A model generated the notes under the pieces. The model ran no database searches, had not been told where the DNA came from, and saw only the letters and a program-made list of their open reading frames with translations. This document shows positions 1 to 43,730 of a stretch of 43,730 nucleotides of DNA, piece by piece; the first letter of the stretch is position 1; each line of letters begins with the position of its first letter. This DNA is from a virus. The position numbers and the translations under genes are program-made. The DNA is taken from positions 1 through 43,730 of IMG/VR virus record IMGVR_UViG_3300002180_000005, one strand, 5' to 3'.

Positions 1-40
1 CGTGCCGCCCAGTCCCAGTCAAAAACCTGAGCGTGTTTAC
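1..40. repeat. Direct terminal repeat of the assembly (left copy)
   Basis: These 40 bases are identical to 43691-43730. One coding frame on the minus strand runs through the repeat without interruption when the ends are joined, so this is best read as the overlap of a circular assembly rather than a packaged terminal repeat. It implies a unique length of 43,690 bp and a circularly permuted or circular replicating genome, in keeping with headful packaging in P22-like phages. Confidence 0.9.
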
Positions 41-167
41 GGGCGACTCTCACGGCGGCGGCCTCTGACCGGAACCCGCGCGACTTACCGAACAGGGACT
101 CGAACCGGCTAACCTGTGAATAGCAAGCTTCTAACCGCTTCAACTGGTCTAAGGTTATCTTTTTCAT
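1..167 (-). CDS. EYxRV-repeat protein, N-terminal part (gene crosses the circular joint)
   Basis: This is the first part of a 148-residue protein that starts at the ATG at 167-165, runs to base 1 and continues at 43690 down to a stop at 43411. The N-terminal region (MKKITLDQLKRLEACYSQ...) carries no family I can name. The start overlaps the stop of the upstream 49-aa gene in an ATGA arrangement, which supports both genes. A weak AGG lies about 9 bases upstream. Treating the ends as linear would truncate the gene to a TTG-started 84-residue stub. Function unknown; it belongs to the leftward early operon. Confidence 0.75.
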   Translation of the reverse strand, partial: MKKITLDQLKRLEACYSQVSRFESLFGKSRGFRSEAAAVRVARKHAQVFDWDWAA

Positions 168-313
168 TTTTCTGAACCTATGTATTGGATGATATGCTTG
201 GCTAAACCGGCACGCGTAGCCTCATGTATTAAAGTAGCGGTTTCGATGTCGTCAGCTTCAACGGTTATATCGTAGGTGATAGTCGTTTCAGCGCGGATTC
301 TAATCTCTGGCAT
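164..313 (-). CDS. Small hypothetical protein (49 aa)
   Basis: A 49-codon frame starts at the ATG at 313-311 and stops at 166-164. Its start overlaps the stop of the upstream 201-aa gene (TAATG), and its stop overlaps the ATG of the joint-spanning gene (ATGA), so it fills the space between two real genes exactly and is probably translated by coupling. The product (MPEIRIRAETTITYDITVEA...) alternates polar and hydrophobic residues like a small beta-rich domain followed by a helix. I do not recognise a family. Confidence 0.65.
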   Translation of the reverse strand: MPEIRIRAETTITYDITVEADDIETATLIHEATRAGLAKHIIQYIGSEK

Positions 314-918
314 TATATCTCAACCTCATATAGTTGGGCCAGCGTGTCCGGATCAAAGGAAGCCTGTAGCGCACGGCGTGTTTCGTTCACTTCTTCCCAG
401 ATTTTTTTGGCACTCATGGAATCATCTGAGTATCCATAATCGGCAGCCCAGTCCTCGAATGGCTGGTCCGCGCCTATTGATTCCATGATCAAAGAACCAA
501 GAACATCCCCTGCACTAATCGGCCCCAGTGCAGCGAAACGGGCTTTGATTGTGTTGTTGTGTCGGTGCCAATAACGGCTGTTTTTGCTTTCCCGTTTACG
601 ATTGGAAAAGGCCCGCTGCGCGATATTGTCCACTGGATTGATCTTGGTCAACCCTCTGTCGCGCTTGGCTTTAATCGCGTGGTCAGGGACTTTACACCCC
701 TTTTCTGCCCACCTATCAGGGAACGCAGAACCTACAGAATAGAACCCTTTCCAAATGGTGCGACCTTCGTCACCGCGTGCAAGGGTGATGTAAAAGTGAG
801 TGGCACCTTCACCCCAGTCCGATTCAGCGCAGTCTGGTCTGCGACTGCGTGCACTGATTGACGTTATCACCACGCCCAGCCGCTTTGCCATTGTGTCGAT
901 GTCTGGTTGTTCTGGCAT
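313..918 (-). CDS. Conserved phage protein of unknown function (201 aa)
   Basis: The start is well supported by GGAGGGA seven bases before the ATG. The C-terminal third contains an FEDWAADYGY segment followed by a helix with conserved Asp/Ser (DDSMSAKKIWEEV). This resembles a C-terminal block (FEEWAAEYGYDTDS-like) that I recall from many podovirus and siphovirus proteins of unknown function. The N-terminal part is polar and basic in the middle (residues 85-120), which would suit nucleic-acid contact, but that is inference. It sits in the leftward early operon downstream of the clamp-like gene. Confidence 0.8.
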   Translation of the reverse strand: MPEQPDIDTMAKRLGVVITSISARSRRPDCAESDWGEGATHFYITLARGDEGRTIWKGFYSVGSAFPDRWAEKGCKVPDHAIKAKRDRGLTKINPVDNIAQRAFSNRKRESKNSRYWHRHNNTIKARFAALGPISAGDVLGSLIMESIGADQPFEDWAADYGYSDDSMSAKKIWEEVNETRRALQASFDPDTLAQLYEVEI

Positions 919-921
919 GGT

Positions 922-1008
922 TCAATCCCTCCAAAGGATAGCGACGAATACGATTCCGAACATTAGGAAAAGCATGGTTAAGTCTTGGATAAGTTCTGGG
1001 GTGTTCAT
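922..1008 (-). CDS. Small single-pass membrane peptide (28 aa)
   Basis: A 28-codon frame (ATG 1008-1006, stop 924-922) has a strong AGGAG eight bases before the start. That AGGAG overlaps the stop codon of the upstream clamp-like gene. The peptide has an acidic-polar N-terminus (MNTPELIQDLT), then a hydrophobic stretch of about 16 residues (MLFLMFGIVFVAILW) and ends RD, the layout of a single transmembrane helix with the N-terminus outside or inside undetermined. The end of this gene also supplies the ribosome binding site of the next one. Function unknown; small early phage membrane peptides often target host functions. Confidence 0.6.
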   Translation of the reverse strand: MNTPELIQDLTMLFLMFGIVFVAILWRD

Positions 1009-1019
1009 GTGCCGGACTC

Positions 1020-1646
1020 CTAAATATTGTAAGGCATAACCACGCCGGTTAGCCCTTCAACCTCTGGAAAATCAACCTTGATCGGGTCACGCTCAGACGC
1101 GCCAGCTTTGAACGATACACCTTTAATAGCGTAGAGTTTACAAACCTTCTGGAAAGCCGTGAGTAAGTGGATATCGACGTTCACACGGCTTATTTCCTTA
1201 GTTTCCAAAGGCAACACACGCCGCCACTCGGGAAAAGTTCCATCAATACGCTCAAACTCGCACACGCCGGTCCGGTACTGTTCAACCTCTAAGGAATCGT
1301 CAAGGTGGAACGTCTGGATAATGCCGGTTTCAGTGTCGCCGTGCATCCACAGGTTGGCCAGGTTATTTGACTTCAGAGCCTTCTCCAGAACATCAACCTT
1401 CAAAATAAACCCGTTTTCTTGAGTGAGGGTAGCTGAACCGACGTGCGAACGCGGGTCTACACCCTTAGTTAACAAGATAGCTCCAGTCGTGGCGGTCATA
1501 GTTATAGCGCCATCAGCTACGTCGATAAACACGCCACCAAGGTAGTAGCGAACCTCTTCCTTTGACGTGGCGTTCCAAACGGCTAGAAGGTCACGCACTG
1601 GAAGTACAAAGGTTGTGGCGGTCAGGGTTGGGGTGAAAGCTTTCAT
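1020..1646 (-). CDS. Truncated DNA polymerase sliding clamp (DnaN beta)-like protein
   Basis: The 208-residue product matches bacterial beta-clamp signatures. VRYYLGG at residues 32-38 corresponds to the VRYYLNG near the start of domain 2 of E. coli DnaN. FERIDGTFPEWRRVLP at 131-146 corresponds to the domain 2 end (DGRFPDYRRVLP). The C-terminus VVMPYNI matches the terminal VVMPMRL. About 366 residues is normal for the family; domain 1 is absent and only about the second half of domain 3 remains. It may act as a clamp on phage DNA, or bind or disrupt the host clamp; sequence alone cannot tell. Start: GAAGGA eight bases before the ATG. It lies in the leftward early operon; no clamp loader was seen. 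Confidence 0.7.
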   Translation of the reverse strand: MKAFTPTLTATTFVLPVRDLLAVWNATSKEEVRYYLGGVFIDVADGAITMTATTGAILLTKGVDPRSHVGSATLTQENGFILKVDVLEKALKSNNLANLWMHGDTETGIIQTFHLDDSLEVEQYRTGVCEFERIDGTFPEWRRVLPLETKEISRVNVDIHLLTAFQKVCKLYAIKGVSFKAGASERDPIKVDFPEVEGLTGVVMPYNI

Positions 1647-1670
1647 ATCGTTAATCCTTCGTTTAGGTTA

Positions 1671-1982
1671 TCAATAAAAGTCTGTTCCGCAGTCAAATTT
1701 AGCGGCCAGACTGTCGGCATACGTCTTTGCAGCATCAAAGCTGGTAAAATCCGCGTCATATTCATCGTCACTGTCGAACGGTTCAACGGCTGTTGGTGGT
1801 CGGTCTGGGTAGTCTCGACGCAGCCACACGTTCCAGCCATGCGCGTTCGGATCGTCGTGTTCGGTGTGTTCTTGCACCAACCCCGACTTGTTCATTAGGT
1901 AAGTTTCAGACTCTTTGTGTAAGCAAATGAAGCCGTGCAGCATCACAGTACGCACCGTCTTTTCGGTTTCTTGCGGTTTCAT
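1671..1982 (-). CDS. Hypothetical protein (103 aa)
   Basis: A soluble acidic protein with no membrane segment or motif I recognise. It contains an aromatic, charged middle (GWNVWLRRDYPDRP) and an Asp-rich stretch (DSDDEYDADF) followed by an alanine-rich helix. The ATG at 1982 overlaps the stop of the preceding gene (ATGA), indicating coupled translation in the leftward operon. Function unknown. Confidence 0.65.
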   Translation of the reverse strand: MKPQETEKTVRTVMLHGFICLHKESETYLMNKSGLVQEHTEHDDPNAHGWNVWLRRDYPDRPPTAVEPFDSDDEYDADFTSFDAAKTYADSLAAKFDCGTDFY

Positions 1983-2242
1983 GTCGCTAATCCGGTTCTG
2001 AATGTGAATGTAGCGACGTTAGAAGCGAACGGGAAAAGGTGACTCGCGTCATGGTAGCGCATAAAATCACCGTCACCCGACTCCACGTAACTGCACTCGA
2101 ACAGGTCTGTGACTTCCAAGTTCTCGTTGACGAATGAGTCTATCGCGTCAATTTCTTCGTCGCTCAGTCCTGAGTCGTCACCATACATAAGCGCGACCGC
2201 CCAGTTTTCTGGCAGTACGAATGATTCCTGTTTAATAGGCAT
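1979..2242 (-). CDS. Small acidic protein, DUF6926-like (87 aa)
   Basis: The frame is open back to 2401, but the ATG at 2242 is the likely start: AAGGA lies eight bases upstream, and the longer form would fully overlap the neighbouring gene's coding frame. The product contains ENWAVALMYGDDSGLSDEE, like the small plasmid and phage proteins grouped as DUF6926 (about 80-90 residues, unknown function). It overlaps the upstream gene by 11 bases and the downstream gene by 4. The family assignment is from memory of the motif only. Confidence 0.65.
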   Translation of the reverse strand: MPIKQESFVLPENWAVALMYGDDSGLSDEEIDAIDSFVNENLEVTDLFECSYVESGDGDFMRYHDASHLFPFASNVATFTFRTGLAT

Positions 2243-2447
2243 TATGTGAATCCTTGGGCTGGTCTGGTAGCCATACCACCCGCCATCTGTAGCAATTGAG
2301 CGTAACGTATTTGAATCGTCGGTCTGGTCTACTTTCCCAACAATTAAAACACGCCTGATTGGTGGCGGAATAGTCTCTGTAGTAAGCCACACCTTTCGCA
2401 CCCGCCCGCGTTTCTTTTCTAAGATAAAGAGACAATAGATCGGCCAC
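2232..2447 (-). CDS. Hypothetical protein (71 aa, GTG start)
   Basis: It starts at a GTG that shares a base with the stop of the upstream gene (TAGTG), and it fills the gap up to the next well-supported start. The product is basic and rich in Arg, Tyr and Trp (CFNCWESRPDRRFKYVTLNCYRWRVVW), with three cysteines, so a small zinc-binding or strand-rich fold is possible. I do not recognise a family. The alternative reading of this stretch is the N-terminal extension of the 87-aa frame, which has no good ribosome binding site. Confidence 0.5.
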   Translation of the reverse strand: MADLLSLYLRKETRAGAKGVAYYRDYSATNQACFNCWESRPDRRFKYVTLNCYRWRVVWLPDQPKDSHNAY

Positions 2448-2662
2448 TAGTTCAACTCCTCTGGGTCAATCTCAAACCAAAAATCGCCAACCTTATTCCC
2501 GTTGACGTCGCGCACTGGTAGGTCAGCCTCTACCGAATATTGAAGGCCGCCTAAGTCGATAACATCTGCGCACTGACGTAGAATCCGCACTAACTCACTC
2601 TGTGGGTCTTCTGAAAACGCCGCGTTTCCGCTATCCACGCTCAAATTCATCTTTACACGCAT
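2447..2662 (-). CDS. Hypothetical protein, first gene of the leftward operon (71 aa)
   Basis: This is the first gene downstream of the leftward promoter candidate at 2694-2722. The ATG at 2662 has AAGG nearby upstream, with a second in-frame ATG four codons later. The product is acidic, with the segment LVRILRQCADVIDLGG predicted as a helix and a strand-rich C-terminus ending DFWFEIDPEELN. No family recognised. The short leader and the coupled chain downstream suggest early expression. Confidence 0.65.
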   Translation of the reverse strand: MRVKMNLSVDSGNAAFSEDPQSELVRILRQCADVIDLGGLQYSVEADLPVRDVNGNKVGDFWFEIDPEELN

Positions 2663-2693
2663 TGCCTTGTGTCCTTCTGTTCATCTCGACTCA

Positions 2694-2722
2694 GTTCTAC
2701 GTTATTCCATCAAACGTGTCAA
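2694..2722 (-). promoter_or_regulatory. Candidate leftward sigma70-type promoter
   Basis: TTGACA (2722-2717), 17 bases, then TAGAAC (2699-2694), placed about 30 bases before the first leftward gene. The -35 is perfect; the -10 matches the consensus weakly. It would drive the leftward early operon through the circular joint. Confidence 0.45.
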
Positions 2723-2841
2723 ACATTATCTTATCGTATTTACGCTATTACATTATGAAGCGGTTAGGCGGTGGAATGGTCCGTTTATGTAACTTATCGT
2801 GCATTACAAATGAGAAAACGCCCAAATCAATAGGTAGACGG

Positions 2842-2909
2842 TTAATAAATAAACGGCAATAATAAGAAGATAATATAATATCATTTTCTTATTCTATTTT
2901 ATTTATTAA
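2842..2909. repeat. Nested AT-rich inverted repeat
   Basis: A perfect 12-base pair of arms (TTAATAAATAAA at 2842-2853 and its complement at 2898-2909) encloses a second perfect 8-base pair (AATAAGAA at 2861-2868, TTCTTATT at 2886-2893). Both are centred near 2876. The inner loop is itself AT-only and partly palindromic. It could form a cruciform or be an unwinding element. It is not a terminator for either neighbouring unit, because transcription is directed away from it on both sides. Confidence 0.7.
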
Positions 2910-3062
2910 GCTAGTAAGTGCATAAAAGTGTAACGTGAGAAATGTAAAGAGGTAAGCGGAATAATAAGATATTAGCGCGAAGCGTGACCCCCACCCGCCC
3001 GAAATGACACAAAAAGCCTCTAATCGTCACTGAAAACCCTCTAAAAGTCACTAAAAGTCACA

Positions 3063-3142
3063 CGGTGATGCGGTTTCACATGGTATTCTTTCTTTAAACG
3101 CGTGATTTTTACAAAAACCCAGCCATCCCGACCGCATCACCG
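3063..3142. repeat. 12-base perfect inverted repeat with 56-base spacer
   Basis: CGGTGATGCGGT at 3063-3074 is the exact complement of 3131-3142. The spacer is AT-rich. The pair sits about 40 bases upstream of the rightward promoter candidate and may be a binding site for a dimeric regulator acting by looping, or part of an origin. No function can be fixed from sequence alone. Confidence 0.6.
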
Positions 3143-3182
3143 CCCATCTGGCATGATAATCAGACAATATCATCATTGGGCA

Positions 3183-3212
3183 TTGACACTATCAGGCGAA
3201 TCAGGGTAGTGT
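3183..3212 (+). promoter_or_regulatory. Candidate rightward sigma70-type promoter
   Basis: TTGACA (3183-3188), 18 bases, TAGTGT (3207-3212). The -35 is perfect and is followed by CT, as in several other promoter candidates of this genome. An imperfect palindrome (TGATAAT-N5-AATATCA, 3154-3172) lies just upstream and could be an operator. It reads towards the small ORF at 3333 and the structural block. Confidence 0.45.
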
Positions 3213-3332
3213 GTAAATACAGAAACAGGAAACGGAGTTTTGTTATGTCCATCTAGCGCCTAGAGCACTTATAAAAATGGAAATTCAGAGTTATTCAAAT
3301 TAAATGTTATATTCTCACACAAAAGGAGAGGT

Positions 3333-3500
3333 ATGGACGCGCGACAGCCCTCACTGTCACGCGTCCAGGCCCTTTTGGTCCCCGGATTTGGTCCGAAATC
3401 GAATAGGGGGGGGTGGTGTGGTGGATGGGTAGCGGAGGCTGGCCATGGTAGCCTCACCATGCGACCGCCAAATTATTACACTGTCAAGAACAAAGTTTAA
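3333..3500 (+). CDS. Possible small protein (55 aa)
   Basis: The ATG at 3333 follows an AAAAGGAGAGG ribosome binding site, the best in this region, and the frame stays open for 55 codons through a run of eight G's before a TAA at 3498-3500. The product (MDARQPSLSRVQALL... then a Gly/Trp-rich middle) resembles nothing I know. The first codons also form a hairpin (3335-3347 with 3354-3366, one mismatch, six-base loop), so the segment may instead be a structured leader RNA. It is too short for ordinary gene callers and is kept as a possibility only. Confidence 0.35.
   Translation: MDARQPSLSRVQALLVPGFGPKSNRGGWCGGWVAEAGHGSLTMRPPNYYTVKNKV
3335..3366 (+). promoter_or_regulatory. RNA hairpin over a candidate start region
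   Basis: GGACGCG and GACAG pair with CTGTC and CGCGTCC around a CCCTCA loop, with a single C-A mismatch. It lies immediately after the AAGGAGAGG-ATG at 3333, so folding could hinder ribosome entry. No T-run follows, so it is not an intrinsic terminator. Confidence 0.45.
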
Positions 3501-3604
3501 AACCAAACAAATAGCGAAATTACAAAACCGTGGCACAGTAAAGCAATCCAAAAACACAATAGAGAAATTGCAAAATATCCAAAAATCGGCGCCCCAAATT
3601 TTTC

Positions 3605-3633
3605 TTGCTTTCCGGTAGTGTTTAAACTAGTAT
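3605..3633 (+). promoter_or_regulatory. Candidate promoter for the structural operon
   Basis: TTGCTT (3605-3610), 17 bases, TAGTAT (3628-3633). The core shares GGTAGTGT-N-TAAA with the promoter candidate at 3183-3212. It is about 100 bases upstream of the first structural-block gene at 3732. Matches to the consensus are moderate. Confidence 0.4.
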
Positions 3634-3661
3634 GCGTGAGCGGTGTGCCTGAGCATCCTGC

Positions 3662-3709
3662 GCGGCGGGGTGTTCTCCACGCATCACGCGGTCATCCATA
3701 CCCCGCCGC
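3662..3709 (+). promoter_or_regulatory. GC-rich 5' leader stem-loop
   Basis: GCGGCGGGGT (3662-3671) pairs perfectly with ACCCCGCCGC (3700-3709) across a 28-base loop, between the promoter candidate and the GGAG of the gene at 3732. No T-run follows. It is likely an mRNA leader structure (stabiliser, attenuating or protein-binding element) rather than a terminator. Confidence 0.55.
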
Positions 3710-3731
3710 AACCCAAACCGGAGTTTAGAAA

Positions 3732-3917
3732 ATGTTCGCCGCCTTGAAACGAAGATTTTGGATTGGCTACATTAAGGCACTCGCGGCCTATTTCATGACT
3801 CAACCTGCGCCCGCTGATATTCAGGATCTTATGGAAGACATGGGTTGGAACTTTGGTCAAGACGATATCGTTGCTCAGGATACCAACTACGTTCCGCAGC
3901 ACCGAACTATCGTATAG
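3732..3917 (+). CDS. Small hypothetical protein at the head of the structural block (61 aa)
   Basis: The start is supported by GGAG eight bases upstream. The N-terminal half is basic and amphipathic (MFAALKRRFWIGYIKALAAYF) and could associate with a membrane or nucleic acid; the C-terminal half is acidic and polar. I do not recognise a family. It is the first gene of the rightward block, after a structured leader, and ends 14 bases before the next start. Confidence 0.55.
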   Translation: MFAALKRRFWIGYIKALAAYFMTQPAPADIQDLMEDMGWNFGQDDIVAQDTNYVPQHRTIV

Positions 3918-3931
3918 CGGGGGATTTGGAG

Positions 3932-4762
3932 ATGGCAGAAGGTTACGACACCCTTGAAAGTAAGGTAAATCGTGCTCTGGCCAGCTTCAACATATTCGGG
4001 GGCTGGGGTTCCAACTGGTCGGTTATGAAGGGTGGACACGTCCTTGTGCGGCTGGGGACCAACCCAGACCAAGGCACCACCAAGGTTCTGGTTTGGGACA
4101 TGCCGAATCACACCTCAGAAACTCTACTCCACCCAACCGATGGGAACCTGATCGACACTGTTTCAGGGTCAGACGCCGCAGACGTAGGCCATATTTTCGA
4201 TATTGAGGGCGGTTATTTCAACGCCTCTGGTGATCTGGTTCGGTTGACCCAGCGGGTGACGACGAACGGCCGGAACAAGGTAACCCTGTCTGTCCCTCTG
4301 GCCCGTGTTGGTGAGGTACGCGAAGTCGATATAGCCCCGTTACTTGGCGACATATACGTGTATCAGGACACGCCTGTGACGAACGGTGTACCGGATGATC
4401 TTGATAAGGTGTCCAACTTCGTTTCTCTGGCAGAAGGCGTAACCCAGTCGCAGAAATGCGCGACCTTCACCGCCCGTGACGAGATCCTGATTTTGATGGG
4501 TGGACTGTTCGCTGTGAACAAGAAGCAGGAAGCCTACGCGGAGTTCTTCATACAGCACAAAGACATCAGTTCTGACACATGGCGTAAAGCGCTTGGTGAG
4601 TTCACGTTGAACACCCGTGGCACCGCTACGTTATCTCTGGACACACCGGTTCCGACCATCATCCCTCCAAATCAAGATGTCCGAACCATGTGTGAAGCCT
4701 CTGCATCTTCCACACAGACATCTGCCACACTTATGGGGTTTTTCGCTAAACAAACCGGTTGA
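3932..4762 (+). CDS. Putative virion-associated protein (276 aa)
   Basis: The frame is open from 3845, but the ATG at 3932 follows the stop of the previous gene and a GGGGGA, so it is preferred. The product is strand-rich and ends in a domain with QEAYAEFFIQHKDIS and a polar, Ser/Thr-rich terminus (SASSTQTSATLMGFFAKQ), typical of jelly-roll-like phage surface proteins. I recall similar proteins in marine podoviruses annotated only as structural. A head fibre or decoration protein is plausible; this is inference from composition and from its position just before the terminase genes. Confidence 0.6.
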   Translation: MAEGYDTLESKVNRALASFNIFGGWGSNWSVMKGGHVLVRLGTNPDQGTTKVLVWDMPNHTSETLLHPTDGNLIDTVSGSDAADVGHIFDIEGGYFNASGDLVRLTQRVTTNGRNKVTLSVPLARVGEVREVDIAPLLGDIYVYQDTPVTNGVPDDLDKVSNFVSLAEGVTQSQKCATFTARDEILILMGGLFAVNKKQEAYAEFFIQHKDISSDTWRKALGEFTLNTRGTATLSLDTPVPTIIPPNQDVRTMCEASASSTQTSATLMGFFAKQTG

Positions 4763-4793
4763 CTAATGTTTGGCTGCCTGATTAACATCGGGT

Positions 4794-5246
4794 ATGACAG
4801 TTTCAGTACCCAGAAAACCAACTCCGTCACTCCCAGACGTCCTCCGAGGCGAGGTGTACCAGAGCGTAGGGAAATACGCCCGCGGCGCGGTTATGTACGC
4901 CTTTCAGGATATGGGAGGGCCTGATACCCTGGCTAAATGGGCTAAAGACAACAAGAGCGATTTCTACACCAAATTGTTCCCAAAGATCATTGCGCGGGAG
5001 AGCGAAGTGCAGCATGTACGAGGCGTTGATGACCTTATGGATCTGCTGGATGGCGACTACGAGGTGGTCGAAGACAACATCACAACCCCAGAACCAGAGA
5101 TTATCGACATGGAGCCGGTCGATACCGCTATGGAGCGTAACGACATAGTAGCGTGGACTTCTGAACCGGAAGACATTCGTGTTGACCTGAGCGCTTTTGA
5201 CGATGACTTTGACGTGGATGATTTTGTGGAGTTCGACTATGAGTAA
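4794..5246 (+). CDS. Terminase small subunit-like protein
   Basis: The motif GAVMYAFQDMGGPDTLAKWA followed by DFYTKLFPKIIARES is the pattern seen in many podovirus small terminase proteins (GG-D-L--WA then DFYTKL-PK). The small subunit recognises the phage DNA and loads it on the large subunit. At 150 residues it is of ordinary length. The C-terminal 60 residues are very acidic (DDDFDVDDFVEFDYE), a possible contact with the large subunit or portal. Its position two small genes upstream of the large subunit agrees. The start context is weak (GGGT just before the ATG). Confidence 0.7.
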   Translation: MTVSVPRKPTPSLPDVLRGEVYQSVGKYARGAVMYAFQDMGGPDTLAKWAKDNKSDFYTKLFPKIIARESEVQHVRGVDDLMDLLDGDYEVVEDNITTPEPEIIDMEPVDTAMERNDIVAWTSEPEDIRVDLSAFDDDFDVDDFVEFDYE

Positions 5247-5667
5247 CAAAGCATGTTTTGAGGAAGCTTTTAACCTGCTGTGCGGTGAGAAGCTTGGATC
5301 TGGGATACACCGAACCGTTTACGAGTGCCGGATAAGGCCGGACCTAGTGGTGAAGGTGGAGAACGACAACTACAGGGTATTCGCCAACGTGATGGAATCC
5401 AAGTTCTGGGACGACAACCAGTTCTCTAAGGCTATCGCTAAATGGCTGGCACCAGTTGAGTTTTTGAGTCCAGATGGGAGGATTCTACTTCAGCGACGTG
5501 TACAGCCTCTGGTGGCTGGGTTGAAGAACATGCCTGAAAAACTACCAGCTTTTCTGACAGACATCAAACTTGATAACTTCGGAATTCTGGACGGTAACCT
5601 TGTCTGCGTGGATTACGCCTTCACCATCCAGAACGTATCTACGACTATGAAGAAGGTGACGTGGTGA
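5239..5667 (+). CDS. Mini protein-kinase-like fold protein (142 aa)
   Basis: The ATG at 5239 overlaps the stop of the terminase small subunit by 8 bases. The product has the order of kinase motifs in a very short chain: a glycine-loop-like GSGIHRTVY, VVKVE (the ATP-anchoring Lys), an ESKFW helix, an LQRRV hinge-like strand, TDIKLDNFGI (like the catalytic loop HRDxKxxN, with the His-Arg replaced by Thr) and VCVDYA (like the DFG Asp). A usual kinase domain has about 250 residues, so most of the C-lobe is missing. Catalysis is uncertain; it may only bind nucleotide. I recall similar small phage proteins next to terminases, function unknown. Confidence 0.6.
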   Translation: MSNKACFEEAFNLLCGEKLGSGIHRTVYECRIRPDLVVKVENDNYRVFANVMESKFWDDNQFSKAIAKWLAPVEFLSPDGRILLQRRVQPLVAGLKNMPEKLPAFLTDIKLDNFGILDGNLVCVDYAFTIQNVSTTMKKVTW

Positions 5668-5807
5668 AGAAGTCGCCTGCACGGAAACTCAGATCCGCAC
5701 GAGAGACCTATGAGAGTTCGAAGTCCTACGCGAACGCTCTTTCGGTTCAGCGTTTGAATCGTAAGTTAAAAGAGTGGCGTGCTGAAAATATCAAGGTAGT
5801 TGAATGA
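5664..5807 (+). CDS. Small basic protein between kinase-like gene and TerL (47 aa)
   Basis: A 47-codon frame starts at GTG 5664, overlapping the stop of the kinase-like gene, with GAAGG just upstream, and ends in a TGA that overlaps the ATG of the terminase large subunit (ATGA). The exact fit and double overlap support it as a real gene. The product is basic and helical (MKKSPARKLRSARETYESSK...), rich in Lys, Arg and Ser. Function unknown; DNA contact during packaging is a guess. Confidence 0.6.
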   Translation: MKKSPARKLRSARETYESSKSYANALSVQRLNRKLKEWRAENIKVVE

Positions 5808-7507
5808 CCAGAACTACAGTATCCTCCTCAGAAGCTAAGATGATCCAACGACTTCTCGACTACCGTAAGAACACTGAGTTGCACGCAGCCCAGTGTTTAA
5901 AGGTTATCACCAAAGAAGCTGCGTTACTGCCTCTTATTCTGAACAAGCCTCAGCAGATAATCCACGCCAAGCTGGAGGAGCAGAGAGCACAGCATGGCCT
6001 GGTTCGCGCTATCATCCTGAAAGGCCGTAAGCAGGGTGCTTCAACTTACATAGCGGGCAGGTTCTATTCTAAGACACGCCTGTACAAGTACCGTAACGCC
6101 AAGGTCATGGCGCACGTTCAGGACTCGACCAACGCTCTATTTTCTATGGTTAAGACCATGTACGATAATGACCCAATCAGACTCCGCGCCGACACTTCTA
6201 ACGCCAAACAGTTCACCTTTTCGAATCAGTCAAGCTACACGGTGGCCACGGCTGGCGGCGCCGGGGAATCAGGTCGCGGAGACACCCCGACACTGGCTCA
6301 CCTGTCTGAGGTCGCTTTCTACAAGGATGCGGCTAAGAACTTCGCTGGCTTCGCTAACTCTGTACCTATGGCACCGGAAACTGAGGTGGTGGTAGAGTCC
6401 ACGGCTAACGGTATCGGAAACGAATTCCACCGTAGATGGGTTCGGGCTGAGTCCGGGCTTACGGAGACAGTTGATGGCGGGGCGGTTTCGTATATCCCGA
6501 TCTTCATACCGTGGTTCTGGTCCGACGAGTACCAGCTACCGGTACACCCGAAATTCGAACTCAGAACAGATCCAGAGGGCGACGGGATGCCTTCTGAGCG
6601 CGACATATTCGAGATGCACGATCTCACCCTACCACAGATGGCTTGGCGACGGTTCCAGCTAGAGGAATCGCTAGGTACTGTCGAGAAATTCATGCAGGAG
6701 TACCCGTGCACCCCATCAGAGGCCTTTCAAACACCTGGCCTAGACCTGTTTATCAAGCCGGTGTACGTTATGCGTGCAAGGCGACGGGATGGCATTATAC
6801 CGTACGGGCCTAAGATTTTAGGTGTTGACCCGAACGGGGAAGGATCTGACCAGTTCTCTACAACTTTCCGCCAAGGTCACGTTGTTCACTGGACAAAGAA
6901 CCGGACTGGGCTTGACCCAGGTGAGGAGCAGGTAGAGTTCGTCAAAGACCTGATCGTAACACACCAAATCGACCGCGTGAACATTGATTATGGCGGAGGT
7001 TACGGTACAGCCCTAATGCAAGGGCTTAGAGAGAAGTACCCGGCTTTGGCTGAGAAGTGTTTCTATGTTGACTTCGGAGGCAAGAGTCAGTTCAAGATGG
7101 TGAAGCCCCACGCCCCAGGCCCGAGAAACAGACGTGCTGAAATGTACATGCGCGGCCGTGACTGGTTCGAAAACCCAGAGGGCGTATCTATACCGGATGA
7201 AGACGAACTGCAGTCTGATCTTGGCCAGGTGTGCGCACGAATCGGCGGGCAGAGTACGGATACCGTTATTGAACCCAAGATTGACATTAAGAAAAGATTG
7301 GGTCGGTCCCCTGACACAGCAGACAGCTTCGTACTTACCTTTGCAGTACCAGACGGGTCTGTAGAGTCGGGATTGACAGAAACGCCAACGTCATCTAGTG
7401 TTGCGTTTGAACAAGGTATTGTACCGAAAGAAACCACCCCTCCACCGGAAAGTAACTGGGGAAATGGAGGTTTAGGGTTTGACTCTGGCGGAGGATGGAT
7501 GGGCTGA
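5804..7507 (+). CDS. terL: Terminase large subunit
   Basis: The packaging ATPase-nuclease. Walker A-like KGRKQGAST lies at residues 73-81, a Walker B-like SEVAFY at 168-173 and the coupling motif VVVESTANG at 195-203. The C-terminal RNase H-like nuclease shows ILGVDPNGEGSD near residue 340 and VNIDYGGGYG near 392, with acidic residues expected to hold metal. At 567 residues the length is normal. It drives DNA through the portal and cuts it. The C-terminal 40 residues are Pro/Gly-rich and probably flexible. It overlaps the portal start (TGATG). Confidence 0.93.
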   Translation: MTRTTVSSSEAKMIQRLLDYRKNTELHAAQCLKVITKEAALLPLILNKPQQIIHAKLEEQRAQHGLVRAIILKGRKQGASTYIAGRFYSKTRLYKYRNAKVMAHVQDSTNALFSMVKTMYDNDPIRLRADTSNAKQFTFSNQSSYTVATAGGAGESGRGDTPTLAHLSEVAFYKDAAKNFAGFANSVPMAPETEVVVESTANGIGNEFHRRWVRAESGLTETVDGGAVSYIPIFIPWFWSDEYQLPVHPKFELRTDPEGDGMPSERDIFEMHDLTLPQMAWRRFQLEESLGTVEKFMQEYPCTPSEAFQTPGLDLFIKPVYVMRARRRDGIIPYGPKILGVDPNGEGSDQFSTTFRQGHVVHWTKNRTGLDPGEEQVEFVKDLIVTHQIDRVNIDYGGGYGTALMQGLREKYPALAEKCFYVDFGGKSQFKMVKPHAPGPRNRRAEMYMRGRDWFENPEGVSIPDEDELQSDLGQVCARIGGQSTDTVIEPKIDIKKRLGRSPDTADSFVLTFAVPDGSVESGLTETPTSSSVAFEQGIVPKETTPPPESNWGNGGLGFDSGGGWMG

Positions 7508-9699
7508 TGTCTATTAGACAAAAAATTGAAGTCGTCCTAAGTGGCGGAAAACGCCACGCTATGAGCGGCGAAAACAATTCGGATTTCCTATCCAAGGTGA
7601 CCCGCACGTACCATATGGATTTCCAAGCAGACTACCATAACATGGAGCCTGGACGGGAAGACATGCAGTTCGTTATCGGTGACCAGTGGGAGGAGAACGC
7701 CCGTAGGCGCCGAAACCACCAGAAGAAACCGGTTATAACTGTGAACCGGCTGCCCGCCTTTGTGGCCCAGTACATGGGGTCTTACCTCCAGTCGGACACC
7801 ACCATCAAAGTATCCCCCACCAGTGCAGGTTCCAAGAAGACCGCTGAGATTCGGCAAGGTATCATCCGCACCATTATGCGCACTAACACCGCAAAACTGG
7901 CCAGGAACAAAGCTGCTGAAGGTCAGTACATCTGTGGGGTAGGTAACTTCGCACTTGAGGTCGTGGACGCTGAAAACGATGTGTTCCTAAGGGACATAAA
8001 GATGAAGACACTGGCGGATCCTTTCCAAGTTGTATGGGACCGCGCCTCTAAAGATCCGACTGGCGCCGACGCGCAGCACTGTTTCGTTTTCGATTGGATG
8101 ACTCGCGAGGACTTCAAGAAAACGTACCCAGATAACGCTGAAGATTCCGGGTGGTCCCCGAACGATATAGATTCCACTGTTATGACTGGCCACGGCTGGG
8201 AAGTGGATGAAATGGTTCGAATCTGCTATTTCTACCAGATGAAGCGTGAAGAAATAACCCTTGGTCTTGAGCGAGACACCGGTGACGTTATCGACGTATC
8301 GGACATGTCCAAAGACGAGATTATGAGTAAAGTCGAGTTCGATGACGATGGAGACCCTATCGTTAGGGAGACAACCACCCCGTACTGCGAAGTCCACATT
8401 ATAACGTCCGACAATGTTCTGGAGGGGCCGCAGCGACTGAACATATCACGCCTACCTGTTTTCCGCAGTGAGGGTTGGGCTTTGACTCAGGCGTCTGTCA
8501 GGTTCCGGTGGGGCTTTATTCGAAACGCTAAAGATCCGCAGAGAATCCACAACTTCTGGCGGTCTACGTTGGCTTCAGAATTGATGAAGTCCACTGCAGG
8601 CACTTGGCTTCTGGACATCGCTGGCGCCAAGAACGGTCTAGCGGATAAGTTCCGTAAGGCCCACAGAGATGGGGACAACGTGCTTACGTGGGATTCCCAA
8701 GCAGATGGCGCCAAACCGGAAATGATACCTCCACCACCTCTGAACCAAGCGGTGTTGACTGAAGCGGAGATGACGGTTCGCGATATTCGCGACGTCACCA
8801 ACCGCCACGAGGCTTCTATGGGCCAAGCCTCAAACGAGGTATCTGGCAAGGCGATCAACGCAAGACAGAGAGTTTCGGAACTTGGAGATGTCGTTTACAC
8901 AGACAACCATAACATGGCTCTGGCTGAAGCTGGTCGGGTTATCAACGAACTGATACCGGCCGTTTACGACACTGCAAGAACGGTTAAGGTGACTGGAGAG
9001 GACGACGCAGAGTCCCTTCAGGCCATTAACGGCGATATGGGCGATGCTACACCAGACGTCACACTTGGAAAATACGCGATTACCTATTCCACAGGACCAT
9101 CTTACGCCACCAAACGCCAAGAGTCGGTAGACGTGATTCTTACCCTTATGAACACTATGCCCTCAGTTGGTAACATGGTCGCAGATATTCTGGTTCGTAA
9201 CATGGATATCCCAGGTGCCGATGAAATTGAGGAGCGTCTAGCTTACATGCTTCCTGAAGGTATGTTGAATCTGGACAAGGTATCAGAGGAGCGTAAGGAA
9301 CGTATCCTAAAACAGCAGGAAGCGCAGAAACAAGCCCAGAATCAGCAGATGGCTATGCAAATGGCACAGTTCCAAGAGGAGTTGAATAAGCTGCGTGCTG
9401 AGGTTGCGGAATCTGGCTCCAGAGCGCGTAAGAATGACGCTCAGGCTATGGTTGCCGCCTCTGAGGTAGGTGTATCCGCTGCTGAGGTTGACGTGAAGCA
9501 GGATAAAGCTATTATAGACGCAGCGAAAGCTGGAGCGGTTATAGACCAACAAGGTATTGACATGTTCCAGCACGGTTTAACCCTAGCGGCTGGTGTCGCA
9601 TCTGAAAAAAAGGAAGATCAAAATGCCCAAACCAACAACACGCAAGGCGGCGATGGCAGCGGGGCGCAAGCGACGGACCAAGGCTCTCCAGTCGGGTAA
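7507..9699 (+). CDS. Portal protein, P22 gp1-like
   Basis: A 730-residue protein with the N-terminal layout of P22-type portals: an early helix (FLSKVTRTYHMDFQADY), FVIGDQWEENARRRR, then KKPVITVNRLPAFVAQ. It forms the dodecameric ring through which DNA enters and leaves and binds the terminase and the head-completion proteins. The C-terminal 130 residues are Gln/Ala-rich coiled coil, as in long-barrel portals. The ATG at 7507 overlaps the terL stop and is preferred over the ATG at 7495, which has no room for a ribosome binding site. It lies directly between terL and the scaffold genes, the usual order. Confidence 0.9.
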   Translation: MSIRQKIEVVLSGGKRHAMSGENNSDFLSKVTRTYHMDFQADYHNMEPGREDMQFVIGDQWEENARRRRNHQKKPVITVNRLPAFVAQYMGSYLQSDTTIKVSPTSAGSKKTAEIRQGIIRTIMRTNTAKLARNKAAEGQYICGVGNFALEVVDAENDVFLRDIKMKTLADPFQVVWDRASKDPTGADAQHCFVFDWMTREDFKKTYPDNAEDSGWSPNDIDSTVMTGHGWEVDEMVRICYFYQMKREEITLGLERDTGDVIDVSDMSKDEIMSKVEFDDDGDPIVRETTTPYCEVHIITSDNVLEGPQRLNISRLPVFRSEGWALTQASVRFRWGFIRNAKDPQRIHNFWRSTLASELMKSTAGTWLLDIAGAKNGLADKFRKAHRDGDNVLTWDSQADGAKPEMIPPPPLNQAVLTEAEMTVRDIRDVTNRHEASMGQASNEVSGKAINARQRVSELGDVVYTDNHNMALAEAGRVINELIPAVYDTARTVKVTGEDDAESLQAINGDMGDATPDVTLGKYAITYSTGPSYATKRQESVDVILTLMNTMPSVGNMVADILVRNMDIPGADEIEERLAYMLPEGMLNLDKVSEERKERILKQQEAQKQAQNQQMAMQMAQFQEELNKLRAEVAESGSRARKNDAQAMVAASEVGVSAAEVDVKQDKAIIDAAKAGAVIDQQGIDMFQHGLTLAAGVASEKKEDQNAQTNNTQGGDGSGAQATDQGSPVG

Positions 9700-9832
9700 C
9701 GTAGCTAAATCTGCCAGCAACCTGTCCCCAGCAGACCTGGTTGAACTAGAGCGCGGATCACAGATGCGTAAAGGTTTGGCTGCCCGCCGGAAAGCACAAG
9801 CTGCCCACGAGAGTTCGCGTCGGGGAAGCTAA
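9623..9832 (+). CDS. Small basic protein (69 aa)
   Basis: AAGGAAG lies upstream of the ATG at 9623, which overlaps the portal gene in another frame. The product is very basic (MPKPTTRKAAMAAGRKRRTK...), with SPADLVELERGSQMRKG in the middle. It looks like a small nucleic-acid-binding or packaging-associated protein, but no family is recognised. Position between portal and scaffold is suggestive of a head-assembly role only. Confidence 0.6.
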   Translation: MPKPTTRKAAMAAGRKRRTKALQSGNVAKSASNLSPADLVELERGSQMRKGLAARRKAQAAHESSRRGS

Positions 9833-9870
9833 GAAGAAACCTAAGTTCGATATAACATGGAGAATTGAAG

Positions 9871-10833
9871 ATGGCACATGAAGAAGACCTGGACGACATG
9901 GAAGCAGTTGATCTGTCACCTATGGTAGCTGCTGAGTTGGCTATGCTTAAAGCCGCAAATCCTGTCGATGACGATGACGATGATGACGATGATGATGATC
10001 TGCTGGAGAGCAGTGACGTCGACGACGACGACGACGATGATTCTAGCGCGGCCGAGTTAGACGATGACGATGACGATGACGATGATGACGATGACGACGA
10101 AGGTGAGAAAAAAGACTATACGGCCGTACCAGTTGTTAAAAAACGCGGTAAGCAGTCGTCATTGGATAAACGAATCAAAGAACTGACAGACGCAAAAAAG
10201 GAAGCTGAGAAGCAAGCCTTTGACGCGGAGATGGCCAAGATTAAGGCCGAGCAGGTAGCTGCTGACCTACGGGCTGCCCAAAATCCTGAAACCAAACAGG
10301 TTTCTGCCCCACCGGATCCAAAGGACTTCATCTATGGTGATGTGGACCCTGACTACACCAATGCTATGATTGCACATGGTGTGGAAGTCGAGGTGGCCAA
10401 ACGCCAGAGCACAGCAGAAACAGCCACCTCACAAGCCAGTATCGACCAAGAAAACATGGCTTACGCTGCTAAGGTGCAGACGACAATGACCGCTGGAACT
10501 AAGAAGTTCAAAGACTTCGAAAAGGTTGTTAACGGCGCCCAGTTTGACGCTCACCTGGCGCGGTTGGTTGTGGATTCTGAAAAACCTGTTGACATTGCCT
10601 ACTATTTGGCTAATAATGTCAGCGAACTTCTTCAGATCACGCGGGCAGAACCCACTACTCGGGCGCGGCTTATCGGGAAACTCGAAGGAAAGTTGTCGGT
10701 TACTTCCACCGGGAGGAAGAAGAAAACTAACGCTCCTAAGCCGCTAAAGGGTTCGAAAGCCTCTTCAGCGAAAAGCAGCGGAAAGTACGGACCCTCAGAC
10801 CAAGATGCTTTTGATAAAGCGTTGCTCGGTTAA
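9871..10833 (+). CDS. Scaffolding protein with poly-aspartate tracts
   Basis: Lies between portal and coat genes, the standard place for scaffold. The ATG at 9871 has GGAG eight bases upstream. Residues 30-80 include uninterrupted Asp runs of 11, 7 and 13. Then come a Lys-rich linker, a helical coiled-coil-like segment (LDKRIKELTDAKKEAEKQ), PPDPKDFIYGDVDPDYTNAMI and a basic C-terminus (SGKYGPSDQDAFDKALLG). A basic C-terminal end that binds coat protein is known for P22 gp8. The highly acidic N-terminal part might mimic DNA or keep DNA out of the procapsid; that is inference. Confidence 0.75.
   Translation: MAHEEDLDDMEAVDLSPMVAAELAMLKAANPVDDDDDDDDDDDLLESSDVDDDDDDDSSAAELDDDDDDDDDDDDDEGEKKDYTAVPVVKKRGKQSSLDKRIKELTDAKKEAEKQAFDAEMAKIKAEQVAADLRAAQNPETKQVSAPPDPKDFIYGDVDPDYTNAMIAHGVEVEVAKRQSTAETATSQASIDQENMAYAAKVQTTMTAGTKKFKDFEKVVNGAQFDAHLARLVVDSEKPVDIAYYLANNVSELLQITRAEPTTRARLIGKLEGKLSVTSTGRKKKTNAPKPLKGSKASSAKSSGKYGPSDQDAFDKALLG
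9967..10099 (+). repeat. GAY-triplet low-complexity tract coding poly-Asp
   Basis: Runs of GAT and GAC codons encode 11, 7 and 13 consecutive aspartates. Codons are mixed rather than pure trinucleotide repeats, suggesting selection on the protein rather than simple slippage. Confidence 0.9.
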
Positions 10834-10858
10834 TTTTTAAAAACAAGGAAGTTTCACT

Positions 10859-12172
10859 ATGACTATCACAGTACCACAGTCCCGACTTATCCTGAAAACG
10901 GTCATGTCGACTCTGCGTAACAACCTAGCGTTCGCAGATCTTATTGACTGGGAAACGCACTCTAACGAGATGAACGACCTGAACGGGTTCGTCGTTTCCG
11001 AGCAGGTTGGTCCCAACTACACCGTGACAGAGACTAACGGCGCGGTTGAAGACCTTACAGCCGGTGTCCAGTCCACAGCTTATGGCGCCCAAACATTCAC
11101 CCTGAACAAAGTGTTCGGTGTGTCTATGGGTGCTTCTGATATCGAATCCATCACTGACCTTGGATCTGCCCGGAAAGCGCGCGCGCTGAACAACGGTATC
11201 GCTGACATGGCGTCTGTAATCGACTACCACATTGCGAATACCGCGATGAAAGCGTTCCCTTGGTCTGTTGGCACGCCGGGAACTGACTTGGACGATCCGG
11301 TTGAGGTTGCCGCCGCACGGACACGTCTGGCTAAGATCGGTAAAGAAAGTGACATGGGGCTTAACCAAGTCCTCGACCACACTGACACCCAGAACTTGGC
11401 TAAGTTTATTTACAACGACAACGCCTCGCTGGCGTCTGAAGGCTCACGCGCCATGCGACGTGGCTTCAGCGGTATGCTTTCCGGTATCCCAATCAAGGCC
11501 TCAAACCACCTGGCGCGACTGACAACTGGTTCACGAACTAACGGAACCATCGCTGGTGCCGCACAGGACGTAAACTATGTGGACTCCGCTGATTCTGGAT
11601 CGAACCAGGGTTACTACCTCACCCAGGATCTGAACATCGACGGTCTTGGCGCCAACGGAACTATTTCTGCAGGTGAGATTTTCACCATTGCGGGGGTAAC
11701 TTCATGGGACCGGAATATCGGCCAGTCTCGTGACTTCCTTCAGCAGTTCACTGTGGTGGCAGATGCAACAGCCGATGGAGCGGGCGCGGCGACTGTCCGT
11801 ATCTTCCCAGCCATTGTCGTGCAGACTGGCACAGCTACGGTAAACAACTCGCACGCTACAGTTGATGCAGCACCTGCTGACAACGCGGTTGTCACGTTCG
11901 TTGGCGCTGCCAGCACCACGTACAAACCACGGCTTATGTTTGAGAAGGAAAGCATTGTTGCACACTCTGCACAGTTGGTCCTTCCTTACACCGGACAAGG
12001 TTACCGCCGTTCACTAGCGGACGCTGACCGGGATGGCGTTGCGCCTTTGATGCCACGTCTTTGGTTCTACTCGGATCCGAAAACAGGTGCTCACAACTGC
12101 CGTATCGACGTCTTTGTTGAGGCACAGGCCCGCGACCGCTGGAAGGGTATTAAATTCTTCGGCACACCGTAA
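10859..12172 (+). CDS. Major capsid protein, P22 coat (gp5)-like
   Basis: A 437-residue protein that resembles the P22 coat family: the N-terminal arm (QSRLILKTVMSTLRNNLAFADLID), TETNGAVEDLTAGVQSTAYGAQTFTLNKVFGVSM and the GFSGMLSGIPIKASNHL segment, then an inserted beta domain (about residues 245-350) like the telokin-like insertion of P22 coat. HK97 fold is expected. AAGGAAG precedes the start. An intrinsic terminator follows, consistent with high-level expression of the portal-scaffold-coat group. Confidence 0.9.
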   Translation: MTITVPQSRLILKTVMSTLRNNLAFADLIDWETHSNEMNDLNGFVVSEQVGPNYTVTETNGAVEDLTAGVQSTAYGAQTFTLNKVFGVSMGASDIESITDLGSARKARALNNGIADMASVIDYHIANTAMKAFPWSVGTPGTDLDDPVEVAAARTRLAKIGKESDMGLNQVLDHTDTQNLAKFIYNDNASLASEGSRAMRRGFSGMLSGIPIKASNHLARLTTGSRTNGTIAGAAQDVNYVDSADSGSNQGYYLTQDLNIDGLGANGTISAGEIFTIAGVTSWDRNIGQSRDFLQQFTVVADATADGAGAATVRIFPAIVVQTGTATVNNSHATVDAAPADNAVVTFVGAASTTYKPRLMFEKESIVAHSAQLVLPYTGQGYRRSLADADRDGVAPLMPRLWFYSDPKTGAHNCRIDVFVEAQARDRWKGIKFFGTP

Positions 12173-12200
12173 AGGCGCCAACAAGCGAGTAAAAACAAAA

Positions 12201-12232
12201 CCCCGTCCTGTAAACAGGGGCGGGGTTTTTCT
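12201..12232 (+). terminator. Intrinsic terminator after the coat gene
   Basis: CCCCGTCCTG and CAGGGGCGGGG form a GC-rich stem with a G-T pair and one bulge around a TAAA loop, followed at once by TTTTTCTT. It lies 28 bases after the coat stop codon, so it should end or thin out transcripts of the packaging and capsid genes. Confidence 0.85.
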
Positions 12233-12260
12233 TGACCTACGCTACGAATCAGTGTCAAAT
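12232..12260 (+). promoter_or_regulatory. Weak promoter candidate after the terminator
   Basis: TTGACC (12232-12237), 17 bases, TCAAAT (12255-12260), directly behind the terminator and about 40 bases before the next gene. It could restart transcription for the tail genes. Matches are partial. Confidence 0.3.
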
Positions 12261-12299
12261 ACAACATCAACCGAAACTAACTTCAGGAGAACTAATCAG

Positions 12300-12788
12300 A
12301 TGAACAACGTACCAGCAAAACGGTCACGTCAAGAGTACCCTAAAATGGTTTACCACCATGAGTCAGGTAACCAGAAAATTATCAATTCAGAGGATGAACG
12401 TCCAGATGGCTACGTTTCCTACGACGCTTACCGCGATGGATCCTCCGAAGCGGCCACAGCAGATGCCGCCGCTGGCGCAATTATCGCCGCAGAAGCTGCG
12501 TCTTCCCGTGCCGCCGCTGCAGAAGCTGAAGCCGCAAAAGAAGCGGCCTTGAACACCGCAAAAGAAGCTGCAGAAGCTGAAGCTGCGAAAGCTGAAAAAG
12601 AAGCAGAAGAAAAAGCTGCTGCTTACCGGGTTGAAATGAAAGAGTTCCTAGACAAGCACGATGTCCAGTATGCGCCGCAACTTGGCACTAAGAAGCTAGA
12701 AGAGTTGGTTGAACAACTGACAAACCATCTTGAAAAGAAAGCGGCTGATGAAGCCCAAGCCGGAGCCTCTGATGGCAACGCCGACTGA
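12300..12788 (+). CDS. Coiled-coil protein with C-terminal HeH/LEM-like domain
   Basis: The ATG at 12300 has AGGAGAAC seven bases upstream; the longer open frame back to 12087 overlaps the coat gene and is not used. Residues 55-110 are an Ala/Glu/Lys-rich coiled coil. Residues 113-140 (EFLDKHDVQYAPQLGTKKLEEL) match the HeH/LEM-type helix-extended-helix motif found near the C-terminus of several phage head or tail proteins. It sits between coat and gp4-like genes, so a head-tail joining or DNA-binding role is likely, but unproven. Confidence 0.65.
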   Translation: MNNVPAKRSRQEYPKMVYHHESGNQKIINSEDERPDGYVSYDAYRDGSSEAATADAAAGAIIAAEAASSRAAAAEAEAAKEAALNTAKEAAEAEAAKAEKEAEEKAAAYRVEMKEFLDKHDVQYAPQLGTKKLEELVEQLTNHLEKKAADEAQAGASDGNAD

Positions 12789-13569
12789 TATAATCACCAG
12801 CGCCCTCCGTGAGGCTAATTTCAAAGCTGTAGGTGCAACTCCTACGGCCGACGAACTCGCGGAGGGTCTGGTGTTGCTTCAGGCACTGTCAGACAGCCTT
12901 ATAGGGCTAGTGATCGGAACTAAGTTAACCCCTTGGTGGGTTCCACGACCTCAAGCCACCGCAGCACTTCTTGCTAACTACCCAGCGAGTCCTGGCGACA
13001 GCGGTATCGTCCAACCGAACAGTGAGAAAAACCCTCCTGCTAACGTCCGGTTGATGATGAAGAACACTTCAGACAAAACCGTCTATTTCCAGTTCCAGCC
13101 TCAAGACGGGGCTATTATGGACTACGTGGACGTAGGACACACTGGATCTGTGACACTGGACGCTAACGGGGCCTTGTTCGGGCTAACGGGGTCTGTAACT
13201 CAGGTGACACTCACCTCTGACTTCCCCACGAACCGGAACGCTCCTAAGCGCTGGATTTACCGCGCTGACGTAGGATCGTGGGTAGAGATTCAAGACCTGG
13301 CCCTAACGTCCCAACTACCGTTCCCGACTTGGTTCGACGATTACTGGATTACAGCGATGGCTATTCGGCTATCCCCGAGATTTGGTAACGACCCCAGAGC
13401 CTCCACCCTTCTACGGTACAAGGAGATGGGTGTCCTGATTCGTGGCCAGTACGAGCAGCAGGGGATTGAAATAGTGGGGACTCCTGGTGGAGCACTAACC
13501 CAGCAGTCATATGACCCACCCGGCGGAAGCTCCGGGGAAGGATTCGGAACCGGAGACCCATTCTCGTGA
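12772..13569 (+). CDS. Head-completion / tail accessory factor, P22 gp4-like
   Basis: The N-terminus MATPTDIITSALREANFKAVGATPTADELAEG matches in pattern the gp4-type tail accessory factors (x-DII-xAL-x-Gx-Ps-EE). It is expected to dock under the portal and receive the tail hub. The first and last parts, including LRYKEMGVLIRGQYEQ-like helix at the C-terminus, fit the family; about 130 residues of beta-rich sequence are inserted in the middle, making 265 residues against 166 in P22 gp4. The ATG at 12772 overlaps the preceding gene by 17 bases. Confidence 0.75.
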   Translation: MATPTDIITSALREANFKAVGATPTADELAEGLVLLQALSDSLIGLVIGTKLTPWWVPRPQATAALLANYPASPGDSGIVQPNSEKNPPANVRLMMKNTSDKTVYFQFQPQDGAIMDYVDVGHTGSVTLDANGALFGLTGSVTQVTLTSDFPTNRNAPKRWIYRADVGSWVEIQDLALTSQLPFPTWFDDYWITAMAIRLSPRFGNDPRASTLLRYKEMGVLIRGQYEQQGIEIVGTPGGALTQQSYDPPGGSSGEGFGTGDPFS

Positions 13570-14777
13570 GTAATGTTTCACTTAACTTCACGTCATGGGA
13601 ACGTATCCTACCGGGATTCGCGGCTTCAGTTCTTCGAAACAGGTTCTTCGAGCAGAACCCTTCACAGAGAGAAGGCGTTTCCCTTATAGCCAGACCAGGA
13701 ACCCCTCAACTGGGGGCTTGGGGCACGGGTAAGGTAAGAGGTTTCTTCTCGCTTCCCGGTCTGTTCAACGGTGCGCTTTTCGTGGTTTCTGGAGAGACTC
13801 TGTACCGGATAGAGCCAGACCTATCCTCAATATCTATAACAGGTATCGTGTTCGGTACTGGCGCCGTATCAATGGCTGGAATAGCTGGTGCGGGGTATGA
13901 ACGCCTGTTTGTGGCAGATGGATCGCACCTGCAATTCTACGGCGGCGGGGTACAAGCATCTGGAGTTCTAACCGGAACAGGCCATGTTGTAGATGGTGAC
14001 ACCATAGAGGTCGGGGGTACTTATTACCAATGGACCGCTACAATTACAGATGGCGCGGGCACGGTCGGAAATCCTTGGAAGGTACTGATTGGCGCCAACC
14101 TCCAAGAAGATTTAGAGAACATGGTGAAGGTAATCAGTTTTGTCGGAACCCCCGGCACTGATTGGTCTGCGAACCTAGGTGGTCAGAACGGCGACATCAC
14201 GGCAACGTCTGACGCTACCACACTGACTGCCACGGCACGAACAGACCTTGCTGCAGGGAACCTACTGACAACTTCAGAAACCTCCGCAAACCTGTCTTGG
14301 GCGGCTGTTACCTTGTTGGGCGGAGGCGTTCACGGGCTAAGTGGTGTGGAGGTTCCTGACGGACTTCCCCCTGTCTCTATAACCGTACTGAAAAGCTATG
14401 TTATTGTGGCTCTAGGTAACACAGACAGGTTTTACTTCATCGAACCCGGTGCAGTCGTTATAGATCCGTTGAACTTCGCCACGGCTGAGAGCCAGCCTGA
14501 CGACACGCTTGACGTTGTTACAATAGGTGACACAGTTATGTTTGTCGGGGAAGGGTCCACAGAGGTTTGGTATCCGACCGGAGACCAGAACAACCCTTTT
14601 GCCCCAGTCGCAGGACGGGTATATGACCGTGGCGGTGTTGAAGGAACTGTTGTAAACGTCAAGGGGCAGGTATTTCTTGTAGGACCAGAAAATGTCGTGT
14701 ATGCTATCGGTGGATCGGCCGCCAGAGTGTCAAATCACGGTGTCGAGGAAATGATTAGACTCGCTTTAGGAGCATAA
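13566..14777 (+). CDS. P22 gp10-like tail hub, N-terminal half
   Basis: Resembles the beta-propeller part of P22 gp10 (packaged DNA stabilisation protein): ARPGTPQLGAW, an early RLFVADGSHL blade, AESQPDDTLDVVTIGDTVMFVGEGSTEVWY and VVYAIGGSAARVSNHGVEEMI, which parallels the gp10 stretch around RAESQPDGI...IIGSGQ...SIEKI. A foreign surface-type domain is inserted at residues 140-255. The protein stops at 403 residues, just where gp10 continues into its C-terminal half; that half is encoded at 17141-18001. GTG start overlapping the previous stop, with CGGAG ten bases upstream. Confidence 0.7.
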   Translation: MSNVSLNFTSWERILPGFAASVLRNRFFEQNPSQREGVSLIARPGTPQLGAWGTGKVRGFFSLPGLFNGALFVVSGETLYRIEPDLSSISITGIVFGTGAVSMAGIAGAGYERLFVADGSHLQFYGGGVQASGVLTGTGHVVDGDTIEVGGTYYQWTATITDGAGTVGNPWKVLIGANLQEDLENMVKVISFVGTPGTDWSANLGGQNGDITATSDATTLTATARTDLAAGNLLTTSETSANLSWAAVTLLGGGVHGLSGVEVPDGLPPVSITVLKSYVIVALGNTDRFYFIEPGAVVIDPLNFATAESQPDDTLDVVTIGDTVMFVGEGSTEVWYPTGDQNNPFAPVAGRVYDRGGVEGTVVNVKGQVFLVGPENVVYAIGGSAARVSNHGVEEMIRLALGA

Positions 14778-14779
14778 AA

Positions 14780-17140
14780 ATGGCCAACTTTTACGCATGT
14801 AGCTTTGACCAATACGGTCCTTCCTCGGGTGCAGCTTATGGTGGGGGTAACGGTGAGGTTTCAGGTTGGAGTTTCACAAACGAAACCCTTCTAGGTGATG
14901 GGTGGGCCAACCTACCTTCATACCTGAATGGAAACTACAGATGGACACCTTTCGGAACCATGTCTATCAGCGTTCCCCCTTGGGGTTCCCGCCAGGGTGA
15001 CTACGCCCTGGTAGCGAGCGGGATGGACATAGCCGATAACGAAGGCGGCCAAAGCATAGGTCAGTCACGACCTGGTTCCGCATCCATGCAGTTGGCAATT
15101 CCCGGCGCAACCAACGCAGTCAGAACTATGCACCTGGCCTTTGGCATGGACTCCCTACCTCTTGATCGGGGTCACGGGTACGTCTGCCTGTTTATGGATT
15201 CTAACCTGGCTATTCGCGGCGGCCTTCGGGTTAACGCGTCTGGACGCCTGGAAATTGTTGACGGAACCAATCTTTACGGGTCTGACAACTCCTCTGGGTA
15301 CACCACAGAGCCTTTAGTGTTAGGCGCGTCATCCACTACTGTAATCGCACCCAACACATGGTACTCACTAAACGTAAGAGTGACCACAAACGCGGGTAAC
15401 TCGAACGCGGACGTGGAAGTTTGGGTTGGCGAAATTTCAGCCGGTACAAAGGTTATAGACCTGGCTGCAGTAGCTTTCACAGACCAGTCTTTAGGGGGTC
15501 AACCTGCAGGAGCAGACAACAACATCGACATAATTGGATTCCTTCCAGCTTCATTATCCAACCTCCCGTCAGGGAACTATGACAACAACATCCGTGCAGT
15601 CCGAGACATTGTTCTTACCGACGCAACTGGCTCATACAACACCGGTCCTCTGGGTCAGGTGTTTGTTTCAGCCCAAGAGATGCGTGCAGAGGCTGCAGGT
15701 GGTTGGACAGCCCACTCCCGAGAGGACATCGGGAACGGTATCCTGAACGCGCACGTAAACAACACTGGTATTCGGTGTGCAGACGCGGCTGATCTGGAGA
15801 TTGCTGCACAGGACTTCACATGGGAGTCCAGAGTTCGAATCTCCAGTCTCCAGACGGGTACTGGTGCGAAAACTATGCTGTTCTCTAAGTGGTTTGAGCC
15901 TTCTAACATGGGGTACAGATTTTACTACGACGCTGACGATTCGGCACTGGTTTTCGAAGCAAGTACAACCGGCGCCGCAGCTATCGAAGTTAAAAACGTA
16001 CCGTGGTCTCCTTTAATGGATCGCTACTACGACATCGCTGTGGTGCGTGACTCGTCACTTCTTTACTTCTTCGTTGATGGGGTTCAGCTTGGCACCCCGG
16101 TTACGGACGCCAACACGTACTTTAGTGGAACCGCGTCACTTGGTATAGGCGCTGACTTTGCAGATGGCTCCACACCGGACACCGCCTCTGTTTTCGACGG
16201 GTATCTTGACGAAACACGGTTCACCATAGGGACCGGGCGTTACATCGCTAACTACACACCATTGACTGTAGAATTTGGTCGAGATGTTGGCGGGGATGCC
16301 GACTTTGGTGACGTTGTTCTACTTATGGGGTATGACAACGGCTCTGTAACTGACGAATCGTCGGTGGGACGTACTTTGACCCTGAACGCCAGCCCTGTAA
16401 CTGCAGATCAACCCGGCGACGGGGATTTGTCGTATAAGGTACTTAACCAGCGTCCTGCATGGGACGACACCTATATTGAGGCGGGATACCTCTACGCTGA
16501 AGGTGTACTGACCCTGAGCGCCAACCCAGTTGCCGCCGAAACTATGACCATCGGCGCTACTACATACACCTGGCGAGCGTCCTTCACAGGCGCCCCCACC
16601 AACGAGATTATCATAGGTGCTACCGTCAGTGACAGTATTGACAACGCCATAGCGGCAATCAACAACGGCGCGGGGGAAGGAACCACATACGGTACGGGCA
16701 CCTCTGCAAACGCTAGTGTGACTGCTATTCAGTTCCTATCCCCTCAGATGTCTCTCCGGGCGGTCACCATCGGGGCAGCAGGTAACTCCGTAACCACCAC
16801 TGAAACTATGGCCAGCGGCTCTTTTGGCGCAGCCACCCTTGAAGGTGGTCAGGATATACCAACAGATGCAGACTTCACCTTGGAAAGGCTACCAATCGAC
16901 GTGTCAGGTGTTCTGAGTGTCCAAGCCACATCCAGAGTCTACAAGACTGATGCTGGGTCTGCAGATATTCAGTTCGACTTCATCGGCCCATCGGCTGGTG
17001 TAGCGGCTGGGGCTGCCCAATCTGTTGACCTCAACCCAGCGTGGGCAAGGCAAGTTTTTGAAGAAGACCCCGACACGGCCGCAGGGTTAACTCCTTCGTC
17101 AATAATCGGTGGGCGTCTGAGGTTTAAAAGGACTGCTTAA
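14780..17140 (+). CDS. Lectin-domain (concanavalin A-like) tail adhesin inserted between hub halves
   Basis: A 786-residue secreted-type beta protein. Residues 80-280 and 337-503 look like two ConA-like/LamG folds; the second shows FTWESRVRISS, YDIAVVRDSSLLYFFVDG and FDGYLDETRFTIGTGRY, hallmarks of LamG_3. Residues 572-692 hold a phage surface domain (TMTIGATTYTWRA...TETMASGSFGAATLEGG) that is also present in the preceding protein. It likely binds surface sugars of the host. TTAGGAGC precedes the ATG, and the gene abuts both neighbours, so all three are co-translated. Confidence 0.75.
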   Translation: MANFYACSFDQYGPSSGAAYGGGNGEVSGWSFTNETLLGDGWANLPSYLNGNYRWTPFGTMSISVPPWGSRQGDYALVASGMDIADNEGGQSIGQSRPGSASMQLAIPGATNAVRTMHLAFGMDSLPLDRGHGYVCLFMDSNLAIRGGLRVNASGRLEIVDGTNLYGSDNSSGYTTEPLVLGASSTTVIAPNTWYSLNVRVTTNAGNSNADVEVWVGEISAGTKVIDLAAVAFTDQSLGGQPAGADNNIDIIGFLPASLSNLPSGNYDNNIRAVRDIVLTDATGSYNTGPLGQVFVSAQEMRAEAAGGWTAHSREDIGNGILNAHVNNTGIRCADAADLEIAAQDFTWESRVRISSLQTGTGAKTMLFSKWFEPSNMGYRFYYDADDSALVFEASTTGAAAIEVKNVPWSPLMDRYYDIAVVRDSSLLYFFVDGVQLGTPVTDANTYFSGTASLGIGADFADGSTPDTASVFDGYLDETRFTIGTGRYIANYTPLTVEFGRDVGGDADFGDVVLLMGYDNGSVTDESSVGRTLTLNASPVTADQPGDGDLSYKVLNQRPAWDDTYIEAGYLYAEGVLTLSANPVAAETMTIGATTYTWRASFTGAPTNEIIIGATVSDSIDNAIAAINNGAGEGTTYGTGTSANASVTAIQFLSPQMSLRAVTIGAAGNSVTTTETMASGSFGAATLEGGQDIPTDADFTLERLPIDVSGVLSVQATSRVYKTDAGSADIQFDFIGPSAGVAAGAAQSVDLNPAWARQVFEEDPDTAAGLTPSSIIGGRLRFKRTA

Positions 17141-18001
17141 ATGGCTGATCTTCGCACAGCAGGTGCGGTTCTTCAGACCGTGCACCAAGGAGGCTCGGGG
17201 GCAACCTTCGGGACCTCCGCTGCGTTCCTACAAGCTGTAACTACGTCTATAGGGGGACACGTTCGTTCACCTTACGCAGCGCTTCAGATAGTTTCATCAT
17301 CCACAGGATCCAGAGTACGGGAGTCCTACACTTCCCTCCAAGTGGTACTTGGTACAGGCGGTGGAGGACGGTCTAGGGCGCTGCATGACTCTATGCAGGT
17401 GGTGTACACCTTGGGTTTCGAGGACTTGCCATTAAAAAGGGCTTGGACTTTCGAGTTCGACGGGCATGTTTTCTACTGTCTGGACCTTGGTAACACCGGA
17501 ACTCTGGTGTACGACCTGACAACGAAACAGTGGTCAGTGTTCGACACCACGGGGTATAACGGGGCTTTCAACTTCAAGAATGGTATCTACTGGCGCACGG
17601 GCCGGAGAATTGTTGGCGGTGACGCTGAGTCCGGTAACGTCTATGAGATGGAGCCTGACACGTTCCTAGACGAAGGGTGGCGTCCTGTATCCTATGAGGT
17701 GCGCGGTATCCTATTCGCTGAGGGTGTCGATGTTGTGCGCCAGTACGCTCTACGCCTAATAGGGTCCGCTGGACGGTTAGCTGACGACATATCACCAGTT
17801 CTTAATATGAAGTTCTCAGACGACGAAGGTGCTTCTTGGAGCAATGAGTATTCGATAACTCTAACAACTGATTCGAAACAACGTCTTGAGTTCAGGTCGC
17901 TTGGTGCTTTTGCCGCACCTGGTCGCGTATTCCGACTGTATGATACCGGTGGTGTTAAGTTCATCGGGCGGTGCGAAGCAGATGTTGATGGTGCGGGCTG
18001 A
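17141..18001 (+). CDS. P22 gp10-like tail hub, C-terminal half, with N-terminal repeats
   Basis: Residues 105-286 resemble the C-terminal half of P22 gp10: FYCLDLGNTGTLVYDLTTKQWSVF, IVGGDAESGNVYEM, LNMKFSDDEGASWS and a terminal RLYDTGGVKFIGRCEADV, parallel to the gp10 run from its LVYDASS strand to its end. Residues 1-90 are five degenerate 18-residue repeats around an LQxV core (VLQTV, FLQAV, ALQIV, SLQVV, SMQVV), a repeat type seen at the start of many phage tail proteins. The protein probably joins with the product of 13566-14777 to rebuild the hub; this is inference. Confidence 0.65.
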   Translation: MADLRTAGAVLQTVHQGGSGATFGTSAAFLQAVTTSIGGHVRSPYAALQIVSSSTGSRVRESYTSLQVVLGTGGGGRSRALHDSMQVVYTLGFEDLPLKRAWTFEFDGHVFYCLDLGNTGTLVYDLTTKQWSVFDTTGYNGAFNFKNGIYWRTGRRIVGGDAESGNVYEMEPDTFLDEGWRPVSYEVRGILFAEGVDVVRQYALRLIGSAGRLADDISPVLNMKFSDDEGASWSNEYSITLTTDSKQRLEFRSLGAFAAPGRVFRLYDTGGVKFIGRCEADVDGAG

Positions 18002-19590
18002 TGCCGAATCGAGTATCACCCCTAAACACAGCCGTTAGAATCGTCAGCGAAGAGGGGACTCCAACGCCTGAGTTCCTTCGTTGGATTCAGGCTCAGTTAG
18101 CTGTGAACGAGGGTATTGTTTCTCTGGACTCTGTAGAGGAGGTGTCAGATGTTATCGACGTGCTTCAGGATCCGGCGCCAGCTATCCACGGTAGTATTCT
18201 GTTCAGAGGCACATCCTACTGGAAAACATTGGCCGCTGGGGTATCCGGCCGCGTCCTTCGAACATTAGGGGCTGGCCTTGATCCAGTGTGGGCCGCGCTA
18301 AGTTTCCTTGATCTTTCAGACACCCCGTCCAGTTACTCAGGGTCTGCTGGCAGGAAAATTAAGGTAAACTCGGGCGAGACTGCATTGGAGATGGTGTCCG
18401 ACACCATCCTAAGTCTAACTGACACACCGTCTAATTTCACGGGTCAATCTGGAAAAGTAGTGTCTGTAAATGTCGCAGAAACTGCAGTAGAGTTCACAAC
18501 ACCAGCCGCTGGCGTTACGACATGGCTTGGTCTTAGTGATACAGACCCTGCAGGTTTCACTGGCGAGGCTGGAAACGCTGTTGTCGTGAACGCTGACGAA
18601 GACGGTCTTGAATTCGGCGCTGCCCCAGGCGGTGGTGGCGGCGGTGCAGCTACACCAGCAGAATTTGGAACGTACTCGCTCAGCACCGGGGATACGATCA
18701 GCAAGTCCACCGACAACCAAATCCAGTTCGATACAGAGGACAAAGCAGCCTCATTCGGAACACTCGCCACAGCCACAGGTGTCGTGACCATCGACACAGC
18801 AGGAACATACACTGTACAGTGGGCTGTCCACTTAACCAACGGTAGTGCTGGCGACACAACCATGCGCGTCGGTGTGAAGGTTAACGGGACCAAAGTAGTC
18901 CCTGAAACAACGCACTACCACAGCTTCTCATGGGCGCAAACCATAAACGGCTCTGTGACCATCGACGTCGCTGCCGCCGATACTGTTGAACTATATATGA
19001 ACTACACGGGCGGCGCCAGCGGCTCTGACACAGTTTCAACGTTAGGTAAATGGACGTGGATGCAGATTACGCAAAACCTTTCTGGTGGAGGCAGTGCAGG
19101 TGGTGGGTACACCTTGATCGACACATTTGACCTGTCTGTTGACGACATGGGTTCAGGTAACGAACCAGAGGTGACAGGTCTTGATTCTTACTCAGAAATT
19201 CACTGGCAGATAGTTGGTGGGATATGTGCGAGCAACACTATACCTGCTGTACAGCTATCCGAGGACGGTGGAACCACATGGTTGTCATCTTCTGGTGACT
19301 ACAACGAAAGTTTTATTGGAAACCACGGATTCACGGGTGTCAATACGGCAACCCGAACTTGGGCTATTATCGGTGGCGAAGGTTCAAACTGGAACGGTAT
19401 CGGAACCATGAAGTACCATGACACAACAGACAGTGTTGCCCAGATTGACACCAGAGGCGCTGGTAACTCTGCCATGTATCACATTCTGACTTTCAAGGGT
19501 GACACTGCTGTTGCTGACGCCATGCGATTCGTTCTCCACCAAGGATCCGCCTTCACAGCGGGGACACTGAACGTCTGGGGTGTTTCCTAA
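18001..19590 (+). CDS. Tail fibre with tandem repeats and C1q/TNF-like head domain
   Basis: A 529-residue fibre. The N-terminal 75 residues would attach to the hub. Residues 100-205 carry three copies of a fibre repeat built on LDLSDTPSSYSG-x-AG-x6-NxxExxLE. A Gly-rich hinge (PGGGGGG) follows. Residues 220-360 look like a C1q/TNF-type jelly roll (GVVTIDTAGTYTVQWAVHL, MRVGVKVNGTKV, SVTIDVAAADTVELYM), common in trimeric phage fibre heads. A final beta domain ends in TLNVWGVS. It is the likely host-range determinant along with the lectin protein. The start overlaps the previous stop (TGATG). Confidence 0.8.
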   Translation: MPNRVSPLNTAVRIVSEEGTPTPEFLRWIQAQLAVNEGIVSLDSVEEVSDVIDVLQDPAPAIHGSILFRGTSYWKTLAAGVSGRVLRTLGAGLDPVWAALSFLDLSDTPSSYSGSAGRKIKVNSGETALEMVSDTILSLTDTPSNFTGQSGKVVSVNVAETAVEFTTPAAGVTTWLGLSDTDPAGFTGEAGNAVVVNADEDGLEFGAAPGGGGGGAATPAEFGTYSLSTGDTISKSTDNQIQFDTEDKAASFGTLATATGVVTIDTAGTYTVQWAVHLTNGSAGDTTMRVGVKVNGTKVVPETTHYHSFSWAQTINGSVTIDVAAADTVELYMNYTGGASGSDTVSTLGKWTWMQITQNLSGGGSAGGGYTLIDTFDLSVDDMGSGNEPEVTGLDSYSEIHWQIVGGICASNTIPAVQLSEDGGTTWLSSSGDYNESFIGNHGFTGVNTATRTWAIIGGEGSNWNGIGTMKYHDTTDSVAQIDTRGAGNSAMYHILTFKGDTAVADAMRFVLHQGSAFTAGTLNVWGVS

Positions 19591-19651
19591 CCAGTTGACG
19601 TAGCATACCGCATCTGTTTAGCTGTGCGGTGGAGAACAGGAGAATACACCA

Positions 19652-21325
19652 ATGGGTACACCACCGATAGGACCAGAACGCTCTCAGAGGCTGAAAGACG
19701 CCGTAGAGAAAGCACTCAGACAAGGATACACCCCATTCAGGGTTTCTGGCGGTAAAGGGTCGGCTCCCAGAAAAGCTGTCCTCGACCTTGTGGCCTTGGG
19801 ATACCCGGAAACCAACAACAAGATTAACAGCTTCATCAAACACCAAGAGAAGTTGGCTTTGAGAGGTGAAGACAACTACCTCCCTGATTGGTCGCTTTAC
19901 GCCCCAGCGGGAGTCACAGCGGGAGAGGTGAAAGCAGGTAAGGTACACCGCTGGCTGGTATCTTCAGCCCAAGATGACACTGATGTACACCCAAAGTTCT
20001 GGGCCAATTTACAGGCCTACGCCAAATATGTTGACGCTGAGATACTGATTGGTGGATTCACTTATCAGACAAGACGTCACAGTGATCGAACCACCCTCAC
20101 GAACACCTTTCGAAGCGAACTGAAGGAGTATCTACGGTTCGACCCAGTTGACCTTGGCCCTGTTCTGTTCTGTGCAGACATGAACACCCTTCCAACGGCC
20201 GCCCGTCCCCTATCCGGTCTCCTGTCTTACTCCAGAGGACGTGACGCTCTGTTTCCACACGCGAAGCTGGCTTATCAGACTGCACCGGCTGTTAAAGGGG
20301 AACATGCCCCGTCCCTTATGACGACAGGGGCGGTTACGGTTCCAAACTACGTGGAGAAGAAAGCGGGTAAGAAAGCTGAGTTCCACCACATTTTAGGTGC
20401 GACGATGGTTGAAGTAGACGATACCGGATCTGCTTGGTGTAGAAGTATATCTGCCATGACGGATGGGTCATTTCAGGACTTGGAAACTCTGGTTCGAGAT
20501 GGGCGTATATCGGGTGGCCACAGAATTGAAGGTGTCACTTTCGGCGACCTCCACGTTCCGTCAGTCGAACCTCATGTGGCAGACTGGTTGTGGGGTCACC
20601 GCGCCGACTCGTTGATGGATTCACTGAAGCCAAGATACGCTTTCATCCACGATCTTGTCGCTCTGGAAGCCCACTCAAGATGGGTGGAGAAAGACCCCTT
20701 CCATCACGCTACTATGGTGGCCGCTGGACACTCTGTAATGGAGCACCAGATAACACTTGGCGCCCAAACACTTCGGGATATTGAGCGAGAGTTCTGCCAA
20801 CCTGTTGTGATATACTCAAACCACGACGACAGGATCCTCCAGTGGTCGAAAGCGAACCCGAAACGCGACGACACATCAAACATCATGTACTGGCACAAGT
20901 GCAATCTCGCCTTCTACCAGTCCCTACAGGACAACGATAAAGATTTCGATTTGTTCCGCTGGGCGCTGAAGGAAGCAGACCCACACCGTCTTGAAGGAAT
21001 CGGGTTCGTGCCGCGCGGCGGATCTTTCGCAATATGTCAAGACGCGGGAGGCGGTGGAATCGAGTGCGGTATGCATGGTGACTTAGGGCCAAACGGTGCC
21101 CGTGGTTCTTCCTACAGCTTCTCCCGCATGGCCAGCCGTATGACAATCGGACACACCCACACGCCCGAGATACATGACGGTGTTTATGTCGCTGGTCTGA
21201 CCGGTGACCTTGACCAAGGATACAATAAAGGTCCTGGGTCTTGGCGACGTGCACATGTCATCGTCTACCCGAACGGAAAAAGAACGATTATAACCCAAAA
21301 CAACCAAGGCCGGTGGAGGGCATGA
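19652..21325 (+). CDS. Metallophosphoesterase resembling T5 A1
   Basis: Calcineurin-type motifs occur in order in the C-terminal two thirds: GDLH at residues 298-301, an HDL near 333, SNHDD at 389-393, HGDLGPNG at 475-482 and GHTHTP at 500-505. Together with the length (557, T5 A1 is about 556) and the N-terminal helical DNA-binding-like region (QGYTPFR...RKAVLDLVALGY) this resembles the T5 A1 DNase family that attacks host DNA early in infection. Here it lies after the fibre gene, in the virion block, with AGGAG nine bases before the ATG. It could be a packaged nuclease. The family likeness is from memory and needs a search. Confidence 0.7.
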   Translation: MGTPPIGPERSQRLKDAVEKALRQGYTPFRVSGGKGSAPRKAVLDLVALGYPETNNKINSFIKHQEKLALRGEDNYLPDWSLYAPAGVTAGEVKAGKVHRWLVSSAQDDTDVHPKFWANLQAYAKYVDAEILIGGFTYQTRRHSDRTTLTNTFRSELKEYLRFDPVDLGPVLFCADMNTLPTAARPLSGLLSYSRGRDALFPHAKLAYQTAPAVKGEHAPSLMTTGAVTVPNYVEKKAGKKAEFHHILGATMVEVDDTGSAWCRSISAMTDGSFQDLETLVRDGRISGGHRIEGVTFGDLHVPSVEPHVADWLWGHRADSLMDSLKPRYAFIHDLVALEAHSRWVEKDPFHHATMVAAGHSVMEHQITLGAQTLRDIEREFCQPVVIYSNHDDRILQWSKANPKRDDTSNIMYWHKCNLAFYQSLQDNDKDFDLFRWALKEADPHRLEGIGFVPRGGSFAICQDAGGGGIECGMHGDLGPNGARGSSYSFSRMASRMTIGHTHTPEIHDGVYVAGLTGDLDQGYNKGPGSWRRAHVIVYPNGKRTIITQNNQGRWRA

Positions 21326-21735
21326 CGGACAAATTCGAAGCTATCAGTAAGCTGGTGTCTGAACACCCGAACGCGTTCAGATTGTTTGGAGACCACAAAT
21401 CTTCAGATCACTTCGAATTACTGCTTCTTTCATCCCACATGGACGTGCGGGAGGAAGATGGGTGTTGGATCATAATAGAGAAGTTATCACCGTCAGTAGG
21501 GTCAGTGCACTGGTTCTGTCCAGATGGAGTGCGAATCGGTGCGGTCAGGAAGATGATTCGCTGGTTATTCAGCGACGGTTACCAAGTCCTAACCGGAACC
21601 ACTCCACCAGAGGTCCCCGCCGCGAAACAAGCCCGCGTGTTAAACAGGGCTATCGGAGCCAGGAAAATTGGTGATTCGTATGTTTTGACACTGCACAGGT
21701 TTATGGACTATAATAGCAAGCGAAAATCATATTGA
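21322..21735 (+). CDS. Putative GNAT-like acetyltransferase-fold protein (137 aa)
   Basis: The ATG at 21322 overlaps the preceding stop (ATGA). The C-terminal half (GVRIGAVRKMIRWLFSDGYQVLTGTTPPE... AARVLNRAIGARKIGDSYVLTLHRF-like) has the layout of GNAT folds encoded by phages: a helix, a strand ending in an acidic or polar loop, a helix with NRAIGARK, then a final strand. No donor-binding Q/RxxGxG/A loop is clear, so activity is doubtful. A strong promoter for the next genes lies inside its 3' end. Confidence 0.45.
   Translation: MTDKFEAISKLVSEHPNAFRLFGDHKSSDHFELLLLSSHMDVREEDGCWIIIEKLSPSVGSVHWFCPDGVRIGAVRKMIRWLFSDGYQVLTGTTPPEVPAAKQARVLNRAIGARKIGDSYVLTLHRFMDYNSKRKSY
21685..21714 (+). promoter_or_regulatory. 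Strong sigma70 consensus promoter inside a coding region
   Basis: TTGACA (21685-21690), 18 bases, TATAAT (21709-21714): both hexamers are perfect. It sits in the last 50 bases of the GNAT-like gene and 31 bases before the ejection-protein gene at 21745, so it should give extra transcripts for the ejection and lysis genes using host RNA polymerase. Confidence 0.75.
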
Positions 21736-21744
21736 GGTCACATC

Positions 21745-22305
21745 ATGGGTATCATCTCCGCAGTCGGCGGTATCGCCTCCGCAGTAATGGGCCGCAAAGC
21801 CCAGAAGGACGCTACTAAATCATCTAACCAAGGTTTTAACTACCTTAAACGTGACCAGAACGTAGGTATGGCTCAAGATCAAGGGTTGGCCGCCGCTGGA
21901 AATGTCGGTGCCCTACTTGGGTTAGGCGGTGACCAAGCTGGTGCCCAAGCCGCGTTCGACCAGTTCCGGGGCAGCACCGGTTACCAGTTCCGACTTGGTG
22001 AAGGTCTTGGAGCCATAACTGGTAATGCCGCCGCCGCTGGTCTCCTGAACTCGGGCGGTACAGCTAAAGCCCTAACCCAGTACGGTCAGGACTTCGCCTC
22101 TGCAGAGTTCGGAAACTACCTGAACCAGCTTCAACACACTCAAGGTCAGGGTCTTCAGGCGTCGTATAACGTCGCAAGCCAAGGAACGTCTGGCGGTGCC
22201 ACCGCTGCCAAGTATCACCGACAAGGTGCGGCTGACGTGGCCAACGGTATCGGTGCGGCCGCTGGGGGCATGTATGACATTCACAAAAACGGATGGGGGC
22301 TTTAA
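21745..22305 (+). CDS. DNA ejection protein, P22 gp7-like
   Basis: A Gly/Ala-rich 186-residue protein whose middle (FRGSTGYQFRLGEGLGAITGNAAAAGLLNSGGTAKALTQYGQ, over about 45 residues) is the signature of the small internal virion proteins of P22-like and many other podoviruses. These are ejected with the DNA and help to form a channel across the cell envelope. An N-terminal hydrophobic Gly-Ala stretch (IISAVGGIASAVMG) may contact membrane. GAGGT precedes the ATG; a consensus promoter lies directly upstream. Confidence 0.8.
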   Translation: MGIISAVGGIASAVMGRKAQKDATKSSNQGFNYLKRDQNVGMAQDQGLAAAGNVGALLGLGGDQAGAQAAFDQFRGSTGYQFRLGEGLGAITGNAAAAGLLNSGGTAKALTQYGQDFASAEFGNYLNQLQHTQGQGLQASYNVASQGTSGGATAAKYHRQGAADVANGIGAAAGGMYDIHKNGWGL

Positions 22306-22308
22306 ACC

Positions 22309-23403
22309 ATGCCGGGATTAGCCACTGAGATGTTGGGCGCGTTTGAGGAAGGGTATGCTCTACCCGGAAGACTCCGCGCACAGGAAGAAGCTGTGAAGCA
22401 ATACGGTGAGAGGGCCAACAACCCTGGCCTTTTCCGTGCTCTTGAACAAGCCACCCAAACTGCTGCAGAGCATGACTCCACTATGAAAACACAGTCCCTG
22501 AATCGGGATATCAACGCTTCACGGGAACGCCGCGCTGCAGCCACTCACGGTACAAACCAGCAGGTGGCAGCCAGTGACAGGAAGCGTAAAGCTGTGTTGG
22601 GACTGGTGAACGGTCTACGATCCGCCCGCGATCAAGGTCAGGACATCGGGGAGGCTTTCGACCAACATATGGAAACTCTGTCTGTACTGGGTGTTGACGA
22701 AGCCGACATACCAGAGATGCGTCAGGCCGTGGTAGATAACCCAGACGTTCTGGATGACTACCTGAATTCCCTAAGCGGTAAAACCCCTGTGAAAGCTAAG
22801 GCTACAGACCGCCAGAAAGCCCTAACTATTATGAATGATCCTTCTGCCTCAGCAGCCGATAAGACGTGGGCGGGTAAAATCATGGGTATAAAGCCAGGTT
22901 CGGAGGGCGGAGACACAACAGCTAAGGATGTGTCAGCGGTCATTGACGAACTAAGGGACTACTACACCAATCTCGACAAAGGTGGTGGGATGGTTAACCC
23001 AGACGAAGATGTTATGACCAACTCGCTACGTTGGCTTAGAGGAACTTGGGGAGGTCGCGCTCTAGGACGTGCCGCCGGTACTGAAAACGAATCCTTCCGC
23101 AGGTCTATCGAGTCCATCCGTCCACACCTGCTGTTAGCTGTGAAAGCTGCAGAGGATCTGGGCGCACGTATGTTTGACTCCAACAAAGATATGGAGATGT
23201 GGTTGTCCACTGTCACGGACCCTTCCCAAGACAAGGACACTGTAGACCGCGCCCTTGCGCAGTTCGAACGTCAGTACGGTGAAGTTATGGGTGAAGCGCA
23301 GAGAACCAACAAACCAATAGCCCCAGGATTTGTGGACCCAGAAACAGGAGCCACGTTCAAGGGCGGTGACCCATCAAAACAAGACAACTGGGAGATGCCG
23401 TAG
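22309..23403 (+). CDS. Internal virion (ejection) protein
   Basis: A helical, polar 364-residue protein in the position of P22 gp20. It has Arg-rich amphipathic helices (INASRERRAAATHG, DRKRKAVLGLVNGLRSARDQG), no transmembrane segment and a polar C-terminus (KGGDPSKQDNWEMP). I find no catalytic motif. Context between the gp7-like and lysozyme proteins makes an ejected structural role likely. It ends with a TAGTG overlap with the next gene. Confidence 0.65.
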   Translation: MPGLATEMLGAFEEGYALPGRLRAQEEAVKQYGERANNPGLFRALEQATQTAAEHDSTMKTQSLNRDINASRERRAAATHGTNQQVAASDRKRKAVLGLVNGLRSARDQGQDIGEAFDQHMETLSVLGVDEADIPEMRQAVVDNPDVLDDYLNSLSGKTPVKAKATDRQKALTIMNDPSASAADKTWAGKIMGIKPGSEGGDTTAKDVSAVIDELRDYYTNLDKGGGMVNPDEDVMTNSLRWLRGTWGGRALGRAAGTENESFRRSIESIRPHLLLAVKAAEDLGARMFDSNKDMEMWLSTVTDPSQDKDTVDRALAQFERQYGEVMGEAQRTNKPIAPGFVDPETGATFKGGDPSKQDNWEMP

Positions 23404-23942
23404 TGTCGGGATGGGATTCCCTCATTGAAACCTACCTACCATCCGCCTCCAGTTCAGGCGGTGGTGTCGATTCTGACTGGGTTGTGGAAGGGCTGACTAA
23501 ACGCGGCCTCCCCCAGCACGTAGCGGAGGGATTCGCTATGAACATCAACGATGAATCCAGATTCAATCCGGGTATCAACGAGCGGAACCCCACGGTTAAA
23601 GGTTCTCGCGGAGGGTTCGGACTCTATCAGCTTACAGGGCCACGACGCAGGGATTACGAATCATACGCTGATAACCTAGGTGTGGCTTACAACGATCCAG
23701 ACGCACAGCTTGATTACCTAATGACTGAGCTAGGGGGTTCTGAACGGCGATCTTACGACGCCATGATGAAAACCACAACGGCTGGGGAGGCGGGTTCTGT
23801 TATCGTGAACGAGTTCCTACGTCCAGCGGCTCAACACCGTCAAGAACGGTCTGCCAGATACCTTAACTCTAACAGTACCGATTCAACACCCGCAATGGAT
23901 TTCAGCAAACTGTGGCTAAACCTTGGAGAAAATGATGGCTGA
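23403..23942 (+). CDS. Virion-associated lysozyme (phage tail lysozyme-like)
   Basis: The pattern NINDESRFNPGINE at residues 47-60 (candidate catalytic Glu51), then SRGGFGLYQLTG at 68-79 and DPDAQLDYLMTEL at 98-110, is that of phage tail lysozyme or lytic transglycosylase domains. It should locally open peptidoglycan during DNA entry. At 179 residues the enzyme stands as a separate small protein rather than being fused to a large ejection protein. GTG start overlapping the previous stop. Confidence 0.8.
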   Translation: MSGWDSLIETYLPSASSSGGGVDSDWVVEGLTKRGLPQHVAEGFAMNINDESRFNPGINERNPTVKGSRGGFGLYQLTGPRRRDYESYADNLGVAYNDPDAQLDYLMTELGGSERRSYDAMMKTTTAGEAGSVIVNEFLRPAAQHRQERSARYLNSNSTDSTPAMDFSKLWLNLGENDG

Positions 23943-26301
23943 TAAACAACCCCCTTGGGAGCGTTTTTCTAATGCGGACGTTAAACCCCAATCGTCTGAT
24001 ACAGACCTTCCTCCTTGGGAGCGGTTTAGCCATGTTCAGACCTCAGAAAACCCTGAAGCCGGGGATGCGATTCACGTAGAGGATATGGCTCAGGAGACTG
24101 AGAAAGCCATGTCCCGCATGACCTACACCCCGCCAGACTCCAATACATGGACCGGTTGGACCGCGCGAGCCACTCGGGCTATGGGATTCGGCGCATCTGA
24201 CGTCATAACTGCCAAAATACTGCACCGTCAAATTCGCGATGAAAACCCAGACATCGGGTATGAAGAGGTTCTGGGTGCTGTCCGCGAGGGCTACAGTAAA
24301 GATGTATCTATGTCTGCTGAAGTTGTCGGTATGCTGGCGCCGGGAACACTTCTGGCCAAGGGTGTCACCAAGGGTGGTAAAGCAGCTATGGATGCTATGT
24401 CCAAAACGGGTATCCTGAAGGGCACAATGGCTTGGTTAGGCCGTGACAAGTTCGCCTCCCGCCTGGTGCAAGCCAGTGTAGGCGGCGCTACAGGCGGCGC
24501 AGGGTTCGAAGCGATTCGGGTAAGCGTAGAAAACGCTATTGATGAAGCTGGTGGTATCGCCGACCAAGAGAGCGTCCGCGATGCCGCGATGAACGGCGCT
24601 GTGGTGGGTGCTTTCCTAGGACCGGTAGCGAACGAATCTCTACGAGGTGCCGGAGGAGTCGTTAACTGGGTAAAGCAGACGTTCGGTAACTCGGATCAGC
24701 AGACCATATCTGCATCCAAGCGTATTCTGAAAACCCTCGCCAATGAAGGTGAGACCCCAGATGCTGCAGTTGAACGTATCAGAAACGACGCCCAGCAGTT
24801 CATGGCTGAAAATGGACGTCCACCTGCACTGTTTGAGATTATTTCTCCAGACCAAGCCCGCGAAATTTCAGATGTTTCTCGCTACTATAACGGGCTGTCT
24901 CCCCGCCTCCGCGACTTGACTGAGGCGCAGGTGGATAACTCCATCAAAACACTGGAGCGTGCCGTGTCAGGGTCCAAGCCCCTTATGGACAAAGAGGTGA
25001 TCGAATCAACGGTTGAGAACCAGTTCACAGATATGATGGGTGTTCACGGAGACCGTATGGTTCAGGTTGGTGACGACGCTATGAACGCACTGGCTCAGAA
25101 TAAGGGTTTCCTGACCATGCAGGCAAAGCATAACCCTGAAGCCCGTGCAATTCTTCGCACAGTGGAGGCCAAGGAAAACATCGCCACTCTACGGGCTGAT
25201 ACTTCGAAGCTGATAAACAGCCGAAACTTGGCAGATGATGCTGCTGAGATATCTGATATCAACGTCCGCATAGCTGAGATACTGGACGAACAACTTAACG
25301 CGTCAAATCTGGCGCCTTCTGAACTGGCTGCACTGCAGAACCTGAAACGTATGCAGGGCGCCTTGTCCAGTCAAATGGATAAAGCCGCGAAAGCCGGTTA
25401 CGCTGAAGCCAACGTGAATAACATGATCGGTGTTCTCCGCTCGGCCGAAAGTCTTCTGGCGAACTACGAGAAGAACGGCTTCAAAGTGTCTCTGAGGTCA
25501 GCTAACGCCATGCGTCATGCTGCGTCACGCGGAGCACGTAACGCCAGTGACCTGAGCGCACAGGCAGAAGCGATAGGTGTTCGTGACGCCATTGCCCCTG
25601 TGGGAACCGCTGAAGTCCCCTCCTACGGACGTCTGGTGAAGCTGTGGGGTCGCCAGATGACACGCGCCGAAGCACACGCCACCGGTAAAGAGGCCGTTCG
25701 TGGTCAGGTGTCACCTGAAAACCTAGCCGTGAGAACGGAACAAGGACGTCTTCCCGGTCGCCCACGAGCCAAAGTCTTGTCGGATATCCGTAAAGGGGTT
25801 GAGGAGGGAGCGAGAATTGATCTTAGATCCTCCACGAGAAGCACGCCAGGTGCCGCCGCCAAGACCGCTGAGAGTATAGCGGAATCACCTGACATCCAAG
25901 CGAACATTCGACGGGCTATCCCCGGCGAGGGTGGCGAGAAGATCGTAGGATCCGCCCAGCAGACGAAGCGTACCATTGATAACGCCCGCGCGGCCAACTC
26001 GAATAAGTCACCCTCAGAACTTCAGGAGGAGGTGGCTGCTGTACGCGACCAAGTAGAGTCACTTGTACTGGGGAACCTTGGTGGCGCCGGTAAAGCCAAC
26101 TTGGTGGCCAGGTACATGATGCGGTTTAGAATACCGCGCAAAACTGCAAATAAGGTTATTGACATGCTAGGTGACCCAGCGAAGATGGATGACGCACTTC
26201 GTTTCGTCGCCACCAAAGGTATTGACCTAAAAGAGTTTGTAGCTGTGCTCGGAAATGCTACAGTGGACGCAGAAAATAAGAATCGGGAGTCACGGCGATG
26301 A
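23935..26301 (+). CDS. Large internal virion (ejection) protein, gp16-like
   Basis: A 788-residue protein. The N-terminus carries two PPWERFS boxes (residues 5-11 and 26-32), a motif seen at the start of many phage internal virion proteins. Gly/Ala-rich hydrophobic stretches between residues 120 and 250 (VGGATGGAGFEAI, GAVVGAFLGPVA) suit membrane insertion; the rest is long helices. The ATG at 23935 is preferred because GGAG is six bases upstream; the ATG one codon earlier is too close. It overlaps both the lysozyme and the next gene (ATGA). Confidence 0.75.
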   Translation: MADKQPPWERFSNADVKPQSSDTDLPPWERFSHVQTSENPEAGDAIHVEDMAQETEKAMSRMTYTPPDSNTWTGWTARATRAMGFGASDVITAKILHRQIRDENPDIGYEEVLGAVREGYSKDVSMSAEVVGMLAPGTLLAKGVTKGGKAAMDAMSKTGILKGTMAWLGRDKFASRLVQASVGGATGGAGFEAIRVSVENAIDEAGGIADQESVRDAAMNGAVVGAFLGPVANESLRGAGGVVNWVKQTFGNSDQQTISASKRILKTLANEGETPDAAVERIRNDAQQFMAENGRPPALFEIISPDQAREISDVSRYYNGLSPRLRDLTEAQVDNSIKTLERAVSGSKPLMDKEVIESTVENQFTDMMGVHGDRMVQVGDDAMNALAQNKGFLTMQAKHNPEARAILRTVEAKENIATLRADTSKLINSRNLADDAAEISDINVRIAEILDEQLNASNLAPSELAALQNLKRMQGALSSQMDKAAKAGYAEANVNNMIGVLRSAESLLANYEKNGFKVSLRSANAMRHAASRGARNASDLSAQAEAIGVRDAIAPVGTAEVPSYGRLVKLWGRQMTRAEAHATGKEAVRGQVSPENLAVRTEQGRLPGRPRAKVLSDIRKGVEEGARIDLRSSTRSTPGAAAKTAESIAESPDIQANIRRAIPGEGGEKIVGSAQQTKRTIDNARAANSNKSPSELQEEVAAVRDQVESLVLGNLGGAGKANLVARYMMRFRIPRKTANKVIDMLGDPAKMDDALRFVATKGIDLKEFVAVLGNATVDAENKNRESRR

Positions 26302-26543
26302 CATTAGGGGAGCGTATAGAACAGCTAAGTGGAGCCTTCTGGGCTGCCATTGGAGCCAGTTTAGGCGCTGGCGTGTTCACCATACTTCGTAAGATTCTAA
26401 CGGACAGTGCGCGGATAACGGCGCTGGAGACCAGACTTGACACGCAGAACGAACATCGGAAAGAGCGTGACGAAGCGCAAATGAAGATGATGACCGAAGT
26501 TAGGAACGATGTTAAGTCGCTTTTCAGGAAGGATGACCTATGA
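26298..26543 (+). CDS. Small membrane protein of the lysis cassette (81 aa)
   Basis: One hydrophobic segment (FWAAIGASLGAGVFTIL, residues 14-30) is followed by a charged helix with heptad-like spacing (ITALETRLDTQNEHRKERDEAQMKMM). This is the build of small phage holin-, antiholin- or spanin-type proteins. GGGAG precedes the ATG. Overlaps on both sides place it at the head of the lysis genes. Which role it has cannot be settled from sequence. Confidence 0.6.
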   Translation: MTLGERIEQLSGAFWAAIGASLGAGVFTILRKILTDSARITALETRLDTQNEHRKERDEAQMKMMTEVRNDVKSLFRKDDL

Positions 26544-27109
26544 AACGTATCATAATGCACTGGACCGGTGGTGCTGACGGGGTTACGCCCCATGAAGCAG
26601 ACAGTTACAACTACGTCATCAGCAGAGAAGCTGTGATCTACCCAGGCGTTCCAGAGGACCGTAACATACCACCTCTGGTTAACGGCGCCTACGCTGCACA
26701 CACCAGAAACGCGAATTCTTGGGCTATAGGTATCGCTCTGGACGCTATGGCGAACGCCAACGAGATACCGTTTCGCGCTGGACGATACCCCATCACTAAA
26801 GAACAGTACGGCTGTATGGTGGAGTTCGTTGCAGCTAAATGCTTTGAGCACGGTATCAAGGTAACCCGAGAGAATGTTCTAACCCATGCTGAGGTGGAGC
26901 GTACACTCGGAATCAGTCAGCGGAACAAGTGGGACATCATGTGGCTTCCTGGTCTGGCTAACCCGCAAGACCCTATCTGGGTAGGTGACGCCATACGAAA
27001 CGATGTGAGAAAGGCGCTGACTAAGTTGGAGAGACCTATCCGTATAAATCACTGGCGTTCTGGTTTAATCGCGGGTATATTGTCTTTGTTCTCAAAGAAG
27101 AAAGGATGA
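26540..27109 (+). CDS. Endolysin: N-acetylmuramoyl-L-alanine amidase (Amidase_2)
   Basis: Cleaves the amide bond between muramic acid and peptide in peptidoglycan. IIMHWTGG places zinc ligand His7, AAHTRNANS gives His54, LTHAEV gives His116 and KWDIMW supplies Lys130 and Asp132, in keeping with T7-lysozyme-like amidases. No signal peptide is present, so export through a holin is expected. The C-terminus (SGLIAGILSLFSKKKG) is a short hydrophobic and basic tail that might bind membrane. 189 residues is typical. Confidence 0.9.
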   Translation: MKRIIMHWTGGADGVTPHEADSYNYVISREAVIYPGVPEDRNIPPLVNGAYAAHTRNANSWAIGIALDAMANANEIPFRAGRYPITKEQYGCMVEFVAAKCFEHGIKVTRENVLTHAEVERTLGISQRNKWDIMWLPGLANPQDPIWVGDAIRNDVRKALTKLERPIRINHWRSGLIAGILSLFSKKKG

Positions 27110-27114
27110 ATATC

Positions 27115-27342
27115 ATGTTTGAGAAAATTAGTGGATGGTTCCGCGACAGTCTAACAATTCTATGGGCGCGTATCCTGGTGCTGGTCGGTGTCGTTTCACA
27201 GGCCCTGCTATCCATCGGTCTTTTGCCGGAAGTGCAGACCGTGTTCCAGATCCTGTTCACCCCGCAAACAGCGGCGCTATCTATCGCTACCATCGGTATC
27301 GTTACCGAACTGGCACGGCGACGAACTTTGCCGCGAGGCTGA
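27115..27342 (+). CDS. Holin-like membrane protein (75 aa)
   Basis: Two hydrophobic segments (ILWARILVLVGVVSQALLSIG and FTPQTAALSIATIGIVTEL) and a basic C-terminus (ARRRTLPRG) suit a class II-type holin. The ATG at 27115 has AAGGA eight bases upstream; the ATG at 27106, overlapping the endolysin stop, would add three residues and may be used instead. It directly follows the amidase. Confidence 0.65.
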   Translation: MFEKISGWFRDSLTILWARILVLVGVVSQALLSIGLLPEVQTVFQILFTPQTAALSIATIGIVTELARRRTLPRG

Positions 27343-27345
27343 ATC

Positions 27346-27600
27346 GTGTTCAACCCGTTTAAAATCGTTTCGAAATTCAAAATGGCCCTGATATCTGCTA
27401 TTATCGGGGCCATAGCGATTCTGTCTATATATTCGAAGGGGCGTGTTGATGGCCACAGTAAAGCCACTGGGGAAGCCGCTAAGGATACCCTGCAAGGTGT
27501 CTCGGATGGTTCGAAAGGGGCTGCACAGGCGCGTGACGCGCAGAAGAAAGGCCGCTCACCAGAAGAGGGTGTTCGCGACCGTGATAGGAGATGGAAATGA
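27346..27600 (+). CDS. Rz-like inner-membrane spanin candidate (84 aa)
   Basis: An N-terminal signal-anchor (MALISAIIGAIAILSIYS, residues 13-30) is followed by a polar, charged domain (GEAAKDTLQGVSDGSKGAAQARDAQKKG). That layout and the overlap with a downstream lipoprotein gene fit a two-component spanin. The periplasmic part is short for a lambda Rz. GTG start at 27346. The assignment rests mainly on context. Confidence 0.55.
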   Translation: MFNPFKIVSKFKMALISAIIGAIAILSIYSKGRVDGHSKATGEAAKDTLQGVSDGSKGAAQARDAQKKGRSPEEGVRDRDRRWK

Positions 27601-27767
27601 GAAGTCTTGTTCTGACGCTGTTACTTTCAACGTGCGTAGGAGTGTCCGGTGACGCGGGGTGTCTAATATATGGACAACAGCGAACCACCATGCCCACTCT
27701 AGGGTCGGATCCCGTCAGCCAATGGGTTGATGTGACTGACGGGGCCATGACGGGTGGGTGTACTTAG
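27597..27767 (+). CDS. Small lipoprotein, o-spanin (Rz1)-like candidate (56 aa)
   Basis: A 56-codon frame (ATG 27597, stop 27765-27767) starts inside the stop of the preceding gene (ATGA). The N-terminus MRSLVLTLLLSTC is a lipoprotein signal with lipobox LSTC, giving a mature lipid-anchored peptide of 44 residues starting at Cys13, with two more cysteines (22 and 55). Rz1-type o-spanins are usually Pro-rich, which this is not, so the call leans on the signal and its position at the end of the lysis genes. Its stop overlaps that of the convergent gene. Confidence 0.6.
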   Translation: MRSLVLTLLLSTCVGVSGDAGCLIYGQQRTTMPTLGSDPVSQWVDVTDGAMTGGCT

Positions 27768-28531
27768 AAAGGTCGGTAAGGTGGTTGAGGTACAGCACTA
27801 GCCGCTTTACGAAACCTCTCTGCTGTACGAAGATGCCATTCTAAAACCTCTGACGATATTCCAGAGGTGTATTTATTTAGTTCAGCAGCGGATTCTCTAC
27901 GGTTTTCATTGTCACGTTCAGCAGCGGATTTTACACCGCCTTCCTTGGCGCCCTCAAGGAACTCTTTGAGTTCGTTAAAATGCAACGGTGTGGTTGGACC
28001 GTCCTCAACAAAAACATCCAGTTCTTTATCAGACCACTGGTCGGCCTTCTTGTGGTCGAGCGGTGGGTGTTTCACCTGTGCCAGGATAGTGTCGTTCAGG
28101 GATTTGGCCGAACAGACCCCATGAGCATCTTGCTGGACCAAATCGGCCAGCGCCAGTTCGTACATCGCCATGAGACAGAACATCTCATGCACGATATGCG
28201 GCAGCCCAGACTCAGCATCCACTGAGTTAATGATTGACCCGGCCAGACCCATAGTCACATAGTCGCGCTGACGCTCTTGACGGTGTCTTCCACAGGCCCG
28301 TGCATAGCGTTCGAGACCGTCGGGAACGGTACGCCATGAATGTTCATCGTATTTGATCGAACCATAGTCGGTGGTCGCCTGAACGCCACGAATTGCCTCT
28401 GGGAACCCCATCTCAATTAGATCAGGTTTTGTTTTCCCAGCGTCGGCTTTGAACTCCTGGTCTGGTTTATCTGCAGGTTCAGGAACCTCGTCATAAGGTC
28501 CGTACTTTTCTTCAATCTGGTCAGCGTCCAT
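27764..28531 (-). CDS. dATP/dGTP diphosphohydrolase-like (DUF5664) protein
   Basis: Residues 33-130 match the phage DUF5664 pattern: GKTKPDLIEMGFPEAIRG, YGSIKYDEHSWR, RYARACGRHRQERQR and ESGLPHIVHEMFCLMAMYEL, an all-helical MazG-like region with His/Glu residues for metal and nucleotide. The family is annotated as dATP/dGTP diphosphohydrolase N-terminal. The C-terminal 110 residues are polar and not recognised. The gene overlaps the HD phosphohydrolase gene (TAATG), so both likely act on the deoxynucleotide pool. It is the last gene of the leftward block. Confidence 0.7.
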   Translation of the reverse strand: MDADQIEEKYGPYDEVPEPADKPDQEFKADAGKTKPDLIEMGFPEAIRGVQATTDYGSIKYDEHSWRTVPDGLERYARACGRHRQERQRDYVTMGLAGSIINSVDAESGLPHIVHEMFCLMAMYELALADLVQQDAHGVCSAKSLNDTILAQVKHPPLDHKKADQWSDKELDVFVEDGPTTPLHFNELKEFLEGAKEGGVKSAAERDNENRRESAAELNKYTSGISSEVLEWHLRTAERFRKAASAVPQPPYRPF

Positions 28532-29052
28532 TACGATGACTCCTCATTTATTAGTTCCAATACCAAACTTTCCAGCCCAAACTTTCCAGCCCAGCCTACA
28601 CATCTCTGTACATCCACACACCAGTCGTTACGTTTGAAACGTTCTGGGGCGTGCTTCTTGGCAAACAGAATAGCGTCCAACAGGTCACACATCTTCAACA
28701 GTTTGCTTTCGTAAAGAGTAAAGCCGCGATCCGAAAGCCATTTATCTTCGACTTCTTTCAAAATCTTTTTTAGTTCTGGGTTACGGCGTTTGGCTGGATT
28801 ACCCACGTCACCAGTGAAGATTTCAGGCGTGTCGTGCATCGCGCAGGCCACCATAATGTCAGCCATGGCTGTATCAGACGTGAATCCAGAGGCAAGTGGC
28901 GTAAACATGATAACCAGCTTCGCCACACGGTTGCTGTGCGCGTCGGTTGTGTCTTGGGAATTACGAAGTGCTGAACATGGGTTCGAGTGCCAGCGATTTA
29001 CGAAACCGCTTTCCCAAACCTCATGTATCCGTTGGGATGTTGGGGTAGTCAT
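28531..29052 (-). CDS. HD-domain 5'-deoxynucleotidase, YfbR-like
   Basis: The metal site of HD phosphohydrolases is complete: His39 in DAHSNRVAKL, His73-Asp74 in AMHDTPEIFTGDV and Asp123 in MCDLLDAILF. TGDVGNPAKRRNPELK corresponds to the TGDLPTPVK stretch of E. coli YfbR, which dephosphorylates deoxynucleoside monophosphates. Phage relatives include dATP-degrading DatZ enzymes, but no purZ gene is present. 173 residues is normal. GGAGAG precedes the ATG; the gene overlaps the methyltransferase by about 30 bases. Confidence 0.8.
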   Translation of the reverse strand: MTTPTSQRIHEVWESGFVNRWHSNPCSALRNSQDTTDAHSNRVAKLVIMFTPLASGFTSDTAMADIMVACAMHDTPEIFTGDVGNPAKRRNPELKKILKEVEDKWLSDRGFTLYESKLLKMCDLLDAILFAKKHAPERFKRNDWCVDVQRCVGWAGKFGLESLVLELINEESS

Positions 29053-29647
29053 CTTCTCTCTCCATTTTTTCTTTACACGGCGGTATCCACAGAAGCTTTG
29101 TGGCGCCGGTGTGTTTAGTCCACATCAACCAAGCGTAAGGCATTTGGGTTGACCCAGGTTCGATCCGACCCCTCACAATACGTACTCGCTCTACAAATGG
29201 GGCGTAGATAGCTGGCGGGTGTGGTTTTAGAACCTGGTTGTATCTTCTACCTCCTTCAATCCAAGCCCCCCGAACGAACATAGCAACACCTTCTACGTCC
29301 ATAGAAAGGGCACGTAAAACGAACTCTTTGGAATACTTAAACGGTGGGTTCGTAATGATCCAGTCTACCTTCATCCCGTGATCCATAGGTGTTGGACCTT
29401 CAAGGAAGTCAATCTGGGGATACCCTGCACCGTAGTCGTGTTTGTCCGAAGCTATCACGGTGCCGAAATATTCCTGCAGAGGTGAGACCATATGTCCACG
29501 GTTACAGGCTGGCTCCCAAACAGTTAACTCAGATAGGTCATCTGGCATAATATGCTCTATGAACGCCCGTGTAGCCCAAGGAGGAGTTGGGAAGTCGTTT
29601 ACGTCATCATCCTGACTTACCGAATTTTGAAAGCCTTGCATCGCCAT
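29021..29647 (-). CDS. DNA N6-adenine methyltransferase
   Basis: Class I SAM-dependent fold. EPACNRGH at residues 45-52 is motif I, SDKHDYG follows as the acidic strand end, and DWIITNPPF places the catalytic NPPF at 100-103, diagnostic of adenine-N6 (or N4) amino-methylation. The leading DFPTPPWATRAFIEHI resembles other phage adenine methyltransferases. It probably masks phage DNA from host restriction. No partner endonuclease was seen. The ATG at 29647 overlaps the GapR stop (TGATG) and is preferred to the GTG one codon earlier. Confidence 0.85.
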   Translation of the reverse strand: MAMQGFQNSVSQDDDVNDFPTPPWATRAFIEHIMPDDLSELTVWEPACNRGHMVSPLQEYFGTVIASDKHDYGAGYPQIDFLEGPTPMDHGMKVDWIITNPPFKYSKEFVLRALSMDVEGVAMFVRGAWIEGGRRYNQVLKPHPPAIYAPFVERVRIVRGRIEPGSTQMPYAWLMWTKHTGATKLLWIPPCKEKMEREDDYPNIPTDT

Positions 29648-29910
29648 CACATACCTAACCCTTCGAGATACATCTCTATTACCGCTGATTCCTCAGCGTA
29701 GTCTTCTGCGTCACGCTTTCGAATCGCAATGACCTTTCGTATTACCTTGGTATCGTATCCGTTCGCCTTAGCCATTGTCAGAAGTTCTTTCTGTTCGTCG
29801 GCCAAGGTCTTCTTTTGCGCCTCCAGGTGTTCAAAGTATTCGACAACGTGCCGTAGTATTTCGGCCGTTACTTTGTGGGCTGGAGGCGCAGAGGAGATGA
29901 AGTTCGTCAC
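29647..29910 (-). CDS. gapR: GapR-family (DUF2312) nucleoid-associated protein
   Basis: The 87-residue product matches DUF2312 through its whole length: an N-terminal helix (LRHVVEYFEHLEAQKKTLADEQ), AKANGYDTKVIRKVIAIRKRD (compare the AKGNGFDTKTIRKIVRLRKKD pattern), then a final helix ending YLEGLGM. In Caulobacter GapR clamps overtwisted DNA and helps topoisomerases ahead of replication forks. A phage copy may do the same on its own DNA or compete with the host protein. GTG start. The family is largely alphaproteobacterial, which points to the host. Confidence 0.9.
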   Translation of the reverse strand: MTNFISSAPPAHKVTAEILRHVVEYFEHLEAQKKTLADEQKELLTMAKANGYDTKVIRKVIAIRKRDAEDYAEESAVIEMYLEGLGM

Positions 29911-29911
29911 C

Positions 29912-30082
29912 TTACTGAAGGGCTTCTCTGGCCGATTCCAGGATAGTCTCTGGGTCTTCTACCCCCCAGTTGGCACGCATTTCAGACTCAATGGATAGCC
30001 AGACGCCGGTAGTAAGTAAATCGAAACTTTCCATAAAAGCTATCAAAGCGTGTGCCTGCTCTTTTGTAACAGTTTTCGACAT
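29912..30082 (-). CDS. Small acidic protein between helicase and gapR (56 aa)
   Basis: The frame starts at ATG 30082-30080 with AAGGG seven bases upstream and ends one base before the GTG of gapR. The product (MSKTVTKEQAHALIAFMESF... ending ESAREALQ) is acidic and mostly helical, with one central aromatic segment (VWLSIESEM). I do not recognise a family. Its ribosome binding site and exact fit between neighbours support it. Confidence 0.6.
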   Translation of the reverse strand: MSKTVTKEQAHALIAFMESFDLLTTGVWLSIESEMRANWGVEDPETILESAREALQ

Positions 30083-30086
30083 CAAC

Positions 30087-30620
30087 TTACCCTTTCTTCT
30101 TCAGGATACGTCCGACCGCCGCGACTGCATCAGCATACCGGTCAGCGGGAATCATCATGTTAAGGGCCAGGAACCCGCTGGTGCTGGTTTGCGAAACCAT
30201 ATTAGCGCTCGTTTCTGGCGCTGGTTCCTGCCATCCCGTGTCTGACGCTGCAGCAGGTGCGGCGGTAGGTGTATTAACCACCTCAGCATCTGGAACATTA
30301 GATGTGTCAACCACCGGACCAGCCTGACCAGCGTTAGCGAAAGGATTCGCCTGCTCAGTCTGAACTGGCTGCTGAGGCGCAGGCGCAGCAACTTCTTGCT
30401 GAATACTCTGAACCTGCTGAGTCGGTGCTGGTGGTGTACCTTGGCTGGTGAAAGGATTAGCCGGTGCTGCGTCAGCAGGTTGGGCGGCTTGTGCGCCAAA
30501 AGGATTAGCCGGTGCTGCGTCAGCAGGTTGGGCGGCTTGTGCGCCAAAAGGATTAGCCGGTGCTGCGTCAGCAGGTTGGGCGGCTTGTGCAGCGTCTGAT
30601 TTAAATTGAAGGTCTGCCAT
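30087..30620 (-). CDS. Nested in-frame product: NPF-repeat protein (177 aa)
   Basis: AGGAGAAC lies nine bases before an ATG at 30620-30618 that is in frame with the helicase, starting MADLQFKSDAAQ. The product has three near-identical 16-residue repeats (AAQAAQPADAAPANPF type), more NPF motifs, a Pro/Gln-rich linker and a folded-looking basic C-terminus (IPADRYADAVAAVGRILKKKG). The upstream codons (LDTTNQENEP) look like a translated leader. It probably began as a separate gene whose upstream stop codon was lost. Function unknown. Confidence 0.5.
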   Translation of the reverse strand: MADLQFKSDAAQAAQPADAAPANPFGAQAAQPADAAPANPFGAQAAQPADAAPANPFTSQGTPPAPTQQVQSIQQEVAAPAPQQPVQTEQANPFANAGQAGPVVDTSNVPDAEVVNTPTAAPAAASDTGWQEPAPETSANMVSQTSTSGFLALNMMIPADRYADAVAAVGRILKKKG

Positions 30621-32045
30621 TGGTTCGTTCTCCTGGTTTGTTGTGTCAAGGGTTATACTATCGCCAAACTCAACCGTCAAGGCTGTTAACAACGCATCTT
30701 GTAACGTTGCTTTCTCCTCTCGGGCTGAAACGGCTATTTCGTCAACGGATCGTTCCGTGACAAAAGTGTGGATGACCACTGATTCGGCTTTGTTACCCTG
30801 CCTCCTCAATCGGTCATTAAACTGAATGTAGTGGTCGAGGTCGAATGTCGGACCCCACCAAAGTATATGATGTGCGTTACCTTTCTGGAGGTTAAGGCCG
30901 TGACCCGCTGACGCTGGATGCGCCGCCATTATCTGTATTTCGCCACTGTTCCATCTGTCCACGTTTGACAACGCAGTGGTTTCATTCACTCCGGCGCCAA
31001 GATACGGAATGTCGTCACCAAGAATTTCTCTGATCTGGGTGAGGTCGTGGTTAAATTCGTAAGCGATAAGAAGTTGTTCGGACCCTAGTTCTTCAACCAA
31101 CTCACGTAAAGCATCGGCTTTTGCGGAGTGTATCTGAATTACTTTCCTGTCTTCATCATAGACGCGGCCATTTGCCATCTGCTTCAGTTTACCGACCAGA
31201 ACAGCGGCATTGGCTGCAGTAAGAACCGTTCCCTCACCCAGTTGGGTAACAAGGTTCTGTTTCAAGGTGGTGTATTCTTTCCTGGCTTTAGCGTCCAGCG
31301 GTATTACGCGTGGGTCGTGTACGAACTCTGGAAGGTCTAGGAACCCATCGGCCCTGAAGATATAAGGCTCGATTCTTGCCTCAATAGCCTCTTGGGCGCC
31401 GGGGCGTGGCAGCCAGGTGAATCCGTCATAGTGCTTTTCGAAGAATTCCTGTCTGAATCTGGTGATTCGATTACCCAGCGCCGCGCCACCGTCCAGTATC
31501 ATAAACTGGCCAAACAGATCCATTAGGCCATTTGATGCAGGTGTACCAGTCAACCCCCATCGGTATGTAGCCATAGCTGCCAGTGGACGGATGGACTTGA
31601 ACCGTTTACCGGTCGCGTTCTTCATACGTCGCACTTCGTCAAAAACAATAACATCGAACTGTATGGTCAACATGCCCTTCTTGGCAAGACCGCTCAACCA
31701 AGGAATACCCTCGTAATTTACAAGCCAGATATTCACGTCGCGGCGCTTCAACCACTTCTCCTTTTTAGGTCCGTGCAGCCGTGCAGCTACCAAACCCTTC
31801 AGGGAGGCCCAGTTCTCTATCTCTTGCGCCCAGACGGTCTGGACGACACGTAGAGGAGCGATAATCAACATGCTCTTTACCATACCGGCATCGTACAGCG
31901 CCTTGAAGGTGTGCAGGACGATCATTGTCTTACCGTAACCTGGGTCCAACCACAGAACCGCTGCACCGCCTGTCGCGGTGGAGTTCCACAGGTGACGTGA
32001 TCCAGAAACCTGATACGGGTGTGCGTCGGTTTGGAAGTCAAGCAT
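30087..32045 (-). CDS. SNF2-type superfamily 2 helicase with a fused repeat-rich tail
   Basis: Residues 1-475 form a complete phage SNF2-like helicase. They hold LDPGYGKT (Walker A), VFDEVRR (a DExx box with Arg in place of His), LTGTPASNG (motif III), AHPASAGHGLNLQ (motif V) and QFNDRLRRQGN (motif VI). The frame then runs on without a stop into a 177-residue Ala/Pro/Gln-rich tail with NPF repeats. An internal ATG at 30620 with its own strong ribosome binding site marks the join, so the tail is probably also made alone. The start overlaps the VRR-NUC gene by 8 bases, a common phage pair. Confidence 0.85.
   Translation of the reverse strand: MLDFQTDAHPYQVSGSRHLWNSTATGGAAVLWLDPGYGKTMIVLHTFKALYDAGMVKSMLIIAPLRVVQTVWAQEIENWASLKGLVAARLHGPKKEKWLKRRDVNIWLVNYEGIPWLSGLAKKGMLTIQFDVIVFDEVRRMKNATGKRFKSIRPLAAMATYRWGLTGTPASNGLMDLFGQFMILDGGAALGNRITRFRQEFFEKHYDGFTWLPRPGAQEAIEARIEPYIFRADGFLDLPEFVHDPRVIPLDAKARKEYTTLKQNLVTQLGEGTVLTAANAAVLVGKLKQMANGRVYDEDRKVIQIHSAKADALRELVEELGSEQLLIAYEFNHDLTQIREILGDDIPYLGAGVNETTALSNVDRWNSGEIQIMAAHPASAGHGLNLQKGNAHHILWWGPTFDLDHYIQFNDRLRRQGNKAESVVIHTFVTERSVDEIAVSAREEKATLQDALLTALTVEFGDSITLDTTNQENEPMADLQFKSDAAQAAQPADAAPANPFGAQAAQPADAAPANPFGAQAAQPADAAPANPFTSQGTPPAPTQQVQSIQQEVAAPAPQQPVQTEQANPFANAGQAGPVVDTSNVPDAEVVNTPTAAPAAASDTGWQEPAPETSANMVSQTSTSGFLALNMMIPADRYADAVAAVGRILKKKG
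30451..30590 (-). repeat. 48-base tandem repeat, three copies
   Basis: Copies start at 30451, 30499 and 30547 with a period of exactly 48 bases (16 codons). The core of each copy is identical at the nucleotide level, which points to recent slippage or unequal exchange. They encode the Ala-Gln-Pro-Ala-Asp / ANPFG repeats of the helicase tail. Confidence 0.9.
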
Positions 32046-32382
32046 TGTGCGCTGATTCCTCCCATACTCTCATACCTAAGATACACTGTTGTTTAAAAGA
32101 CTCCAGCGCAGAGGTAACATCCTCTTTGGTGTCAGGTTTCACATGTTTTCCGCCCCGTGAAAGTATCTCACCCCTACGGTGCTCTTGTATCGGCCGTAGG
32201 GGTTTTCCGGGCGCTTTGGTCTCCATCCACAACACTTCCCCGTTAACTCCCTCTGGACCTAAAATAATGCAGTCAGGCCAGCCGGTTTCGACACCTGGCC
32301 CAAACGATAGACGAACGAATCGCAACCCTAAGCTGCGACTCTCCTTCTTCGCGTGACTGATTATTTTACCTTCAGGGGTCAT
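32038..32382 (-). CDS. VRR-NUC domain nuclease
   Basis: A compact PD-(D/E)XK-type nuclease. GWPD at residues 34-37 gives the first acidic residue, WMETK at 52-56 gives Glu54 and Lys56, and Gln66 in IQEH follows, the VRR-NUC pattern. These phage enzymes (about 100-120 residues) cut branched or structured DNA and sit next to SNF2 helicases, as here. The ATG at 32382 overlaps the stop of the upstream nuclease gene (ATGA). Confidence 0.88.
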   Translation of the reverse strand: MTPEGKIISHAKKESRSLGLRFVRLSFGPGVETGWPDCIILGPEGVNGEVLWMETKAPGKPLRPIQEHRRGEILSRGGKHVKPDTKEDVTSALESFKQQCILGMRVWEESAHNA

Positions 32383-33080
32383 CTGTGCCCGACCTGACAA
32401 GGACCGCCTTTATCAGCGTGAAAGTTGCAGAATCGACAAGCATCTTTACTGGGGGTTGGTCGAAAGGCGCGGTCTGATTCCATCATCGCAGCGTTGGCCG
32501 CCCACATTCCGTTCATACCGGCGTCGGCCATATGCGCTCCACCAGGTCCGAACACCTGTTCCCGGTTGAACGTGCAGGTGTGCACCTCACCGTGGTCTAG
32601 GTACACCCAGTGCCCGGTAAAGGTCTCCAACTGAGGGTTCATCCAAAACGCTGGCAGCGCGAACATCTGCTTCTGGTCGTCGTAGGATCCGTATGGTTTA
32701 CCTGTTTTCCAGTCCACAGCGTCTAGGTGGCGTATACTGGTTCGGACTCCAACATCCCAAATGAACCGGAAATAAGCGTTGGCGCCGAACCACGACACCG
32801 GGCGCTTATCTCTGTCGAAAGCCATCTGTTTCTCCACCAGCTTGAACTGGGGGTCTAAGTCATGGAGAGCACGTCCCATTTTCGTAAACAGCCGGAGTTC
32901 CTTCGGCATCTCTTGACGCTCACCCTCTACATATTTGGCGATGTCGTCGTGGACTCTACGTCCTTTAACCAGCGCGTCAGAAGTGGGTTCTGGCAGCTTA
33001 TCTAGATGTTTGAATTTGAACGCTTGGGGACACTTCTCCCAGAGAGACCACCGGGAATATGAGAAACTGAACTTAGCCAT
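32379..33080 (-). CDS. Cas4/RecB-like PD-(D/E)XK exonuclease with iron-sulphur cysteines
   Basis: The nuclease core shows His44, Asp109 (IWDVG), Asp123-Trp-Lys125 (AVDWKTGK) and Gln136. Cys17 near the N-terminus and Cys215, Cys218 and Cys228 near the end are placed as in Cas4/AddB iron-sulphur nucleases, where the four cysteines clamp the two ends of the fold. The enzyme probably makes single-strand ends for recombination or degrades host DNA. No CRISPR array or other cas gene is present. 233 residues; part of the leftward replication operon. Confidence 0.85.
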   Translation of the reverse strand: MAKFSFSYSRWSLWEKCPQAFKFKHLDKLPEPTSDALVKGRRVHDDIAKYVEGERQEMPKELRLFTKMGRALHDLDPQFKLVEKQMAFDRDKRPVSWFGANAYFRFIWDVGVRTSIRHLDAVDWKTGKPYGSYDDQKQMFALPAFWMNPQLETFTGHWVYLDHGEVHTCTFNREQVFGPGGAHMADAGMNGMWAANAAMMESDRAFRPTPSKDACRFCNFHADKGGPCQVGHR

Positions 33081-33088
33081 TATTTCAC

Positions 33089-33424
33089 CTATATGTACGT
33101 TTTATATGTGCGGATCATGCGAATCATTGATGCGGAACAGTCCATCTCAGCAGCCATTTTTATAGACGACTTTGCTGAAGAACGAATAGCTGCAATGTCC
33201 GCTTTAGAGAACTTCGGAGCGGAGGTAGAGTCAGTGACAAGATTCGCCACCCTTCCTTCAGCCAATAGTTCAGCCAGTGCATCCCGAGCCAAGGCGGGAA
33301 CCAGACGCTTATAAAGTCGAACAGTCTGGTGCGAAACGCCATACGAGTCCGCGACCGCCACAGCGGATCCTGTAGCTTCCAGTATGCTCTTAGCTACGTC
33401 TAAGGTGACACGTTGATTACTCAC
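33089..33424 (-). CDS. Helix-turn-helix DNA-binding protein (111 aa)
   Basis: GTG start at 33424 with GGAG seven bases upstream, overlapping the PolA stop. The N-terminal part (SAVAVADSYGVSHQTVRLYKRL) is a clear HTH, and a second HTH-like unit (SIKMAAEMDCSASMIRMIRTYK) closes the protein, so it may bind two half-sites. It may regulate the leftward operon or assist replication. I see no ligand domain. Confidence 0.7.
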   Translation of the reverse strand: MSNQRVTLDVAKSILEATGSAVAVADSYGVSHQTVRLYKRLVPALARDALAELLAEGRVANLVTDSTSAPKFSKADIAAIRSSAKSSIKMAAEMDCSASMIRMIRTYKTYI

Positions 33425-35378
33425 TGGCACGCTCCAATTCTGCAAGGCAACTCTCAATAGTTACGTCACCTTTTATTTTCTTCATGTCGCCCCACGAAAC
33501 CCCAACCTCACCATCAGAAAGCATCGGAACTCGAAGCGGAATACTCTCCATAACTTCCTTCAGAACTTCCATCTGGCGCACAGCGTTGTCAACAGGGGCA
33601 GCGATGTTCAATTCGTCGTAAACCTGTAGAAGGAATCTAGAATCGTAGTCTGAGTGGTTATGTAGGTCGATCATGGCTTGCTTTGTTATGTCGGCCGCAG
33701 ATCCTTGGGTCCAGTAGTTAATCAGGATGTAGTCCGCGTCACCAAGCTTCCCAGTGCGCTTCTGCTTCTTGAATGGTGGACGGGTGTACAGGCGGCCGCC
33801 CCACGTCCGAATCGCCATACCGCTGCGCACAATCGTCCCCAGAGTATCTGAGAACACCCTACGGTCTGGCAGCGCCTTGTCGTGAAACGCTTTGAATCGC
33901 TTTGCCTCCGCGTGAGTGATTCGCAAAGCCTCTGCCAACGCGGGTACACCTCCACCGTAAAGGCCTTGGAAGTTCATAGCCTTCAAGGCGGTTCTGAATT
34001 CCGGCTCAACCCACTGAGGATCACCGGTCAGATTGCGAATGTTTTCTCCGACATAGTTATGGACGTCAATATTCGGGTCTTGTTGGTACTGTGCCAGAAG
34101 ATCACCCTGGGAACCGTGCGCAAAAACTCTGAGTTCTTGACCGGAGAAATCCCGTTTGAGAATAACAGTTCCTTCGTCGGCAATGACGTATCGACGCACC
34201 TTCGGGAGAGGCGGAACCCCTTCAAGGTGGTGGGGGTGAGTGTAACCATCTGGCTTACCTTCGAATGACTTAGAGATGTTTAGGAGGTTGGGACGGTTCG
34301 TGGATGGACGTCCTGTGCGGGTTCCTCCCTCTGGAGAAGCCACTTGGTTCCAGTTCGTACTTATCCACCCTCCCCGGTGCTTGGCCTGTTTCAACCAAGG
34401 CTCCATGAACATGGTAATGCAGGTCTTCAGGCGGTTACGGTAGCCAAGTGCTGAAGCAACTTCCTTGTCCGCGAAGATGTCTGGATGCATGTTGTCCTTA
34501 GACACCGACCGCCGCCCTGTTTTTGTTTTGGCGAACTCGGTAACCACCTGGCAACGCTCCAGAGCGTCTGCTACATCGTTGTCGTTGTCGAAACTTAAAC
34601 CGGGGCTGTTTAGACGCCACCGCAACCAGTTTTCGACGTATTGGAAGGCTTGCCCGTAGACGTTCAGTTCAGTCTCCAGCAACTCCACATTTATTCGAAG
34701 CCCAACCCTCTCGTTGGCTTGGAATATTGGAAGAACCTGGCGCTCCCTGTTGTAACTTTCCAACATTCCTGCCTGTTCCACTAGAGGGCGGAGAACTTTC
34801 CATAGTCTGAAAGTACGTTCAACGTCGCCTATAGCGTAAGGACCGACCAGTTCGCCAGGTGCAAACCCTATCCACGCCCCAGCGTTCTTTTTCGTCGGCG
34901 CCCCAAAAGGCTCACCTTTCGAGTTGGTGACGAATTCGAATCTGGGTAGCTGCTCCTTATATGCCAAAACCCACTCAACAACAGCGTCTTGCTCGTTCTT
35001 ATCCATCCCGAGCCACCGGACTCCTAAGTCTTTCAGACCGATTGAGCGGGCGTATGGGTCTATCAGAAATGCTAGGAACATGGTCTCTTCAACGCGGTCC
35101 CACTGAAGGGCAGGCATACCGAATCGTATGTACGCTATCTCTGTGTCAAATTTCGCATGGTGAAAAGCGATAGGACGCCCATCTTCCCAAATCTTGTGTA
35201 GCATGGAGGAGGCATCTTCTCGGCTGCAGTTGTTACCGGATGGGTGCCCCCAAGACATATAGACCGACTGACCCTCTGGGTTCCTGATAGCTACACCAAC
35301 CGGCTCCGGCGGGTAGTGCTCAGGACGTGGACCAATGGGCATGGTCTCAAAGTCAATGGTCCATATGTCTGTTCTCAC
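33417..35378 (-). CDS. polA: DNA polymerase I family A with 3'-5' exonuclease
   Basis: The phage replicative polymerase, 653 residues. Exonuclease motifs: DFET at 9-12, HHAKFDTE near 75 and YAIGD near 190. Polymerase motif A DFSGQELR near 408, motif B RxxLKAMNFQGLYG near 460 with Phe at the E. coli Phe762 position, and motif C QVYDE near 585, with Tyr instead of the usual His before Asp-Glu. No 5'-nuclease domain. The GTG start overlaps the stop of a small membrane protein gene (GTGA). Confidence 0.95.
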   Translation of the reverse strand: MRTDIWTIDFETMPIGPRPEHYPPEPVGVAIRNPEGQSVYMSWGHPSGNNCSREDASSMLHKIWEDGRPIAFHHAKFDTEIAYIRFGMPALQWDRVEETMFLAFLIDPYARSIGLKDLGVRWLGMDKNEQDAVVEWVLAYKEQLPRFEFVTNSKGEPFGAPTKKNAGAWIGFAPGELVGPYAIGDVERTFRLWKVLRPLVEQAGMLESYNRERQVLPIFQANERVGLRINVELLETELNVYGQAFQYVENWLRWRLNSPGLSFDNDNDVADALERCQVVTEFAKTKTGRRSVSKDNMHPDIFADKEVASALGYRNRLKTCITMFMEPWLKQAKHRGGWISTNWNQVASPEGGTRTGRPSTNRPNLLNISKSFEGKPDGYTHPHHLEGVPPLPKVRRYVIADEGTVILKRDFSGQELRVFAHGSQGDLLAQYQQDPNIDVHNYVGENIRNLTGDPQWVEPEFRTALKAMNFQGLYGGGVPALAEALRITHAEAKRFKAFHDKALPDRRVFSDTLGTIVRSGMAIRTWGGRLYTRPPFKKQKRTGKLGDADYILINYWTQGSAADITKQAMIDLHNHSDYDSRFLLQVYDELNIAAPVDNAVRQMEVLKEVMESIPLRVPMLSDGEVGVSWGDMKKIKGDVTIESCLAELERASE

Positions 35379-35551
35379 AAGAAAAAAGCCTCTGCTACAT
35401 CAGCTATGAAGTATAGGATCTGTACAATAATAGACACCGCGACCCCTGATATAGCGCCAGCCAGTGCGCGGTTAGGCGCCTCTCCAGGCAACAGCAGGGT
35501 GGCTACGAAAACCACCCCACCTAACACTGACCCCACCACAAGGCCCATCAT
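35375..35551 (-). CDS. Small two-helix membrane protein (58 aa)
   Basis: Two hydrophobic segments (LVVGSVLGGVVFVATLLLPG and LAGAISGVAVSIIVQILYFIA) joined by a polar EAPNR turn make a helical hairpin. Starts at 35551 (ATGA overlap with the upstream stop) or 35548 (TGATG), and the stop overlaps the PolA GTG, so the gene exactly bridges its neighbours. A membrane peptide in the replication operon could anchor the replisome or be an early host-takeover factor. No family recognised. Confidence 0.65.
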   Translation of the reverse strand: MMGLVVGSVLGGVVFVATLLLPGEAPNRALAGAISGVAVSIIVQILYFIADVAEAFFL

Positions 35552-36387
35552 TGGGCGTTACCCTGAATGATGTTCTGTTGCTGCTGGTAGAAAGCACCAC
35601 CAGTCTGGGCTTGGGGCGCTGGGGCCTCATAACCTTCCATAATCTCCCGCGTAGCTTCTTGGTGCCGCGCAAAGATAGCCTCGTTCCATTCTGGAGGTGT
35701 CGGACCAAGGGGTTCGAAACCGATAGCCTCTTTCCCATGTTTCGGGTGCGCGTACAGGTAGACACGGGTTACCAGACCGAAAGGTGGCCGCTGATAGTTC
35801 GCAGCCGACTCACGGAGGAATGACCCCCAGCCAGCCAGTGTTGTTGGCGCCAGATTCATGGTCAGCATCTCAGAGTTGGCGTAGTGGTCTGGACTCATCT
35901 CTGCGTTGAGAACCCAGCCTTGCGCCGTAGACGCATACACCCCAGCGTTCAGCATCAGTAGGCGGCGGCGGTTGGTGCACGCTTTACCTTTACCGTTGTT
36001 ACCGCTACCGAACTCGTTGTGGGGGCAGCCGTTACATGTCTGGGCTTGTGGCTGGAAGAAGTGTGGCGCTTTCGACATATCCGGGTGGGGCGAAAGCTGG
36101 GATTCCTCGCGGTTGATAGCGAAGCATGTTGGAGGCACAATGTTCTGGGAATCGAACGCGCCAGGGTAAAATGTGTTCAGGCGAACAGCATCCAAAATCA
36201 CTGCAGCGAACTGGTTACCAGGAATAGGTTGGTCACCCACTTCCATAATACCATTTCGAACAGAGATTGTAGAGCCACCCCGCCGTTCGGTTTGGGCGTA
36301 GGCTTCCGCCAACTGCTTATAGTAAGCATCCATGTCCTGTGGGGTTGTAGGCATACCCCCAGCGTTCTGCATTGCGATATCGTTCAT
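35548..36387 (-). CDS. Conserved replication-region protein with Cys motif (279 aa)
   Basis: Contains CNGCPHNEFGSG...KGKACTNRRRL (residues about 117-142), a likely zinc site of three cysteines and a His, after an FAINREES segment. I recall this C-x2-CP-N-(W/F)GS...KAC-RRR pattern from phage proteins near polymerase and primase genes, function unestablished, possibly single-strand DNA binding. The C-terminus is Gln-rich and disordered (FYQQQQNIIQGNAQ), as in many SSB-like proteins. GGAGAAA precedes the ATG. Confidence 0.65.
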   Translation of the reverse strand: MNDIAMQNAGGMPTTPQDMDAYYKQLAEAYAQTERRGGSTISVRNGIMEVGDQPIPGNQFAAVILDAVRLNTFYPGAFDSQNIVPPTCFAINREESQLSPHPDMSKAPHFFQPQAQTCNGCPHNEFGSGNNGKGKACTNRRRLLMLNAGVYASTAQGWVLNAEMSPDHYANSEMLTMNLAPTTLAGWGSFLRESAANYQRPPFGLVTRVYLYAHPKHGKEAIGFEPLGPTPPEWNEAIFARHQEATREIMEGYEAPAPQAQTGGAFYQQQQNIIQGNAQ

Positions 36388-36410
36388 GATTCTTTCTCCA
36401 GGTTAAGGTG

Positions 36411-36947
36411 CTATCCGACTTTTGAAAACGAAAGGGTTGGAACCTTCACTTGCTCTACACCTGGTGGGATATTCCCATCATAGGTGTCAGCTAATTCCTG
36501 AACAGCTTTATCAGCCAAGCGCTTCTGCAGCAGTTCGAACAGGTTATTGTCGCGGACGAAACCGTGGAAAAGCGTCCAGTCGCTGACATTGAACCGTTCC
36601 TTCTCCACCATCTGGACGCGGTGGTGTGTTCCAGCGGCGCCAGTGTCAGAGGACTCGGCCAGTTCAGCCATAATCATCTTGTAAATCTCTGTCTCGCGGT
36701 CCTTCACGCCCTTGGCCTCTTTATCCAAGGCAAGGCGGCGGTCACGTACATCAGCGTATTCGTCTGCCAGAGCACCAATACCGCTGGGCAGAGGCGTACC
36801 CTTAACGAATTTGTCAACCGGGTTAAGATCGACGGTTAAAGACGATCCTAAGCTATGTAACCACTCTTTGACGTTATCTGGTGTGGACTCATCGCCTATT
36901 ACACTGTCGAAAGCGTCTATGACATCGTTTATGTTCTTGTAAATCAT
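36411..36947 (-). CDS. Conserved phage replication-region protein (178 aa)
   Basis: The ATG at 36947 has GAGGAGAAC upstream and is preferred to the start at 37007. The middle is a coiled coil (LADEYADVRDRRLALDKEAKGV...) and the second half has AAGTHHRVQMVEKERFNVSDW and FELLQKRLADKAV, the layout of a widespread phage family found near SSB- and Gam-like genes. Function is not established; nuclease inhibition or DNA-end binding are possible. A TTGAC-type promoter candidate lies just upstream. Confidence 0.7.
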   Translation of the reverse strand: MIYKNINDVIDAFDSVIGDESTPDNVKEWLHSLGSSLTVDLNPVDKFVKGTPLPSGIGALADEYADVRDRRLALDKEAKGVKDRETEIYKMIMAELAESSDTGAAGTHHRVQMVEKERFNVSDWTLFHGFVRDNNLFELLQKRLADKAVQELADTYDGNIPPGVEQVKVPTLSFSKVG

Positions 36948-36978
36948 CGTTTCCGTTCTCCTCGAATCTGTTAGTGTC

Positions 36979-37007
36979 AACCTACATACTTTGCTTATTG
37001 ACGTCAA
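36979..37007 (-). promoter_or_regulatory. Candidate promoter before the 178-aa protein
   Basis: TTGACG (37007-37002), 17 bases, TAGGTT (36984-36979). The -35 forms part of a perfect TTGACGTCAA palindrome. A second TTGACACT lies at 36980-36973, overlapping the -10. Confidence 0.3.
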
Positions 37008-39124
37008 CCACCGAATCCAACTGGTTGGTAGTTACCCATCTCAGCCATAGCTGTATCGAACTCAGCCTGTGACATACGTTTACTGTACGGCGCTGACGGA
37101 CATATTATCAGGAACTGCTGGAGTCTCCCCCGCCACATGAACCCATCTGGGTTGTCCGTGTTCTTCAGGAAATAGATACCGTGGTTACGCAGCGACGTAG
37201 ACACCCGACCGGGCATGGTGGCGTTGGACCAGCGACGGGTTTCGAACTCCAGATCGCGCAGCATGTGTGGGAACATGTTACACAGTTCGTCGGCGGTGTA
37301 CCAAGGTCTAATAGGGAACGCCTGAATCGCCACCAGTATCTCGTTGGCGCGGGGTGTATCTTGGTGGCCAGGTGACCCTATAACCCCAAGTGCCCACTGT
37401 TCCGCCATACGCAACCAGGAGATGACAACGTGAGTGTCTGACGTCATCATGTCGCGGGCCAGCTTCTCGAAAGCTGATAGTGATTCTTCGTAGGCCATGC
37501 GCTTCTCAGCGGTAAGCGGTGCCGCGACTGGCGGCTCCCATCCCTGAAGATCGTAGTTCAGAAGGTAGTGGTATATGCTGGCTCCAGCATCCCCAGAGTA
37601 AAGCCATTTCCAAATCGGGTCATAATAATCAGAACCCCTATCTCGACGGGGACAACCCACAACAAGAAAGCGACGGTCGTCATGGGCAAACGCGCCCGCA
37701 TCCCGGTAATTAGACGTAAATATAAGTAGGGCATAGTTTGAAACCTCCCGGTTCTTCATAAACTTCTCGTGGCGTTCGAATCTCGGTTCTGATATCCACG
37801 AACGCAGCGTTTCGATGTTGGATCGCATCTGGCGGGTGGACACATCGTCCACGGATACCAACAGGCCTTTTTCCAGAAACCCGTTCCAGTCCTGTCCCAA
37901 ATCTTTACCTGAGCGACTAGGCCCATAGGCGCCGAAAGCCGACCGCGCCAAGGCAGTCCACAGTGATTTACCGGATCCCTGCTCACCTATGAGCATTATA
38001 GCGAGTGGAATCTTACGGAGTTGGTTTTGTACCTTGAATGCCAGAAGTTTCAGTGGCCAGTCCCATCCTTCGTCTAGGGTCTCACCAAAAATGAACTGTG
38101 TCAGATTTAGGAACAGATCCACGTCACCAGCGCGGCATGGTTGCTCGGTCCAAGAATTCAGGTAGGTGTCGTTGTTCTCTCTGATTATCTCAGAACCACC
38201 CGGCCGGAACAGGGTATCGGTGTACCGTGTGGCCATAGGGTGTGTCAGCCAAGCCGAAGCGACACTCTCCATTTTCAGTTTGTCACCCACCTGAACAGGA
38301 ACTTTTATCGTACTGTACCTGCTACCTGAAACGAACGAATCCTTACGCAGCATATTGCCAGTCTGGACTTCGATTAACTTCTCTTCCGCGTCCAGATACG
38401 CTACCTCTTGGTTCAACTCCAGAACTCTAAGGTCAAGATCCGTCAGTGACCGGGCGGCCTTTAGAGCCAGTGTGAAGGATTCAGCACCACATGCTGCTAT
38501 GAAGTCGTCAGCGCCCTGCTTACCACCGTCCAAGGCTGGAGGTAGGCGGCATGTATGCACCACGGCTCTCTGCTTCAGCAGCCACTGTGCCAAGCGTGAC
38601 TCTGCCAGTTGAACACCGATCTTCGTATCAATGTCAGAGTCGAACACGATATACACACGTCTACGGCGCCACACAGTCCGCTCTAGGGTCGGTAGGGTGG
38701 CCTTGTTGTCCGCGAACATGAACACGCCGCCAAGCCCCATACACGGCATCCCAGTGTTGTGCATGACACTGAGCGACTTGAACTCACCCTCAGTTATTAT
38801 AATCGGGTGTTCTGGGTCAGCTAGAACAGCGTCCCAGTCCTGAAGTGGGGGTAGGTAGACCTCAGGGGCTGAACCTTTCGGTTGCTGATACCGTATTCTC
38901 TTTTTTCTAACGCCTCCAACCTCTGGAGGGTCAAAGTATCGAACCCTGACAAACCCGGTGGGTTGGCCATTTGATTCCATGTAGGGGATTACCAGCGCCG
39001 GGATAGGGTGAAAGGATTCGTCGTGTGTCTGAGCGTTGTCGGTTATACCGATACTCGCAGCCGCACCGATGGACTCAGGTATAGCCCTTTCGGCCAAGTA
39101 TGCGCTGGCTTTATCGTATAGCAC
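37004..39124 (-). CDS. Primase-helicase: TOPRIM (DUF3854-like) plus SF3 helicase
   Basis: N-terminal TOPRIM region: IITEGE at residues 109-114 (catalytic Glu) and VFDSD at 160-164, with GADDFI near 204, as in phage DUF3854 primases. C-terminal superfamily 3 (D5-like) helicase: LIGEQGSGKS near 380 (Walker A), LLVSVDD (Walker B), FTSNY (motif C) and DDRRFLVV (Arg finger region). It unwinds and primes phage DNA for PolA. No N-terminal zinc finger is seen. GTG start with GGAG eight bases upstream; 706 residues. Confidence 0.9.
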   Translation of the reverse strand: MLYDKASAYLAERAIPESIGAAASIGITDNAQTHDESFHPIPALVIPYMESNGQPTGFVRVRYFDPPEVGGVRKKRIRYQQPKGSAPEVYLPPLQDWDAVLADPEHPIIITEGEFKSLSVMHNTGMPCMGLGGVFMFADNKATLPTLERTVWRRRRVYIVFDSDIDTKIGVQLAESRLAQWLLKQRAVVHTCRLPPALDGGKQGADDFIAACGAESFTLALKAARSLTDLDLRVLELNQEVAYLDAEEKLIEVQTGNMLRKDSFVSGSRYSTIKVPVQVGDKLKMESVASAWLTHPMATRYTDTLFRPGGSEIIRENNDTYLNSWTEQPCRAGDVDLFLNLTQFIFGETLDEGWDWPLKLLAFKVQNQLRKIPLAIMLIGEQGSGKSLWTALARSAFGAYGPSRSGKDLGQDWNGFLEKGLLVSVDDVSTRQMRSNIETLRSWISEPRFERHEKFMKNREVSNYALLIFTSNYRDAGAFAHDDRRFLVVGCPRRDRGSDYYDPIWKWLYSGDAGASIYHYLLNYDLQGWEPPVAAPLTAEKRMAYEESLSAFEKLARDMMTSDTHVVISWLRMAEQWALGVIGSPGHQDTPRANEILVAIQAFPIRPWYTADELCNMFPHMLRDLEFETRRWSNATMPGRVSTSLRNHGIYFLKNTDNPDGFMWRGRLQQFLIICPSAPYSKRMSQAEFDTAMAEMGNYQPVGFGG

Positions 39125-39148
39125 TTATTGTTCTCCATCCAACACGTT

Positions 39149-39178
39149 ACCCTATCAACGATTCTTCTCAGACGTCAA
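39149..39178 (-). promoter_or_regulatory. Candidate promoter before the primase-helicase
   Basis: TTGACG (39178-39173), 18 bases, TAGGGT (39154-39149), about 25 bases before the GTG start of the primase-helicase. Partial matches to the consensus. Confidence 0.35.
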
Positions 39179-39181
39179 CAG

Positions 39182-39424
39182 TTAGTTGTCTGCTGGGTAC
39201 ACCCATAGACGTTCCCACCTCACCTCAGCCGTGTCAGTCGGTACAAGACGCATGGCGGGGACATCCTTGCCAGCGGCTATCAAGTACACCGCGCCTGTCG
39301 TGTCTGTTAGTGTCGTAACCAGGTCGTAGCCATCCGGCATTTTGATAGCTGTAGTGCGCACTGATTCTTCTGCCTCCAGAAGGGACTCGCCCCCTGTCAA
39401 CATCGCCTTGGTTCCAGCGCTCAT
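39182..39424 (-). CDS. Hypothetical protein (80 aa)
   Basis: A small soluble protein with a strand-rich centre (YDLVTTLTDTTGAVYLIAAG) and an acidic N-terminal helix. The ATG overlaps the stop of the upstream exported-protein gene (ATGA). No family recognised. Confidence 0.6.
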   Translation of the reverse strand: MSAGTKAMLTGGESLLEAEESVRTTAIKMPDGYDLVTTLTDTTGAVYLIAAGKDVPAMRLVPTDTAEVRWERLWVYPADN

Positions 39425-39738
39425 AGCTTATCACCTTCAGGATCTGCAGCGGGTACGTCTTCGAACCCATCACCGGAAAACGCTAGACACATCTCGCCGG
39501 TTGGGCGGGTATATGTGACGGTCCATGTGCCTGTATCTTCAGAGGCGTACACCTCTACCAAATGTCCACCAGCAGTAGTCACGCCGCCAGCACGTAGGGT
39601 TTCACCGTACTTGCTTTCCAGACGCTCAACTATGTGGTCACGCACACCGCACACCGCACCTTGTGCAGCTACAGGCGATGTGAACACTGCCAAGGCAAGC
39701 GCCACCGCTGAAAATGGCCTTAGTAAAAAGCGAATCAT
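39421..39738 (-). CDS. Exported periplasmic protein (105 aa)
   Basis: A clear Sec signal peptide (MIRFLLRPFSAVALALAVFTSPVAAQ split: basic start, hydrophobic core, AxA site near residue 25). The mature part has CGVRDHIVERLESKYGE, VEVYASEDTGTWTVT and PTGEMCLAFSGDGFE, with two cysteines that may bridge. I recall this pattern in small exported proteins of Alphaproteobacteria and their phages. Role unknown; envelope modification during infection is possible. AAAGGAG precedes the ATG. Confidence 0.75.
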   Translation of the reverse strand: MIRFLLRPFSAVALALAVFTSPVAAQGAVCGVRDHIVERLESKYGETLRAGGVTTAGGHLVEVYASEDTGTWTVTYTRPTGEMCLAFSGDGFEDVPAADPEGDKL

Positions 39739-39769
39739 CCGTTCTCTCCTTTACATATTCGATTTGTTG

Positions 39770-39799
39770 TTAGTAACCCGTCACCGCTTTCAGTGTCAA
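39770..39799 (-). promoter_or_regulatory. Candidate promoter before the exported protein
   Basis: TTGACA (39799-39794), 18 bases, TACTAA (39775-39770), about 30 bases before the start of the exported-protein gene. The -35 is perfect and followed by CT. Confidence 0.45.
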
Positions 39800-40548
39800 G
39801 CCTTGCTAATTGTCAGAGTGTATGGCGCACCTGCGATATGCCATATTAGGGTGCCGTGTTTTCTTGTTGCTGGCCGCCCGGAAATATTGTGTCCCTTCTT
39901 GGCGATACCGATAAGCGCTGTAGGTGAAGCTTTAGATGAAGCTGAGAATGTGACGGAACCCTCTACCAGTTCGTCAGCCCCAGCACCTTCCCGCACATCT
40001 CGTTTCGCTATCGTCGCAGTCCACTCAACCAAGTCGCTAGACGACTCTACGTGCCTCTTCCCTATCATGGCCCGGACAACAACACCGTCGAACTCTTCAG
40101 AGACAACGATATAGTCACGGTCTGCTCGCCACATCTTGGCCGCGAGTGTGCCCGACCTCATAACCTTGTCAAGCCCTACTGGGGGGTGTGGTGCCTGGCC
40201 AATAGCCAAAGCGGTGCATAGCAGATCCCGCATATCTCTAACGGTACCAACAAGCTGAAGGGATTCGGTGGAGGGGATAAGCCAATCAATCATTCCGACC
40301 TGGCCTTTGGCCGCCCAAAGACCAGTATCGTAGCCTGACAAAGCGTCTGGGTACTCCCTCTCCGTCCAGCTTATCAAGTCCTCACCTGTATCAGGATCGT
40401 ATGACCTCCAGAGGTGTACACCGTCGCGCCAAACGTCGATAGCTGCAGCGTAAACCAGCCGGTCATACACCTGTCTACCGCCCGCGTTCCAGCGTAGAAT
40501 CTCCTCTGGGTAAGCGTCCAGATTGAAGTTGTAAGTTGGCCAAGTCAT
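39796..40548 (-). CDS. Hypothetical protein (250 aa)
   Basis: A Trp- and Tyr-rich soluble protein (MTWPTYNFNLDAYPEEILRWN..., VDIWRDG-like, DALSGYDTGLWAAKGQ). No motif gives a function. The ATG overlaps the stop of the ligase-Ia-like gene (ATGA), and its stop lies in the promoter region of the next gene. It is part of the leftward operon. Confidence 0.65.
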   Translation of the reverse strand: MTWPTYNFNLDAYPEEILRWNAGGRQVYDRLVYAAAIDVWRDGVHLWRSYDPDTGEDLISWTEREYPDALSGYDTGLWAAKGQVGMIDWLIPSTESLQLVGTVRDMRDLLCTALAIGQAPHPPVGLDKVMRSGTLAAKMWRADRDYIVVSEEFDGVVVRAMIGKRHVESSSDLVEWTATIAKRDVREGAGADELVEGSVTFSASSKASPTALIGIAKKGHNISGRPATRKHGTLIWHIAGAPYTLTISKA

Positions 40549-40847
40549 ATCAGTCTCCTCGCCAGCATTTCAGCCGTGTCTTTCGTGATCGTTGGGTATT
40601 CTGATTCCTTTAGCCGGTACAAAGTCGTGGCTTGTAGGTCAGCGGGTGTAATTAGGTGTGCGTGCGGGTGTGCATCAAACGTGCCCCAGCTAAGGGCCAT
40701 GGTTTTTCCTATCCAATCATAGAGCGGGTCAGATAGGATAGACACGTCGCGGTGGTAGTAGAGGAAGGACGCCATTAGGAACCACGCCACGCCCGCTCTA
40801 GGTGCTCGCTGAAGGGTCTCCATACACATGGCGTCCAGGTTAGTCAT
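40545..40847 (-). CDS. NAD-dependent DNA ligase domain Ia-like small protein (100 aa)
   Basis: The stretch AWFLMASFLYYHRDVSILSDPLYDWIGKTM followed by HPHAHLI (over about 45 residues) resembles the N-terminal Ia domain of LigA (YY--d-p--sD-eYD-L). Small phage proteins of this kind are annotated as LigA-related. The adenylation domain is absent, so it cannot seal nicks alone; it may bind NAD+ or nicotinamide mononucleotide. The ATG overlaps a 17-codon frame upstream. Confidence 0.5.
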   Translation of the reverse strand: MTNLDAMCMETLQRAPRAGVAWFLMASFLYYHRDVSILSDPLYDWIGKTMALSWGTFDAHPHAHLITPADLQATTLYRLKESEYPTITKDTAEMLARRLI

Positions 40848-40897
40848 TTACCTATCGTCCTCTTCTGAACCCGGCCATGTGACATTTTACTAGGCAT
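40844..40897 (-). CDS. Possible 17-residue leader peptide
   Basis: ATG at 40897-40895 with AAGGA eight bases upstream, 17 codons of basic sequence (MPSKMSHGRVQKRTIGK), and a TGA that overlaps the next start (ATGA). The ribosome binding site is better than that of the next gene, so it may act as a translational leader. It is very short and could be chance. Confidence 0.35.
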   Translation of the reverse strand: MPSKMSHGRVQKRTIGK

Positions 40898-40938
40898 ATC
40901 AAAGTTCCTTTCGTGAATTGTTAACGTCGGTTTCTTTG

Positions 40939-41988
40939 CTATTTGAAACTGGCACCTACGAAGTCCCAAACACGTCCTGAATCTTCGGATACCTTTTTTA
41001 TTTCGTCGCGATTATATTGTTGACGTTCAAGCGCATCGTTCCAAACACGCGCGTCAATAAGTTTGTCAATTTCAGTGGTAATAAGTTGCCCGATAACTGA
41101 TGGTGTAAGAGCATCCAGTTCCCAAGATTCGTAACCATGCTCCATTATATAGTCCTTGGCTCTGCTGTCTGACATTTTAGCAGGGTTTGGTGGTGGACCG
41201 TACTTTTCAACTTGGTCGCGATTTAGTGCAATACGGCGAATATCGATAAATTGTTCGCTGAACATCTCCAAGCGAGCATGGTTGTCACGCGTCATATCAA
41301 TTCCGCTTGGGTCGTGGTCTCCGAGATGGATCAGCACGCAGTCCTTGCCTTTTTCGCCTGCAGCCTTGAAGCGTTGACCTGCAGCCCATTGCGCAGACGC
41401 AGACATATAACCTTTACATGCCATGAACGGTACTTGCAGCTTGGAACATGGTCGTTCGATGACTGATGACAAAGCATCTTTCTCAACCCAAACTTCGACA
41501 TAGGTTTCTTGGTCAGTCCAAAGTCCTTCGGTATAATGGTGGTGAATACCTTCCAGCACCGACTCTGGTGACGCTTGAAAATATGGTTCATCAACCACCC
41601 GGCCACGATCTTCGATTCGCTCAAATGAAATTAGACCGGCCAAGCGAGCGTCGGTAATGATTCCACCAAGTCGCTTATACGACTGGTCTGTGTTGGGAAA
41701 CGAACTGTCGCTAGAAACGAACTGGTAGTATAGTTGACGTAAGGTCAGCATGTAACCTTGTTTCTCATAGTCCGCCAAAATTCTGTTTGCCTTGGTTATA
41801 ATGTCCATATGGTCTTGGTTGAAATTCTTATCCACATAGACTTGGTACTGTGCCAAATCCCCAAAGTCTTGACGTTCTCCACATAGATCACAGAATACTG
41901 TTCCGGGATCGTTATGGTTCCCACATCCTTCTGTACATTCAATAGCCGTTTCGTCAACAGTTACCCCATCATCAAGATACAAAACCAT
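40939..41988 (-). CDS. Zinc-ribbon Spo11/Topo VIA-like TOPRIM protein (349 aa)
   Basis: The ATG at 41988 overlaps the previous stop (TAATG) and has AAGGGAG eight bases upstream. Residues 18-36 are a C-x3-C-x10-C-x2-C zinc ribbon. LTLRQLYYQF at 81-90 resembles the Spo11/Topo VIA RDIYY motif, with Tyr88 the candidate nucleophile. A TOPRIM region follows: VEKDAL at 168-173 (Glu169) and LGDHDPSG at 222-229 (Asp224, Asp226). A topo VIB-like ATPase is absent from the genome. It may nick, cleave or bind phage or host DNA; members of this family are known in phages but not characterised to my knowledge. Confidence 0.75.
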   Translation of the reverse strand: MVLYLDDGVTVDETAIECTEGCGNHNDPGTVFCDLCGERQDFGDLAQYQVYVDKNFNQDHMDIITKANRILADYEKQGYMLTLRQLYYQFVSSDSSFPNTDQSYKRLGGIITDARLAGLISFERIEDRGRVVDEPYFQASPESVLEGIHHHYTEGLWTDQETYVEVWVEKDALSSVIERPCSKLQVPFMACKGYMSASAQWAAGQRFKAAGEKGKDCVLIHLGDHDPSGIDMTRDNHARLEMFSEQFIDIRRIALNRDQVEKYGPPPNPAKMSDSRAKDYIMEHGYESWELDALTPSVIGQLITTEIDKLIDARVWNDALERQQYNRDEIKKVSEDSGRVWDFVGASFK

Positions 41989-42350
41989 TATACACACTCC
42001 CTTTCGTCTTCCTGCTCAGGCTCTTCTTCCTGCTCAGGCTCTTCTTCCTGCTCAGGCTCTTCTTCCTGCTCAGGCTCTTCTTCCTGCTCAGGCTCTTCTT
42101 CCTGCTCAGGCTCTTCTGGGTCCGGTGTAGGTTCCCAATCGGAATCCTCCTCCTCTTCGTCTTGAGGTGGACGCGACTGCCAGCAGATAGAGGCACCCAG
42201 TATCTTGACGATTTTACCGGGGCACGCTGGCTTAATCAGCGGCGGGTTAGACCACGGAGTCGGGTTTCCGGCGCTGGCCTGCTCACCAATCAATAGTCCG
42301 ACTGTGAAGGCTAGTGTAGCTGCGATTGGTAGAGGTTTAAAATTTAACAT
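41988..42350 (-). CDS. Exported Glu/Pro hexapeptide-repeat protein (120 aa)
   Basis: A signal peptide (MLNFKPLPIAATLAFTVGLL, cleavage after ASA near residue 27) precedes a 35-residue domain with two cysteines (KPACPGKIVKILGASICWQ) and then an acidic tail of six EEPEQE repeats. The tail should be extended and rigid, like the Pro-rich spacer of TonB, and could span part of the periplasm. AAGGA precedes the ATG. Function unknown. Confidence 0.7.
   Translation of the reverse strand: MLNFKPLPIAATLAFTVGLLIGEQASAGNPTPWSNPPLIKPACPGKIVKILGASICWQSRPPQDEEEEDSDWEPTPDPEEPEQEEEPEQEEEPEQEEEPEQEEEPEQEEEPEQEDERECV
42011..42118 (-). repeat. 18-base tandem repeat, six copies
   Basis: Six copies of an 18-base unit begin at 42011, 42029, 42047, 42065, 42083 and 42101; all but the last are identical, and that one differs at its end. 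They encode the EEPEQE repeats of the exported protein. Copy number is likely to vary by slippage. Confidence 0.92.
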
Positions 42351-42368
42351 GGTTAGTTCCTTCTTGTG

Positions 42369-42911
42369 CTATTTCAATTCTTTCAGTAGACCGCGTGCGC
42401 CAACCAGTTTCCTTGCGGTCTCTAGGAATATAAGGCTTTCTTTACCAAGTAAATCCTTGGGTCTGGTTCGTCGCCAGTGCTCACCGGCTTCGGTAATTGG
42501 GAAGTACCTACAACCGGCCTTAATCCAAATCCCGTCTTCCCGCGTCTGAACGTAGAAGGTGTAACCATCGGATCGCTCCCCAATTCTAATAACTGAGGTA
42601 TAACCAATATTGGCTCCCTTCAAACGGACGTCTCTTATATCGGCATTGTGTAGCTTTGCGCCGAGTAAATTGGCGTCGTGAAAACTAGCGGAGTATAAAT
42701 CTGCACAGGTAAAATCTACATTTCTCAGGTAAGCGGACCGTAGACTAGCGTACCGTAGACAAGCATGTTTCAGACTTATTCCCCTCGCGTAGGCCGCTTT
42801 AACCGCCAACCCTAATTTTTCTGCCTCAGAGGCGGTTTTGTGACAGTCGAAAGCCACTGTGCAAATCGGTGATCCAGTCCAGCGGTTTCTTATGGTGTAC
42901 TCTGTCATCAT
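42369..42911 (-). CDS. Pentapeptide-repeat protein (180 aa)
   Basis: Residues 46-105 are about twelve A(x)LxxA pentapeptides (ACLRYASLRSAYLRNVDF..., DANLLGAKLHNADIRDVRL), which build a right-handed square beta helix. Qnr and MfpA proteins of this fold mimic DNA and bind gyrase. The C-terminal 75 residues form a separate domain (DGYTFYVQTREDGIWIKAGCRYFPITEAGEHW) seen in other phage pentapeptide proteins. Its closeness to the Spo11-like gene makes topology control attractive, but it is inference. Confidence 0.82.
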   Translation of the reverse strand: MMTEYTIRNRWTGSPICTVAFDCHKTASEAEKLGLAVKAAYARGISLKHACLRYASLRSAYLRNVDFTCADLYSASFHDANLLGAKLHNADIRDVRLKGANIGYTSVIRIGERSDGYTFYVQTREDGIWIKAGCRYFPITEAGEHWRRTRPKDLLGKESLIFLETARKLVGARGLLKELK

Positions 42912-42914
42912 GGC

Positions 42915-43184
42915 TTAAGACTCCTTCCATGCGGCACGGGCTAAGTCTACCGCGTAGGCGGTGCCGCCCTCCACAGTTTCCCCAGTTCGTGCTTTCACTA
43001 AATAGAACATACGCGCAATGGCGATAGAAAGCCCGTCCAAGTCCTTAGCGTAGGATGAATCAGACTCCGCGTGTGTTCCACTCTTCGACGGTTGCAGGAC
43101 ATGAAAAGCTGCACCTGTTTCGATAACCTGAAACCCTCCGCGTGCAACAATCCAAGGACATTCTGGCTCTAACTTGGCTTTCAT
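42915..43184 (-). CDS. Hypothetical protein (89 aa)
   Basis: A small soluble protein with a strand-rich N-terminal half (WIVARGGFQVIETGAAFHVL) and two helices (LDGLSIAIARMFYLVKARTG). The ATG overlaps the stop of the upstream gene (ATGA). No family recognised. Confidence 0.6.
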   Translation of the reverse strand: MKAKLEPECPWIVARGGFQVIETGAAFHVLQPSKSGTHAESDSSYAKDLDGLSIAIARMFYLVKARTGETVEGGTAYAVDLARAAWKES

Positions 43185-43414
43185 TTTTCTGGCTCCGGTT
43201 CAAATAGGTCTGAAATTTCAGCACGCTTGGCCACTGTGCAGACTCGCAACGTGTGATAATTGCCCTCAATCACACGCCAATAAGGTGCCGGGTTTGGGTC
43301 ACTGGTGGACAAGGCCGCAACGATTGCGAATAGGTCAGAGTCCTTTGGCAGTAGCGGGTTGCCTGTAACCTGGGTGACAAATCGACCGTATGTTTCACCT
43401 AGTTTGAAAGTCAT
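43181..43414 (-). CDS. Hypothetical protein (77 aa)
   Basis: The ATG at 43414 has AAGGA six bases upstream and overlaps the stop of the repeat protein (ATGA), so it is preferred to the in-frame start at 43432. The product has a helix (SDLFAIVAALSTS) and a strand-rich part (YWRVIEGNYHTLRVCTVA). No family recognised. Confidence 0.6.
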   Translation of the reverse strand: MTFKLGETYGRFVTQVTGNPLLPKDSDLFAIVAALSTSDPNPAPYWRVIEGNYHTLRVCTVAKRAEISDLFEPEPEK

Positions 43415-43730
43415 TCTGTATCCTTCCACCACGCGCGTGCGAAGGCTTCAGCTTCGACGCGTTTGTATTCATTTTCCGCTGGCGTAATGGCGCGGATATA
43501 TTCCGCATACGCTGGGGACTGGACGCGGATATATTCCGCATACGCTGGGGATTCCTCGTGGTAGTCTAATACCGAAGGCTGGGAACGCGCGTATTCCTGA
43601 AGCGCCGCTGCAGTGACACGTGCATATTCCTCCAACGCTGTGATTCGGACGCGTTTGTATTCCAAATACGCTGAATCACTTATGAGTTGCCGTGCCGCCC
43701 AGTCCCAGTCAAAAACCTGAGCGTGTTTAC
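43411..43730 (-). CDS. EYxRV-repeat protein, C-terminal part (gene crosses the circular joint)
   Basis: Continues the gene that starts at 167. In the joined genome the frame runs 167 to 1 and 43690 to 43411, 148 residues. This part carries at least six repeats of about 11 residues with an EY-(K/A/I)-R core (LEYKRV, EEYARV, QEYARS, AEYIRV, AEYIRA, NEYKRV), forming long amphipathic helices. Two repeats share 28 identical bases (43491-43518 and 43524-43551). Similar small helical repeat proteins are common in phage early regions; function unknown. Bases 43691-43730 duplicate 1-40. Confidence 0.75.
   Translation of the reverse strand, partial: KHAQVFDWDWAARQLISDSAYLEYKRVRITALEEYARVTAAALQEYARSQPSVLDYHEESPAYAEYIRVQSPAYAEYIRAITPAENEYKRVEAEAFARAWWKDTE
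43491..43551 (-). repeat. 33-base-period direct repeat in the EYxRV gene
   Basis: 28 bases at 43491-43518 recur exactly at 43524-43551, a spacing of 33 bases or 11 codons. It marks a recent duplication of one AEYIR repeat. Confidence 0.88.
43691..43730. repeat. Direct terminal repeat of the assembly (right copy)
   Basis: Identical to bases 1-40; the overlap that closes the circular assembly. Confidence 0.9.

Follow-up and report, generated by a model that had tools for sequence, protein, structure and literature searches.

A Mini-A protein with a putative zinc ribbon, a solo homolog of the topoisomerase VI A subunit, in a viral replication module

Topoisomerase VI (Topo VI) is an A2B2 enzyme that requires its GHKL B subunit for strand passage. 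The tyrosine reaches the DNA when ATP drives the B subunit to close, and an A-subunit homolog working alone therefore needs another trigger. Type IIB enzymes of mobile elements include Topo VIII and Mini-A, of which the former carries a GHKL ATPase part and the latter does not. The Mini-A family was reportedly published by Takahashi et al. in 2020. Topo VIII and Mini-A are described together in a 2021 review, where Mini-A proteins are presented as truncated Top6A homologs of archaeoviruses and bacteriophages, with Pseudomonas phage NP1 as the exemplar (PMC7614492, Fig. 4A). Mobile elements are the main carriers of Mini-A genes (PMC8185306), whose function is unknown (PMC8084294), and no activity is reported for any Mini-A protein (PMC8084294, PMC8185306).

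The gene described here lies in the window, the whole 43,730-nucleotide stretch of DNA that was analyzed (IMG/VR record IMGVR_UViG_3300002180_000005, positions 1 to 43,730), which is of viral origin, containing portal, terminase, and polymerase genes. The portal protein (7495-9699, + strand) is P22-like, with 28-30% identity to proteins of Vibrio and Shewanella phages, and points to a podovirus-like head. The gene of interest occupies 40939-41988 on the - strand, running from an ATG at 41988 to a stop at 40939 and encoding 349 amino acids. The open frame spans 40939-41997 (-) and includes an in-frame GTG at 41997 that would give 352 amino acids, but the ATG at 41988, which gives the 349-residue length, is preferred because it overlaps the stop of the upstream gene as TAATG and is preceded by AAAGGGAG about 8 nt upstream. 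Residue numbers below follow the 352-residue version, in which the key segments read L86-R-Q-L-Y90-Y91-Q-F, VEVWVE172K, and HLGD227-H-D229-PSG; an earlier sequence-only reading used the 349-residue numbering, lower by three. The C4 zinc-ribbon motif, LRQLYYQF tyrosine segment, and TOPRIM with Glu and DxD on which that reading was built are all confirmed in the ORF translation, and its Tyr88, Glu169, Asp224, and Asp226 stand where it placed them. The upstream gene that overlaps the start codon (41988-42350, -) encodes a small protein that opens like a signal peptide and ends in an acidic tail with EPEQEE repeated in tandem, and another small protein, with degenerate AYAEYIRV-type repeats, is encoded where the early operon begins (43411-43665, -).

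The window gene is a member of Mini-A, an assignment based on the reviews cited above and on homology to the NP1 protein (42.7% identity, E=6e-68). Its product matches PHROG 6247, "DNA topoisomerase", over residues 52-340 (E=1.2e-104), and a translated search of isolated phages found homologs in 76 records, none reaching 60% identity; their hosts include Rhodobacter, Roseobacter, Rhizobium, Brevundimonas, Pseudomonas, Listeria, Microbacterium, Flavobacterium, and cyanobacteria. As the family has already been described, the protein is not of a new kind, and the novelty suggested by the sequence-only reading falls away. Over the winged helix and TOPRIM, Mini-A proteins (43% identity for NP1, 40-54% for others) have a core of the same length and share the invariant residues, and like the window protein they are carried by phages and come without a B subunit. 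Relatives are present in at least 188 stretches of a genome collection as well as in a larger number from a viral collection, given below. Neither Pfam nor NCBIfam recognized a family for the window protein, and the Pfam models TP6A_N and TOP6A-Spo11_Toprim did not match it, although a few homologs gave weak, sub-threshold matches to these two models. The predicted structure and the invariant residues nonetheless outline a truncated Topo VIA core, in which a winged helix with the tyrosine is followed by a TOPRIM.

More distant Mini-A relatives (25-31% identity), annotated as hypothetical, are found on about 28 Streptomyces plasmid records (H75-H87) and possibly form a plasmid branch of the family. 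Mini-A genes are also present on contigs binned as archaeal (L157, L164, and L166; Nanoarchaeota, Methanosarcinales, and Methanimicrococcus), and three Mini-A-bearing archaeal MAGs yielded no Topo VIA, which may just reflect genome incompleteness.

The working residues of Methanosarcina mazei Topo VI are R102, Y106, E202, D254, D256, and E342; R102 pairs with E342 as a clasp, and an E342Q change increases cleavage (PMC13040014). Among the archaeal Topo VIA sequences compared, most have STLR-x-[LMI]YY around the tyrosine, those with alignable numbering also have E202, D254, D256, and E342, and where the pattern K-S-E-Q-Q-[AS]-L is matched it contains E342. The counterparts in the window protein are LTLRQLYY, VWVE172, D227-H-D229, and S-W-E293-L-D-A-L, and its R87, Y91, E172, D227, D229, and E293 follow one another as the Topo VI residues do. 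The motif order common to Mini-A and Topo VI is TLR-x-LYY, VE, D-x-D, and E-x-x-[AS]-L, and Topo VIA and Spo11 likewise present R-x-x-Y-Y, the TOPRIM glutamate, D-x-D, and E-x-x-[AS]-L in this order. By its E-x-x-[AS]-L motif, E293 would pair with Topo VI E342. The motif register makes the second tyrosine, Y91, the nucleophile candidate, in agreement with the earlier choice of the same residue as Tyr88, and R87 and a fourth acid, E293, can be added to the putative active-site list.

Eight positions, R87, Y90, Y91, E172, D227, D229, E293, and D295, are identical in 145 of 145 aligned homologs, and since R87, Y90, Y91, E172, D227, D229, and E293 are invariant across these sequences, the motif residues are not a product of chance. 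With the full active-site set conserved, the window protein is probably catalytically intact. A relative that binds DNA but no longer cleaves it, its active site having decayed, would fit the name "DNA binding protein" used in some phage annotations, yet invariant catalytic positions in 145 sequences are not expected under decay, and this account is barely credible.

An AlphaFold2 model built on 72 homologs (mean pLDDT 88.2, pTM 0.78) contains a winged-helix (5Y-CAP-like) domain, encoded at 41599-41820 (-) and comprising residues 60-133, that holds R87 and Y91 (codon at 41725-41727, -), and a TOPRIM domain, encoded at 41062-41508 (-) and comprising residues 164-312, that holds the acids E172 (41482-41484), D227/D229 (41311-41319), and E293 (41119-41121), all on the - strand. 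Foldseek against the PDB gave only five matches below E=0.001, all to Topo VIA chains. In the VIA alignment, the TOPRIM half matched Topo VIA 1d3y best (Z 10.3, rmsd 3.1, 136 aligned), with MksG (8b7f, Z 9.6), JetD (7til, Z 9.4), and Spo11 (8urq, Z 8.1) among the other matches; because designed Rossmann proteins reach Z 9.3, the TOPRIM score is not decisive by itself. Predicted alone, the winged helix also had its best VIA match in 1d3y (Z 8.0, rmsd 2.2, 69 aligned, with other winged helices scoring up to Z 7.0), in an almost ungapped alignment of positions 14-86 with 1d3y 72-143 at an offset of 58, and Foldseek found no significant match for this half alone. In the model-based alignments Y91 would fall on 1d3y position 103 (Tyr103) and E172 on position 197, presumably the residues known to be catalytic in M. 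jannaschii Topo VIA.

Whole-chain TM-scores are about 0.3 and the two domains are not jointly superposable in the whole model, so the domain arrangement either differs from that of Topo VIA or is poorly predicted. Because the Topo VI tyrosine acts on the TOPRIM of the partner protomer, the two being about 10 Å apart at rest (PMC13040014), closeness of the tyrosine to the TOPRIM metal site within a resting model is unsuited as a measure for this family. A profile alignment to Topo VIA by hhalign, weak by itself, put the tyrosine, glutamate, and D-x-D in register at P=0.004, with 5 of 150 block-shuffled controls scoring higher. Searching the PDB by sequence and by profile returned chance matches only, and a search of a structural library of viral proteins returned nothing below E=0.001. 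The predicted folds of both domains resemble Topo VIA and Spo11, and together with the motif register they fit the Topo VIA/Spo11-type protein recognized by the sequence-only reading, and not JetD. Compared with Topo VIA and Spo11, the window protein is shorter, lacks Pfam-level similarity, belongs to a separate family, and has no Topo VIB or TOPOVIBL partner.

The lack of an ATPase partner, which had been noted from the window alone, extends to the family. Neither the B-subunit model top6b (TIGR01052) nor HATPase_c (PF02518) matched at E<=10 in any of 38 Mini-A-bearing virus records, namely the window and 37 others, some of them fragments, while both models did match in control genomes. A missing B subunit is therefore a trait of Mini-A and not a peculiarity of the window phage.

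Clustering of neighboring genes at about 150 Mini-A loci found no fixed partner gene. The commonest neighbors are an SNF2-like helicase (13 loci), another SF2 helicase (8 loci), a DNA polymerase, and nucleases resembling VRR-NUC or YqaJ, both nuclease names coming from a reading of the sequences. In annotated phages, the genes beside or near Mini-A encode DNA polymerase, primase, helicase, ThyX, ATP-dependent ligase, and Sak4 annealase, and also RNase H, Cas4-like exonuclease, endonuclease V, and RuvC. The window has a comparable module on one strand, with DNA polymerase, primase/helicase, SNF2-like helicase, exonuclease, and methyltransferase genes. Its SNF2-like helicase (30087-32045) belongs to the 13-locus cluster, whose members lie within six genes of Mini-A, and either this protein or another helicase could be an unrelated ATPase that Mini-A needs as a partner, much as the related TOPRIM nucleases GajA and JetD are partnered by the helicase GajB and by JetABC, respectively (PMC13040014). 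Such a dependence is unlikely, as 13 of about 150 loci is a low count with varying positions, and helicases are common in phages.

Two genes upstream of Mini-A, 42369-42911 (-) encodes a pentapeptide-repeat protein with about 11 repeats. Pentapeptide-repeat proteins can mimic DNA for gyrase and other topoisomerases. This protein was considered as a Mini-A regulator and set aside, since a simple pattern placed such a protein near Mini-A at 1 of 173 loci, that of the window itself.

The TOPRIM fold is also shared with the Wadjet and MksBEFG nucleases JetD and MksG (Z 9.4-9.6), which like the window protein have the E and D-x-D motifs. If Mini-A worked as JetD does, it might be a weapon against the host chromosome or plasmids, and occasional weak matches of homologs to the DUF2399/JetD model could be read in this way. 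Among seven JetD sequences, however, D-x-D was present in all and the E motif in most, whereas R-x-x-Y-Y was absent from all seven. JetD thus lacks the tyrosine motif and has an SMC motor partner, and the window protein is the reverse on both counts: consistent with the earlier remark that no SMC proteins are encoded, PHROG scans of the 20 larger genes recognized no SMC gene near the gene or elsewhere in the record, and no Jet genes were recognized among the window genes scanned. An hhalign comparison of the window protein family with JetD found nothing, and PADLOC had no match for the window protein. Judged by these motifs and profiles, the protein is not JetD. The replication and recombination genes among which homologs mostly lie favor a role on phage DNA over one against host DNA or plasmids. 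Contrary to an earlier suggestion, the context bears no sign of such an attack, and the weapon account is highly improbable.

The preferred reading, held at a probability of roughly 75%, is that the window protein is a catalytically intact Mini-A, a solo type IIB A-subunit homolog that most likely cuts phage DNA as a homodimer without ATP or a B subunit. It draws on family membership, active-site conservation, the predicted fold, the absence of GHKL partners, and the replication-module context. In the proposed mechanism, Tyr91 of one subunit would attack DNA lying over the metal-binding TOPRIM of its partner (Glu172, Asp227, and Asp229, with Glu293), leaving a reversible or a Spo11-like covalent 5′ protein-DNA break. 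The substrate would be bent or supercoiled phage DNA, and cleavage may serve phage replication and recombination, although conservation among the neighbors is too low to establish the pathway.

Within this reading the sequence would fit break-making and relaxing roles alike. An ATP-independent topoisomerase, which would relax or unlink phage DNA and not initiate recombination by breaks, is a possible account to be held tentatively. Annotators name Mini-A genes topoisomerase, and among Topo VIII enzymes that of Microscilla marina relaxed supercoils without ATP, while another only cleaved (PMC7614492), but this Topo VIII activity is weak (PMC7614492) and Mini-A has no ATPase gate. Somewhat unlikely is a more specific Spo11-like version, in which programmed covalent double-strand breaks, made without ATP, would start recombination-dependent phage replication and the zinc ribbon would recruit the enzyme to a particular site or partner. 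Widespread (at least 542 stretches in one viral collection) and with every residue of a Topo VI/Spo11-type active site conserved, the Mini-A family offers a natural test of whether DNA cleavage by an A subunit can dispense with an ATPase altogether, the question behind the derivation of Spo11 from Topo VI.

To this the window contributes not a new system but a Mini-A member with an extra zinc ribbon, the small novelty of this locus. The predicted motif, C21-x3-C25-x10-C36-x2-C39 (41881-41937, -; pLDDT ~73-80), lies in an N-terminal extension of about 50 residues that other Mini-A proteins lack. The Pfam match is weak and below cut-off (PF13240, E=0.071), and the four cysteines may bind zinc, in which case the ribbon would probably give this lineage an extra DNA or protein contact. 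N-terminal cysteines are rare, being found in three sequence types among about 165 homologs: the window protein, L002/L015, and L016/L212, the last being two contigs from one sample. A further candidate contig picked by DNA pattern, L215, proved to be a chance match. L016 (60% identity) keeps the four cysteines and the GNxND loop and pairs with the window protein in the tree (support 0.99). Between the window and the compared stretches of the other zinc-ribbon contigs, no flanking genes are common except for a weak primase match, so the gene has probably been transferred between different phages. The closest homolog, L002/L015 (73% identity), also keeps the four cysteines and is encoded on a 58.7-kb viral contig (IMGVR_UViG_3300029226_000028; gene at L002:5974-7050). 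Its gene is intact apart from a single in-frame TGA that stands in place of the conserved Trp of VEVWVEK and is a point nonsense mutation, a sequencing error, or recoding.
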